A DNA stretch of 51,912 nucleotides from positions 1 through 51,912 of the forward strand of contig CANKBX010000002.1 in the NCBI GenBank assembly GCA_947480055.1. The letters run 5' to 3'. Position 1 is the stretch's first letter. Each line of letters starts with the position of its first letter. Shown here piece after piece: positions 1 to 51,912 of the stretch. This stretch comes from Planctomycetaceae bacterium (GTDB lineage: Bacteria; Planctomycetota; Phycisphaerae; Phycisphaerales; SM1A02). A program made the position numbers and the translations under genes. Below the pieces are notes generated by a model. The model was given only the letters and a program-made list of their open reading frames with translations, did not search any database and was not told the DNA's origin.

Positions 1-92
1 ATTTCTTTGAGACGCTTTTGAATCAGCGAGGTCAATTTAAAACGACCACCAAACTTTTCCACAATCTCATCGCTTAAAAGGGCTTCAATCAT
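1..92 (-). CDS. rpoZ: RNA polymerase omega subunit, 5' part only
   Basis: The first 30 codons of a minus-strand gene that leaves the window at position 1. The visible protein begins MIEALLSDEIVEKFGG and continues with RFKLTSLIQKRLKE. This matches the N-terminus of omega proteins as I know them from planctomycetes, including the GGRFKLT stretch and the conserved basic helix that packs on the RNA polymerase beta' subunit. Omega helps assemble and stabilise RNA polymerase in the cytoplasm. The ATG at 90-92 has a GGAG ribosome-binding site 8 nt upstream. The gene is cut by the window edge, not broken. Only the N-terminal third is seen, so the family call rests on a short stretch. Confidence 0.8.
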   Translation of the reverse strand, partial: MIEALLSDEIVEKFGGRFKLTSLIQKRLKE

Positions 93-143
93 GTTCGGAT
101 CTCCAATATGGTTCGAAGAATTCGCCACTTTGGCGAGCCGAAT

Positions 144-172
144 AGTGTAACAAAGTTTCGCCTTCGGGTCGA
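144..172 (-). promoter_or_regulatory. putative rpoZ promoter
   Basis: Read on the minus strand, TCGACC (172-167), a 17-nt spacer and TACACT (149-144) resemble -35 and -10 boxes, about 52 nt before the rpoZ start. The 11-mer GAATAGTGTAA (plus strand 140-150) recurs exactly at 47001-47011, upstream of the Gld-type ABC operon. The rest of 93-271 holds no gene that I can support, only a small TCGCC/GGCGA hairpin near 122-136. Confidence 0.4.
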
Positions 173-271
173 CCACCTTCAATTGCGCCAATCTAGGTCG
201 TTGCCGCCATTGGCTGAAACATTGCAAGAACGCGCCAAGCTCCCCGCTTGGGCAGTTACCCTGCAAGGCGC

Positions 272-2092
272 ATGCTTTCAAGCTCATTGGTAAACCGACT
301 TCGCATACGCCTTGGCCTTGACCGGGAATGGTGGTTGGTACTTGTCGCTGGAGGCCTTGGCGTTGTCATGGGAACCGCGGCAATTGGATTCATACTTCCC
401 ATCCGCTGGTTGGAGCGCTTGCCGGAATTTTTAGGCGAGGAATTTGTGGGTCTCAGCCAAGTTCTTATATTGCTGGCGCCTTGCGTGGGCGCGCTGTTGA
501 CTGCTTTTGTCTTCTGGATATTTCCCACCAACTTTCGCGGTCACGGAGTGACGAGCGTGATGTTGGCGGTGAATCGTGAGCAATCCAATTTGCCTATTCG
601 CCTTGGCATTCGACATTGGCTGGCAAGCACTTGCACGATTGGTTCGGGTGGTAGCGCTGGACCTGAAGGACCAATCGTGACCATTGGCGCGACGGTGGGC
701 AGCAATATTTCCCGCTGGCTCAAAGGAGATGGCGCCAGCGCTGCAACATTGCTTGGATGTGGTTCCGCCGCGGGATTGGCGGCGGTATTCAACGCGCCGT
801 TGGCCGCGATTTTTTTCACCATGGAAGTGATCTTGCGAGATTTCTCGCTGCGCACATTCACGCCCATTGTGATTGCCAGCGTGGTGAGCGCGGCGACTGC
901 GCAAATGTGGCTGGGCAGTTCAGAGCCCTTGTTCGGCGTGGGTATGGATTTTTTTCAGGACAAGTCTGAGACTTTCACGATTGGGCAAACATTGTTTTAT
1001 GTGGTGTTTGGATTGTTGACCGCGCTGATCGCGGTCGCATTCATACGATTGCTGCCACTGAGTGAAAAACTTTTCGCGCGCCTTCCCGTGCCCAAATTAT
1101 TTCGGCCACTCATGGGGGCGATTCTGCTTGGCGGTCTTGGCGCGGCGTGGATTGGCTTGAACAAATCAGGTTCTGGCTATCCACCATTTTTCGGCGCGGG
1201 GTACGCGCCCACGCGTGAATTATTAAATCGAACGCTCTATGAACCCGCGTTGCGTGGCGCCAACACGGACATGTTGTGGATCGCGGGTGGCATTTGCGTC
1301 GCGCTTCTGTTGAAAATGATCGCCACGTGTCTCACGCTTGGCTCTGGAGGAGCGGGCGGATTGTTCGCGCCAAGTTTGCTTCTTGGTGCGATGTCTGGAG
1401 GCGCATTTGGCATGTTTTTGCACGCCGTTGGCTTCACAAGCGCGCCGCCACCCACGCATCTGGCGCTGGTTGGCATGGCGGCAATGCTTGCATCAACCAC
1501 GCATGCCCCACTCACCGGAGTGCTGCTGGTGTACGAACTCACGCGTAGTTACAACATCATGTTACCGCTGATGTTGACCGCGGTCATAGCGGCTTTGGCC
1601 AGCCGCGTGCTCTACCGTGACAGCATTTATACGGCGGAGCTTGCGTCTCTGGGAATTCGCCTCGGTGGCATGAGCGACTTAACGGTGCTGCGGCGTTTGC
1701 ACGTATCCAATCTTCCACTGGACACGGCAATCACCGTGTCGGCGGACGACGAGTTGTCAAAGATCATTGGCATCAGCGCCGAGCATGGAGTGGATGACTT
1801 TGTGGTGCTTCACCTGGATGGCTCCTATCGCGGCATGGTGACATCAAATGATTTGCGTCAGGCGCTGATCAATCGACAAGTGATCGCGCTGCTGACCGTG
1901 GACGAAGTGACGCGCGATGATTTGCCCGTGGTCTATCCGGATGAAACGATGGATGTGGCGCTTGACCGATTCAGCCGCCATGATGTTGAGCGTCTCGTCG
2001 TTCTTTCGCGCGACGTTCCGGCGCAAGTGATGGGACTTATTTCGCGCGCCTCGCTAATGAATCGCTACCAACGCGAATTGGAAGCATCATAA
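272..2092 (+). CDS. ClC-type chloride channel or chloride/proton antiporter with CBS domains
   Basis: An inner-membrane protein of 606 residues that should move chloride (or fluoride) across the membrane. Seen in the sequence: many hydrophobic segments over residues 20-460; a GxxGPEGP selectivity-filter motif whose Glu (about residue 132) matches the gating glutamate of the family; a second filter motif, GGLFAPSLLLG; and a C-terminal tandem CBS region (about 480-606) of the kind that binds adenine nucleotides and tunes transport. The ATG at 272 was preferred; a TTG at 248 would add eight residues and neither has a good Shine-Dalgarno. rnpA follows after 2 nt, so the two are probably cotranscribed. 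A missing channel-type gating residue is not evident, so an antiporter is as likely as a channel. Confidence 0.9.
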   Translation: MLSSSLVNRLRIRLGLDREWWLVLVAGGLGVVMGTAAIGFILPIRWLERLPEFLGEEFVGLSQVLILLAPCVGALLTAFVFWIFPTNFRGHGVTSVMLAVNREQSNLPIRLGIRHWLASTCTIGSGGSAGPEGPIVTIGATVGSNISRWLKGDGASAATLLGCGSAAGLAAVFNAPLAAIFFTMEVILRDFSLRTFTPIVIASVVSAATAQMWLGSSEPLFGVGMDFFQDKSETFTIGQTLFYVVFGLLTALIAVAFIRLLPLSEKLFARLPVPKLFRPLMGAILLGGLGAAWIGLNKSGSGYPPFFGAGYAPTRELLNRTLYEPALRGANTDMLWIAGGICVALLLKMIATCLTLGSGGAGGLFAPSLLLGAMSGGAFGMFLHAVGFTSAPPPTHLALVGMAAMLASTTHAPLTGVLLVYELTRSYNIMLPLMLTAVIAALASRVLYRDSIYTAELASLGIRLGGMSDLTVLRRLHVSNLPLDTAITVSADDELSKIIGISAEHGVDDFVVLHLDGSYRGMVTSNDLRQALINRQVIALLTVDEVTRDDLPVVYPDETMDVALDRFSRHDVERLVVLSRDVPAQVMGLISRASLMNRYQRELEAS

Positions 2093-2094
2093 AA

Positions 2095-2496
2095 ATGAAG
2101 AATTCCCTGCGATTTCCAGCCAAAATGCGCTTGCGGCTCGACCGCGATTTTCGCCACGTCTACGCGGGGAAACAGCGGGTGGATTTGGGATTTCTCACAA
2201 TCTACGCGCTACGCAATTCGCTTTCCCACACCAGGATTGGCGTGAGCTTGCCGCGCAAAGTGGGAACGGCCGTGCGCCGCAACCGCATCAAGCGTTTGTT
2301 GCGCGAAGGTTTTCGACTGTGGCAGAAACAGTTGCCGACGTGTCTTGATGTGGTGATTGTGGTTCGCCCGCATGAGCCGAAACAGTTGAAGGAGTATCAA
2401 GATGCGCTGATGGATGCTCTGCGCAAACTGGAGAATCGCTGCAAGAAGTTGGCACCGGATCAAATCCAGAGCCACCCCAAGGATGACAACGAATAA
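2095..2496 (+). CDS. rnpA: ribonuclease P protein component
   Basis: The 133-residue protein subunit of RNase P, which binds the catalytic RNA and helps it remove 5' leaders from precursor tRNAs. The family signature [11 protein letters not shown] is at residues 61-71, preceded by the usual [14 protein letters not shown] strand-helix. Length is normal (about 110-135). It starts 2 nt after the ClC gene. The common partner rpmH is not upstream. The usual co-directional neighbour yidD is present but on the opposite strand: its 3' end covers 2288-2496, so the last 69 codons of rnpA are antisense to yidD. Confidence 0.95.
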
Positions 2497-2686
2497 CTCG
2501 CCGCGTGGTCAACCACAATCCGCGCAACGCGCCGTGGGTTTGCAATGCCTCCATTGAATAGCAAGAACACGAAGGCTCAAAGCGGCATCGACCGCCAAGC
2601 ACTGGCGAAAGAATAATTTGATATCCACGAACCAATCCCATCAAGCAACGCGCGGCGAAAGAAGATCGCGCGTTGATCGTGTTCAT
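2288..2686 (-). CDS. yidD: membrane protein insertion efficiency factor YidD, with C-terminal tail
   Basis: A 132-residue protein. Residues 13-79 are a clear YidD core: [20 protein letters not shown], then [12 protein letters not shown], and [14 protein letters not shown] at 66-79, with the conserved Cys, HP and DPVP residues. YidD sits at the inner face of the membrane and aids insertion by the YidC/Sec machinery. Residues 80-132 are a Ser/Thr/Pro/His-rich tail absent from standard 70-90 residue YidD proteins. The ATG at 2684-2686 overlaps the FAH stop (ATGA), so translation is probably coupled. From about residue 64 onward the gene is antisense to rnpA, so the conserved RCHPWGG motif itself lies opposite rnpA codons. 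Confidence 0.88.
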
Positions 2687-3351
2687 TTTTCGCTTTGAAC
2701 AGGATTGCGCACGCGACCCACGCCTGGAATTTCCACTTCCACAACATCTCCATCTTGAAGGAAAACAGGCGGATTTCTTGCCGCGCCCACTCCCGCGGGC
2801 GAACCCGTAAGAATGATGGTGCCGGCCAACAATGTGGTTCCATCGCTCAACGCGCAAATAATTTTCTCCACCGAGTGGAACATGCCGGATGTGGACGCGT
2901 CCTGCATCACCACGCCATTCACGCGCGTGATAATCCGCAGATCTTGTGGATTCGCGACACGGTCGGCGCGGGTGGGTTGAGACAACGGGCAAAACGTGTC
3001 GAAACTTTTTCCACGGCAAAATTGTCCACCCGAACCCTGCTTCTGCCACCAGCGCGCGCTCACATCATTGGCGGCGCGGTAGGCGCGAACCATCGCGAGC
3101 GCGTCTTGCTGACGGACATTCCTGCACGTTGTTCCAATTTCAATCGCCAGCTCCCCTTCCCAATCCACTTGCGGTCCTGGCCGCTGGCAGATTGTTGGAA
3201 TGACAATGGCTTGACCATCCGTAATCACGCTCGCCGGATTTTTCATGAAGATGATTGGATTGGGATCCACCACTCCACCCATTTCCTTGGCGTGCTCCGA
3301 GTAGTTGCGCCCAATCGCGAAGATGGCGGGCGGTATGTTGGAATTGCTCAT
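2683..3351 (-). CDS. fumarylacetoacetate hydrolase (FAH) family protein
   Basis: A 222-residue cytoplasmic enzyme of the FAH fold, which covers C-C bond hydrolases, decarboxylases and isomerases acting on 2-oxo acids with a divalent metal. Motifs in order: [14 protein letters not shown] near the N-terminus, [18 protein letters not shown] with the acidic metal ligands (about residues 64-74), [20 protein letters not shown] and LTGSPAGVG near the end. All usual metal-binding acids appear present. The start overlaps the stop of the TPR-like gene by ATGA, and yidD overlaps its own end. Substrate cannot be told from sequence; members range from oxaloacetate decarboxylase to acylpyruvases. Its place behind a transporter operon may be incidental. 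Confidence 0.88.
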
Positions 3352-5303
3352 TTTCGCTGGGTTTCCGACCTATTTTGCTTGTCCAAACTTTCCTGCCTCA
3401 AGCGCGCAGCCTCGGCCTGCAAGGCTCGGTACGACTGCATTTCGGGAGGCTCCGGCAACGCCACGGCGAGTTGCATCACTTGGCTCAACGGGCTCTCCTT
3501 CAACTCGGACTCAATTTGGTCCTTGACCGAGTCGTACACCATCCGCCGTTGCTCCTCCGTGGCGCGGTTGTACATGGACAAGCGATCAAGCAATGGCTGA
3601 TTGGTGTCGCGAATCAACGCGATCAACACATCCTCCACGCTCCTTCGAATATCGCCAACAAGATCCGCCATGCGCTTCTCGCCAAACTTGTTCACAAAAT
3701 CGGTGTAACGATTGCCTTGGAAATAATCCGTCAGATCCTTGGCGAACTTCAAACTTTCATCCAGTATTTTTTTCCGCCCCAACAACAGACCCTCGCGAAA
3801 TCCGCGCTGCAACACCGCGTACACGTCGGTGCGCGCCACATCTGGAACCATCTCATATTCCCCGTATGTGGCGTCGCGCACAAAATCCTCCAGGGACATT
3901 TGATATTTCTCGCTGGGAATCAATCCGCCTCGACCGTACAAATGATCCAAATGATCGAGGATTTCCTGGGCTCCCGCGTAATCACCAACGCGAAAAAGCT
4001 GCCGAATGGCCTGCGACATGAAGTTCTCATGGAAGTCGCAGAACGTGTCGCTTCCGGCGCCGCGTGTTTGATAATGTTTTTGATACAGCTGTAAAAAATA
4101 TTTCTCGATCGACTTGATCCAACGGTTGTCCTGCAGACGCGTTGGATTGTCATTTGAAAATGGATCGATCGCCATCAAGCCAGAGTGATTCATTGCCTGC
4201 ATCGCTTGAATGGTCATGCGATCGTTGTTCATCACCTTATACGCATCATCGGGAGCGCCGTATCTCGACTCGCCTTGCTCGGCGCCAATGCGACTCCAAT
4301 AAAATGAATGCGCTTGTGGATGTCGCCAATCCAGCGGACCAAAATCGCGCGTGTAATCCGCCATCTTGGTTGGGTTCATGTTGTAGTCGTCAAGCAGTAC
4401 CCGCTTGCGCACGAACAGCAACAGCGCTTTCAAAGCGGCTTGCTGATCTGGTTTGGATAGCACTTGATCAAACGCCACAAAAATAGGATCGTTGGCTTTG
4501 AATTTTGTTTCCAAGTTTAAAATTTTTGCATAGGGCGATGTCTTCACCGCCAACCACTTGCCTATGTTGATCAGAAATTCCTTGTCCAATTTAAAACGGA
4601 ACTGCTTATCAAAAGGCGCAAATTCCGCGGTTAATTGATCAACCAGCGCGGTCACCCCGGGCGTCTGCGCTTCAAGCTCTTGAAGTGTGTCGGGCGCGTC
4701 GGCGATGGCCCTGATCCATTTCTCACGCTCGACTTGGTCGTAGGGCGGAGTTCCCAGAACATATTGCCACTCCTTGGCGAACTCGCGCTTGTAATGCAAA
4801 TGCGCGTCGTCGGATACGCCATCAATTTTATGCGCGAACCAAAAGGCGAGTTCCTTGTTCAGACCAAGATCATTGGGGTTGTAGCGCAGTCCCTTATTGC
4901 GGACCAAGTCAATGCCCGCGTTCACCCAAGCCCAACGCTCATCGGGAGTATTGGTGAGAACCGAAATGTTGTAGGCCATGTTGTGCCCATGGAAGCCCCA
5001 GACTTCCGCGAAGCGTGGCTGCAACTTGGTGATCAAATCCGCGTCGGCCATTGCCTCGTAAAAAAGGCCTTGCTCTTTTTGCGCCTGCAATTTAATCCAT
5101 AGATAATCCGCAAGCACTCCACGCAGCGCGCCAATCGCCGTGCCGAGTGCGACAATCGGAGGCGCGCCTTCAATAGGGTCGGCGGTATAGCGCAGGCCTT
5201 CTTTGTTCGCCTGTTCAAGCAACTTGGGAACCGCAAAGCCGCTCATTGTGGCTCCCACAACAAAGATCACCGCGCATACAAGTTGAATAAGTCGATCACG
5301 CAT
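3348..5303 (-). CDS. membrane-anchored TPR-like protein of the SPFH/ABC operon, function unknown
   Basis: A 651-residue protein that I do not recognise as a named family. It starts with one hydrophobic segment (about residues 5-27), so it is probably anchored in the inner membrane with the rest outside the cytoplasm. Residues 75-150 read like TPR helices (ITKLQPRFAEVWGFHGHNMA). The remainder is helical, rich in Trp, Tyr and Asp, and ends in a charged, Gln/Glu/Arg-rich stretch that may form a coiled coil. It starts 3 nt after the ABC permease stop with an AAGGG ribosome-binding site, and its stop overlaps the FAH start. The coupling suggests that it works with the ABC transporter, perhaps as a periplasmic partner. 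Confidence 0.75.
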   Translation of the reverse strand: MRDRLIQLVCAVIFVVGATMSGFAVPKLLEQANKEGLRYTADPIEGAPPIVALGTAIGALRGVLADYLWIKLQAQKEQGLFYEAMADADLITKLQPRFAEVWGFHGHNMAYNISVLTNTPDERWAWVNAGIDLVRNKGLRYNPNDLGLNKELAFWFAHKIDGVSDDAHLHYKREFAKEWQYVLGTPPYDQVEREKWIRAIADAPDTLQELEAQTPGVTALVDQLTAEFAPFDKQFRFKLDKEFLINIGKWLAVKTSPYAKILNLETKFKANDPIFVAFDQVLSKPDQQAALKALLLFVRKRVLLDDYNMNPTKMADYTRDFGPLDWRHPQAHSFYWSRIGAEQGESRYGAPDDAYKVMNNDRMTIQAMQAMNHSGLMAIDPFSNDNPTRLQDNRWIKSIEKYFLQLYQKHYQTRGAGSDTFCDFHENFMSQAIRQLFRVGDYAGAQEILDHLDHLYGRGGLIPSEKYQMSLEDFVRDATYGEYEMVPDVARTDVYAVLQRGFREGLLLGRKKILDESLKFAKDLTDYFQGNRYTDFVNKFGEKRMADLVGDIRRSVEDVLIALIRDTNQPLLDRLSMYNRATEEQRRMVYDSVKDQIESELKESPLSQVMQLAVALPEPPEMQSYRALQAEAARLRQESLDKQNRSETQRK

Positions 5304-5306
5304 GGG

Positions 5307-7349
5307 TTACCCTTGACCGCTATAAACGGCCAATTCCTTGCGGCGAAACGCCAACCAGCCAATCACTAGCGTGGTTCCGGTCCACGCGAAACCAATCACC
5401 CCAAGCGCTTGCAACATTCGGTCCCAACTCACATTGCGCCCCTTGACCAAAAGATCATTGGCGCTGGTTTGCCCAAACGGTCGCAGCGCGAATTCCACCA
5501 CTCCGGCGATGGCTCGAACAATAAATTGCACCATGCTTTCAATCGAACCGGCATCCGCCGCCGAAGTCCAGTACATCAGGCTTTGCGCCAGGAATGGAGC
5601 CAAGCTTCCCGCAAGAAAAATTGAGAATGAAAGCAGGCACGCAATTGAAAAACTGAGCGTGGTGGCGGAACAAACGGCCAGCATGGCGAGGAAAGAAAGT
5701 TTGATCAAGTTCACCATCATGCCGCGCAAATAGTTGGCTTCAAATCCACCCACTCGATAGAGCACTTCAAGGCTGTCCTCATCCCAGTTGAATGTGTATT
5801 CGCCAGGGAAAAATTGCCCCGCCTTGGAATCAAATTTGAGGTTGCGCACTTGAACCGTCAAATTGCCGTCGTTGTCGATCAAATTGGACGACACCGCAAG
5901 AATGTGTCCTTGCGCGGGAACAAACATTCGGTCCACCCATGTTTGATCCGAGAATTCAAAAATAATTGGAAATGACGAATGTGAATCGCTGCCGCCAGCG
6001 TGCAAAAAGTATCGCAACGACAAGGTGCCGCCCAACTGTTTCGCCTGTGATAACCCACGAAATACGAAGGTTTTGCTCTCTCCTGGAGTCACTCGCCTCT
6101 GGGCCGACTGAAACTCCGCTTGACGTTGCGTGGCGATTTCACGTCGGACATCTTCAAGCCTGCGGCGCCCGCTGTCTAGATCCGCTTTCAATACCGCGTC
6201 GGATGCGATCAAGGAATCAACCGCCTCCTCCACTTTGTCGCGACTCAAGCGCGTGTATTCGGGCCGCGCCACATCGCGCGCCACAAGCACCTCGTCGCGC
6301 ACGGCGATTCGATCAAACTCATCCAAAGATGGACGAGTGCGCATCCATTGCACAAAGATGAATATTCCAACTCCGCACACAAGGAACAAGACGGCGTTCA
6401 GTCCAACAAGACCCACCCACTTGCCTATCAAATATTGAAAGCGATCCAATGGCTTGGTCATCAATTGCCAAATTTGTCGATCCCGAATTTCAAACGCGAC
6501 GGTGGCGCACCCCAATGTCAGCGTCATGCACGCGGCGCAGACATACGCGATGTCCAAGGCGCGCGACATGAATGTTTGTATTTGATAACGCAACGGACTC
6601 GAGCCATCAATGAACACCGGCAAAAGCGGCAACGCGATCAGAACCACCGCGATAAACGAAACGCTGATACGCAAGCGAATGGATTCACGAACCAAAGTTT
6701 GAGCCACGGCGCACCAACCGGCACGCCCGTTCAAAAGCGCGATTAACAGCCGAATCAATAGCGCAAATGACATAATGAGAGCAGTAATTCCAGTAGTGAC
6801 AAACGCTACTGAAAAATATCCTCGGCTCATCGCAGGCACCACGATTGCCGCCGCGAAGAACATCAAGCCGAGGCAAGGAAGAAATACATCCAGCCACAGG
6901 GCTAAATACAGTGCGCCGAGAAGCACGCCGCCAATAAAGAGTGGCGACGTGGGTCGTTCCACCACGAACACCGGCGACCACGTTGGAAAATATGGCGCTA
7001 GCAAAATATCGGAAACTAAAGTTGGGTCAAGAACTTTTCCTTGGCGATCAAACATGTCGGCTCCGATGGAGCGAAGCCGACTGCTTTCAAATTTTCCCTC
7101 AATCAACGTGACCACTTCGCCGCGCTCCAACAACGCGACGCTGATGGGATCACGGTCCACCAAATTCGCCTGCCGAACTATGGATTCAATCGCATTGCGT
7201 TGGGATTGCAATCGCATGCTTGCCCAAAAAAATGGCGAGATCAATCCCGCCATCACAAGAGTGCAAGCCGCGGCTGCGATTATTTTCACACGCAACTTTT
7301 CAAAGCTGCGATTCCACCGCAACCAACGCTCCCGCAGCGAGTGTGTCAA
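5307..7349 (-). CDS. ABC-2 type transporter permease with large extracytoplasmic domain
   Basis: A 680-residue inner-membrane protein. Hydrophobic segments occur near residues 24-45, 135-215 (several), 230-250, 270-290, 310-335 and 550-670. A soluble region of about 200 residues (350-545) lies between the fifth and last groups and contains a charged stretch that may coil. The segment EIRDRQIWQLMTKPLDR precedes a membrane span, as in ABC-2 permeases, and a related motif occurs in the divergent permease at 13232. The start is TTG in a TTGA overlap with the ATPase stop, with a G-run ribosome-binding site upstream. It should pair with the ATPase to move an unknown substrate, probably outward. Confidence 0.8.
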   Translation of the reverse strand: MTHSLRERWLRWNRSFEKLRVKIIAAAACTLVMAGLISPFFWASMRLQSQRNAIESIVRQANLVDRDPISVALLERGEVVTLIEGKFESSRLRSIGADMFDRQGKVLDPTLVSDILLAPYFPTWSPVFVVERPTSPLFIGGVLLGALYLALWLDVFLPCLGLMFFAAAIVVPAMSRGYFSVAFVTTGITALIMSFALLIRLLIALLNGRAGWCAVAQTLVRESIRLRISVSFIAVVLIALPLLPVFIDGSSPLRYQIQTFMSRALDIAYVCAACMTLTLGCATVAFEIRDRQIWQLMTKPLDRFQYLIGKWVGLVGLNAVLFLVCGVGIFIFVQWMRTRPSLDEFDRIAVRDEVLVARDVARPEYTRLSRDKVEEAVDSLIASDAVLKADLDSGRRRLEDVRREIATQRQAEFQSAQRRVTPGESKTFVFRGLSQAKQLGGTLSLRYFLHAGGSDSHSSFPIIFEFSDQTWVDRMFVPAQGHILAVSSNLIDNDGNLTVQVRNLKFDSKAGQFFPGEYTFNWDEDSLEVLYRVGGFEANYLRGMMVNLIKLSFLAMLAVCSATTLSFSIACLLSFSIFLAGSLAPFLAQSLMYWTSAADAGSIESMVQFIVRAIAGVVEFALRPFGQTSANDLLVKGRNVSWDRMLQALGVIGFAWTGTTLVIGWLAFRRKELAVYSGQG

Positions 7350-8539
7350 GGGGATTTGCCCCCGCCCGCATTTTGATCGTTGCCCAGCAGTCCATCAAGA
7401 ACATTGCGGTCAACATTGCTGGCCGGCTTTGTGGTGGCATCACTCTTGGGCTTCTCCGCAACGCGGTCACTTGGTTTAGCCAAATCTCCAAGGATATTCG
7501 CTGATATTTCAGCCTCATCGGTTTTCTTGGCAGGAACAATCTTCGCGGGAGTGGGCTTTGGAGCGCTGGCAAGTTGCTGCACTAAATCCACTCCATCTGT
7601 TTCATCGGCCGCCAGGAAGGCCGCGGTCTTTCCACCATGCAAGGCGCCACTGTTGGCCAATTGCTCCGCCCTTGCTTGCGCGACAATATTCATGAAGAGA
7701 TCCTCGAGTTTCTGTCGCGGCGCATGCGTACTTTCAATTCCAACTCCCTCGGTCTCTTGCAATAAGCGCTCAACCTTGACGATCGTTTCAGGTCGAAGCC
7801 GCTGCGTTTGAATAACGGTGTAATCCGTATCTTCAAGAAGTTCATTACCAGTTCCACTGGCGCGGATTTTTCCCCCGTAGAGAACCGCCATGCGATCGCA
7901 TACATCCTCGACATCCGCCAGAAGATGGCTGGAAAGTAAAATTGTTTTTCCGCGGCGCCCAAGCTCCAACAATAAATCTTTCACTTGCCGCGTGCCAATT
8001 GGATCAAGTCCGCTTGTGGGCTCGTCCAAAATCAGAAAATCTGGATCATTCACCAAGGCTTGCGCGAGCCCGAGTCGGCGCGCCATTCCCTTGGAAAATT
8101 CTCCCACGCGACGGCGACCCACTTGGTTCAAGCCCACCATCTCCAGCAATTCCTCACAGCGCCTGCGGCGGATGCGCCTTTCCAAACCGAACAATTTGCC
8201 GTAATAATCAAGCGTTTCCATGGGGTTGAGGAAACGGTAGAGATAACTTTCCTCGGGCAAATAGCCAATGCGGGATTTAATTTTCACATCATCGGGATCG
8301 TGACCAAGCACGGTCAATCGTCCCCGCGTGGGGCGAAGAAGCCCAAGGATCATCTTGATCGTGGTACTTTTTCCGCTGCCGTTTGGTCCCAACAAACCAA
8401 AAATTTCATGTTGGCGAATTTCAAAATCAATTCCATCCACCGCCACGGCCCGGGCACGCATCCAAAAATCAGAAAAAACTTTTGTCAGTCCCACCGCCGA
8501 GACGGCAAGATCCGTGGTTTGCTTGGACGTCCTTGCCAT
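7346..8539 (-). CDS. ABC transporter ATP-binding protein with C-terminal extension
   Basis: A 397-residue ATPase. The domain covers about residues 8-225: Walker A GPNGSGKST, Q-loop region YLPEES, signature FSKGMARR in place of LSGGQ, Walker B FLILDEPTSGLDP and the switch His in SSHLLADVED. This pattern is typical of ATPases paired with ABC-2 exporters. Residues 230-300 form the usual small accessory domain; about 300-397 is a Lys/Ala/Pro/Asp-rich, likely disordered tail of unknown role. The ATG at 8537-8539 shares its A with the stop of the upstream SPFH gene (TGATG). A GTG at 8542 is an alternative start. Confidence 0.9.
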   Translation of the reverse strand: MARTSKQTTDLAVSAVGLTKVFSDFWMRARAVAVDGIDFEIRQHEIFGLLGPNGSGKSTTIKMILGLLRPTRGRLTVLGHDPDDVKIKSRIGYLPEESYLYRFLNPMETLDYYGKLFGLERRIRRRRCEELLEMVGLNQVGRRRVGEFSKGMARRLGLAQALVNDPDFLILDEPTSGLDPIGTRQVKDLLLELGRRGKTILLSSHLLADVEDVCDRMAVLYGGKIRASGTGNELLEDTDYTVIQTQRLRPETIVKVERLLQETEGVGIESTHAPRQKLEDLFMNIVAQARAEQLANSGALHGGKTAAFLAADETDGVDLVQQLASAPKPTPAKIVPAKKTDEAEISANILGDLAKPSDRVAEKPKSDATTKPASNVDRNVLDGLLGNDQNAGGGKSP

Positions 8540-9972
8540 CACTTATTCTCCCGCCCAAATCCTTGCGCGCCTTTATCATCAAGCCTACGTCCGGCCTTGT
8601 CCAAAACTGTTTGGCGCACTCCAAGAGACCACGTGGGCCGCAGTGCTTCAATCGCGGCGGCGGCCCGCTTACGTCTGGCAACGTCAGCGTTGCGCCTAAG
8701 TTGCATCACTTCTGGACTTGAGGCGATGCTAATTTGGCTTTGACCAACTCCTGGCGGCATGGAGAACACTTCAACTTCTGCCTGAGTGAGCACGCTGCGC
8801 AAACTGTCGAGCCAAAGTTGCCGCGCAAGTTGCTGAGGATTTTGCTCCCACGTGTCACGCAATCCCTCTATGCGACGCACCTCTTTGCCCAGATTGGCGG
8901 CGATGGCGCTTTGATAACTTTTAGCACGATTCACGATGGAACTGGCGGTTCCGCCAATATCTTTCATTTCAAGACGCATTCCAATTTCACGCAACAATTG
9001 ATCGGCGCGGGCGAGTTCGCCAGCGGATAGCGCAACCTCGTAGCCATCAATCATGGATAAAATCTGCTCGTAATTTGGACCCGCGGCCTCCAAAAGTTTC
9101 GCGGTGGCTTCTTGACGCGCGCGATCAACAATCGTCTTGGCGTCTTCTTTGCCAGTTTGCACGCGACGCAAAACATTGCGCACAACAAACGGCGCGCTGC
9201 GCTCTGGCATGGTTACTTTGTGCAGACGAATTCCGCTGGACATTCCATCCAGGATGCGTTGCGCCTCCAACTGCACCATCGCCGCGGGTTGTTCTCGTTG
9301 ATCGACAAGTTCAGACAACGGCATTCTTGCGATCGCCGTGGTGACACCGCACGATAACGCGATGCGGACAATCGCATCACCTTTTTCAAGATCAACAGCC
9401 TGCAAAAAACGAACCGGATCTTCCACAACATATTCCGCCACCAATTGGATGTGCGCCAAATCTCCATCGCCTGTGATCACCGTTCCATCAAATCCCGGCT
9501 TCAGCGGCGCGGTGGGATCGGCGCCATCGATCATTTGTTCAATGGTGGTGTTTTTGGCCGACATGCGCGGCCAAAATTCGGAGCGCAGTTCCACAACGCG
9601 CTTGGTCTCAAAAACGCTGATATCTCCCACTGGATATGGCCAAAATGGATTCAAGCCAGGACTGAGCGCCTCTTGACCGGGCTCGCCGGAAATGCGCCCA
9701 AAGATGGTTCGAACGCCGCTCATTCCTTCTTGCACTGTTTGAAAGCCACTGAATAAAAAGGTGATCAACAAACCAACAATCGCCACTTGCAGAAGTCGAT
9801 ACGAAAGCCGCAGCGCTTCGCCAAGACTTTGATTGGCGGGATCCATGGCTTGGCGCATTGCCACCTCGGCGGCGACCGTGGCCGCCACTTCAAATTGCGC
9901 GCTCGCTCCACGGCGCGGCAACTCCGCGTCACTGTCGCCTTCAGGCGGAAGTTGGTTGTCGTCAGCCGCCAT
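8539..9972 (-). CDS. SPFH/band-7 protein, HflK-like (third of three)
   Basis: A 477-residue protein with a soluble acidic N-terminus, one transmembrane segment (about 60-80, LLQVAIVGLLITFLFSGF) and then an SPFH domain. HflK-like landmarks include EEGMSGV-type text (VQEGMSGVRTIFGRI), PGLNPFWPYPVGDISVFET and later VVRNVLRRVQTGKEDA. A long helical region rich in Ala, Arg and Glu (300-420) should form the oligomerisation coiled coil. SPFH proteins build ring or cage assemblies in the membrane; HflK/HflC do so around FtsH in other bacteria. No FtsH gene is in the window. It starts directly at the stop of the HflC-like gene, with a GGAG site. Confidence 0.85.
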   Translation of the reverse strand: MAADDNQLPPEGDSDAELPRRGASAQFEVAATVAAEVAMRQAMDPANQSLGEALRLSYRLLQVAIVGLLITFLFSGFQTVQEGMSGVRTIFGRISGEPGQEALSPGLNPFWPYPVGDISVFETKRVVELRSEFWPRMSAKNTTIEQMIDGADPTAPLKPGFDGTVITGDGDLAHIQLVAEYVVEDPVRFLQAVDLEKGDAIVRIALSCGVTTAIARMPLSELVDQREQPAAMVQLEAQRILDGMSSGIRLHKVTMPERSAPFVVRNVLRRVQTGKEDAKTIVDRARQEATAKLLEAAGPNYEQILSMIDGYEVALSAGELARADQLLREIGMRLEMKDIGGTASSIVNRAKSYQSAIAANLGKEVRRIEGLRDTWEQNPQQLARQLWLDSLRSVLTQAEVEVFSMPPGVGQSQISIASSPEVMQLRRNADVARRKRAAAAIEALRPTWSLGVRQTVLDKAGRRLDDKGAQGFGRENK

Positions 9973-10920
9973 TTATTTATTCGCTCCTTGGCCCGATTGA
10001 CCCCAAGAAGATTTCTGAGCTGGTTGCGGAATTCCTTTGGCGTCCACAGGTGAATCAAGATCCATCATGTGAAACGGCGCCTTGTTCATGTCGGTCACAA
10101 AGGTGGTGCTGCCCGAAAGACTTGCGCGAAGCGTGTCAAGCCACGCCAAGAAAATGGCAAGGTCCGCCTCTTTTTTCATTTGCTCGTAATAGCGAGTGGC
10201 CTCCGTGTTTCCAACCGCTTCAATTTCCGCGGCCCACTGCTCGGCAAAATTACGGATGGTGTCCGCCTGACTCGCCGCCATGCTTTTAATTGCATCCGCC
10301 TCGGCTTGACCGCGGCTTTCCTCTAGGTTGGCCAATGTTTCTTGGACAGCGCTCATGCGCTTCACCACGGCGATCGTGGTTTTAGGTGGCAAAACAACTT
10401 GGCTCAAACCCACCGTCACCGGCTCCACGCCAACCATTGGATTGCGCTTGATATCAGCCAAAAGCGAGGTTTCCGCGTCGGGCAACCGGCTCTTTGAACC
10501 AATCAAATCGGTGAAAGAAAACTGTCCCACCGAGCCTCGAATGCTGGCGTTCAGGCGAGTCTCTAACTCCTTGCTCGCGGCGTCAAGATTTCCGTAGCCG
10601 TTATAAAAAGCCAAGGGCGCGTCGCCAACTGAATTTACGCGCCACAACAGAAATGCCTTGACCACCACTTGCTGGCCATCTTTTGTCAACACGGTTTCCA
10701 TGTTGCTTTCAGAAAGTTGAAGCCGCGTGTCCAACTTTGCAACTTGATCAATGAAGAACGGCGCCTTGAAGTGCAGGCCGGCATCGCGAACAATGCCCGC
10801 TGGTTTTCCAAAGCGTGTTGCCACGGCCACCTCGTGATAATTCACGGTGTACGTGGTGTTGAACAAAGTCAGAACCAACAAGATGAAGGCGCCAGCGGCA
10901 ATGGGAAGAGTCTTTGACAT
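9973..10920 (-). CDS. hflC: SPFH/band-7 protein, HflC-like (second of three)
   Basis: A 315-residue protein with a single N-terminal membrane anchor (about residues 5-23) followed by an SPFH domain. The text NYHEVAVATRFGKP, DAGLHFKAPFFIDQV and LDTRLQL follows the HflC pattern closely. After residue 200 comes an Ala/Glu/Gln-rich coiled coil (ESRGQAEADAIKSMAASQAD) and a closing region WLDTLRASLSGSTTFV, as in HflC. The family regulates the FtsH protease or organises membrane microdomains. The ATG has an AGGA site 9 nt upstream. It lies 16 nt after the large SPFH gene and abuts the third. The tail beyond residue 285 is Ser/Gln/Gly-rich. Confidence 0.87.
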   Translation of the reverse strand: MSKTLPIAAGAFILLVLTLFNTTYTVNYHEVAVATRFGKPAGIVRDAGLHFKAPFFIDQVAKLDTRLQLSESNMETVLTKDGQQVVVKAFLLWRVNSVGDAPLAFYNGYGNLDAASKELETRLNASIRGSVGQFSFTDLIGSKSRLPDAETSLLADIKRNPMVGVEPVTVGLSQVVLPPKTTIAVVKRMSAVQETLANLEESRGQAEADAIKSMAASQADTIRNFAEQWAAEIEAVGNTEATRYYEQMKKEADLAIFLAWLDTLRASLSGSTTFVTDMNKAPFHMMDLDSPVDAKGIPQPAQKSSWGQSGQGANK

Positions 10921-10936
10921 GGTTTAAGTTCCTACG

Positions 10937-13096
10937 TTACTGATCCGATTTTTTTTCCACATAATCAGCCAAGTTGAATCCAACTTCTGGCTGTTGCATT
11001 TGAATATCCACACGAATGCGATTGGGATCGATGCCCAAAACATATTTTTGACGAACATTGGAAAGACTTTGCGACAAGACCTCCATGAGCTTGCGCTGCA
11101 TGAACAATTCTGGCGCCATGTGGTACGCGCCCGCCTGCCCAAGCACTTCACTTGCGGTCTTTCGCGCCGCCAAATGCAATTCCCAGCGGCGCGCGCGGGA
11201 TCGCTTGATCTGCGTGGCAATCTGGCCGCGCGTGGACACCAATATATTTTCAACAGCCAAGCGTGCGGCCACTGTCTCCGGCGCCACTTCACCCTTGGCT
11301 CGTTGCGTCACCCGCCACAATTCAATCGCGTCCACAGCTTGCGCGGCCAATCTAGCGTCGCCAAGCAACGCGGCCATTGTGGTGTTCACAATTCGCTGCG
11401 CTTCTTCTTTTACTTTGCGCGCGTTCTGCGTGTCCATGGAAAGTTCCTCGTACATCGCCGCTGATTCGCCTGGAGGGCGCAACGCCGGAATTTGCACGCT
11501 GACCACTTCCACGCCAGTTCCCTCTTTATCAAACGTGCCTTGAATGCGCTCGCGCAACGCTGTGGCCAACGCCGCGCCACTGGGACTGAGAACTTCATCA
11601 AGCGGGCGAGTGGAAAGATATTGACACACATCCCGCCGCGACATTTCGCGCAAAATAACTTCGCGCATTTCGTAACCCACTCGGCGCACCTTGGCGTCGC
11701 TGGCAAAATTCAGCCAAGACAAAAGTCCATCGGGTTTAATCCGCCAAATCAAAACCAAGTCGGCGTCCACAAGCGCGAACCGATCGCTGATTCCGCGGGC
11801 GGCCGCGTCGGCGTTCACATCCGCGCTATTTGCGGGAGACATTGGATCTAAAACCAACGCGGCTTCGCTACCAGTTCCAAGATCACGCTGCACTTCCACA
11901 GCAAGTTTGGGGGCCGCCACCAAATAGGCCGCGCGCTGATTTTCCGTATCGGGCGAATCGCCCCATAAATTCACCCTGCCAATTTTCATGTTGCTGGTTT
12001 GCAAAGGCAAGGCGTGAACCTGGGCAATATCCACCACTTCCGCGGTTTCAAATGGCCAAGGCAATTTCCACATGAGCTCGCCTTGATGCACGCGACCCGC
12101 GATGGATCCGCCACGAAGCCGAACCGCTTGCTCGCCAGGGCCCACAACAACAATGCAACTCAGCGCCAGAAGCGCCACAAGACCAATCGCCACAAGCGCC
12201 CCGCTGCTTCGAAGCAAAAGTTTGTAGCCCCAACTTGAAGTGATGTCGAATCCAAACTGATAGTTGACGGCCTCATTGATGCCGCGAACTAAATTATCCG
12301 GAGCGGCGAGCAATCCCAGAACGCGGCTGTCAAATGCGGGGCGCGGAATTTCATTGGCCCGTCGCGGTCGATACAAATTCAAAGTCCAGTTCAGGAAAAT
12401 TTCCACAGCAAGAGCAACTTGGAATCCGGCGATACCCAGCGCCATCCATTCGATCACGATCGGTCGCTGAAATACGTGAAAAACAATTCCAACCGCGGTT
12501 GCGAGCATCACCAACGCGCTGCTAACCATGAATCCAGCGCCGCCACGCAAATTCTGCCACGCAAATTGCTTTGACATTCCCGCGACAAATCGAGCGAAAA
12601 TAAACGCAACAAGCGCCAATCCAATGCACACCGCAAGCTGCCAACCCAATGAGGATCCAACCGCGAACGCCACGCCATCGGGTCCGGGATCTTGCATGTC
12701 GCGCAACCGCGACCAATTCCACATGCCCAATCCAAACAACAACAACGCCACCGACAAACTCACCAAAGGCATCAACCAACGATGCATCTGGCCAAGTCGA
12801 CGCGCCGCGGCCTCTTGATCCAGAGCCGAAGTTTGAAAAATTGTTTCGCCGCGCGACTGCGCAAGCTCCTCGCGTTCGAGTGATTCAAGCCGCTCAAGTC
12901 GATGTTGATGAAACACCACGGCCAACGCCGCCCACACTGGCAGTCCGCACAGCACAGCGGTGGAAGCCACGACCAATGTGGTGTCTCCCGCAAGCCGTCC
13001 GAAAACCAAAAGCACAATGCCTGTCAAGCATTGCAATGCAAAGCCAAGAACCGAAACACGGCTGGCTTGTTGATAAGAAAAATGATCGATTCTCAT
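10937..13096 (-). CDS. large polytopic SPFH/band-7 protein, first gene of the operon
   Basis: A 719-residue protein, unusual because the SPFH domain follows a large membrane module. I see about six hydrophobic segments in residues 15-245 (for example 15-35, 40-62, 108-128, 150-172, 190-240) and one more at about 310-330, directly before the SPFH start CIVVVGPGEQAVRLRGG. The region to about 600 reads as HflK-like (QGELMWKLPWPFETAEVVDI, VGYEMREVILREMSRRDV), with an Ala/Arg/Glu-rich coiled coil afterwards. HflK normally has a single anchor, so this is a multi-span variant, probably the membrane base of a mixed SPFH complex with the next two genes. The start is ATG at 13096; upstream is a divergent regulatory region. 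Confidence 0.82.
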   Translation of the reverse strand: MRIDHFSYQQASRVSVLGFALQCLTGIVLLVFGRLAGDTTLVVASTAVLCGLPVWAALAVVFHQHRLERLESLEREELAQSRGETIFQTSALDQEAAARRLGQMHRWLMPLVSLSVALLLFGLGMWNWSRLRDMQDPGPDGVAFAVGSSLGWQLAVCIGLALVAFIFARFVAGMSKQFAWQNLRGGAGFMVSSALVMLATAVGIVFHVFQRPIVIEWMALGIAGFQVALAVEIFLNWTLNLYRPRRANEIPRPAFDSRVLGLLAAPDNLVRGINEAVNYQFGFDITSSWGYKLLLRSSGALVAIGLVALLALSCIVVVGPGEQAVRLRGGSIAGRVHQGELMWKLPWPFETAEVVDIAQVHALPLQTSNMKIGRVNLWGDSPDTENQRAAYLVAAPKLAVEVQRDLGTGSEAALVLDPMSPANSADVNADAAARGISDRFALVDADLVLIWRIKPDGLLSWLNFASDAKVRRVGYEMREVILREMSRRDVCQYLSTRPLDEVLSPSGAALATALRERIQGTFDKEGTGVEVVSVQIPALRPPGESAAMYEELSMDTQNARKVKEEAQRIVNTTMAALLGDARLAAQAVDAIELWRVTQRAKGEVAPETVAARLAVENILVSTRGQIATQIKRSRARRWELHLAARKTASEVLGQAGAYHMAPELFMQRKLMEVLSQSLSNVRQKYVLGIDPNRIRVDIQMQQPEVGFNLADYVEKKSDQ

Positions 13097-13231
13097 GGTG
13101 GCGATTGGGGTTTGGAAATAGTATCGCAGACTGGCTTTGTGGGGGAGTAATTTACGCCCACGTCGTAAACTGTGTTCAGTCTTGCGTTAGTCTTGACGAA
13201 CAATTTCTTGGACTCTTTCGAAAGACCTTCA
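13097..13231. promoter_or_regulatory. divergent control region between the SPFH operon and ABC-2 permease
   Basis: A 135-nt spacer between divergent starts. It holds a palindrome, TTTACG (13151-13156) and CGTAAA (13164-13169) separated by 7 nt, and a direct repeat AGTCTTG at 13178-13184 and 13189-13195, an 11-bp period that would place both copies on the same face of the helix. No clear -35/-10 pair could be assigned to either side. The elements are seen directly; that they bind a regulator is inference. Confidence 0.4.
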
Positions 13232-14269
13232 ATGGCTTGGATTGAAAAACTACTCGCGCTCACGCGAAACACCCTGCTGGAATGCATCCGACAACCCGTC
13301 ACATTTGTGGCGTCGATCATTGGATTTTTGCTGATATTCCTCTCGATTCCATTCAGTGGCTTCACCATGGAGGACGATCAGCGGATGTTCATTGATATTG
13401 GACTGTCGACTATTTTTATGTGCGGGGTGATCCTGTCGGCCTTTCTTGCAACCGGCGTGGTGAGCAGGGAAATTGAAAATCGAACCGTGCTGACCGTGGT
13501 GAGCAAACCGGTACCGCGACCTTTATTTGTGGTTGGCAAATTCTTGGGAGTCGCCTGTGTTTTAATGTTGGTCACACTATGGTTGGGATTGATTTTCATG
13601 TTGACCGAGTTGCATGGAACCATGCCCACCGCCGCCACCCCTTACAACCAACCAGTTCTCACATTTGGTTTGACCGCCATTGTGTTGATGTTCGCGGCTG
13701 GAGTGTGGTGCAATTTTTTATATGAGTGGAATTTTGGATCAACAGTGATCGCCGTTGGCTTGCCGCTATTGCTAGCCGCGTACTGCGTGTGTTTGATCTT
13801 CAAACCAGATTGGGCCACGGCGGATATCAGAACCACATTCAAACCAAATCTTTGGAAAGCCATTGGCATGCTGATGATGGCTGAACTTATTCTTGGGGCA
13901 ATTGCTGTCGCGGTGAGCACTCGACTTGGCCAAGTGCTCACGTTGGCGACTGTTTTAGCGACATTCTTTGTGGGCTTGCTCAGCGATTGGTTGTTCGCCC
14001 GCAAGTTGCAGCAGTTGTCAGACCTGATGTCCAAACTGCCGGCCGCCGATCAATCGTGGCATGATTCCATGCATTTGGAGTGGGGTTTTTACAAGGTGCT
14101 TCAATCGATATTTCCAAACTTTCAATTGTTTTGGCTCACCGACGCGTTGACCCAGAAAAAAACAATTGGAATTGACTACATCGCCTCCGCCGTGCCTTAC
14201 GGATGCGTGTTGATTGTGATGGCGTTGGCGCTTGGAACATTCTTGTTTCAGCGGCGCGAAGTGGGTTGA
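13232..14269 (+). CDS. ABC-2 type transporter permease, divergent from the SPFH operon
   Basis: A 345-residue membrane protein with about six hydrophobic spans (near 20-42, 60-85, 105-130, 160-205, 225-265 and 320-340). The motif REIENRTVLTVVSKPVPR between spans 2 and 3 is typical of ABC-2 permeases (NatB/CcmB-like) and resembles the matching segment of the 680-residue permease at 5307. No ATPase adjoins it on its own strand; the nearest is at 7346-8539 in the divergent operon. The ATG at 13232 is preceded by GAAAGA and fits the usual N-terminus better than an upstream GTG at 13172. It may be a second permease for the shared ATPase. Confidence 0.8.
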   Translation: MAWIEKLLALTRNTLLECIRQPVTFVASIIGFLLIFLSIPFSGFTMEDDQRMFIDIGLSTIFMCGVILSAFLATGVVSREIENRTVLTVVSKPVPRPLFVVGKFLGVACVLMLVTLWLGLIFMLTELHGTMPTAATPYNQPVLTFGLTAIVLMFAAGVWCNFLYEWNFGSTVIAVGLPLLLAAYCVCLIFKPDWATADIRTTFKPNLWKAIGMLMMAELILGAIAVAVSTRLGQVLTLATVLATFFVGLLSDWLFARKLQQLSDLMSKLPAADQSWHDSMHLEWGFYKVLQSIFPNFQLFWLTDALTQKKTIGIDYIASAVPYGCVLIVMALALGTFLFQRREVG

Positions 14270-14362
14270 AAGTTGAGGCTGAAAGTTTGGCCATAAAATT
14301 TAGCCATGCTTGCAATCTCACGAAATTTTCACATCAATCCGCTGAGTTTCAAGATGCTCAAT

Positions 14363-14929
14363 TCAATGAGACCATGAAGCGACTTCTGCCTTGCGCTTTG
14401 CGCTCAACAAAATAACTCCAATGACAATCGGTGGAAGTATGGCCATGAGCCCGGTGCACCCAACTTGAGCGAACCAAATTCCCTGGATCATTTGGGAGGT
14501 GAATTGCGGAGCGGGCTGATTTTGTTTTTCAAATGCCACAAGCATGGTGCGTTTCGTCCACGCCTGCATCTCATCACGTTTGGTGATTTGGATGGCGAAA
14601 AAACCCACACTTATTAGAAACGTAAGAACCACCCAGATCATGGTCATGGAATAGCCACGGCGCATTCTCTTGCGCAGAAACCAACCACTCATCGCGCCAA
14701 GAATTGCGAGCCCAACGTTCAGAATTTGGCTCAAACGAAATACCGCCACCATCCAGTCGGGAAGGCCAAGATACGTTTCCACCGCCAAAGATTTATTCAT
14801 GAAGCCCCAGATTGCAAAGATGACACCCAACACGCCCCAAATCAGCATGATCCAACCAAGAACGCTTGGCCACTTTGTGGACGCTTGTGGCAAAAATGGA
14901 TCTTCAGCTTCGGTGAATATTTGTGACAT
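14363..14929 (-). CDS. small polytopic membrane protein, unknown
   Basis: A 188-residue protein of no family that I recognise. Four hydrophobic segments can be seen (about residues 23-43, 65-85, 97-116 and 152-176), with basic RKRMRRG after the second, so both ends are probably in the cytoplasm. The N-terminal 20 residues are acidic and Pro-containing, like membrane proteins that carry a short cytosolic lead. It is convergent with the ABC-2 permease and 84 nt behind the ClpP-fold gene at 15014. Whether it belongs to that transcript is unclear. Proteins with this four-span look are common in planctomycetes and usually listed as hypothetical. Confidence 0.65.
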   Translation of the reverse strand: MSQIFTEAEDPFLPQASTKWPSVLGWIMLIWGVLGVIFAIWGFMNKSLAVETYLGLPDWMVAVFRLSQILNVGLAILGAMSGWFLRKRMRRGYSMTMIWVVLTFLISVGFFAIQITKRDEMQAWTKRTMLVAFEKQNQPAPQFTSQMIQGIWFAQVGCTGLMAILPPIVIGVILLSAKRKAEVASWSH

Positions 14930-15013
14930 GAAAATAGGATAACAACAAGCACCCCATTCGCGCCGTGATCTTGCGAAGCGTTTCGCCTAGATTTATTTTT
15001 CAGCTTTTCTTTG

Positions 15014-16201
15014 TCAGTTTTTCTTTTTCAACGCGGCCAACTGCTGGTCGTAATCCTTCTTCAACCGCTCAAAGGCTTGGCGAACAATTGGGGCTTTCAC
15101 TTTTGCTTTTTGAAAACCACTAAAGAGATCCTCATATTGCTGCGCTTCTGGAGGAATCATCATGCCGCCACCCTCGTAGCCCATGGCCACGGGCTCGCAT
15201 TTTTCCCAAATCCGCAACATTTCATCCAACAATTTTTTACGGGCCTGAATTTGAGCAATTTGTCCTTGGCTTGTGCCTTTGATTTCCCATTCGGCCATAA
15301 GTTTGGATGAGGCTTTTTTCGCGTCAACGATTGTCTTTGCCCAGGCATCTCCAACTTTCTTGCCGTTGGAATTAACCTCATATGAGTTTGGTTTCAACTG
15401 CATGATCTGAAATAGTTCCTCCTCCGTGTCGGCGGTCCCTTGTGAGAAACCGCAAGCAAGCGCCACGTCCTCGGTGAAAGTGAGATTGTCCTTGTCATCG
15501 CTCAACATCACTTCGCCGCTGTCGTTGTCAAAGAAAGTTACTTTGCCAGATTTAGGATCCTTGGTGTAACTCACAACGAGCGGTGAATACACCATGCAAC
15601 GACCCACTTGACGATTGCGGCCGGCATCGGCGGAGACATCTCCAACACGCTCAATCCATGCCTCCAACTCCTTGCCTTGCGCGCTCTTGTCGCCCGCAAA
15701 CATGGTGATGGAACCAAGCGAACCCGTCTTCATGAAATAAATTTCACGGCAGTGCATGGCGGTGAAAGCCGCGCCGGAAATCGCCTCCTCAATCCAAGCC
15801 ACCACTCGGTGCTTGTCGCGCATGCGGCTTAACGTGACGGCGATTTCGTCGCCCTCGGTCACCAAGCCACCACCAGAGTTGATTCGGATCACAATGATTT
15901 GACCAGGACCGAATTTGTCGGCCTCCTTCTCAATTTTTTCCATTTCTTGATGGCGCAAACCAACGCCCACCATGCCGCCAAGAGGAAGTATGAATACTTG
16001 TCGGCGCGAGTCTTTTTCGACCGCGCCTGGTTTGGTTGAGTCGATCTTGGAATTTGCGGTTGCATCAGTCGCTGGCTTTGAGGCCGGAGTGGCGGGCGCC
16101 TTGCTGGGATCTGAACCAACGGGCGTTGCGGGCTTGGTCTGGGCCAACGCAATGTTTGACAGAACCGTTACCGCGAACAATGTTGTGACAAAAAATTTCA
16201 T
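15014..16201 (-). CDS. exported ClpP/SppA-fold protein with candidate catalytic serine
   Basis: A 395-residue protein with a signal peptide (residues 1-20, cleavage after ALA) and a Pro/Ala/Thr-rich linker (21-65). The core from 68 follows the ClpP/crotonase fold of SppA and NfeD-type proteases: VFILPLGGMVGVG, then IIVIRINSGGGLVTEGDEI, then VVAWIEEAISGAAFTAMHC with Ser142 in the SGAA position expected for the nucleophile, and KTGSLGSITMFAG after it. The catalytic lysine or dyad partner was not assigned. Residues 290-395 are charged helices, probably coiled coil. It lies 28 nt behind a paralogue (16230-17354) that lacks this serine, so the two may form a mixed complex in the periplasm. Confidence 0.75.
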   Translation of the reverse strand: MKFFVTTLFAVTVLSNIALAQTKPATPVGSDPSKAPATPASKPATDATANSKIDSTKPGAVEKDSRRQVFILPLGGMVGVGLRHQEMEKIEKEADKFGPGQIIVIRINSGGGLVTEGDEIAVTLSRMRDKHRVVAWIEEAISGAAFTAMHCREIYFMKTGSLGSITMFAGDKSAQGKELEAWIERVGDVSADAGRNRQVGRCMVYSPLVVSYTKDPKSGKVTFFDNDSGEVMLSDDKDNLTFTEDVALACGFSQGTADTEEELFQIMQLKPNSYEVNSNGKKVGDAWAKTIVDAKKASSKLMAEWEIKGTSQGQIAQIQARKKLLDEMLRIWEKCEPVAMGYEGGGMMIPPEAQQYEDLFSGFQKAKVKAPIVRQAFERLKKDYDQQLAALKKKN

Positions 16202-16229
16202 AATTCATTTCCTTCAAACTGTGTGTCAA

Positions 16230-17354
16230 TTACCTGCCGCCCAAACCACCACCGCCGCCGCCGCCAGAACCTGATTTACTTTTTTCCTTCAATTCAAGTA
16301 GCAACTTTTCCACGACATCCAGGCTTAAACCACGCTCTGATTTCCAACGAAATTCCACAGCGGGATATTTTTTCATCGCGTCGCGAACCCGTTCGAGGGC
16401 TTGCTTGGCGGAGTTCATTTTTTTTGGATCCGCGGAAAATTTCTCGTATTCAGCAAATGATTCCGTTGATTTTGCGAACGCCTTGCGCCAATCAAGGATG
16501 TAGTCGCCAACAATCTTTGTTCCATCCTGGTTGTTTTTGCACAACGAATCATCCCATTCGCGGTATCCAAGCAGGAACATAAGATCCTCTACGCTGTCGG
16601 CGATTCCGTCGCACAAACCCAAATCCTCCGCGGTCTTGGCGTCAAAATTAGCGACCGTGAGTTCATCGCCATCCACCAAGAATGTTCCCTTGGTGTCATC
16701 GCGCCACACTAAATTGCGGCCATTCCAAGAAACACTGAGCGTCTTTTCTGGACGCATCATGGCGAGCCCAAGTTCGGGCGGATAACCGCCGCGGCGCAAG
16801 AAACCATTGGCGATGCCGGTCCATGCGGCGAGAAATTTACGCACCACTTCAGGATCCGGATGCCGCACAAATTCCATCACACGCGACATTCCCCACAAAC
16901 GCGCGTTGCTGGTCATATATAGATCGGGCCATGCCAACGCGATCGCCGTGCTGAATCCAACTGAATCCTTCACCCACATCACTTGCGCGATGTCGCCCAA
17001 GTCCAACTTCAACAAGTCGACCATTTTTCTGGCGTCTTCAAAATCAATCCGGCCTTTCTCGGATCGATCATCATTTCCCAAATAAGTTTTTCCAGTTTTT
17101 CCGTCGGCGCTCTCCATTTGAAAGATAATCAGGTCGGGTTTTTTTTCCTTGACATCCTTGGCGACTTTTTCATAAATGCTCAGGCGAATGTCGCTGCCGA
17201 TTTGTCCATTTCCATCAAGCCCCATGGGAATCACGTAGATTTTTGGAGCCTTGGATGGATCCTTCTGATTCATTTGCAAGGGCGATGGAGCGTCGGCGGC
17301 GAAAGCCAACGTTGCCGCCAACAGCATTCCAACGAGTAGCGAGGTGCGTTTCAT
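16230..17354 (-). CDS. exported ClpP/SppA-fold paralogue, serine missing, poly-Gly tail
   Basis: A 374-residue protein with a signal peptide (1-19, AFA-A). The core parallels the next gene: KIYVIPMGLDGNGQIGSD, LIIFQMESADG, then WVKDSVGFSTAIALAWPDLY. Aligned by eye with the neighbour's AISGAAFTAMHCREIYF, the nucleophile position is Val132, although a Ser lies one residue before and another three after. It is therefore probably a non-catalytic partner. The C-terminus is charged and helical and ends in a run of seven glycines followed by LGGR. It starts 18 nt after cca, so it may be the tail of the cmk operon. The function of the pair is unknown; inference is limited to a periplasmic protease-like assembly. 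Confidence 0.7.
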   Translation of the reverse strand: MKRTSLLVGMLLAATLAFAADAPSPLQMNQKDPSKAPKIYVIPMGLDGNGQIGSDIRLSIYEKVAKDVKEKKPDLIIFQMESADGKTGKTYLGNDDRSEKGRIDFEDARKMVDLLKLDLGDIAQVMWVKDSVGFSTAIALAWPDLYMTSNARLWGMSRVMEFVRHPDPEVVRKFLAAWTGIANGFLRRGGYPPELGLAMMRPEKTLSVSWNGRNLVWRDDTKGTFLVDGDELTVANFDAKTAEDLGLCDGIADSVEDLMFLLGYREWDDSLCKNNQDGTKIVGDYILDWRKAFAKSTESFAEYEKFSADPKKMNSAKQALERVRDAMKKYPAVEFRWKSERGLSLDVVEKLLLELKEKSKSGSGGGGGGGLGGR

Positions 17355-17372
17355 GGTCTTTGAGTATACGGA

Positions 17373-18647
17373 TCAAGTGCGGGAAAGTTGCCTTGCCAAA
17401 TCAGTCGCAGCCTTCTTGGATTCAATCGATCCTTCCAGCTGGGCGTCGTACACCGCGTCCAAGATCACGCGAAATTCGGGACCAGCGCGCAATCCCATGG
17501 CGAGCAAGTCGTCGCCGCACAAGAACGGAGTTGGGGCAATTCCCTCCAATTCAAGTTGCGCATAATCGCGCAGAATGCGTTGCGCCAATTCAGGCGCATC
17601 CGTGGCGTGAACGCGCAGCGCCGCGTGGAATGACGAGTTCGCCGCCGTTCTTTTTCTTTGCGCTTTTGAAAGGGCTGGCCATTCGGGCACGCGCGTCAAC
17701 AAAAACAATGTGCTTGTGAGCGCGTCGCGTTCCTTGTTGGAAAGAACTAGCGCGCTGGTCCATTGAGCAACGCGTTCTTGCCAAGGCAGAGTGGACTGCC
17801 GATCAAGAAGCCATGCGCTAAGAAATGTGGCCAGCAGTTGCGTGGAAATCTCATGCGCATTGTGCGCAAGAATTGGCGAAGGCAACCACGCTTGCTCAAG
17901 CGCGAGTACTCGTCGCAGAGAAGTTGGCGGCGCAATTTCAAGCAGTGCGCTTGACGCGAGTCCCAAGGATTCGATCAGTGCAATGGATTTCACGCGGCTT
18001 GCATGCGCGATCATGCGGCGCAATTCTTGCCCCACGCGTTCGCGGCTCACGCCACGAAGTTCATTGGCATGCGCGCGGATGGCGGCCATGGTTTTGGGTT
18101 CAATGGTCAATTCAAAGCGCGCCGCGAAACGCACCGCGCGTAGCAAGCGCAATCGGTCCTCGCTCAGACGCGCGTCTGGATCATTGATGGCGCGCAATGT
18201 TTTAGTTTCAAGATCTTGCTTGCCGCGCACGTGATCAATCAGTTTTCCCGTGGCGGGATCCATGAAGATTCCATTGATGGTGAAATCGCGTCGATTGGCG
18301 TCGGTGATTTCATCGCCCACTTGAATGTCCTCGGGGCGACGGCCATCAACATAGCGGCCGTCGGCGCGGAAACTGGCCACTTCAACAACGCGCCCCTTGT
18401 GATGCACAAGGATCACGCCAAAACTTTCACCCACGCCGCGCGCCTTGGGAAATATGGCGCGGACTTGCTCGGTGGTCGCGCTGGTGGCGATGTCGTAATC
18501 GGTGGGCGAAAGATTGAGCAATTCATCGCGCACGCAACCGCCCGCGAAATACGCGGTGAATCCGGCCGCGGAAAATTTCGCGGCGATTTCCGCGGCGGCT
18601 TCGCGCGCGCTGGTGCTTGAACCACTTGAATGATTCGCGTCAGCCAT
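17373..18647 (-). CDS. cca: CCA-adding tRNA nucleotidyltransferase / poly(A) polymerase family
   Basis: A 424-residue enzyme that builds or repairs the 3' CCA end of tRNAs from CTP and ATP. The class II nucleotidyltransferase head is at about residues 20-170: GGCVRDELL, the metal-binding DYDIAT, RRDFTINGIF, and then DEDR-like SEDRLRLLRAVRFAARF (neck region). No HD phosphohydrolase domain is evident. The ATG at 18645-18647 was chosen over an upstream start that adds 35 basic residues, because the protein then overlaps plsC by only 8 nt and begins like its relatives. Poly(A) polymerase cannot be excluded by sequence alone, but a single copy near tRNA/lipid genes favours CCA addition. Confidence 0.9.
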   Translation of the reverse strand: MADANHSSGSSTSAREAAAEIAAKFSAAGFTAYFAGGCVRDELLNLSPTDYDIATSATTEQVRAIFPKARGVGESFGVILVHHKGRVVEVASFRADGRYVDGRRPEDIQVGDEITDANRRDFTINGIFMDPATGKLIDHVRGKQDLETKTLRAINDPDARLSEDRLRLLRAVRFAARFELTIEPKTMAAIRAHANELRGVSRERVGQELRRMIAHASRVKSIALIESLGLASSALLEIAPPTSLRRVLALEQAWLPSPILAHNAHEISTQLLATFLSAWLLDRQSTLPWQERVAQWTSALVLSNKERDALTSTLFLLTRVPEWPALSKAQRKRTAANSSFHAALRVHATDAPELAQRILRDYAQLELEGIAPTPFLCGDDLLAMGLRAGPEFRVILDAVYDAQLEGSIESKKAATDLARQLSRT

Positions 18648-19440
18648 GGGCGTTGCTGGAAGAAATATTCTGCGGGCTTGGATGGCGATGCTGCGGCGCG
18701 CTGTCTTGCGCATTTTCATGCGTTGGCAAAAGCAATTGATCGCCTGGACCAACCGCGGGAAATCTTCCTTGTGTTGAGCGCCGAATGGATTCGCGGCGAT
18801 TCATGCGCAAACGATCAACCGCCAGGCGCAACCGTTCAATGCCGCCATCGGGATCGTTGATCAAAACTTCTGGATCGATTGGCTCGCCCGCTTCAACTTC
18901 AAGCCGCCCCGCCAAACGCGGCAACTTTTGCGAACTGGGCCAGATATCAAATCCACCCTCGAGCCCGATTGGAACCACTGGAACTTTGGCGCGGCGAATC
19001 AACAGCGCAACGCCCCGTTGAAACGGCGCAATGGCGCCATCGTCGCAACGGCCGCCCTCTGGATAAATCAACAAGCAACGGCCTTGCGCCAAAACTTGCA
19101 GCGCGGCCTTGATTGCCGCGGAGTCGGATTTTTCTTTCAACGCAATCGCGTTGAAGGAACTGATCAGCGCGCCAAACCATTTGTTGTTGAACAGCGTGCT
19201 GCGCGCGATGTAGGCGGTCTGACGGTCATAGGCCACGGCCGCGTGCGGAATTGGATCAAGAAATGATTGATGATTTCCCACCAACAACACGCCGCCCGTG
19301 CGCGGAATATTGTGGGCGCCAACCACTTTCATTCCATAAAATATCCTGGCCAATATTCCACAAAACAGCGCGATGAAATCCCACCACATGGCTTGGATAA
19401 ATTTTCGGCCAGGCGCGCGCCGAGAAAAATCGTGGAACAT
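18640..19440 (-). CDS. plsC: 1-acyl-sn-glycerol-3-phosphate acyltransferase (PlsC family)
   Basis: A 266-residue membrane-associated enzyme that adds the second acyl chain to lysophosphatidic acid. Motif I is NHQSFLDP (an NHxxxxD form of the H(x4)D catalytic pair) at about residue 55, a substrate region FNAIALKE follows, and motif III is YPEGGR. One hydrophobic stretch lies near 15-35. The last 50 residues are Arg/Gln/Ser-rich and may be disordered. The ATG at 19438-19440 shares its A with the cmk stop (TAATG), a tight coupling, and was preferred over an upstream start that would add 13 residues. The cmk-plsC pair is a known neighbourhood in several bacterial phyla. Confidence 0.9.
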   Translation of the reverse strand: MFHDFSRRAPGRKFIQAMWWDFIALFCGILARIFYGMKVVGAHNIPRTGGVLLVGNHQSFLDPIPHAAVAYDRQTAYIARSTLFNNKWFGALISSFNAIALKEKSDSAAIKAALQVLAQGRCLLIYPEGGRCDDGAIAPFQRGVALLIRRAKVPVVPIGLEGGFDIWPSSQKLPRLAGRLEVEAGEPIDPEVLINDPDGGIERLRLAVDRLRMNRRESIRRSTQGRFPAVGPGDQLLLPTHENAQDSAPQHRHPSPQNISSSNAHG

Positions 19441-20165
19441 TAGCGATGCACCGACGCGGTGGTTGTGATTGAAAGCCAAGGGCCAAGCCGCTCCCTGGCG
19501 AGAATTTCTAACGTGTTCACTACCGCCTCAAGATCAAGATTGCTAGTGTCCACCCGAGTCGCGCCATCTGGAACGCGCAGAGGACCGACCGCGCGCGTTG
19601 AATCCACGTGATCGCGATGCTGGATCGCGCGAAGAATGCTGGCCTCATCGGAGACATGTCCGGCGGCTCGCAATTGGGCCACGCGTCGCTGCGCGCGCAC
19701 GCGTGGATCGGCTTCAAGATAAATGCGAAGCGGCGCGTCTGGAAAAACCACTGAACCTTGATCGCGTCCCTCCGTGACAAGACGCGGATGAGCGTTGGCG
19801 ATTTCGCGTTGACGACGCACCATTTCGCGGCGCACATCGGAGCACGCGGACACCGGCGAAACGGCTTCGGTCACTTCGGCTGATCGAATAAATGGAGTCA
19901 CGTCGCGGCGACCAAGAAGAAGTTTAGGTGGACTTGATTTCCAATCGAACACCAAAGTTGTGGCGGCAAGCGCGGCGGCGATGGCCTCGCCATCGTCAAT
20001 GGGAATTGAATGTTCAATCGCCAACAACGCGGCGGCGCGGTACATGGCGCCCGTGTCCAGAAATTCCAAACCCAACCGCACGGCCAACATGTGCGCCACG
20101 GAACTTTTGCCCGTGCCCGCGGGCCCATCAATGGTGATGATCAATGGATTTGTGGGGGAATTCAT
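19440..20165 (-). CDS. cmk: cytidylate kinase
   Basis: A 241-residue cytoplasmic enzyme that phosphorylates CMP and dCMP with ATP. The P-loop TIDGPAGTGKSSVAH is at residues 10-25, followed by FLDTGAMYRAAALLA (nucleotide-binding helix), the RRDVTPFIRSAEVTEAVSPV segment, VTEGRDQGSVVFPDA for the CMP site (usual form GRDIGT), and a basic lid RVRAQRR. Length is normal (about 220-240). Gln replaces Ile in the GRDxG motif, a mild change. It overlaps the upstream epimerase by ATGA and shares a base with plsC, so the four genes 20962-17373 form one transcript. Confidence 0.95.
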   Translation of the reverse strand: MNSPTNPLIITIDGPAGTGKSSVAHMLAVRLGLEFLDTGAMYRAAALLAIEHSIPIDDGEAIAAALAATTLVFDWKSSPPKLLLGRRDVTPFIRSAEVTEAVSPVSACSDVRREMVRRQREIANAHPRLVTEGRDQGSVVFPDAPLRIYLEADPRVRAQRRVAQLRAAGHVSDEASILRAIQHRDHVDSTRAVGPLRVPDGATRVDTSNLDLEAVVNTLEILARERLGPWLSITTTASVHR

Positions 20166-20962
20166 GCGGGTTCCGCAGCCTCCATCGCCGCCGACAACAT
20201 GTCGCGCGCCATGCTGAGCGGTTTGATTGGATCACCCTTTCCCAAAAAATCCAGCGAGATGGAATTGACGTAGCCAACCGATCGCAGTGTTTCAATGCAC
20301 TCGTCCAAACTCCAATCCGTGTGCTCGCCGGAGCTGGAAAAACCCATCACGCTTGCGGTGATCGATTGCGCGTAAGGCGCGAGCCTGCGCAGTTCTTGGC
20401 TTACTCCACCATGCGCCGCGGCGTGGTGAAACGAAGGCATGGTTCCAATGCGGAAGCCTCCAACTTTCTTCACCAGATCGATCAACGCTTTGCCGTCGGA
20501 TAAAAGTCCGGGCACGCTTTGCAGCAACAAAGTCGTCTCGAATTTGTCCATTTCAACCATGGCTAATTTAAGCGTTTTCGCCACCGCATCCACGCGCTCT
20601 TGCGTTGTGACATCGGCGAGGTTGATGGCGACACTGGAGCAACCAAGACGGTTGGCCGCGCTGGCCAATCGACGAATGCGCTCAATCACAGAGGCGCGAT
20701 TGTCGGGACTCCATAAATCCAAAGTGGGCGTTTCGATTAAAACCAGAAATGGACAATGCGCCTTGTCTGAAAGATCACGAAGTAGTTCAAAATCTTTTGG
20801 TGTGCGCCCGATCAATAAATCGGTGGGAATATTCAGACCGCGCAGACCCATTTCCTCGTTGACAAAGGTTGGAAGCTCAAAAATATCCAACGGTTTTTTT
20901 GCCCGCTTCATTAAAGGCCGGAGCGCGCCGACCGAAAGCGTTAAAACCATTTGAGCTAACAT
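20162..20962 (-). CDS. sugar phosphate isomerase/epimerase-like TIM barrel
   Basis: A 266-residue protein of the xylose-isomerase-like TIM barrel (AP endonuclease 2) style. I see strand-like blocks at the expected intervals: DIFELPTFV, FLVLIETPTL, SSVAINLADV, TTLLLQSVPG, FRIGTMPSFHH and ITASVMGFSS. The metal-ligand pattern of the family (E, D, H, E) is only partly evident, with E142-type acids replaced in places, so the substrate and activity are open. The ATG has GGGAG 8 nt upstream. It is the first gene of the cmk-plsC-cca run and divergent from gcvH, with a 78-nt region in between. Confidence 0.65.
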   Translation of the reverse strand: MLAQMVLTLSVGALRPLMKRAKKPLDIFELPTFVNEEMGLRGLNIPTDLLIGRTPKDFELLRDLSDKAHCPFLVLIETPTLDLWSPDNRASVIERIRRLASAANRLGCSSVAINLADVTTQERVDAVAKTLKLAMVEMDKFETTLLLQSVPGLLSDGKALIDLVKKVGGFRIGTMPSFHHAAAHGGVSQELRRLAPYAQSITASVMGFSSSGEHTDWSLDECIETLRSVGYVNSISLDFLGKGDPIKPLSMARDMLSAAMEAAEPA

Positions 20963-21040
20963 CTGCGGGTCTCCCTATTGATTCAAGCAGGATAGCAAGC
21001 CTCGGGGACACTATGATCCCCCACCCCAATGGAGAACACA

Positions 21041-21424
21041 ATGAAGAGTCCAGAACAAAGTCGTATTTCCCAGAGCCATGAATGGTTTGTCAATCACGCG
21101 GGTGATGTCACCGTTGGCATCACCCAATTCGCGGCCAATGAATTGACCGACATCACCTATGTGCAAACCAAGCCAGTTGGAACCGTGATCGCGATTGGCG
21201 ATGTGGTTGGCGAAGTGGAGAGCGTGAAGACCACCAGCGAAATTTATTGCGCCGTGGCCGGAACGATCACCGCGGTGAATGACGCCGCCGTGAAGGATCC
21301 TTCTTTGCTCAACAGTGATCCATTCGGCAAAGGCTGGTTGGTGAAACTGAAAGTGAGCGATGTGTCCCCGCTTTCTAAATTGATGGACGCCGCGACGTAT
21401 GACTCCAAGCATGTCGTCCACTGA
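21041..21424 (+). CDS. gcvH: glycine cleavage system H protein
   Basis: A 127-residue lipoyl carrier that shuttles the aminomethyl group between the P, T and L proteins of the glycine cleavage system. The lipoylation site is the Lys in VESVKTTSEIY (about residues 60-70), preceded by VGITQFAANELTDITYV and followed by GTITAVNDAAVKDPSLLNSD. GKGWLVKL closes the fold. The ATG at 21041 has GGAG 6 nt upstream, better than an ATG at 21029. No gcvT, gcvP or lpd lies in the window. It overlaps the ABC ATPase that follows by 14 nt. The upstream TATGAT (21012-21017) may be a -10 box, with no clear -35. Confidence 0.95.
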   Translation: MKSPEQSRISQSHEWFVNHAGDVTVGITQFAANELTDITYVQTKPVGTVIAIGDVVGEVESVKTTSEIYCAVAGTITAVNDAAVKDPSLLNSDPFGKGWLVKLKVSDVSPLSKLMDAATYDSKHVVH

Positions 21425-22181
21425 TTCAAATATCAGCGCGTGCCGAATTCGACTTCGGGGAGTTCGCAAGAGTTATGCCATGGGCTCGCGCCGAGTTGAG
21501 GCTCTGCGCGGAATCGATCTTGAACTTCTAGGTCCGGGCTTTCACGCGATCATGGGTCCATCGGGAAGCGGCAAGAGCACGCTGCTGCATTTACTCGCGG
21601 GACTTGACGCGGCGGATTCTGGCGAACTTGAAGTGGGCGAGTCGCGGCTGGATGGACTCTCTGAAAGTGAATTGACCATGCATCGACGTCGCCGAAGTGG
21701 CGTGGTTTTTCAGGGATTTAACCTGCTTCCAACATTAAACGCCTTGGAGAATGTGACGTTGCCATCCACACTTGATGGCGTGGCGCACGCCACGGTTGCG
21801 CCGCGCGCGCAGGAATTGTTGCGCGAGTTGGGATTGGGCGATCGAATGGATCATCGGCCGGATTCGCTTTCTGGTGGCGAGCAACAACGCGTGGCGATCG
21901 CGCGCGCGCTGCTGAATGAGCCGCCCGTTCTTTTGGCGGATGAGCCAACTGGAAATCTTGACAGCGACACCAGCGACCGCTTGTGGCGGTTGCTTGCGGG
22001 TCTTGCGGCGCGGCGAAATATGTTGGTGGTGATGGTCACGCACGAACCCGCCGCGGCGGCGCACTGCGAACGAGTTCATGTTCTTCGAGATGGCCTTTTG
22101 GCCGGGAGCTTTGATGTTCAAGGGATGGATGCTTCCCAGTTGGCGCTTCGCGCGGCGGACATTGTTCGCTCGCCCAGGTAG
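21411..22181 (+). CDS. ABC transporter ATP-binding protein, LolD/MacB type
   Basis: A 256-residue ATPase. Walker A GPSGSGKST, Q-loop VVFQGFNLLPTLNALENV, signature LSGGEQQRVAIARAL, Walker B LLADEPTGNLD and the switch His in VTHEPAAA are all in place. The QxFNLLPTL and DEPTGNLD forms are typical of the LolD/MacB/FtsE class that partners with FtsX-type permeases. The next gene is such a permease and overlaps its end. The ATG at 21411 overlaps gcvH; an ATG at 21399 is possible. Substrate is unknown; lipoprotein release is one option, and other exports of this class are equally possible. Confidence 0.9.
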   Translation: MSSTDSNISACRIRLRGVRKSYAMGSRRVEALRGIDLELLGPGFHAIMGPSGSGKSTLLHLLAGLDAADSGELEVGESRLDGLSESELTMHRRRRSGVVFQGFNLLPTLNALENVTLPSTLDGVAHATVAPRAQELLRELGLGDRMDHRPDSLSGGEQQRVAIARALLNEPPVLLADEPTGNLDSDTSDRLWRLLAGLAARRNMLVVMVTHEPAAAAHCERVHVLRDGLLAGSFDVQGMDASQLALRAADIVRSPR

Positions 22182-24720
22182 AAGCGCGCTGTTATTTGTG
22201 GCGATCGCAATGGCAAGCACGCTGGTGACAGCGGTTGGAAGCGGCATGCATTCGGTGCAAAAAAATGTGCGGGGAAAGTTGACCAGTTTGCTTGGCGAAG
22301 TTGACGCGCGATTGGTGCAACAATCAGCGGCGCCATTTTCCGCGGGCATTATGGATCAAATCAAATCTTGGCCGCAGGTTGAGGCTGTTTCGGCCAGACG
22401 TTTGGGCTCGCTCACGCTGAGCCGCGCCGATGGAGCGCTGGATTCCGCCGGAAAATTGCGGCGAACCACGGCGCAAGCGCGCGGCATAGATCCACTTTCA
22501 GATCCACGATTTGATCCAATGCCAATGCAACAGGGTCAAAGACCAAGCGCGCCAAATCACATCGCGCTTGATCCTGTGACCGCGAAAGATTTGAACGCGC
22601 AAATTGGAGACGCGCTTTTGGTGTTGCGTCTTGGCGAACCCGTGCGACTGACCGTTTGCGGAATCGTGCAACGGCCAATGCTTGGCGCGCTGCAAAAACC
22701 AGCGGTGGTGTTGTATCGATCCACGTTGAACAGCGCCATGGGCCGCGAGGACGAAGCAACGCAGATCGCGATCTTGCTCGCTCCGGCGACGGATGTTGGC
22801 GCGTGGTGCAAAGCCCATGCGCAAGATGTCGAACCTGACATGCTGCTCGAGCCAGCGGAGATGGCGACATCGGGCATGGACAAGCAGGTGCTCGCGGGCC
22901 AACTTGGATTCACGCTGGCCACGGTGATCGCGTTTCTTGCGTGCTCATTTATTGTTGGCGTTGGCATGACCACGGCGGTGGCGGAATTGGAACGCGAATT
23001 GGCGACCATGCGATGCTTGGGCGCGTCGCGTGGACAACTGTTCGCGGGTCAATGCGTCGCGGGCTTCGTGCTCAGCGCAACCGCTGGAATAGTGGGAATT
23101 CCCATTGGTTTTGCGGGGGCTTGGCTGGTGACGTGGTGGTTCCGCGACAGTTTGCCCGAAGGATTTTCGCCATCATGGTTGGGCGCCGGACTTGCGTTTG
23201 GCGGCTCGGTTATGTCTGGATTTCTTGGGGCTTTAAACCCCGCGCGGATCGCGTCGCGCACGTCGCCGCTGGAAGCATTGCGACGTAGAGCGACGCCTGT
23301 GTGGCGCGCTGGAATTTGGATTTGTCTTGTGGTTGGAATTGCCTGCGCCTGTTTTGAAGTGCTCGTGCTCACTCTGCCAACAGATACGCAACAAAAATTT
23401 TGGCTGCACGCCTTGGTTGGATTGCCCATCATTCACATCGGCTGGTTTTTATTGTGCGTGCCCATCATGCAACTTGTTGGTGCGGCGCTTTCCGGAGTGT
23501 TGACACGAATGCTTTCACTTGCGCCAGGTCTGTTGCGCGGCGGAGTGTCGCGCGCCCCGTATCGACTGGGTCTCACCGCGGGCGCGCTGATGATGGGCAT
23601 GAGCATTCTGGTGAGCTCATGGAGCAATGGCGAAAGTGTGCTGAACGAAATTCGTTCCAAGGTGAAATTTGGAGACGCGTTCGCGTTTCGCGTCAGCGGT
23701 TTGAGTCCGCGCGATCAAGAGGTGCTTCGAAAACTTCCCGGCGTGCGCAACGCGGCGGCGGTTGGATATTTGCCGCTGAAAACAGATTCAAAGATGGCCT
23801 TGGGCGTGCAATCCATAGCTCCGCCCAACGTGATTTGTGTTGGATTTGAGCCAGATTCATTCCTAAAAATGAATCGCTTGGATTGGATTCGCGGCTCACC
23901 GGACACGGCCCTTCCACTTCTGAAAAGTGGCGAAGGCGTTTTGGTGGCGGAGCAATTTCTAACCGCGCGGGGAATTGATGTGGGCGACTCCATTGATCTG
24001 ATCGGCCCAAAAAATCGCGTGACCATGAAAGTGGTTGGAGTTGTTTCAAGCGCGGGCTTGGACATGGCAACGCAAGTGTTTGGAATTCGCAGCGTCTATA
24101 TGGAGCACGCCATGAGTTGCGTGTTCATGGACTTGTCGGCAGTGGCGAAAAATTTTGGAGTGCGAGACGCGGTGATCATGCAAATGGATTTGGGTCCGAT
24201 CGGCAGCTCCGCGCAGGATGACGATTTGGCCGCGGCCGTTGCCAACGCCGTTCCTGGCGCGATGTTTGCAAGCGGCCGTGGCATTCGTACGCAAGTGGAT
24301 GAGGTTGGCAAGGTGATCCTGGGCATGGGCGGCGCGGTTGCGTTCGCGGCGTTGTTGCTTGGATGCTTTGGCGTGGGCAATGTGATCGCGGCGCAAGTAT
24401 CCGGGCGCGGATATGAGTTTGGGGTTTTGCGCGCCACTGGCGCCAGTCGAAACTCCATCGCGGGCTTGGTGCTTGCGGAAGCCGCGATGCTGGCGGTGAC
24501 AGCGATCTTGGGAGGAACCGCATTGGGTTTTGAACTGGCGTGGGCGGGATGTGTTTTGTATCGCGACTTGATCGGACTTCAATTGTCGCTGATTTTCCCT
24601 GTGATTCCATGGATGATTGGCGGCGCCACGTTGCTTGTATTCACGCTTTTGGCTGCGTTGCCCGCCGTGGCAAGGCTGCTGAAAAAATCTCCGCGCGAAC
24701 TTCTCACCACAAACTCGTGA
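22114..24720 (+). CDS. FtsX/MacB-type ABC transporter permease (two permease halves)
   Basis: An inner-membrane protein of about 868 residues with two FtsX-like halves. An N-terminal span (FVAIAMASTLVTAVG) precedes a periplasmic region (about 50-270), then spans near 285-310, 340-365 and 385-400. The second half repeats the layout, with spans near 440, 475, 515 and at 755-865, and a second periplasmic region (530-750). This full-length DUF214-like form often works with one LolD-type ATPase. ATG at 22114 (GGGAG upstream) or 22129 would both serve; either overlaps the ATPase by 53-68 nt. Relatives export lipoproteins, antimicrobials or peptides, so substrate is undecided. Confidence 0.85.
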   Translation: MFKGWMLPSWRFARRTLFARPGRSALLFVAIAMASTLVTAVGSGMHSVQKNVRGKLTSLLGEVDARLVQQSAAPFSAGIMDQIKSWPQVEAVSARRLGSLTLSRADGALDSAGKLRRTTAQARGIDPLSDPRFDPMPMQQGQRPSAPNHIALDPVTAKDLNAQIGDALLVLRLGEPVRLTVCGIVQRPMLGALQKPAVVLYRSTLNSAMGREDEATQIAILLAPATDVGAWCKAHAQDVEPDMLLEPAEMATSGMDKQVLAGQLGFTLATVIAFLACSFIVGVGMTTAVAELERELATMRCLGASRGQLFAGQCVAGFVLSATAGIVGIPIGFAGAWLVTWWFRDSLPEGFSPSWLGAGLAFGGSVMSGFLGALNPARIASRTSPLEALRRRATPVWRAGIWICLVVGIACACFEVLVLTLPTDTQQKFWLHALVGLPIIHIGWFLLCVPIMQLVGAALSGVLTRMLSLAPGLLRGGVSRAPYRLGLTAGALMMGMSILVSSWSNGESVLNEIRSKVKFGDAFAFRVSGLSPRDQEVLRKLPGVRNAAAVGYLPLKTDSKMALGVQSIAPPNVICVGFEPDSFLKMNRLDWIRGSPDTALPLLKSGEGVLVAEQFLTARGIDVGDSIDLIGPKNRVTMKVVGVVSSAGLDMATQVFGIRSVYMEHAMSCVFMDLSAVAKNFGVRDAVIMQMDLGPIGSSAQDDDLAAAVANAVPGAMFASGRGIRTQVDEVGKVILGMGGAVAFAALLLGCFGVGNVIAAQVSGRGYEFGVLRATGASRNSIAGLVLAEAAMLAVTAILGGTALGFELAWAGCVLYRDLIGLQLSLIFPVIPWMIGGATLLVFTLLAALPAVARLLKKSPRELLTTNS

Positions 24721-24763
24721 CTTTCAATTCGCATGCAATCGCGCCACTTCCTACAGTGCGTGG

Positions 24764-26863
24764 GTGAGCGATCGTGAATTCAAACTGAAGGCTCCATTTG
24801 CACCCACTGGCGATCAGCCCGAGGCGATCGAATCGCTTGTGCAAGGCCTGAGGGAAGGTCGTCCATGGCAAACACTGCTTGGCGCCACGGGCACTGGAAA
24901 AACTTTCACCGTTGCCAATGTGATCGAGCGAGTGCGCAAGCCCACGCTTGTGATCAGCCACAACAAAACGTTGGCCGCGCAACTGTATGAGGAGTTGCGC
25001 GAATTATTTCCCGACAACTCCGTGAATTATTTCGTGAGCTTCTATGACTACTACCAACCCGAGGCGTACATTCCTCAGCGCGACATCTATATTGAGAAGG
25101 ACGCGTCGCGCAACGACGATCTTGATCGCTTGCGCTTGGCCACAACCAGCGCCCTGCTTTCGCGCCAAGATGTGATCGTGGTGGCCAGCGTGAGTTGCTT
25201 GTATGGATTGGGAAGTCCCGCCGAATACATGAACCGAATGCTTGCGGTTCGCCGCGGCGAAAAGCTGGATCGGCGCGCCTTTTTCCTGGGTTTAACCACC
25301 ATGCAGTACATGCGCAACGAGGTGGCGCCGGAGCGTGGAACCTTCCGTGTGCGCGGCGATTTGATCGAGGTGTATCCCGCCTATGAGCAACATGCGATTC
25401 GCATTGGAATGTTTGGTGACGAGGTTGAGCGCATTGAAATTGTGGATCCAGTGAGCGGCGAAATTTTGGCGGAGGAAGTTGCCGCGTTTATATTTCCAGC
25501 CAAGCATTACATGATGCCTGAGGATCAAATACAAAAAGCCATGGGCGAAATGCGCAAGGATCTCACCGCGCGCGTTCTTGAATTGCGCTCCGCGGGAAAG
25601 TTGGTCGAGGCGCAGCGCCTGCAAGGCCGCGTGCAATACGACTTGGAGATGATCCAAGAGACTGGCTTTTGCAGCGGCATTGAAAATTACAGCCGCTACT
25701 TCGATGGCCGCTCCGCGGGTGAGCGCGCCTATTGCTTGTTGGATTACTTTCGCAGCATTCCTGGGCGCGAGAAAAATGATTGGTTATGCGTGATCGACGA
25801 GTCGCATGTCACGGTTTCCCAGATGCGCGGCATGTACTTTGGGGATCGAAAGCGCAAGGAAACGCTGGTGGAACATGGTTTTCGCTTGCCCGCGGCGCTG
25901 GACAATCGCCCGCTCACATTTCCAGAATTTGAATCATTGGTGCCGCAAACTATTTTAGTGAGCGCCACCCCAAGCCCATGGGAATTGGAGCGTTGCGGCG
26001 GCGTGGTCACCGAGCAGGTGATCCGTCCCACTGGTCTTGTTGATCCACCAATCACCATCTTGCCCGCGCTCACCCAAGTGGCGGATTTGATCGAGCGCGC
26101 TCGCGAACGCGCCGCGCGCGGTGAGCGCACGTTGGTGACCGCGCTTACAAAAAGATTGTGTGAAGATTTGTGCACCCACTTGGACAAGCAAGGCCTTCGC
26201 GTGCGCTACTTGCATAGCGAAATTGAAACGCTTGATCGATTGGAATTGCTGCGGGAACTTCGCGAAGGCGTGTACGACATTTTGATCGGCGTGAACTTGC
26301 TGCGCGAGGGACTGGATCTTCCAGAGGTGAGTTTGGTTTGCATTTTAGACGCCGATCGCCAAGGTTTTCTGCGCAGCACTTCCAGTTTGATTCAGACCAT
26401 GGGCCGCGCCGCGCGCAACGCAAACTCGCAGGCCATTTTGTACGCCGACAAGGTGACCAAGGAAATGCAGGCGGCTATTGATGAAGTTTCGCGGCGCCGA
26501 GAAAAACAAATCGCCCACAACACCGCCAACAACATCACGCCCGAAACCATTCATAAGGCGATTCGCCGAGGAATTGAGCAGGAGTTGGCGGCTTCCCGCA
26601 GCGTGCGCGCCGCCGCCGGCCGTAAAGATGAAATGGAAATGGACCGCGAGGAAATGCTGGAAGCCATGCACGCGGACATGTTGAACGCCGCGGAGGAAAT
26701 GGAATTTGAGACCGCGGCGAAGTTGCGCGATCGCATCAATCGCTTGAAGGCGGCGCCACTGGTGGAGGGAATGGTGTTGCCCGAAGAGGAACCCGCGCAA
26801 AAGCGCTCCACCAACGCGGGCATGCCTGGCACACGCGCCAGTGGAAAACGTATTCGACCCTGA
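24764..26863 (+). CDS. uvrB: UvrABC excision nuclease subunit B
   Basis: The 699-residue damage-verification helicase of nucleotide excision repair, loaded by UvrA and then bound by UvrC. Walker A GATGTGKTFT is near residue 40; the beta-hairpin that grips the damaged strand is at YYDYYQPEAYIP; helicase motif II is IDESHVT, with ILVSATPSPWE and the motif VI-like QTMGRAARN later. The C-terminal UVR motif (AAEEMEFETAAKLRDRI, about 650-667) that contacts UvrC is intact. The start is GTG. A tail of about 30 basic residues follows the UVR motif. It lies 43 nt behind the FtsX-type permease and 567 nt ahead of uvrA. Confidence 0.97.
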   Translation: MSDREFKLKAPFAPTGDQPEAIESLVQGLREGRPWQTLLGATGTGKTFTVANVIERVRKPTLVISHNKTLAAQLYEELRELFPDNSVNYFVSFYDYYQPEAYIPQRDIYIEKDASRNDDLDRLRLATTSALLSRQDVIVVASVSCLYGLGSPAEYMNRMLAVRRGEKLDRRAFFLGLTTMQYMRNEVAPERGTFRVRGDLIEVYPAYEQHAIRIGMFGDEVERIEIVDPVSGEILAEEVAAFIFPAKHYMMPEDQIQKAMGEMRKDLTARVLELRSAGKLVEAQRLQGRVQYDLEMIQETGFCSGIENYSRYFDGRSAGERAYCLLDYFRSIPGREKNDWLCVIDESHVTVSQMRGMYFGDRKRKETLVEHGFRLPAALDNRPLTFPEFESLVPQTILVSATPSPWELERCGGVVTEQVIRPTGLVDPPITILPALTQVADLIERARERAARGERTLVTALTKRLCEDLCTHLDKQGLRVRYLHSEIETLDRLELLRELREGVYDILIGVNLLREGLDLPEVSLVCILDADRQGFLRSTSSLIQTMGRAARNANSQAILYADKVTKEMQAAIDEVSRRREKQIAHNTANNITPETIHKAIRRGIEQELAASRSVRAAAGRKDEMEMDREEMLEAMHADMLNAAEEMEFETAAKLRDRINRLKAAPLVEGMVLPEEEPAQKRSTNAGMPGTRASGKRIRP

Positions 26864-26893
26864 CCACGCAATCTCGCGCGCGCTTGCAACCCG

Positions 26894-26930
26894 CCAAAAA
26901 CAAATAAGCCCCGCTTTCACGAGGCTGTTT
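26894..26930. terminator. weak bidirectional terminator-like hairpin
   Basis: AGCCCCG (26907-26913) and CGAGGCT (26920-26926) pair with one mismatch around a 6-nt loop, 44 nt after uvrB. On the minus strand the stem is followed by TATTTGTTTTT, a better U-tract, so it may serve the small minus-strand ORF that ends at 27002; on the plus strand the tail is only GTTTCC. Confidence 0.4.
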
Positions 26931-27001
26931 CCATGGGGTTGATTTTAAATTCAAGTCGTTGCGAAACAATACAATCGCAACCAAAGTTTTTCAGGCGCGG
27001 A

Positions 27002-27190
27002 TCAATCCTTGCTGATGATGCTCTCCGCAATCATCGAGCGCCCAAGCCGGGTTCGCCGGCACGCTTCTCGCAACGCCGCCAACTCCGTGGCGTCTGGAAT
27101 TTCATCCACGCCAGGGCGACGAACAACTTCAAAGTCATCTTTGAAGACGCTCGGCTTAGCAATGGATGGTGTCGCGTTTCGATTTTCCAT
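27002..27190 (-). CDS. possible small protein between uvrB and uvrA
   Basis: A 62-residue ORF rich in charged residues (MENRNATPSIAK, then DDFEVVRRPGVDEIPD, then LREACRRTRLGR). It resembles no family I know, but composition is protein-like, an AAGG site lies 7 nt before the ATG, and a terminator-like hairpin follows its end on the same strand. No membrane segment or signal peptide is seen. A shorter plus-strand ORF over the same bases (27009-27203) is less protein-like. The call is uncertain; conservation in relatives would settle it. Confidence 0.45.
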   Translation of the reverse strand: MENRNATPSIAKPSVFKDDFEVVRRPGVDEIPDATELAALREACRRTRLGRSMIAESIISKD

Positions 27191-27430
27191 ATCTGTACCT
27201 TAGGCAGGCAAGTGACTTTTTGGTATATCGGCTGAAACTACGAGTTGCGCCGCAAGAAATTCCTATCCACTCCTACCATGCTTCTACCTACACATATTTC
27301 CACCATAAAGACCTAAAGAAACATACGTTATCGCAAATTTAGCAAATTAAAGAGCGCCTTGGCATGTTTATTGATCCTATAAGTAATCCCCCCATACTCA
27401 GACGCATGCCTAAATTCATATGGAACTTGA
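27191..27430. other. AT-richer spacer upstream of uvrA
   Basis: This 240-nt stretch is visibly more AT-rich than its neighbours and codes for nothing that I can support. TTGATC (27371-27376), an 18-nt spacer and TACTCA (27395-27400) could be a weak uvrA promoter. No LexA-type box, tRNA or structured RNA was recognised. Confidence 0.35.
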
Positions 27431-30400
27431 ATGACTGAACCCAAACGCGAAATCCAAATTGTGAATGCGTGCGAGCACAATTTGAAATCGCTCTCGCTAT
27501 CCATTCCGCGCGATCAACTTGTGGTGTTCACGGGCGTGTCCGGCAGTGGCAAAAGTAGTTTGGCCTTTGACACCATCTTTGCCGAGGGTCAACGCAAATA
27601 CATGGAGAGTCTCTCCGCGTATGCGCGGCAATTTCTAAACCAAATGCAGAAACCGAATGTGGAACGGATTGATGGTCTTCCGCCCACGATCGCTATTCAA
27701 CAACGCGGTGGCGGACACACGCCCCGCAGTACGGTGGCCACCACCACGGAAATCTACGACGCGATGCGTTTGCTGTGGGCGCGTTGCGGCACGCCAACAT
27801 GTTGGCACCGCGACGGCGACGAAAAAATATGCGGCCGTGAAATCACCGCCATGAGCGCCACGCAAATCACGGACTCCATTCTTGCTGCATTTGCCGGCAA
27901 ACGCGTCATGTTGGCGGCCACCGTGATTCGCGCGCGCAAAGGATTTCATAAAGATGTGCTCGAAGCTTTGCAGAAACAAGGCTTGGTGCGCGCGCGCGTG
28001 GATGGAAAATTGATCGACATCCGCGAGGCGCTGAAAGCTGGCGGCGAAAATCCGCTTGGCATTGGCCGCTACGAATTGCACACCATTGAAGCGATCTTGG
28101 ATCGCATTGTTCCCGCTCAAAGTGATCGACAACGATTGGCTGAAAGTGTGGAGACCGTGTTGAAGCTTGGCGCCGGAAGCGCGCTTGCCTTGGTGGAGGA
28201 CGGCGCGAATTGGAATGAGCATCGATTTAGCGAGAAGTTGGCGTGCCCAGAACATCCCGAGTGCTCGCTCGCGGAACTTGAGCCAAGATTATTTTCCTTC
28301 AACTCGCCGCAAGGCGCGTGCGCGGCGTGCAGCGGGCTTGGTCAAATTCAGGAATTTGACGCCGAACTTGTGGTGACCAATCCCGACGCTGGAGTTGCCG
28401 ATGGCGCCATTGAACCTTGGCGGCGCAATGGCCGTCGCATGAACATTTATTACGGCAGAATTCTGCGGGCTTTCTGCACATTTTTCAAGATTGAACGCGA
28501 GCTGCCTTATTCCAAATTGCCGCCACGAATTCGCCGCTATCTCATGGATGGAATTCCCGAGGAGGACGCCGAAAAACTTGGCGTGAAGTTTGAGGGCGTG
28601 TTGCCAAACTTGCGCCGCCGCTATTTGGAATCCGAAAGCGAATTTGTGAAGGAGCGGCTGGTGCATTACATGCGCGGAGCGGCGTGTCCCGAGTGTCAAG
28701 GACAGCGTCTTCGCCCAGAAAGTTTGGCCGTAAAAGTTCTTGGCGGCAAAAAACAAATGAGCATCGCCGACGCGAGCAATTTAAACGTGGGCCGTGCCAT
28801 TGAGTATTTTAAAAATCTCACCTTATCCCCCAATCAAAAACAAATCGCGCAACCCATTCTGAAAGAAATTGAATCACGTCTGGGATTTCTGTACAGCGTT
28901 GGCTTGGACTATCTCACCTTGGACCGCGCAAGCGGAACACTTTCCGGTGGCGAGGCTCAGCGCATTCGCCTGGCCACTCAAGTTGGCAGCGGCTTGGTCG
29001 GTGTCTGCTATGTGCTGGATGAGCCAACCATTGGTCTGCACCAACGCGACAATGACCGACTGGTAAAAACCCTGCGTAAACTCACTGATATTGGCAACTC
29101 CGTGATCGTGGTGGAGCACGATGAGGACACAATTCGAGCCGCCGATTTTGTGGTGGACATTGGTCCAGGCCCGGGCCGACATGGTGGAAAAATTGTGGCG
29201 CACGGAACTCCCGCGGAAGTCGCCGCGCATGCCACGAGTTTGACCGGCATGTATCTGCGCGGCGCTCGTTGCGTGGAGGTTCCCCGCGCGCGGCGCAAAG
29301 TGAGCGAGGCGAAATCGATCGTGGTCAAAGGCGCCCGTGAGAACAACCTTAAAAATATTGATGTTGCATTTCCACTGGGCGGCCTGATTTGCGTCAGCGG
29401 TGTCTCCGGTAGTGGCAAAAGTTCTTTGGTGAATGAAGTGCTTCTGAAGGTGGCGCAAAAGACAGTGCATGGATCCAAAGTTGCCGCGGGCGCGCATGAT
29501 CGCGTGACTGGACTCACGGGAATTGAACGCGTGGTTGAAGTGGACCAAAGCCCGATTGGTCGAACGCCGCGCTCAAATCCCGCCACTTACACGGGGATTT
29601 TTGACGATATTCGCAAGTTGTTCGCCGCCGTTGCCGAGAGCCGCGTTCGCGGCTACGAACCGGGTCGATTTTCTTTCAACGTGAAAGGCGGCCGCTGCGA
29701 AGTGTGCCAAGGCCAAGGCGTGCGCAAGATTGAGATGCATTTCTTGCCGGATATTTTTGTGTCCTGCGAAGCCTGCAACGGAACGCGCTACGCCAAGGAA
29801 ACGCTTGATATTCGTTTCAAGAACAAGACCATCGCCGAAGTATTGGACATGACCATTGACGACGCGGTCGTGTTCTTTGAAGCGCACTCGCGCATTCACG
29901 CCATGCTGATGTGCGTTCGCGACGTAGGTTTGGGCTATATGCAACTTGGGCAAGCCAGCACCACGCTTTCTGGCGGCGAGGCGCAGCGAATTAAATTGGC
30001 CACCGAGCTTGGAAATCGCTCCACAAATTCCGCGCTGTATGTGCTGGACGAACCCACAACTGGATTGCACTTTGACGACGTGCGTAAATTGCTGGAGGTG
30101 CTCAACCGCCTCGCCGACGCCGGACACACGCTGATTGTGATCGAGCACAATCTGGATGTGATCAAGTGCGCCGATTGGATTATTGACTTGGGACCGGAAG
30201 GCGGCGATCGCGGCGGAGAGGTTCTCGCGACTGGCACGCCCGAAACAGTCGCCCAAAATTCCGCCAGCGCCACGGGAATATATTTGCGGCGAATGCTGGA
30301 TCAGAATCAATCCGTGATGGACGCGAAGTTGCCCGAGAAAAATACAGTTCAAAAGACGGTCAAAAAAACAGTCAAATCAAAGGCGAAATCAAGCCAAAAT

Positions 30401-30460
30401 CCAACAGCTCAATCCGTGACCAAGAAAATTTCAAAACGCGCGCCAACAAAATCCTTATAG
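27431..30460 (+). CDS. uvrA: UvrABC excision nuclease subunit A
   Basis: The 1009-residue DNA damage sensor of nucleotide excision repair, an ABC-type dimer. Walker A motifs are GVSGSGKSSLAFD (about 35) and GVSGSGKSSLVNE (about 655); signatures are TLSGGEAQRIRLA and TLSGGEAQRIKLA, each followed by DEPT-type Walker B. Zinc finger 2 (CEVCQGQG and CEACNG) is intact. Zinc finger 1 reads CPEHPEC then CAACSG, so the second Cys of the usual CxxC is His. The C-terminal 50 residues are Lys/Ser/Thr-rich, an unusual tail. The start ATG is at 27431. It is not adjacent to uvrB but separated by a small ORF and a spacer. Confidence 0.97.
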   Translation: MTEPKREIQIVNACEHNLKSLSLSIPRDQLVVFTGVSGSGKSSLAFDTIFAEGQRKYMESLSAYARQFLNQMQKPNVERIDGLPPTIAIQQRGGGHTPRSTVATTTEIYDAMRLLWARCGTPTCWHRDGDEKICGREITAMSATQITDSILAAFAGKRVMLAATVIRARKGFHKDVLEALQKQGLVRARVDGKLIDIREALKAGGENPLGIGRYELHTIEAILDRIVPAQSDRQRLAESVETVLKLGAGSALALVEDGANWNEHRFSEKLACPEHPECSLAELEPRLFSFNSPQGACAACSGLGQIQEFDAELVVTNPDAGVADGAIEPWRRNGRRMNIYYGRILRAFCTFFKIERELPYSKLPPRIRRYLMDGIPEEDAEKLGVKFEGVLPNLRRRYLESESEFVKERLVHYMRGAACPECQGQRLRPESLAVKVLGGKKQMSIADASNLNVGRAIEYFKNLTLSPNQKQIAQPILKEIESRLGFLYSVGLDYLTLDRASGTLSGGEAQRIRLATQVGSGLVGVCYVLDEPTIGLHQRDNDRLVKTLRKLTDIGNSVIVVEHDEDTIRAADFVVDIGPGPGRHGGKIVAHGTPAEVAAHATSLTGMYLRGARCVEVPRARRKVSEAKSIVVKGARENNLKNIDVAFPLGGLICVSGVSGSGKSSLVNEVLLKVAQKTVHGSKVAAGAHDRVTGLTGIERVVEVDQSPIGRTPRSNPATYTGIFDDIRKLFAAVAESRVRGYEPGRFSFNVKGGRCEVCQGQGVRKIEMHFLPDIFVSCEACNGTRYAKETLDIRFKNKTIAEVLDMTIDDAVVFFEAHSRIHAMLMCVRDVGLGYMQLGQASTTLSGGEAQRIKLATELGNRSTNSALYVLDEPTTGLHFDDVRKLLEVLNRLADAGHTLIVIEHNLDVIKCADWIIDLGPEGGDRGGEVLATGTPETVAQNSASATGIYLRRMLDQNQSVMDAKLPEKNTVQKTVKKTVKSKAKSSQNPTAQSVTKKISKRAPTKSL

Positions 30461-30482
30461 CCGCGCGGATACACTCCGACGC

Positions 30483-30887
30483 ATGAGCACAAGCGACGTC
30501 ACACTCACGCTCCGGCATGTCACCCATCCCGAAGACGCCAATCATCAAGGAACTATTTTTGGTGGAAAGATTTTAAGCCTGATCGACGAAGCTGCATACC
30601 TGGAGGCCCGCAAGCATGGCCTGCATCGCTGGGTCACGATTCTTTTTGACAAAGTTGAATTCAAAGCGCCGGTATTCACGGGCGATGTGCTGACGGTTTT
30701 CACAAAGACAGTGGCGACTGGTCGCAGTAGCGTTACCGTTGCGGTTGATGTTGAGGCCGAACGCTATCGCGGCGGAGAAAAAGTAATGGTGACGCACGCC
30801 ACGGTAAAAATGGTCGCGGTGGATCAGGCGGGCCGCAGTGTTGATTTCCGCACAAATCCCGATATTTCTGGCCCATCACACGCATGA
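30483..30887 (+). CDS. acyl-CoA thioesterase, hotdog fold (YciA-like)
   Basis: A 134-residue hydrolase expected to split acyl-CoA into acid and CoA. The hotdog helix motif HQGTIFGGKILSLIDEAAYL, with the catalytic Asp in the LIDEAA segment, and the strand text VEFKAPVFTGDVL and VTVAVDVEAE match the YciA/BACH group. The length is normal for a single domain. It starts 22 nt after uvrA and overlaps purN by ATGA, so it probably lies in one transcript with purN. Acyl chain preference cannot be read from the sequence. Confidence 0.88.
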   Translation: MSTSDVTLTLRHVTHPEDANHQGTIFGGKILSLIDEAAYLEARKHGLHRWVTILFDKVEFKAPVFTGDVLTVFTKTVATGRSSVTVAVDVEAERYRGGEKVMVTHATVKMVAVDQAGRSVDFRTNPDISGPSHA

Positions 30888-31531
30888 TCAGCGCCGATAT
30901 TCATAAACCAGTTCGCGTGGCGTGCATGATTTCCGGTGGCGGTCGAAGCGTTGTGAACTTGCAAAATGCGATCGCTCAAAAAAATATTTCGGTAAGCATT
31001 GTGTTGGTCGCGTCCACTCGCTCCAATGTGCCGGGCATTCAAGCGGCCGCGGCGTTGGGCATTCCCACCATGGAAATCCCCCCGCTTCCCGCGGACACTT
31101 TGGATGATCGAGTGGATGCGGAGCTGAAAAATGTTGGCGCGGAATTGATCGTGCTGGCTGGATACTTGCGGCTATTGCGAGTGGAGCATTGGAAAAATCG
31201 CTGCATCAATATTCATCCGTCGCTGCTTCCAAAATACGGCGGTCACGGAATGTGGGGCGAGCATGTGCACAACGCTGTCATTGCCGCTGGAGAAACTGAA
31301 AGCGGTTGCACCGCGCATTGGGCCGACGAAAAGTTTGATCAAGGCTCCATTATTCTTCAGCGTCGCTGCCCGATTGATCGCGGGATGAACGCGCAGCAAC
31401 TGGCGCAACGCGTCTTTGAAGAAGAGCGCGTGGCTTTGCCCGAAGCCGTTGAGCGTGCCGCGCATTGGCTGCGCCACGGAGGAACTCGACCGATTCTTGG
31501 GAATGCCATCGAACCTAGAGCCGGAATCTGA
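30884..31531 (+). CDS. purN: phosphoribosylglycinamide formyltransferase
   Basis: A 215-residue enzyme that formylates GAR with 10-formyl-tetrahydrofolate in purine synthesis. It has the family's ISGGGRSVVNL start (usual SGxGSN, here with R), the folate/GAR region AGYLRLL, the catalytic core INIHPSLLPKYGG with Asn and His, and the TAHWADEKFDQGSIILQ segment with the catalytic Asp. The ATG overlaps the thioesterase by 4 nt. A related formyltransferase (of another sugar or amino substrate) is unlikely, given the length and the HPSLLP and D segments. Confidence 0.92.
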   Translation: MISADIHKPVRVACMISGGGRSVVNLQNAIAQKNISVSIVLVASTRSNVPGIQAAAALGIPTMEIPPLPADTLDDRVDAELKNVGAELIVLAGYLRLLRVEHWKNRCINIHPSLLPKYGGHGMWGEHVHNAVIAAGETESGCTAHWADEKFDQGSIILQRRCPIDRGMNAQQLAQRVFEEERVALPEAVERAAHWLRHGGTRPILGNAIEPRAGI

Positions 31532-31551
31532 TGAAGTTTCTACATTTCAAC

Positions 31552-31580
31552 TTGTGAATTGCTCAAACGCATCCTAGGTT
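31552..31580 (+). promoter_or_regulatory. putative promoter of hpf
   Basis: TTGTGA (31552-31557), a 17-nt spacer and TAGGTT (31575-31580) are a good sigma-70-like pair ahead of hpf, leaving a leader of about 32 nt to the ATG at 31619. Confidence 0.5.
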
Positions 31581-31618
31581 TGAATGCACTCGGTGAGTTT
31601 CATACGAAAGGACCACTC

Positions 31619-31939
31619 ATGCTCGTGAACATCAGCGCCAAGCATCTGGAATTAACACCCGCCATTGAACAATACATCCGCGGCAAAGTGACGCGTCTTG
31701 AACGCCACTTTGACAAGGTTTTGCAAATCACTTTTGTGATTGAAAAAGAGCCACACCATGGCTTTCATGTTGAATTAATCACGGACGTGGAGCATCACGA
31801 GGACTTCATCGCCAACAGCAAGCATGATGATTTGTACGCCTGCGTTGATCTGGTGCTGGACCGCGGCGTGCGGCAATTAACCGACCATAAAGATCGTATT
31901 CGCAGCCATAAACACCCAGAAGCCGATCGAACTCCTTGA
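31619..31939 (+). CDS. hpf: ribosome hibernation promoting factor, short form
   Basis: A 106-residue protein of the HPF/YfiA family, which binds the ribosomal decoding region in stationary phase and silences it. It shows the two-strand start VNISAKHLELTPAIEQYI, the basic helix KVTRLERHFD and the helix LYACVDLVLDRGVRQLTDHKDRI. No C-terminal dimerisation domain of the long form is present. The ATG at 31619 has AAAGGA upstream; an in-frame start at 31559 lies inside the predicted promoter and was rejected. It is followed by ptsN, as in the rpoN-hpf-ptsN operons of proteobacteria. Confidence 0.92.
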   Translation: MLVNISAKHLELTPAIEQYIRGKVTRLERHFDKVLQITFVIEKEPHHGFHVELITDVEHHEDFIANSKHDDLYACVDLVLDRGVRQLTDHKDRIRSHKHPEADRTP

Positions 31940-31973
31940 TTTTGTGCGGCACGCGCGCCAATTATGTCGATCA

Positions 31974-32005
31974 TTCTGCTTAGAGATATTTTTGCGCAAG
32001 CAGAA
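31974..32005 (+). promoter_or_regulatory. inverted repeat upstream of ptsN
   Basis: TTCTGCTT (31974-31981) and AAGCAGAA (31998-32005) are a perfect 8-bp inverted repeat with a 16-nt, AT-rich loop, 25 nt before the ptsN ATG and 34 nt after hpf. There is no T-run, so an operator or mRNA stability hairpin is likelier than a terminator. Confidence 0.45.
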
Positions 32006-32030
32006 ATGTGAAAGGAAATAGGACGATCGC

Positions 32031-32507
32031 ATGAAACTTCGCCAACTGGTCATGGAAAAAGCAATCGTTCCGGGACTGAAATCATCCAAGCGCGACGAGT
32101 GCATTGGCGAGCTTCTTGACGCCTTGATGAAAGGCGGCGCGTTCAAGCCCGCCCAACGCGATGACTTTCTAAAGGCTGTCATCAAGCGCGAGAAAAAAGG
32201 CTCGACTGGTTTCGGTCACGGCGTTGCGGTGCCACACGTTAAAACACTTGAAGTGAAGAAGTGCGTGGCCGCCATTGGACTGCACCACGCGGGGCTTGAT
32301 TTCAACGCGCTTGATCGCCAACCTGTCCACGCGATCTTTTTATTGCTGAGCCCGGAGGACAGGCCAGAACTTCATTTAGCCGCGATGGAAGGATTGTTCT
32401 CCATTCTGACCCAGGATCAGTTTAGAAAATTTCTTCGCCAAGCCAAGACCGTGGCCGATGTGGTCACTTTGCTTGAAGAAGCCGACGCCAATCCATTGGT
32501 ACGCTAA
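32031..32507 (+). CDS. ptsN: PTS EIIA protein, PtsN (EIIA-Ntr) type
   Basis: A 158-residue phosphocarrier of the EIIA fructose/mannitol fold. The active-site histidine is His69 in FGHGVAVPHVK; the KREKKGSTG strand before it is typical. It receives a phosphate from an HPr-type protein and, in the Ntr branch, regulates by its phosphorylation state and not by sugar uptake. No EIIB or EIIC is in the window, which favours the regulatory role. An AGGA site lies 7 nt before the ATG. The gene is followed by HPr and gpsA. A true fructose EIIA cannot be excluded. Confidence 0.9.
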   Translation: MKLRQLVMEKAIVPGLKSSKRDECIGELLDALMKGGAFKPAQRDDFLKAVIKREKKGSTGFGHGVAVPHVKTLEVKKCVAAIGLHHAGLDFNALDRQPVHAIFLLLSPEDRPELHLAAMEGLFSILTQDQFRKFLRQAKTVADVVTLLEEADANPLVR

Positions 32508-32511
32508 AGAC

Positions 32512-32784
32512 TTGAAATCGTCGCGCGTGGTGATATTGAACCGGCTGGGGCTTCATGCACGCCCCGCAATGGCATTCGCCTCGATGGCGGGTTCGTTTAC
32601 TTGCTCCATACAAGTGCATCGCATGGATAATCAAGAACGCGTGGACGGCAAGAGCGTGATGCAAATGTTGATGATGGCCTGCACGCAAGGAACAGAAATT
32701 GAAATGGAGGCCGACGGAGTTGATGCGCTTGAAGCCATCGCGGCTCTGCGCCAATTGGTTGAAAGTAAATTTGAGGAGGAATGA
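32512..32784 (+). CDS. HPr-family phosphocarrier protein (NPr-like candidate)
   Basis: A 90-residue phosphocarrier. His15 in LGLHARPAM takes the phosphoryl group from enzyme I and passes it to EIIA. Ser48 in DGKSVMQMLMMA is at the position that HPr kinase modifies in other bacteria. The start is probably TTG at 32512, giving LKSSRVVILN, 4 nt after ptsN; GTG at 32527 or 32530 would shorten the first strand. It overlaps gpsA by ATGA. Enzyme I is not in the window. The order hpf-ptsN-HPr resembles the hpf-ptsN-rapZ-npr order of enterobacteria, so an NPr-like role is inferred. Confidence 0.9.
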   Translation: MKSSRVVILNRLGLHARPAMAFASMAGSFTCSIQVHRMDNQERVDGKSVMQMLMMACTQGTEIEMEADGVDALEAIAALRQLVESKFEEE

Positions 32785-33785
32785 GCATGCAACACACAAT
32801 CGCGATCGCGGGCGACGGACAAATGGCGCTTGTGTTGGCATCGATCATTGTTGATGCCGGCCACAACGCATGTCTTTGGAGTCCATTTGCGGATGCGGCG
32901 AAGCAACTTGAACAAACTCGCGTGAGCCCGCGACTTGCGGGCTTTCAATTGCCCGCGAATGTGCGCGTGAGCAACTCCATTGAGGAAATTTTTTCCGCGG
33001 CAACATTGGCGGTCAGCGCAATTCCCGCGCAATTCGCGCGCGACACGTGGCGGCGCATTGGACCGGTTCTTGCCGCGAACACGGGAATTGTGACGGTGAC
33101 AAAGGGCGTGGAAGTTTCGTCGCTGTGTCCCCCGCTTGAGGTGTTGCTCGCCGTGACGGGACATCGTCCGCTGGCTGTTTTAAGCGGCCCCACGATTGCC
33201 AGTGAATTGGCGCGGCAACTTCCGGCAACATTGCTGGCGGCCAGCGTCGATGAGAAATTCGCGTCGCTTGTGCAAAATATTTTCTCCCGGCCATGGCTGC
33301 GCATCTACACCAGTCAAGATCCGATCGGCGTGGAGATTGCCGGCGCGGCGAAAAATGTTGTGGCCATCGCGGCCGGAATTTTGGATGGTTTGCAAATGGG
33401 AGTCAACGCCAAGAGCGCGCTGTTGGCGCGGGGCTTGTCGGAAATCACCCGCCTTGGCCTGGCGATGGGCGCCAAACAAGAAACTTTTTTTGGCATCGCC
33501 GGCGTTGGCGACTTGGCGACCACGTGCTTCAGTCCCGAGGGACGCAATCGAACCCTGGGCGAGCAAATTGGCAAGGGCGTTTCATTAGCCGCCGCCTTGG
33601 CCACCACAAAAAGCGTGGTGGAAGGTGTGGAAACCTGCAAAAGTTTGCGGTCCTTGGCGGAAAAATACAATGTTGAAATGCCCATCGCCGCCGCGGTGTA
33701 TCGCGTGTTATTTGAAAATCTGCCGCCCACGCAGGCGGTCCGCGATCTCATGAGCCGCAGCGTTAAAGTGGAGCGTGTTGGGTAA
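32781..33785 (+). CDS. gpsA: glycerol-3-phosphate dehydrogenase [NAD(P)+]
   Basis: A 334-residue cytoplasmic enzyme that reduces dihydroxyacetone phosphate to sn-glycerol 3-phosphate, the entry to phospholipid synthesis. The Rossmann motif IAIAGDGQMALVLA has Ala in the third glycine place (GxGxxA type). SGPTIASELARQLP, a central GAAKNVVAIAAGILDGL with the catalytic Lys, and GIAGVGDLATTCFSPEGRNR match the family. ATGA overlap with HPr suggests coupled translation and a link between carbon status and lipid supply, though this link is inference. Confidence 0.95.
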   Translation: MSMQHTIAIAGDGQMALVLASIIVDAGHNACLWSPFADAAKQLEQTRVSPRLAGFQLPANVRVSNSIEEIFSAATLAVSAIPAQFARDTWRRIGPVLAANTGIVTVTKGVEVSSLCPPLEVLLAVTGHRPLAVLSGPTIASELARQLPATLLAASVDEKFASLVQNIFSRPWLRIYTSQDPIGVEIAGAAKNVVAIAAGILDGLQMGVNAKSALLARGLSEITRLGLAMGAKQETFFGIAGVGDLATTCFSPEGRNRTLGEQIGKGVSLAAALATTKSVVEGVETCKSLRSLAEKYNVEMPIAAAVYRVLFENLPPTQAVRDLMSRSVKVERVG

Positions 33786-33810
33786 GTTGATGAACTCTTG
33801 AAGATTGAAT

Positions 33811-33845
33811 GTGTAAGGCAACGCTTGCTCTTGCTAGGCTTACAC
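33811..33845 (+). promoter_or_regulatory. palindrome overlapping a possible promoter of the metal ATPase
   Basis: GTGTAAG (33811-33817) and CTTACAC (33839-33845) form a 7-bp inverted repeat with a 21-nt spacer, 56 nt ahead of the P-type ATPase. TAGGCT (33835-33840) could be the -10 box, so a bound regulator would cover the promoter. No clear -35 was found. Confidence 0.4.
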
Positions 33846-33900
33846 GCGCATCCAAGAACAATGTTTATATTCATGCCAGACCCAAAATGAAATTTGAATT

Positions 33901-35931
33901 ATGAGCCAACTTCCCAACGCTATTTCCAAATCAAATTCCCGCCGCGATCTTTCCCAAGGTGGAGAACGCCTTGAACGAAGACTTTTTGTGGCGCTGGCTG
34001 GCGGAACATTATTGCTGATCAGTTGGATTGGAAGTTTGCTGGGACTGCAACCACAAGTGGCGCAAATTCCGGCGGCGATTGGCGCGTTGATGTTGGTGAC
34101 GCCATTGGCATTTGGCGCGTTGAAAGAAATGAAATTGGGTCGACCCAGTGGCGACTCGTTGGCGAGTTTGGCCGTGCTTGCAGCGCTTGCGAACAATTTA
34201 TATTTGGCCGCGGGCTTTCTTGCGTTCTTCCTGTGGCTGAGTGAATTGATCCTAAGCCGCACCGCTTGGGGAGCGCAACGCGCCATCCGCGATCTTGTTG
34301 AGTTGACTCCCGACATCGCGCGCTTGATCCAACAAGATGGAAGCGAAAAGGAAACCACGCTGGATCAAATTCGCGTTGGGCAAAAAGTTCGCGTGCGTCC
34401 GGGCGAAAATCTTCCCGTGGATGGCCGCATTATCGCGGGGCAAAGCAGCATAAATCAAGCAAGTTTAACTGGTGAAGCGATTCCAATCGAGGCCAGCGAG
34501 GGCACCGCGGTGTACGCCGGAACCACCAACCTCACGGGACAGTTGGATATTGAAGTGACAGCAGTCGCCGGTGAAAGCACGATTGGAAAAGTGGAGTCGC
34601 TGATTCGCGAGGCGGAAAATGCCAAGGGCCATAAACAAGAACTGATCGAGCGCTTGGCAACCTATTACGTTCCAGTTGTGTTGATGGTGGCGGCGCTTGT
34701 TTGGTTCTTCACGAGCAAAAGTGAAATTGCCGCCGTGCGCGATCAAGCCGCCGAGCGCGCCGTGACCGTGCTTGTGGTGACATGCCCGGGCGCGTTGTTG
34801 ATCGCCTATCCAACCGCCATGGTCGCGGCTTTCGCGGCCGCGGCGCGTTTAGGAATTATGATCAAGACCACGCGCGTGCTTGAGAGCGCGTCCAACATTG
34901 ACACGGTGATCATGGATAAAACCGGAACACTGACCACTGGAAAATTCAGCGTGGGTCGCTTGGCGCCCGCCGAGGGCGTGGACCCCGCGGTTCTCTTGCA
35001 AGCCGCCACCGACGCCGAGCAAAGCAGCAACCATCCGCTGGCGCGAAGTATTCTGGAAACCGCGGCAAAAGCCCGTATTTTGCCCCGCGCGATTCGTGAT
35101 TACAAGGAACTTCATGGCCGCGGCGTGAGCGCTCAAACCAATGACGGACAAGTGCTTGCCGGCCGCGCGCAATGGCTCATGGAAAAAGATCCATCCATCG
35201 CGGCCGCGGTTGACCAAGCCAGCAAACGAATCGAAGGCATGAGCAGCGTGCATGTGATGTTGGGCGGCCGCTATTTGGGCGCGGTTGGTCTTGAGGACAA
35301 GTTGCGCCAAAATGCCAGCGAGGTGATCGCGCGGTTGCGCGAACTGGGCGTGCGCAAAGTGTGCATCTTCACTGGCGACCGACTTGAGGTAGCCACGCGC
35401 GTTGGCGAGGCCGTTGGCGTGGACTCCATAGAGGCGGAATGCTTGCCCGAGGAGAAACACGAGGAATTGAAATATCTGATTCGCCGCGGACACCGCACAT
35501 TGGTGGTTGGCGACGGAATCAACGACGGACCAATTCTTGCCAGCGCCGACGTGGGCGTGGCCATGGGATTGTCGGGCAGTGATATTGCCACCAACTCCGC
35601 AGGCGTGGCGTTGATGAACGACGATCTACGCCACATTCCGTTTTTGCTTGAGTTGGCGCGGCGCGCGCGCGGCATCATCGCGCTCAACATCGCGGCGGCG
35701 TTGGTGTTGGCCATCATTGGATTGGCGCTGGCCGCCACGGGACGAATTCAAATTTGGATCACACCGTTTTACCAAGCGGGCGCGTACATTTTTGTCATCG
35801 CCAATTCGCTGCGTCTTGTGCGCTTTGGCGAGGACGTGCGCGGCGCGGAGGAAATTCGCCGCTCCATGGAGTCGGCTCGCCCAGTGAAACCAACTCGCCA
35901 GGCAGATTTACAGCGAGTTACCGCGGGATAA
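33901..35931 (+). CDS. P1B-type metal ATPase with CPG motif
   Basis: A 676-residue P-type ATPase. Phosphorylated Asp339 is in DKTGT; the actuator loop is LTGEAIP (Glu192); the ATP-binding domain carries His378-Pro379 (SSNHPLA), GVSA and GDGINDGP; 8 membrane spans fit the P1B layout. The metal-pore motif is CPG (295-297) where known subgroups have CPC, SPC, TPC, CPH, HPC or APC. No N-terminal HMA domain or Cys-rich tail is present. The last span holds the ANSLRL motif. The ion (zinc, cobalt, copper or other) is unknown. Start ATG at 33901. It ends 1 nt before the convergent lipoprotein stop. Confidence 0.9.
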   Translation: MSQLPNAISKSNSRRDLSQGGERLERRLFVALAGGTLLLISWIGSLLGLQPQVAQIPAAIGALMLVTPLAFGALKEMKLGRPSGDSLASLAVLAALANNLYLAAGFLAFFLWLSELILSRTAWGAQRAIRDLVELTPDIARLIQQDGSEKETTLDQIRVGQKVRVRPGENLPVDGRIIAGQSSINQASLTGEAIPIEASEGTAVYAGTTNLTGQLDIEVTAVAGESTIGKVESLIREAENAKGHKQELIERLATYYVPVVLMVAALVWFFTSKSEIAAVRDQAAERAVTVLVVTCPGALLIAYPTAMVAAFAAAARLGIMIKTTRVLESASNIDTVIMDKTGTLTTGKFSVGRLAPAEGVDPAVLLQAATDAEQSSNHPLARSILETAAKARILPRAIRDYKELHGRGVSAQTNDGQVLAGRAQWLMEKDPSIAAAVDQASKRIEGMSSVHVMLGGRYLGAVGLEDKLRQNASEVIARLRELGVRKVCIFTGDRLEVATRVGEAVGVDSIEAECLPEEKHEELKYLIRRGHRTLVVGDGINDGPILASADVGVAMGLSGSDIATNSAGVALMNDDLRHIPFLLELARRARGIIALNIAAALVLAIIGLALAATGRIQIWITPFYQAGAYIFVIANSLRLVRFGEDVRGAEEIRRSMESARPVKPTRQADLQRVTAG

Positions 35932-35932
35932 A

Positions 35933-36421
35933 TTATTTCCCGCCGCCGCTATCCCGAATGGCTTGGATAATTTCATCGGCTTGAGCTTCGCTGATTCCGT
36001 CTGCCCCAACGCGCACGATCATTTGTTGCGACAGAGGCGCCACCAAAATCGCGACGTACACAATTTTGCCTTTGAACATCAATGCCAATAAATCACGCAG
36101 ATGAGAACCGGTGTCACTTTGTAAACCGCTGCGTGAAGAAACTTTGACGGTGAGATATAGAAACTTGTCGCCCGAGTTGGAACGCGCCGCGTTTGAAATA
36201 TCTGAAAGCCGAAGTATGGGCTCGGGAGCAACCCATAATTTTCCGCCGCCTTTGACTACTTCAAGGTTGGACATGTCCACAAATCCCGGCAACGGTTTTT
36301 CACTGGCCAAGTGCCACTGCAATTGAAGCTTTGGAGCGGTGGATTCAGCCACCGCCGTTGATTTACAACCACAAGACAACGCGACCACACACAGCGCCAA
36401 AACTGCAGGAAAGAATTTCAC
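35933..36421 (-). CDS. lipoprotein with SecD-P1-like fold
   Basis: A 162-residue exported lipoprotein. The lipobox is LSCGC near residues 15-19, with the lipidated Cys likely at 17 or 19, and hydrophobic residues precede it. The remaining text ([26 protein letters not shown] and [15 protein letters not shown]) reads like the head subdomain of the SecD periplasmic P1 region. Members with this domain alone occur as standalone proteins; the role is unknown. The start overlaps the aldolase stop by ATGA. Similarity to SecD was judged from memory of the pattern and could be weak. Confidence 0.6.
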
Positions 36422-37488
36422 GCTATGGTGATTTCCTTGTCCAAGAAAACATCTTGAACAGCGTTCAGCAACTTCACGCCATCGACCATTGGTTTCTGGA
36501 ACGCCTTGCGACCCGTGATTAAACCGGTTCCGCCAGCGCGCTTATTAATCACCGCAGTGCGCACGGCCTGCAACAAATCATCGCTGCCAGAAGCGCCACC
36601 AGAATTAATCAGACCAGATCGACCGCCGTAGCAATTCAGCACTTGATAGCGCGTGAGATCGATCGGATGGTCGGTGCAGAGATCGGTGTAAATGCGCGGA
36701 TCAAATTTTCCATAACTGGAGTTGCCCATGTTCAACGCCTCGTAGCCGCCGTTCAATTCCGCCTGCTTTTGCTTGATAATGTCGGCTTCAATGGTGACGC
36801 CCAAATGATTGGCCTGACCCGTGAGATCGGCGCTGACATGGAAATCTTTTCCAGAAGTTTTGAAAGCGGGATTGCGCAAGTAGCACCACAAGAACGTGCA
36901 CATACCAAGTTGATGCGCCTCATAAAATGCGTTGGCCACCTCGATGATTTGACGATCGGAATCCTCAGAGCCAAAATAAATCGTCGCGCCCACGGCGGCG
37001 GCGCCCAAGTTCCACGCCTCTTTGACCGAGCCAAACATGATCTGCTTGAACTGGTTTGGAAACGTCAACAACTCATTGTGATTTAGCTTCACAAGAAATG
37101 GAATTTTGTGCGCGTACTTTCGGCTCACCGAACCCAGCACACCAAATGTTGTGGCGACGCCGTTGCAGCCGCCCTCCATGGCCAACTTGATGATGTTTTC
37201 GCCGTCAAAGTAAAGCGGATTCTTGGCGAAACTTGCCCCCGCCGAATGCTCAATGCCCTGATCAACTGGAAGAATGCTCATGTAACCGGTGCCCGCAAGG
37301 CGGCCGTGGTCGTAGAACGATTGCAGATTGCGCAGCACTTGCGGATTGCGATCCGAACCCATCCAAATTCGATCGACAAAGTCCGGACCTGGAAGATGCA
37401 AAAGTTTTTTGTCCACTTTCGCCTTGTGCGTCATCAAACCCGCGGCTTCGGCGCCCAAAATTTCAGATGTCTTGCTGCTTGTTGCCAT
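36418..37488 (-). CDS. class I fructose-bisphosphate aldolase
   Basis: A 356-residue enzyme of the DeoC/FbaB-type class I aldolases, which split fructose 1,6-bisphosphate by a Schiff base. Blocks: [13 protein letters not shown] near residue 77, [39 protein letters not shown], and the late [16 protein letters not shown] phosphate-binding loops. The exact Schiff-base Lys was not assigned. The ATG at 37488 has an AGGAG site 7 nt upstream, so a longer reading that adds about 97 residues was rejected. Overlap with a lipoprotein gene downstream is likely incidental to function. Confidence 0.9.
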
Positions 37489-37586
37489 AGTGTTGCTCCT
37501 GTTGGCTGAGAATGTACCCGACATTTTGCAACCGATGCGCGGCGGCGAAATGAATTGATTCACCCGCTTGTAGTAGGCTTGAAAGC

Positions 37587-38585
37587 ATGCGCGTTTACGC
37601 AGGCATTGACGAGGCGGGCTACGGACCACTGCTTGGCCCGATGACTGTCGCATGCACGGCTTGGAGCACAGATGAAGCGTTGGGCATGTGGCCCGATTTG
37701 TGGAAGGCGCTTTCCGGCGCGGTTTGCAAGCGCCCCACGGATCACAAGGGCCGCGTTGCGATTGATGATTCCAAGACACTCAAGGGCTCCAAGGAATCCA
37801 AAACGCATCCGCTGCGAAACTTGGAGCGCGGCGTGTTGAGCACGCTTGACGCCATGACGCGCCACACGCGCGCCAAAGAAATCGATCTATTTCCGCTGAA
37901 AGAAAGCGATTTTATAAAGTTGCTTGGATGCGGTCCCGCCGACGCCCTGCCGTGGCACAAGGATTTGCCCACCACCATGCTGCCTGTCGCCACCACTGGC
38001 GACGAGTTGCGCATCGCGGCCAATCGCATGCATCTTGCATTTGAGGAATCCGGCGCGCGCTTGCTTTGCAATCGCTGCACGATCATTGAGCCGGAGGAGT
38101 TGAATCAATTTTCCAAAGCCACCGGAAGCAAATCGGCGGTGAGCGAGTTGGCGCTGCTGCGTCTGCTATGTGAGTTGCGCGAAAAATTTGCGGATGTGGA
38201 ACTCTGCGTGGCGTGCGATCGGCAAAGCGGGCGAACGCGTTATCTCAAGCCACTGCAACGCGCGTTTCCAGAGGCCATGATTCGCATTCATGAGGAGAAC
38301 GACCGCGAAAGTCGCTACCAAGTGATTGATGGAAAGCAGAACATGTTTATTTCTTTCGAAGCTGAATCCGAGCAACGACATTTACCCGTGGCGCTGGCCA
38401 GCATGACGGCGAAATATGTGCGCGAATTGAGCATGCGCAGAATGAACGCATTCTTTGCAAATCTGCTGCCTGGAATTGCTCCCACCGCCGGATATGTGGA
38501 AGATGGAAGGCGATTTCTTGAGGTAATTCGACCGCATTTATCCAAGTGGGGCTTGGAAATCGATCGTTTGGTTCGAAACTTTTAG
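37587..38585 (+). CDS. divergent RNase HII-like protein with large insert
   Basis: A 332-residue protein. Its N-terminus [14 protein letters not shown] (Asp8, Glu9) and IDDSKTL match RNase HII, which removes ribonucleotides from DNA. The region [15 protein letters not shown] matches the ASIxAKVxRD motif, but with Glu in place of the final Asp. [15 protein letters not shown] may supply the third acid. Standard RNase HII is about 200 residues; here 130 more lie between the first motif and the rest (about residues 70-190), with Cys-rich text ([10 protein letters not shown]). TAGGCT (37574-37579) is 7 nt before the ATG, so the mRNA may be leaderless. Activity is not certain. Confidence 0.75.
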
Positions 38586-38650
38586 CGTGAGAGCGATTTC
38601 TTCGCCGCCCCATGAAGCCAAAATTAAGGGTTTCCTAGCCTTTACAACGC

Positions 38651-38680
38651 TTGACCTGAACCCCCCAAAATGCCTACTCT
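38651..38680 (+). promoter_or_regulatory. putative fusA promoter
   Basis: TTGACC (38651-38656), an 18-nt spacer with a C-run and TACTCT (38675-38680) stand about 98 nt ahead of the fusA ATG. It is the best pair in the 193-nt gap behind the RNase HII-like gene. Confidence 0.4.
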
Positions 38681-38778
38681 CTTCGATTCTTCACCGCAGG
38701 CGTCTTATGCGGATGAAGTGGAATTCTGGACGCACGCACACTTTTACACGCCCCGACATTGGGGCAGACGAGCTACAC

Positions 38779-40893
38779 ATGCCCATTGATCTGAACAAGG
38801 TTCGAAACATCGGAATTTGCGCCCACATTGACGCTGGCAAGACCACCGTGACGGAGCGCATTCTTTTCTACACCGGAAAGATTCATCGCATGGGTGAAGT
38901 GCATGAAGGCACCGCCACCATGGACAGCCTTGAAGAAGAGCAGAAGCGCGGCATCACCATTCAAAGCGCCGCGACAACTTGCCCATGGGAATGTGAGGGC
39001 GTTGAGTACAAGGTGAATTTGATCGACACGCCGGGCCACGTGGATTTCACAATTGAAGTGGAACGATCGTTGCGCGTACTTGACGGCGCGGTCGCCGTGT
39101 TTGACGGCAAGGAAGGCGTTGAAGCGCAAAGCGAAACCGTGTGGCGCCAAGCTGATCGCTACGGCGTTCCGCGTTTGTGCTTGATCAACAAGATGGACAA
39201 ACTTGGCGGCGACTTTGATTTCTCCTTCGGCAGTTTGAAGGCGCGCTTGGGCGCAAACGCAATCGCCATTCAAGTTCCAATTGGTGGCGGCGCAACTTTC
39301 AAAGGCATCGTTGATTTGATGCGCATGAAGGCCATGTACTGGAATCCAGCCGAACAAGGGAACGAAATTAAAGAGACCGAAATCCCCGAGGATTTCCTTG
39401 AAACTGCGCAGAAGTGGCGCACCCAAATGGTGGAAAATATCGCCGATCTTGATGACTCCCTCACGGAGAAATTCTTGACGGATCCTGCCACCATCACCGT
39501 GCCTGAATTGAAGGCCGCGCTTCGCAAGGCAACAATTGCCCTGAAGTGCGCGCCAGTGATTTGCGGTTCAGCGCTGAAGTACACCGGCGTGCAGAAAATT
39601 CTGGACGCGGTTGTGGATTACCTGCCCTGCCCAACGGAACGTCCGCCAGTTGAAGGAGTGGATCCAAAAGATATTTCAATTAAACTTTCCCGGCCGCACA
39701 GTGAAAGCGCGCCGTTCTCCGCATTGGTATTCAAAGTGGTTAGCGACGTGGCTGGCAACTTGACCTACCTGCGAATTTATTCCGGCAAGTTGACCAAGGG
39801 CAGCCGCGTTCTCAATCCAGGAAATGGTCGACGTGAAAATGTCAGCCGCCTGTATGAAATGCACGCGCAGAATCGCACCGCTCTTGACGAGACCGGCACC
39901 GGCCAAATCGTGGCCGTGGTTGGTTTGAAGGATTCGTTCACGGGCGACACATTGTGCGACCCTGATCATCCGATCGTGCTTGAGCGCATGGTGTTCCCGG
40001 AGCCAGTTATTTCCATGAGCATCGAGCCAAACACCGCCGACGACAAGAAGAAGTTGGGCGAATCGCTCACCATCATTCGACGCGAGGATCCTTCATTCCG
40101 CAGCAATTACAACGATGAAACGGGCGAAACCATCATCAGCGGAATGGGTGAATTGCACTTGGAAATCATCAAGAACAAGTTGGTGCGCGACATGAAGGTG
40201 AATGTGACCGTTGGCAAGCCACGCGTGGCCTACCGCGAAACAATCACTGGAACCGCCAAGGACATTCGCGGTCTGTTTAAGAAGCAGTCCGGTGGTCGCG
40301 GTCAATACGGCGACGCCGTGGTGACCGTTTCACCAATGACCAAGGAAGAAGCCGACGCTGAAGAATTGGTGATGAAGAATGGCGTTGTCTTTGAAGACAA
40401 GGTCAGCGGCGGATCCATTCCACGTGAATTTATTCCAAGCGTGGAGTACGGCGCGCGACAAGCGGCCGCCAGCGGAATTCTTGGTGGCTACCCAGTGATC
40501 AACGTGCGTTGCCAACTTGTGTTTGGTTCATACCACGATGTCGATTCAAGCCAGATCGCGTTTGAACAAGCGGGCGCACTTGCGTTCCGTGAAGCATGCA
40601 CGCGCGCCGGCTTGGCTTTGCTTGAGCCAATTATGAAGTTGGTCGTGACAACACCTGACGAATTCTTTGGCAACGTGGCCGGCGATATCGCCAGCCGTCG
40701 CGGTCAAATTATTGACAGCGAGTTGCGCGGCATCACCCGAATGATCACGGCGGAAGTTCCGCTCGCTGAATTGTTCGGCTACACCACCACGTTGCGCAGC
40801 ATGACCCAAGGTCGCGCTTCAAGCGTGATGGAACCTGCCACATATCGCATCATGCCTGAGCGCTTGAAGGATGAAGTGTTGGCGAAGGCTTGA
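38779..40893 (+). CDS. fusA: elongation factor G
   Basis: A 704-residue GTPase that drives ribosomal translocation. G1 AHIDAGKTT, G2 GITIQSAATT, G3 DTPGHVD and G4 NKMD are in order, followed by domains II-V; the IV-domain tip is near GGRGQYGD and the C-terminus carries YTTTLRSMTQGRASS. The ATG at 38779 matches the family start; 64 codons of open frame upstream are not EF-G-like and were excluded. Its own site is weak (GACGAG). A strong terminator follows 42 nt after the stop, inside ribD. Members of this phylum may have more than one EF-G copy, so this need not be the only one. Confidence 0.97.
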   Translation: MPIDLNKVRNIGICAHIDAGKTTVTERILFYTGKIHRMGEVHEGTATMDSLEEEQKRGITIQSAATTCPWECEGVEYKVNLIDTPGHVDFTIEVERSLRVLDGAVAVFDGKEGVEAQSETVWRQADRYGVPRLCLINKMDKLGGDFDFSFGSLKARLGANAIAIQVPIGGGATFKGIVDLMRMKAMYWNPAEQGNEIKETEIPEDFLETAQKWRTQMVENIADLDDSLTEKFLTDPATITVPELKAALRKATIALKCAPVICGSALKYTGVQKILDAVVDYLPCPTERPPVEGVDPKDISIKLSRPHSESAPFSALVFKVVSDVAGNLTYLRIYSGKLTKGSRVLNPGNGRRENVSRLYEMHAQNRTALDETGTGQIVAVVGLKDSFTGDTLCDPDHPIVLERMVFPEPVISMSIEPNTADDKKKLGESLTIIRREDPSFRSNYNDETGETIISGMGELHLEIIKNKLVRDMKVNVTVGKPRVAYRETITGTAKDIRGLFKKQSGGRGQYGDAVVTVSPMTKEEADAEELVMKNGVVFEDKVSGGSIPREFIPSVEYGARQAAASGILGGYPVINVRCQLVFGSYHDVDSSQIAFEQAGALAFREACTRAGLALLEPIMKLVVTTPDEFFGNVAGDIASRRGQIIDSELRGITRMITAEVPLAELFGYTTTLRSMTQGRASSVMEPATYRIMPERLKDEVLAKA

Positions 40894-40911
40894 CCTTTCG
40901 CTGACGGCGCC

Positions 40912-42093
40912 ATGCCGAAGATCACACTGAACACGATCCGCCCCGATGTCCAAATTGGGGCGGATCTTTGGCTTTTTTGGCTGAAAGTTGCGGCGCGACT
41001 GGCGGTGCGTGGGCATGGAAATGTGGAGCCAAATCCAATGGTGGGTTGCGTGATTGTGGACGCCAAAAAGAATCTGGTCGGCTGGGGATATCACCGCAAG
41101 ATTGGCGGCGCGCACGCCGAGGTGGAGGCGTTGAAACGCGCTGGCGCAAAGGCCCGCGGCGCCACGGCGATAGTGACGCTGGAACCGTGCGCGCATGTTG
41201 GCCGCACACCGCCGTGCGTTGACGCGCTGAAGAACGCGGGCGTGGCGCGCGTGGTGTACGGATGCGCGGATCCAAATCCAGATGCGGCGGGCGGCGCGGG
41301 AAAATTGCGCGCGCATGGAATTGAAACACATTTGTTGGAGTGCGACGAAACGCGCGAGTTGAACGCGCCGTTTGTGAAACGCGTGCGCACTGGTTTGCCG
41401 TGGGTGATGGCCAAGTGGGCGCAAACTGTTGATGGCTGCGTGGCTACTCGCGACTACGATTCCAAGTGGATCAGTTGCGACAGAAGCCGGCGCATGGTGC
41501 ACCGCGAACGCGGACGAGTGGACGCCATATTGACTGGCATTGGAACAGTGATGCACGATGATCCGCAACTGACGGCGCGCGAAGTGCGCCATCGAAGAAA
41601 CGCGATTCGGGTTGTGATTGATCCCGAGCTGGCACTGCCGCTGACCGCGGCGTTGGCGCAAACCGCGCGTCAATACAAAACGGTTGTGGCCACGTTGGCG
41701 AAATCCTTTTCAGATCGGTCCGAGCATCGGCGCGCCTTGGGCGACATGGGCGTGGGATGCATGAAGCAGCACTCGGATTTTCGTGGACTTTTGGCTGCTT
41801 TACGCAAGGAATATGGAGTGTCCACGGTTCTGTTGGAGGCCGGCGGAGGCCTGACTGGTGAATTACTCAAGGAAAATTTGATCGACGAGGCGTGGGTGTT
41901 TGTTGGTCCAAAAGTATTGGGCGACCGCGAGGCCATCCACCCAGCGCGCGGACTTTCACCGCTTGCGATTCATGATTCGATTTCGGTGCGATTGCTTTCG
42001 GTGCGTCGACGCGACCAAGACGCCCTTCTGCATTATCGATTTGAGGATCCAAAGAGCGCGGGCTCTATTGGAAACGCCACCGTGTCGGGATAA
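40912..42093 (+). CDS. ribD: riboflavin biosynthesis protein RibD (deaminase/reductase)
   Basis: A 393-residue bifunctional enzyme. The N-terminal deaminase has the zinc triad His in HAEVEAL and two Cys in EPCAHVGRTPPC; the C-terminal reductase (about 160-370) has the MAKWAQTVDG and GIGTVMHDDPQL segments. It converts the pyrimidine after GTP cyclohydrolase II action toward the lumazine precursor. The ATG at 40912 is the only good start, 18 nt after fusA with no clear ribosome-binding site. Codons 8-25 form a terminator hairpin and U-tract (40935-40978), yet they also encode the helix WLFWLKVAARLA. The last 61 nt overlap the convergent DUF4340 gene. Confidence 0.92.
   Translation: MPKITLNTIRPDVQIGADLWLFWLKVAARLAVRGHGNVEPNPMVGCVIVDAKKNLVGWGYHRKIGGAHAEVEALKRAGAKARGATAIVTLEPCAHVGRTPPCVDALKNAGVARVVYGCADPNPDAAGGAGKLRAHGIETHLLECDETRELNAPFVKRVRTGLPWVMAKWAQTVDGCVATRDYDSKWISCDRSRRMVHRERGRVDAILTGIGTVMHDDPQLTAREVRHRRNAIRVVIDPELALPLTAALAQTARQYKTVVATLAKSFSDRSEHRRALGDMGVGCMKQHSDFRGLLAALRKEYGVSTVLLEAGGGLTGELLKENLIDEAWVFVGPKVLGDREAIHPARGLSPLAIHDSISVRLLSVRRRDQDALLHYRFEDPKSAGSIGNATVSG
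40935..40978 (+). terminator. intrinsic terminator of fusA, inside ribD
   Basis: GATCCGCCCC (40935-40944) and GGGGCGGATC (40957-40966) form a perfect 10-bp stem with a 12-nt loop, followed by TTTGGCTTTTTT. This is a textbook intrinsic terminator, 42 nt after the fusA stop, but it is also the start of the ribD coding region. Confidence 0.85.
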
Positions 42094-43373
42094 ACCCGCG
42101 TGAGATTTCCGCCATCGTTGGCGAGCCAACGCCCGGTGGAATCCTTTCCAAGCGTCACTGAGATGGTGGATCCGTTGGAGAGCGCGACGGCTAGTTTGGC
42201 CACAACAAGATTTTCGGGAATGGATTGCGTTGCCATGTCGCAAGCGCGTGCGGTGCAAAGAGTTTGTATCAACTCGCGCACTCTTTGCATGTTCGCGGGC
42301 CGCTCCGCTTGGTCCGGAATTGAAATACTCCACGCCGTGACGTTGCGCGTTAGGTTGGCGCGAAGTGTCGCGTTTGGATTTTGCAACGCGATGGATTTAA
42401 TTTCGGCGGGATCCACACCCAGTATTGTGGAGTCAATGAAAGCGGCGCTTGGAGGAAAAAGCGTGGAAAGCGAGCGTTTTTCAAGCTGAAATACGCCAGG
42501 ACGATCGCGACGCTTTCCAAATCGAACCCCGGGCCCGGCGGGACCATCCCCACCAATCTCCAACACCTCGTCGGTGATCGCGCCCTTGGAAACATCAAGC
42601 GAGCGGATGGTGATCACGGCGGCTGGTTGCGCCAAGCCAAACAGCGCGAGATCTTTGGGCGCGTCATCCACGATGCCATCATGTTCAAGCCGCGCCACAG
42701 CTTCAAGAAAATCCGCGACGGCGTTGTTGTCCGCGCGCGCCTCTATGGGCTCAATCAAAAACCATCGACCATCTTTTTTCTCAAGCGCAACCTCCAGACG
42801 CTGAGTTCCAGAATTGGCCTGCACAATCACCCGATCACTTGCCGCGCCAGATCGATCAAATAATTTCGCGCCCCGAAGTTGGACTGGATCTCCCTCCACA
42901 AGAAGTTGATGCAATTCGATTGAGCCTGGACCTCCAAGTTTGGTGTCCACATTCTCAAGCCACGCAAGACCCGCGGGATGACTTTTGCCAACACGCAGCG
43001 TGGCACTTCCGCTTGGCCAAACAACTTTTACGCGGGGTGCGGATTCATTCAATCCCGCTCTCGTGGGAAGTTTCTCAATCGGGCTGGCTTGAATCACGCG
43101 CGCCTGCGCCATAGCCACAAGCAATGCGTGTATGGCCGCTGGATCAGCGGGTTGCTCGTAGGGTTGAGTTTGCATCCATGCGTCCCCTTTACGCTCAAAT
43201 CGCAGTGTTCTGCCGTCTTTTTGCGCTTCAATGGTGTTGACCAAGTCAACAGGAATTTCCGCCAACAGTTGCGATTCGCTGGCGCTATTTCCATTGATGC
43301 GCACAAGCCAACCAACCATGATCATCACCACCACCACCAACCAAGGCTTCAAGGCTCGAGCGATACTTTTCAT
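42033..43373 (-). CDS. DUF4340-domain protein of the Gld-type ABC operon
   Basis: A 446-residue protein with an N-terminal hydrophobic anchor (about residues 12-28, PWLVVVVMIMVGWLV) and a long extracytoplasmic part built of two similar halves. Text such as WMQTQPYEQPADPAAIHALL and GRWFLIEPIEARADNNAVADFL repeats the same pattern of the DUF4340 family. Such genes are often found beside ABC transporters with a GldG-like subunit; the role is unknown. The ATG at 43373 overlaps the upstream stop by ATGA. The last 61 nt overlap ribD on the opposite strand. Confidence 0.8.
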   Translation of the reverse strand: MKSIARALKPWLVVVVMIMVGWLVRINGNSASESQLLAEIPVDLVNTIEAQKDGRTLRFERKGDAWMQTQPYEQPADPAAIHALLVAMAQARVIQASPIEKLPTRAGLNESAPRVKVVWPSGSATLRVGKSHPAGLAWLENVDTKLGGPGSIELHQLLVEGDPVQLRGAKLFDRSGAASDRVIVQANSGTQRLEVALEKKDGRWFLIEPIEARADNNAVADFLEAVARLEHDGIVDDAPKDLALFGLAQPAAVITIRSLDVSKGAITDEVLEIGGDGPAGPGVRFGKRRDRPGVFQLEKRSLSTLFPPSAAFIDSTILGVDPAEIKSIALQNPNATLRANLTRNVTAWSISIPDQAERPANMQRVRELIQTLCTARACDMATQSIPENLVVAKLAVALSNGSTISVTLGKDSTGRWLANDGGNLTRVYPDTVAFPIEPALFGSSNR

Positions 43374-46057
43374 TGACGTCGCCTCGATTTCCAAATCATG
43401 CCGCCAGTGAGCGACAGACCAAATGGAATCACGACTAGCGCGACCGATCCCAAAAAGATGCGCGTGAATTGTGAGAGTTGTGGAATGCGGCCGGTATCCG
43501 AAACCGTCGCGATGGGATCGCTCGCCGAAAGCCATCGCAGCACGCCTATGAGAAGATCGCGATTGCCGGGATATCGAAGCGCGCCTTGCTCGCCATCAAG
43601 AATGCCTCCATGCAATGTGAGCAACCATGAGAGTCCACCAGATATGGCGACACGCGCGCCATCATCACGTTGCGCGGCAACTAGTACGGGAATTGCCTGC
43701 GTAAAAACTTTTCCAACTGGAGCCGCATCCATTGTGCGGCTGGCCACGCGCGGATCAGTTTCAATCCATCTTTGCCCCGCTGGTGGAATTGATTCCATGG
43801 GGAATGCGTTCCATGACTCCGTAGTCTTGATCTCGATTGGAATTGGCATGGGCCACAATATATTTTCATTGGCTGCCGCAAGCGTGGCTGGATGCGCGGA
43901 AGACGAGCCCGCAAACTCCACAAAACTGCGTATTTCCTTGGTGTTTTCAGATTGTGTGACAAGATCCAACACCACTTGGCCAGACTTTGCGCGCAGGCCT
44001 GCGAAAAGTAAAAGATCCGCCCACGGATCGCTGATACCCATGGCGGCGAAAGGATTTGGCGTTGCGATCACCAACACACTTTCATTCTCAGCAAGAATGC
44101 CACGCGTGGCCGCCAAGAGAGCGTTCTCCGCGGGGTCTGGTTCTTGCGCGCTTCGATCCAGTGGCGGGATCACAATCCACACGCGCTTGCCCGCCTGCGT
44201 GAGCGGCCGCGCACCCTTGGATGGATTCCATTCTTGAACCTCCATCCGAGCCGCGCGAAGCGATTGAACAATCAATGACAAATCGCCACCGCTGGAGACG
44301 CTTTCAAGCGGGGACTTTGTTTGTGAATGAACAATGGTGACAACAATGCGCGGCGCTCCTTGAACGCAACGAATTGCCTCGGCAAGGGCGAGCTCCGTGG
44401 CGTCCACGCTGGCGTTCATTTGCCAAGCGGGAATTGCGGCCACTCCATTGGCTCCACTGATAATCAGCGTGGGCGGATACCGCATCGCGGATGTGACTTC
44501 CGAAAGCCGAAGTGGCGGCAGTTGATCGATTCGATCTTGCGCGCCCTTGGCGAGCTCCGCTTGAGCGGCGCAATTTCTCTCCGTCTGGCGCGCGCTGCTG
44601 ATCAATGCGGGCGTTCCAGATTGAAGCCTTTTTGCCGCAATATCAGAGACTTCTTGCAGCGTGCTGGACCACCATTTCAGTTCGATCGCCAATTTTCGTC
44701 CCGCCCCCTCAATATTTCCCAGCGGCTTATCCGGTGTCGCGCTGGCCATCTGGGAAATCGCTTCACGTACGACGCGTCCATCTGTTGCCGTCTTTTCCAT
44801 AGCCGCGGCGCACATCTCTAGTTTGGAACGCGCGGCATCATCTTTGGCAAGAGCCTTGAGCAGCGTTTGAATTTGCGACGCGGCGGCGTCGGAAAAACTT
44901 TCAATTGAGCGCAGCGCCGTCATGCCTTTGGTGATCGCATCACGCCATGCGTTCACATTTTTTGATTCACTTGCCTCGATCCTCTCAAACATCGCCGCGC
45001 TTTGCTCCGCGTCAGCGAGCGCAAGCGAATCAAATTCTTGGCGGCCAATGGAAGTTCCGTCGGACAAAACTTCACCCGCAAGCCGAGCCATGATTCCGCG
45101 CGCGTTGCGCAATGCGCCAGTGTCGGAATTTCCCGCGCTCGACAATAGCGTCACGTTCAAGGGCGGCGAGCATGTTGCGATGAACTGCTTGGTGGCGGGC
45201 TGCAACGAGCCGCTACACAGAGTCGCGGCTTCCACTCGCAACACTGGCGCGTCCGAACCTCGAAGCGCGACCACCGTGGTGGAGATCGCCGCGAACACTC
45301 CAACGCACATGATCATTCGCAGCAATCCAGCGCGTTTTGAAGGCGTTTCTTGATCGCACGCCGCCCACGCGCCGGCGCACCAAGCGCAGCCAACACCCAT
45401 TGCGAGCAATGACAATCCACTGCCAAGATCAAATGATCCACGCGTGAAATCCTCGCCACGACGCAGTGGATCCAACGCGAACGCGGCCGAAGCGATCATT
45501 GGCCAAGTGAACGATTGACCGCCACGGCAGAGCGCGATCCACGCCGCGATGCCAGTGAGGGACGCGATAATCGCGCCCGCGCTTGATCGAACCACAACTC
45601 CCGCGAGCATGCCCACGCCCGCGGCCGCGATGATGAGCATCCAAAGTCCAAACGCGCCGCACAAGATCACGCTCCAAGATGGACTGGACACGCATGACAA
45701 CAAAAAAGTCTGCAACACGATTGGAATAATCAGCGCCACGCTCGCCACGGATATCGCGGCAAACTTTGCGTGCAAAATTGTGGCTACATCAATGGGCGAG
45801 GCGAGCGTGAAGTCCCAAGTTCCAGCGCGCCGCTCGGCTGGCACACTGCGCGCCGCAAGAGCGCACGCCGCGGCACCAACGCACCACAGTGAAATTCCAA
45901 TGGCGCGCGACAAGTCCGCCACTGCTCCGCTCAACAATCCGCCAAATGCAAATCCCATGCCCGCGGGAATCGCCACGGCGGCGGCCACTCCCCATATCAA
46001 CGGAGTGGCGACAAGCGAGCGCAACTCTCTGCTGAAACTCAGGGCGAATCCGCTCAA
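43370..46057 (-). CDS. fused ABC-2 permease and GldG-like accessory protein
   Basis: An 895-residue protein. Residues 1-235 carry about six spans of an ABC-2 permease (GldF-like), followed by another span near 250, a long extracytoplasmic region (270-855) with coiled-coil-like helices and GldG/ABC_transp_aux-like text (LIISGANGVAAIP, RVWIVIPPLDRSAQEPDPAE, VLVIATPNPFAAMG), and a last span at about 865-888. GldF and GldG are separate in Bacteroidota gliding machinery; here they appear fused. Coupled by ATGA to both the ATPase upstream and the DUF4340 gene downstream. Gliding itself is not implied, since planctomycete relatives exist without it. Confidence 0.8.
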   Translation of the reverse strand: MSGFALSFSRELRSLVATPLIWGVAAAVAIPAGMGFAFGGLLSGAVADLSRAIGISLWCVGAAACALAARSVPAERRAGTWDFTLASPIDVATILHAKFAAISVASVALIIPIVLQTFLLSCVSSPSWSVILCGAFGLWMLIIAAAGVGMLAGVVVRSSAGAIIASLTGIAAWIALCRGGQSFTWPMIASAAFALDPLRRGEDFTRGSFDLGSGLSLLAMGVGCAWCAGAWAACDQETPSKRAGLLRMIMCVGVFAAISTTVVALRGSDAPVLRVEAATLCSGSLQPATKQFIATCSPPLNVTLLSSAGNSDTGALRNARGIMARLAGEVLSDGTSIGRQEFDSLALADAEQSAAMFERIEASESKNVNAWRDAITKGMTALRSIESFSDAAASQIQTLLKALAKDDAARSKLEMCAAAMEKTATDGRVVREAISQMASATPDKPLGNIEGAGRKLAIELKWWSSTLQEVSDIAAKRLQSGTPALISSARQTERNCAAQAELAKGAQDRIDQLPPLRLSEVTSAMRYPPTLIISGANGVAAIPAWQMNASVDATELALAEAIRCVQGAPRIVVTIVHSQTKSPLESVSSGGDLSLIVQSLRAARMEVQEWNPSKGARPLTQAGKRVWIVIPPLDRSAQEPDPAENALLAATRGILAENESVLVIATPNPFAAMGISDPWADLLLFAGLRAKSGQVVLDLVTQSENTKEIRSFVEFAGSSSAHPATLAAANENILWPMPIPIEIKTTESWNAFPMESIPPAGQRWIETDPRVASRTMDAAPVGKVFTQAIPVLVAAQRDDGARVAISGGLSWLLTLHGGILDGEQGALRYPGNRDLLIGVLRWLSASDPIATVSDTGRIPQLSQFTRIFLGSVALVVIPFGLSLTGGMIWKSRRRQ

Positions 46058-46983
46058 GAAGCCTCCTGGGCCAGGCGTCGAAACGCCTCTTCAAGCGCGC
46101 CCGACTCCACATCCATTCGCCGCACGGCCACGCCATCGCGCGCCAAACTTTGCGACAACTTGCTTCGCGCCGCAAGCGTTACATCGCCAGTTGCGGTCAT
46201 GGCGTGCCACGCGCCATCAATTGGGCGGCGCGATTCCAAACGCAGACCCGCTTCTTCAATGGCAACTTCCGCGCGCGCTGGATCGTTCACTTCAATTTCC
46301 AGTTTGGCGGCCACGCCCAATTTCAAGCGCACTTCTTGCGGCGCGCCCATGGCGATCACGCGGCCGCGATCAAGCACAATCAGTTGATCGCAAGTGGCTT
46401 CCACTTCCGCAAGCACATGCGTGGACAACAACACGGTCACATGGCCCTTGAGCGAGCGCAGTAATTCTCGAAACGCCAAAACCTGCGCGGGATCAAGTCC
46501 AGCGGTTGGCTCATCTAAAAGTAAAACCTTGGGGCGCGAAGAAAGCGCCGCCGCCAAACCAACGCGCTGGCGAAATCCGCGGCTTAACTCGCCGCACAAT
46601 CGACGGCGCACATCAAGCAATGAGCACAAACGCATCGCGTCATGCGCCAACTGCGCGGCGGAATTTTTTTCAACGCCCTTCATGCGCGCCGACCATTGAA
46701 TAAATTCATCAACGCAAGCGTCCAGCTGTAACGGCGCCTGCTCCGGCAACCAACCCACCTGCGCCCGCGCGTCGCGTGAACGCGACCAAACATCGGCCCC
46801 ATCAATCAAAACGCGTCCTTGATCCGGCGCCAACGCGCCCGCGATCATTCGCATTGAAGTGCTCTTGCCAGCGCCATTTGGACCCAGAAATCCACAAATC
46901 GACCCGGCGGGCACATGAAAGCTGACGCCATTTACGGCGGCGCGCTTTGCAAATTTCTTGATTAAATCTTGAGCGACAATCAT
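46054..46983 (-). CDS. ABC transporter ATP-binding protein, GldA-like
   Basis: A 309-residue ATPase. Walker A GPNGAGKST, the Q-loop segment GWLPEQAPLQLDACVDE, signature LSRGFRQRVGLA (LSxGxxxR type), Walker B VLLLDEPTAGLDP and switch STHVLAEVE are all present. The C-terminal 80 residues are the small domain seen in exporter ATPases with ABC-2 partners. The ATG at 46981-46983 starts MIVAQDLIKKFAKRAAV. A longer open frame continues upstream into the divergent gene but is not ABC-like and was excluded. It couples (ATGA) with the GldFG-type protein. Confidence 0.9.
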   Translation of the reverse strand: MIVAQDLIKKFAKRAAVNGVSFHVPAGSICGFLGPNGAGKSTSMRMIAGALAPDQGRVLIDGADVWSRSRDARAQVGWLPEQAPLQLDACVDEFIQWSARMKGVEKNSAAQLAHDAMRLCSLLDVRRRLCGELSRGFRQRVGLAAALSSRPKVLLLDEPTAGLDPAQVLAFRELLRSLKGHVTVLLSTHVLAEVEATCDQLIVLDRGRVIAMGAPQEVRLKLGVAAKLEIEVNDPARAEVAIEEAGLRLESRRPIDGAWHAMTATGDVTLAARSKLSQSLARDGVAVRRMDVESGALEEAFRRLAQEAS

Positions 46984-47061
46984 GATGAAACCGATTGAAT
47001 GAATAGTGTAAACCTTCTTGTGAAAGTTGGTGTTTCCAACAACGCAACCTAGACTTGAATT
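46984..47061. promoter_or_regulatory. divergent promoter region with inverted repeat
   Basis: On the plus strand, TTGGTG (47027-47032), a 17-nt spacer and TAGACT (47050-47055) lie 6 nt before the ATG at 47062, so transcription probably starts at or near the start codon (leaderless mRNA). GTTGG-TGTTT-CCAAC (47026-47040) overlaps the -35 box. On the minus strand TACACT (47010-47005) may serve the GldA operon. Confidence 0.5.
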
Positions 47062-48564
47062 ATGACCGCGAAGACCCGCGAATCTGGAACCTTTGACGCC
47101 GCCACCTTGCTTGAAGGTTTGGTGGATGGTGTTGGCGTGGTCGACGCGGCGGGCGAAATTGTTTGGATGAGCGGCAGACTTGCGGCGCAGACGCCCGAGG
47201 TGATGCGCAGATTCGCCGACACATGCCGCGATATTTTGCGCGAGGCAAAGAGCGACCGCGCCAATCACTTGCGGCGCTTTCGCAGCGGTACAAAAACTTT
47301 TGAAGTTGCTGTTTCCAAATTGGCGGTGGTTGGCCAAGGCGATCACGCCGTGGCCACGCTGCTGAATGTCACGCCGCGTCAGCGATTGTTTGACCGCATT
47401 GAGCAAGTGGACAACGCCGGCGACTTGATGTTGAATTTGGACGCGGTGATTGTGAATCCGCTGAATGTTGCGGAGCGTTTGAAATTGCTCGAAAGCCGCG
47501 TGGAGCAAGCGTTGCGCGAACTGTTCGCGGCGTCCAATTATCAAGTGCGCCTGCTTGATCGCAAAACGCGCGTGCTGGAATTGGTGTTGCATCGCGGCAT
47601 CGCGCCGCTTCCGATTGGCCAGCAAATGCGCGCCGATATCGACGGCGCTGGAATCACTGGCTACGTGGCAAGCACTGGTCAAAGTTATCTCTGCAAGGAT
47701 CCCGCCAATGATCCGCGCTACCGAGCTGGGTTGCCCAACTGTCGTTGCTCGTTGACCACGCCACTGCTGCTGCATGACCGCGTTGTGGGAACCATCAATT
47801 TGGAAAGTGGCGACCCGCGCGCCTTTGAGGAAGAGGACCAATTTCTGCTTGAGTTGTATGGCCGCTACGTCGCGATGGCCCTGAACATTTTGGACATGTT
47901 GATTGTGGAGCGATACACAACAAATCAGCGCATCACTGGAAGCGTGCAAGAAGAAATTGCAATTCCAGTTCGAACTTTGCGCGAGTCGCTTGATTCCTTG
48001 CGCGACAACATGTCCAACACTAGCGCCGGCATGTTGGCGCTTGGACAAATGGAGGATTGCGTTGCGACTTTGGAGAAGCGTTTGCAAAATGCGACCGAGG
48101 GATTCAAGGGCGTGCTAGGCGTGGACCGAATTTCCGTGGCGGGTTCGCAGCAACCCAAACTTGCGGGCCGCCGCGTGTTGGTGGTGGACGACGAGGCCGG
48201 AATTCGCGAGGCGATTGTGACTATTTTAAGCCAGCAAGGCGCGGTGGTGACTTCGTTTGATAAAGGCGAGCCCGCGTTGCTCGCTTTGGAAGAAGCCAAA
48301 AATAAAAACGCGCCGTTTGAACTTGTGCTCAGCGATGTTCGCCTGCCCGATCGCAATGGGTACGAAATTTTCCGCGCCACCAAAGCGATTGACACAGAGA
48401 CGCCGGTGATCTTAATGACGGGCTTTGGCTACGACCCAAATCATTCGATCGTGCGCTCCAGCCAAGAAGGCCTGCATTGCTTTTTGTTCAAGCCGTTTCA
48501 GGCGCAGCAACTTCTTGACGAGGCTTGCAAAGCCATTGTCACGCCGCCGCCGGCTGGTTTATAA
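47062..48564 (+). CDS. PAS/GAF-REC signalling protein with degenerate histidine kinase remnant
   Basis: A 500-residue cytoplasmic protein. Residues 10-110 look like a PAS domain, 130-280 a GAF domain (GITGYVASTGQSYLCKDPAN and LTTPLLLHDRVVGTINLES), and 370-490 a receiver with Asp425 (LSDVRLP), acidic Asp376/Asp377, Thr453 and Lys477 in place. Between them residues 285-350 match the dimerisation helix of histidine kinases, but the HE pair is EE (Glu297 for His) in SVQEEIAIPV, and there is no ATPase domain. It may sense a ligand and pass the signal through its receiver. The predicted promoter suggests a leaderless mRNA. It is divergent from the Gld-type operon. Confidence 0.82.
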   Translation: MTAKTRESGTFDAATLLEGLVDGVGVVDAAGEIVWMSGRLAAQTPEVMRRFADTCRDILREAKSDRANHLRRFRSGTKTFEVAVSKLAVVGQGDHAVATLLNVTPRQRLFDRIEQVDNAGDLMLNLDAVIVNPLNVAERLKLLESRVEQALRELFAASNYQVRLLDRKTRVLELVLHRGIAPLPIGQQMRADIDGAGITGYVASTGQSYLCKDPANDPRYRAGLPNCRCSLTTPLLLHDRVVGTINLESGDPRAFEEEDQFLLELYGRYVAMALNILDMLIVERYTTNQRITGSVQEEIAIPVRTLRESLDSLRDNMSNTSAGMLALGQMEDCVATLEKRLQNATEGFKGVLGVDRISVAGSQQPKLAGRRVLVVDDEAGIREAIVTILSQQGAVVTSFDKGEPALLALEEAKNKNAPFELVLSDVRLPDRNGYEIFRATKAIDTETPVILMTGFGYDPNHSIVRSSQEGLHCFLFKPFQAQQLLDEACKAIVTPPPAGL

Positions 48565-48605
48565 ATTGAATTTATAGATTGGGAACGCGCATGGAAAACG
48601 TGCAT

Positions 48606-48628
48606 TCGTTGCGCCGCTTTGGCAACGA
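48606..48628. terminator. hairpin between convergent genes
   Basis: TCGTTGC (48606-48612) and GCAACGA (48622-48628) make a perfect 7-bp stem with a 9-nt loop, between the PAS/GAF-REC stop and the prmC stop. There is no T-run on either side, so it could be a shared terminator of weak type or an mRNA end structure. Confidence 0.35.
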
Positions 48629-49570
48629 TTACTCCGCGCGATCCGCCACCAACACGCGCGGCAAATTGTCGCCATCATTTTCAACGCCGTTAAAAACAAG
48701 TTGGGGATTTGCGCGCGCGAGCCGCTGCGCCGCGTCAGCTTGCGAAGCCGCAATTTCCAGCAACAATCTTCCGCCAGGCCGCAACCACTTCGCGACATTG
48801 TGCAACAGCGGCTCTATCACCCGCAGTCCATCCGCCCCACCGCGTAGCGCCGTGGCGGGCTCATGTTCACGCACATTCGGCGCACACTGCGCCCATTCAA
48901 TGTCGCTTATATAGGGCGGATTCGCCGTGATTAGATCAAATGTGCCCTGCTGTGCGGCGGGAATAAATTCAAACAAGTCGCTCGCGAGAAACTCGATACG
49001 CGCTTGCACATTATGGCGCGCCGCGTTGCGCGCGGCCAACACCAGCGCCGCAGCAACCAAGTCCGTAGCCAACGCCGAAACTTCCATTGCCGTAACTGGC
49101 GGCTCATAGTTGTTGCGCTTGGGCGTGACCAACGCGCTGACCACGCTCACCGCCACGCATCCGGAACCCGTGCACAGATCCAACATGCGCAAAGAAGTTT
49201 GCCCCGTGCCCCGCGCCCACGCCACGGCGAGTTCAGTGATGCGCTCGGTGCTTGGCCGTGGAATCAGTGTGCTGCCATCCACAAAATATGGCTTGGCGTA
49301 GAACCAAGTTTCGCCAACCAAATATTGCACGGGCTCATGCTCGGCGGCGCGTCGAACCAAGTCGCGCAAGCGCGCAAGTTGCGCGGCGTCCACTACGCGG
49401 TCGGACTCCATGTACAAACGGGTTCGATCACAACCCAACACGTGCCCCAACAACATTTCAGCGCACACGCGCGGCGAATCTATTTTCTTGCCGGTTAAAA
49501 ATGGCGTCATCCACGCCAACAATTCGCGCGTGGTCCAAATTTTTTCGGTTGTCCCTTGTTTTGCGTTCAT
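48629..49570 (-). CDS. prmC: release factor glutamine methyltransferase
   Basis: A 313-residue S-adenosylmethionine-dependent enzyme that methylates the Gln of the GGQ motif in RF1 and RF2. An N-terminal helical domain covers about 1-100, the SAM-binding MLDLCTGSGCVAVSV is near 140, and the catalytic NPPYIS near 220. The ATG at 49568-49570 was preferred to an upstream GTG (49594). On the minus strand TACACT (49629-49624) upstream resembles the -10 at rpoZ. prfA is not adjacent in this window, although prfA-prmC is the common pair. Confidence 0.9.
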   Translation of the reverse strand: MNAKQGTTEKIWTTRELLAWMTPFLTGKKIDSPRVCAEMLLGHVLGCDRTRLYMESDRVVDAAQLARLRDLVRRAAEHEPVQYLVGETWFYAKPYFVDGSTLIPRPSTERITELAVAWARGTGQTSLRMLDLCTGSGCVAVSVVSALVTPKRNNYEPPVTAMEVSALATDLVAAALVLAARNAARHNVQARIEFLASDLFEFIPAAQQGTFDLITANPPYISDIEWAQCAPNVREHEPATALRGGADGLRVIEPLLHNVAKWLRPGGRLLLEIAASQADAAQRLARANPQLVFNGVENDGDNLPRVLVADRAE

Positions 49571-49699
49571 TGCAATGCTTTCGCGTGGGGTCACGCAGTT
49601 GAATGGAGATCAATTCGGCACGAAGTGTAAAGAGTGTGTTCAGTTGGACTTTGGTTACAATCTTCCGCCCATCAGTGTATGAAAGGATTTTGAGGCATC

Positions 49700-50158
49700 A
49701 TGAAAAATGTTCGGGAATTCTTGGAAAGTGTCGCGGAAATTGCGCGCGATAGAAATGTCTTCACCTCCGTTGAGGTGCAAGGCGATTTGCTGCGTTGCCG
49801 CGCCCGTGATGTGAAGGAAGACGCTTGGTATTTGGTGCAATCTCACGATGGCCATTGGACCGTCAGCCTGAGCACGCCCGACCGTTGGCTCAGTGAAAGC
49901 ATTGAGACGGACTTGATGCACTTTGGCGATCCACTGGAGGAGTTGATTGAAGAGGAGTTGGTTGAGCTTGGCTCCGACTTTGAAGTTGAAGCGCCAAAAC
50001 ATTTCCGCAGCGAGCAGCGCGAATATGTTTTCATCAACACAGTTCCATTGCAAAATGAGTCACTCAACGCCGACGCATCAATCGTGGCCACATGGCTGCT
50101 GGCGTATGAGGCGGCGTTTAGAAATCTTGGCGACATGTCGGGCGAAGAGAAAGACTGA
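49700..50158 (+). CDS. conserved-looking acidic protein of unknown function
   Basis: A 152-residue acidic cytoplasmic protein that I do not recognise. It starts with a helix (MKNVREFLESVAEIARD), then strands with WYLVQSHDGHWTVSLSTPDRWL, an acidic helix EELIEEELVELGSDFEVE, and a C-terminal helix. The pattern resembles small adaptor or chaperone-like folds, but this is only appearance. GAGG stands 5 nt before the ATG. It ends 3 nt before the glycosyltransferase and is probably in one operon with it, so a part in glycogen or polysaccharide control is conceivable, without evidence. Confidence 0.7.
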   Translation: MKNVREFLESVAEIARDRNVFTSVEVQGDLLRCRARDVKEDAWYLVQSHDGHWTVSLSTPDRWLSESIETDLMHFGDPLEELIEEELVELGSDFEVEAPKHFRSEQREYVFINTVPLQNESLNADASIVATWLLAYEAAFRNLGDMSGEEKD

Positions 50159-50161
50159 TTC

Positions 50162-51661
50162 ATGGGGCGACGCGTGCTTATGCTTGGCTGGGAATTTCCA
50201 CCGTTCATCACGGGCGGTCTGGGCACTGCGTGCTATGGATTAACCAAGGCGCTTGACCGACGCGGCGACGACGTGACCTTTGTGTTGCCAAAACATATTG
50301 ATGGACAATTCGCCAGCCATGTGCACATGCTTTCGCCGGGAACAGACTTGCCGCATCCGTCGCTTCCGCCGCCGGAAGTTGTGCAAAGAGAGCGTGTGGA
50401 GCGCGACATTATTCATCAAGCGACTGAGTTGATCAGCAAAGTCATACAGCAAAATTTGGAGCCCGCCGACGTCGCCGCGGCCGCAAAAAGCGCTGGCTTG
50501 ACCAGTATTTCACTGCCCATGAGCGTGAGCGCGCCGTACGTTTCCAGCCAAGCCAATTTAACGGTGCAAACATTGCTGGGCTCCGCGGCGCTAAGAAAAA
50601 CATTGAACTTGCCAACATGGCTGAGCGCGCAAACGCGCACCTGGCTCACGCATGAGTTGGCCATGATGGACGCGCTTCCTGAATCATGCGCCAGCGATAA
50701 TCAAGAAATCCAAGCCCGTAGCGCAACCAGCGCAGACTACGGCGGAAATTTAATTCAAGAGAGCGAGCAATACGCGCGCTTCTGTTTGCAGGCCACGCGT
50801 GGCGTTGCCTTTGATGTGATCCACGCGCATGATTGGCTCACCTATCCCGCGGGTCTTGCCATTGCGCGCGCCACTGGCAAGCCGCTTGTTGTGCATGTGC
50901 ACAGCACGGAGTTTGACCGCTCTGGCGAACATGTGAATCAACCGCTTTACAACATTGAACGTCGCGGCATGCACGGCGCGGTTCGTGTGATCACTGTGAG
51001 CATGCTCACGCGCAACTTGGTTGTGAACCGCTACGGCGTGAACCCCAACAAAGTGGATGTTGTATACAACGGCGTGGACCTTGATCCAAGCGGCGTTGGC
51101 GCGGAGCCCATCAAGCGCAGTGATAAAATTGTGCTGTATTTCGGGCGACTTACCATGCAAAAGGGTCCGGAGTATTTCATCAGCGCGGCCAAGCGCGTGC
51201 TGGATGTCATGGACGGCGTGAAGTTTGTTGTTGCCGGCAACGGCGACCAAGCGCAACGCATGATTGAAATGGCGGCGTCCATGGGAATTGGAAACAAAGT
51301 TTTGTTCACCGGTTTCTTGCGCGGCAAGGACATTCCAAAAGTGTTCGCCATGGCGGATCTGTATGTCATGCCAAGCGTGAGCGAGCCCTTTGGCATTGCG
51401 CCGCTAGAGGCGCTTGGCCACCGCGTGCCCGTGTTGATCAGCCGCACCAGTGGTGTGAGTGAAATTCTCACCAACGCCTTGAAGTGCAATTTCTGGGACA
51501 TCGACGACATGGCCAACAAGATTGTGGCCGTGTTGCGTCATCCGCCGCTGCAACGAACTTTGCGCGACAGCGGCTTATTTGAAGTGCGTGGCATTACTTG
51601 GGATGGCGCCGCCGCAAAGGTGGATGCGGTGTACGAGCGCGCCATTGCCGCGGTGCACTAA
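50162..51661 (+). CDS. family 4 glycosyltransferase (glycogen synthase-like)
   Basis: A 499-residue GT-B enzyme. The N-terminus RVLMLGWEFPPFITGGLG and IHAHDWLTYPAGL are typical of glycogen/starch synthase-like GT4/GT5 proteins; the second half has FVVAGNGDQ, LFTGFLRGKDIPKVFA and the EPFGIAPLEALGH E(x7)E motif for the nucleotide-sugar donor. About 115 residues (85-200) between the first beta strands are Gln/Ala-rich and look like an insert. The acceptor is not predictable; glycogen or a trehalose/maltosyl pathway product are options. Starts 3 nt after the unknown acidic gene. Confidence 0.88.
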   Translation: MGRRVLMLGWEFPPFITGGLGTACYGLTKALDRRGDDVTFVLPKHIDGQFASHVHMLSPGTDLPHPSLPPPEVVQRERVERDIIHQATELISKVIQQNLEPADVAAAAKSAGLTSISLPMSVSAPYVSSQANLTVQTLLGSAALRKTLNLPTWLSAQTRTWLTHELAMMDALPESCASDNQEIQARSATSADYGGNLIQESEQYARFCLQATRGVAFDVIHAHDWLTYPAGLAIARATGKPLVVHVHSTEFDRSGEHVNQPLYNIERRGMHGAVRVITVSMLTRNLVVNRYGVNPNKVDVVYNGVDLDPSGVGAEPIKRSDKIVLYFGRLTMQKGPEYFISAAKRVLDVMDGVKFVVAGNGDQAQRMIEMAASMGIGNKVLFTGFLRGKDIPKVFAMADLYVMPSVSEPFGIAPLEALGHRVPVLISRTSGVSEILTNALKCNFWDIDDMANKIVAVLRHPPLQRTLRDSGLFEVRGITWDGAAAKVDAVYERAIAAVH

Positions 51662-51663
51662 GA

Positions 51664-51688
51664 ACAAAGTTGCGCTACAAAGTTGCGC
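51664..51688 (+). repeat. tandem 12-bp direct repeat
   Basis: ACAAAGTTGCGC occurs at 51664-51675 and 51677-51688, with a single T between them, right after the glycosyltransferase stop. It may be a slippage duplication or a short repeated site. Confidence 0.6.
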
Positions 51689-51783
51689 GTCATTTGGCGC
51701 CGGCATGGCGAACTCAGCATTCCTTTCTACATTCGGGGCGCCAATGAATGGGAATACAGTGCAACCGCAAATAGCCTTCATAT

Positions 51784-51839
51784 GCAGGCAAATCCTGCCC
51801 ATTTTGAAATTCATCCAATCCACCACTTGTTGGGCAGGA
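51784..51839 (+). promoter_or_regulatory. alternative hairpins ahead of the next gene
   Basis: GCAGG (51784-51788) can pair with CCTGC (51794-51798). The same element, as TCCTGCCCA (51793-51801), can instead pair with TGGGCAGGA (51831-51839) in a perfect 9-bp stem. Such exclusive pairings are typical of attenuators. It lies 33 nt before the ATG at 51873; TAGAAT (51859-51864) may be a -10 box. The rest of 51662-51872 holds nothing I can support. Confidence 0.35.
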
Positions 51840-51872
51840 ATCCATGGGCGGATGCATCTAGAATGATTTTCT

Positions 51873-51912
51873 ATGGGATTATTTTCCAAGCGTCGTCCAA
51901 AAGTTGCCCCCG
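51873..51912 (+). CDS. start of a gene cut by the right edge
   Basis: Thirteen codons, MGLFSKRRPKVAP, run to the window end in one open frame. The basic, hydrophobic start looks like a cytosolic tip before a membrane span or a disordered lead. TAGAAT 8 nt upstream of the ATG suggests a leaderless start. A function cannot be given. Confidence 0.4.
   Translation, partial: MGLFSKRRPKVAP

Follow-up and report, generated by a model that had tools for sequence, protein, structure and literature searches.

A putative fusA terminator, probably read as early codons of ribD, in a clade of Planctomycetota

The hairpin that follows the elongation factor G gene, fusA, in the stretch of planctomycete DNA analysed here (51,912 nt of contig CANKBX010000002.1; hereafter the window) is most plausibly the fusA intrinsic terminator, with the reading frame of the next gene, ribD, extending back across it in the clade to which the window belongs. 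The features concerned are collected in Table 1. In profile searches the fusA product scored 898 bits against TIGR00484 (cut-off 659) and the ribD product 285.9 bits against TIGR00326 (curated cut-off 156.35), which places the latter in the RibD family; the window's assembly (82% complete) gave this single ribD match. The fusA start was taken as ATG 38779, the mechanical ORF starting earlier, at GTG 38587. The ribD frame is open only 3' of the in-frame fusA stop, and ATG 40912 lies 18 nt 3' of that stop. Near relatives of the window in one genome collection are metagenome-assembled Planctomycetota. Upstream of fusA lies an RNase HII-like ORF of 332 aa (window 37587–38585) with a Pfam match to residues 5–30 only, and such an ORF also precedes fusA in several relatives.

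Table 1. Features at the fusA–ribD junction (window positions)
Feature	Position	Strand	Remarks
fusA (elongation factor G)	38779..40893	+	Stop TGA 40891–40893; TIGR00484; Pfam EF-G domains
H1, 11-bp hairpin over the fusA stop codon	40878..40905	+	Arms 40878–40888 and 40895–40905
ribD (bifunctional deaminase/reductase)	40912..42093	+	TIGR00326; canonical start ATG 40912
Predicted RibD N-terminal extension, residues 1–21	40912..40974	+	Little conserved as protein; low pLDDT for residues 1–15
H2, putative 13-bp terminator stem-loop	40935..40966	+	ribD codons 8–19; fold, covariation, terminator score
Interrupted U-tract TTTGGCTTTTTT	40967..40978	+	ribD codons 19–23

The second of the two hairpins, H2, has arms at 40935–40947 and 40954–40966 that form 13 bp, 8 of them G-C, around the loop GTCCAA, and it runs from the third base of ribD codon 8 to the first base of codon 19. 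Its stem starts 41 nt past the fusA stop and 23 nt after the first base of ATG 40912, and the U-tract behind it is broken by GGC. H2 thus has the features by which an intrinsic terminator is recognized, a stable, G+C-rich stem-loop with a U-rich tract immediately behind it. The original prediction had placed the hairpin correctly, but its 10-bp GC-rich stem and U-tract in codons 8–25 need correction to the dimensions given in Table 1. The segment 40905–41000 folds with a z score of −4.19 (0 of 200 shuffles were equally stable), and H2 itself has a predicted stability of −24.8 kcal/mol, an nT of 4.06 and a terminator score d of 31.7. As a control, the score was applied to 452 kb of the same genome, with genes called by a crude in-house finder that called both fusA and ribD correctly in the window. 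Values of d of at least 30 were found in 8 of 322 post-stop windows, H2 among them, vs 0 of 309 gene-interior windows, and values of at least 0 in 20 of 322 vs 1 of 309. Terminator-grade signals are therefore scarce in this genome, and the presence of one 41 nt behind fusA is meaningful. Of ten near-stop hairpins with a T-rich tail in the same sample, two lay wholly within the next predicted gene; the other such hairpin, a weaker one, is at L085:19198–19223, 42 nt past a stop. The corresponding counts for genome G123 (6 hairpins near stops, 0 inside the next gene) were left out because the finder had called an opposite-strand ORF across fusA and ribD there.

Comparison within the genus, for which 16 genomes were available, 15 of them with ribD and all 15 used (the window included), points in the same direction. 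Each of the 15 has a hairpin with d of at least 10 starting between +26 and +47 past the fusA stop, and in each the stem is followed by a tail of at least moderate T content (nT 3.0–5.1). In ten (G000, G151, G139, G114, G156, G103, G155, G090, G131 and G123) the hairpin is embedded in the ribD frame as it is in the window, and in all of these 135 nt, with no gaps, separate the fusA stop from the RibD PNP motif. The H2 stem is intact in eight of the ten; a single pair is disrupted in G103 and two are disrupted in G123. In G123, three pairs are altered on both sides in a compensatory manner. An alignment of the nine distinct rows has 97.4% of its cells paired, a value that none of 500 shuffles equalled, and a slid-structure control gave at most one doubly changed pair; as all three double changes fall in G123, the shuffle test speaks for one lineage. 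The run of six Ts is found in eight of the ten and is absent from G131, which has TTTTT after the stem, and from G123, the tail of which is poor; for G103 and G123 the score d is no more than about 10. The remaining five genomes have a stem of 10–11 bp with a TTTC or TTTTTC tail, starting 26–34 nt past fusA. In G039 and G068 this hairpin precedes the ribD start, and in G146, G152 and G154 it stands directly behind fusA, followed by an insert of about 1.6 kb, the RibD core lying about 1.66 kb further on. A hairpin common to all 15 genomes and outside the ribD frame in five of them is most simply explained as a fusA terminator. The comparison, together with the enrichment of the score behind stop codons, bears out the two central claims made earlier for this DNA, namely that the hairpin is a fusA terminator and that hairpin and ribD reading frame overlap. 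The stem conservation in relatives that had been proposed as a check is also present, its compensated pairs being those of G123. Relatives in which ribD starts downstream of the stem had been named as evidence against the claim; the five genomes just described are of this kind, but they differ from the window in spacing.

A second lineage with the embedded layout was found in another genus (G022, G056, contig C13 of G067 and G098; L163, L164, L165 and L180, respectively). Contig C13 groups with g23 even though the G067 assembly has another fusA; it is therefore probably mis-binned, and was counted as g23-like. In this lineage the ribD start, ATG in three members and GTG in G056, lies 5 nt past the fusA stop, the stem begins 19–22 nt after the first base of that codon, and a T-rich tail and then the RibD core follow. 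One inner stem pair is altered on both sides in G098, the contig of which ends just past the junction and was read separately from the survey described below. In the six pairs of this lineage, pS was 0.11–0.36 for the stem codons, which offer few sites, vs 0.53–0.73 for fusA.

Outside the genus, 64 loci were surveyed. Adjacent fusA/ribD pairs were identified by eye in the gene coordinates, the survey covering genomes with both genes on one contig. Fourteen loci had no pair; the other 50 included one duplicate (L064 = G050), and the 49 distinct pairs together with G122, G070 and G124 gave 52 distinct junctions. Twenty-one of these (g35, g37, g42 and G005) are closely spaced pairs that lack a terminator, and in a further 21 no terminator-grade hairpin was found; six have a terminator before the ribD start and four a terminator-grade hairpin behind it. 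Attenuation of ribD is therefore not generally needed. Three of the last four are G022, G056 and C13 of G067. The fourth, G018 (L150), has a 14-pair hairpin with a TTTCG tail and a score of 32.4 deeper in the conserved ribD codons, which may be a chance feature and was treated as such because G109, of the same genus, has no comparable hairpin. On a fusA tree of 58 rows, 10 of them embedded, the embedded state needs two changes, and the well-supported branches force two. Two origins of the layout are the simple reading of this tree, although one gain followed by several losses may also account for it.

Whether the overlap is real depends on where ribD starts, and we regard ATG 40912 as very probably the true start. 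It is the only ATG, GTG or TTG of ribD upstream of the conserved core in the window, and in eight of the ten embedded-layout genomes of the genus no such codon occurs from the 40912 site to the core. The sequence ATG CCG AA is identical in all ten, and the 18-nt spacer before it differs from that of the window at no position in G131 and at four in G123, pairs for which the flanking coding segments have a pS of 0.36–0.64; the conservation of the spacer may be due in part to H1. On reading the window sequence, no Shine–Dalgarno-like sequence was seen upstream of this ATG. A different arrangement, which we consider unlikely, is that the terminator stands in an untranslated leader and that ribD starts non-canonically further downstream, at CTG 40981 or at an ATT in the 3' arm, the overlap of hairpin and ribD then being an effect of annotation. 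Position 40981 is codon 24 of the annotated frame, which reads CTG in eight of the ten genomes and ATG in the other two, G131 and G123. Outgroups of the genus also have Met there; G123 has a further ATG within the 3' arm of H2, the equivalent of codon 24 in the second lineage is ATG in G022, G098 and C13 of G067, and the predicted extension is little conserved at the protein level. However, CTG starts are rare, and replacement of ATG by CTG would be surprising in a true start; the alignment of solved RibDs begins at residue 22, which is upstream of codon 24. Together with the invariance of the start and the few changes in its spacer, these points led us to favour ATG 40912. In the second lineage, moreover, it is the upstream start that swaps between ATG and GTG, as a start codon might, and the equivalent of codon 24 is CTG in G056.

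Taking ATG 40912 as the start, the RibD product would carry an N-terminal extension. Homology to RibD begins at residues 22–25, both in profile matches and in solved structures, and an AlphaFold model built on a 12-row alignment (mean pLDDT 76) has pLDDT below 50 for residues 1–15, a helix at residues 11–34 and a block mean pLDDT of 95 for residues 21–30. The stem therefore encodes the extension and not the conserved core. The earlier suggestion that part of the deaminase helix is encoded here holds for the U-tract, which reaches the conserved helix, but not for the stem. Codon constraint was considered as proof of coding for residues 2–21 and failed, the extension drifting at the protein level: in codons 2–8 pN exceeded pS in three of the four pairs compared and fell below it in the G131–G123 pair, and the stem codons were mixed, with pN above pS against G103 and G131 and below it in both G123 pairs. 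In ribD codons 47–150, pN was well below pS in all four pairs.

Our working hypothesis, which we hold to be rather probable from the sequence comparisons, is that H2 is a fixed, leaky fusA terminator that lowers RibD relative to EF-G. In general, RibD is needed in small amounts and EF-G is abundant. The spacer between fusA and ribD is short in this clade, and with ATG 40912 as its start ribD would begin ahead of the terminator, so that hairpin and U-tract would be read as ribD codons 8–23. RNA polymerase leaving fusA would mostly halt near 40974–40978, and a minority of read-through events would yield a fusA–ribD mRNA from which RibD is translated. The sequences themselves display the hairpin, its position, its conservation with compensatory changes, its terminator-like score and the lack of a second canonical start. 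We infer the termination, the read-through as the supply of ribD and the use of ATG 40912 alike; with ribD starting at 40912, every ribD mRNA would have to cross the terminator and only read-through could supply RibD. For the same reason a promoter of ribD's own within fusA, which had been invoked as a way around the terminator, is of no help, because the hairpin comes after the start codon and an mRNA for ribD begun inside fusA must cross it. A scan for sigma-70-like promoters found no site on the + strand in 36977–43837, the total of 6 sites being at the chance level of 5.6 expected. Studies of the tR2 terminator in E. coli report that with tR2 30 bp behind an AUG, translation costs only about 10% of termination efficiency, and that a stop-to-stem distance of more than 30 bp gives near-maximal termination of about 0.9 (PMC4824070). 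Set against the distances of 23 and 41 nt here, these values support, by extrapolation across phyla, a terminator that would be mostly working but leaky. As in the tR2 construct discussed below, use of the ribD AUG implies that non-stop fusA mRNAs would be formed. A terminated fusA mRNA with an AUG and no stop codon would be a cost to the cell, unless that AUG is weak. The window's genome contains a tmRNA match above the family cut-off.

It seems quite unlikely that H2 is instead a regulated attenuator, either one that answers a flavin-type signal or one that is melted by a fusA ribosome restarting at ATG 40912, in which case ribD would be made in step with translation. Attenuation of riboflavin synthesis had been suggested for this hairpin and finds no support: there was no match to an FMN aptamer or to any other Rfam family in 38000–43000 at E≤1, and folding of all ten embedded-layout genomes of the genus revealed no strong competing antiterminator fold, the 5' arm forming, with the 3' arm removed, three alternative pairs in seven genomes, six in G131 and seven in G103 and G123. 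In favour of a regulated attenuator, the ribD start follows the fusA stop closely in both lineages (by 18 nt here and by 5 nt in the second), each lineage has its stem 19–23 nt beyond the start, and H1 is conserved across the stop codon. H1 is paired in all ten embedded-layout genomes of the genus, with one-sided changes only; its single-sequence support is weak, 168 of 2000 spacer shuffles being as stable in G000 and 27 of 2000 in G123. A similar fold straddles the fusA stop in G152. Against a restarting ribosome, it has been reported that in E. coli a ribosome rarely draws level with the polymerase within the first 100 bp of a gene (PMC4824070) and that structures just past stop codons lower re-initiation (PMC7518266). 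A structure other than a terminator, insulating the fusA stop from re-initiation (an RTS, the term used for a stable mRNA structure near a stop codon) or protecting the 3' end of the fusA mRNA, is very unlikely. In its favour, G123 keeps most stem pairs despite its poor T-tail, and such structures are reported behind 18–65% of genes in 128 bacterial genomes (PMC7518266). Against it, the start to be insulated precedes the stem and is probably the one that ribD really uses, and all 15 loci of the genus have the T-containing tail.

It is tempting to go beyond the fixed, leaky terminator that we prefer and to speculate that the embedding is a selected device that has arisen twice, in which the fusA ribosome restarts on ribD about 20 nt before the stem and so gates the escape of the polymerase by the closeness of translation, the terminated non-stop mRNAs being cleared by tmRNA. 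We give this idea little credence; if it were true, RibD output would report the status of translation through the gene for EF-G. Leaving such a device aside, a terminator that doubles as codons of a vitamin-biosynthesis gene appears an awkward compromise, and compensatory changes in the stem are nonetheless present in both lineages. The family also offers natural comparable sets, consisting of the close gene pair, the intergenic terminator and the embedded terminator. With these it can be asked by what means bacteria adjust the relative amounts of two proteins that are not needed equally, and how they cope with the non-stop mRNAs that arise from an abundant transcript.

In the literature searched, no paper on a terminator at ribD in planctomycetes was found, and the narrow sample covered contained no natural case in which the terminator of a translation gene is conserved and makes up codons of the next gene in two lineages. 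One similar system is engineered. In plasmid W48 in E. coli, tR2 was likewise placed just within the downstream ORF, where termination stays efficient and is said to yield non-stop mRNA (PMC4824070); that ORF is synthetic and short, whereas the fusA–ribD case is natural and conserved and stands before a full enzyme gene. Among natural systems, the macromolecular synthesis operon of E. coli also has a Rho-independent terminator behind a translation gene, between rpsU and dnaG, which partly controls the rpoD transcript (PMC7863352), but that terminator, T1, is described as lying between genes, and the one reported here lies inside the coding region of the gene that follows. In B. subtilis, a typical Rho-independent terminator within the coding region of brfA generates non-stop mRNA, and the arfA mRNA of E. 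coli is subject to RNase III cleavage and/or termination (PMC6881298). The brfA terminator acts late in brfA itself and leaves about 62 of the 71 codons; here, unlike in brfA, the terminator falls within the opening 67 nt of the following gene, and truncation would give a peptide of about 21 residues. H1 resembles an RTS in its position, as that structure is described (PMC7518266); H2 differs in having a terminator tail and in sitting behind a start codon. More broadly, RNA 3' ends within ORFs have been reported in large numbers in E. coli (PMC7815308), and in Methanococcus maripaludis, an archaeon, termination has been reported inside 38% of operons and linked to unequal expression (PMC10450193). 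Terminators within coding sequences (brfA and arfA) and terminators between cistrons (rpsU–dnaG) are thus known, and the combination of the two at the fusA–ribD junction is a variant of these.
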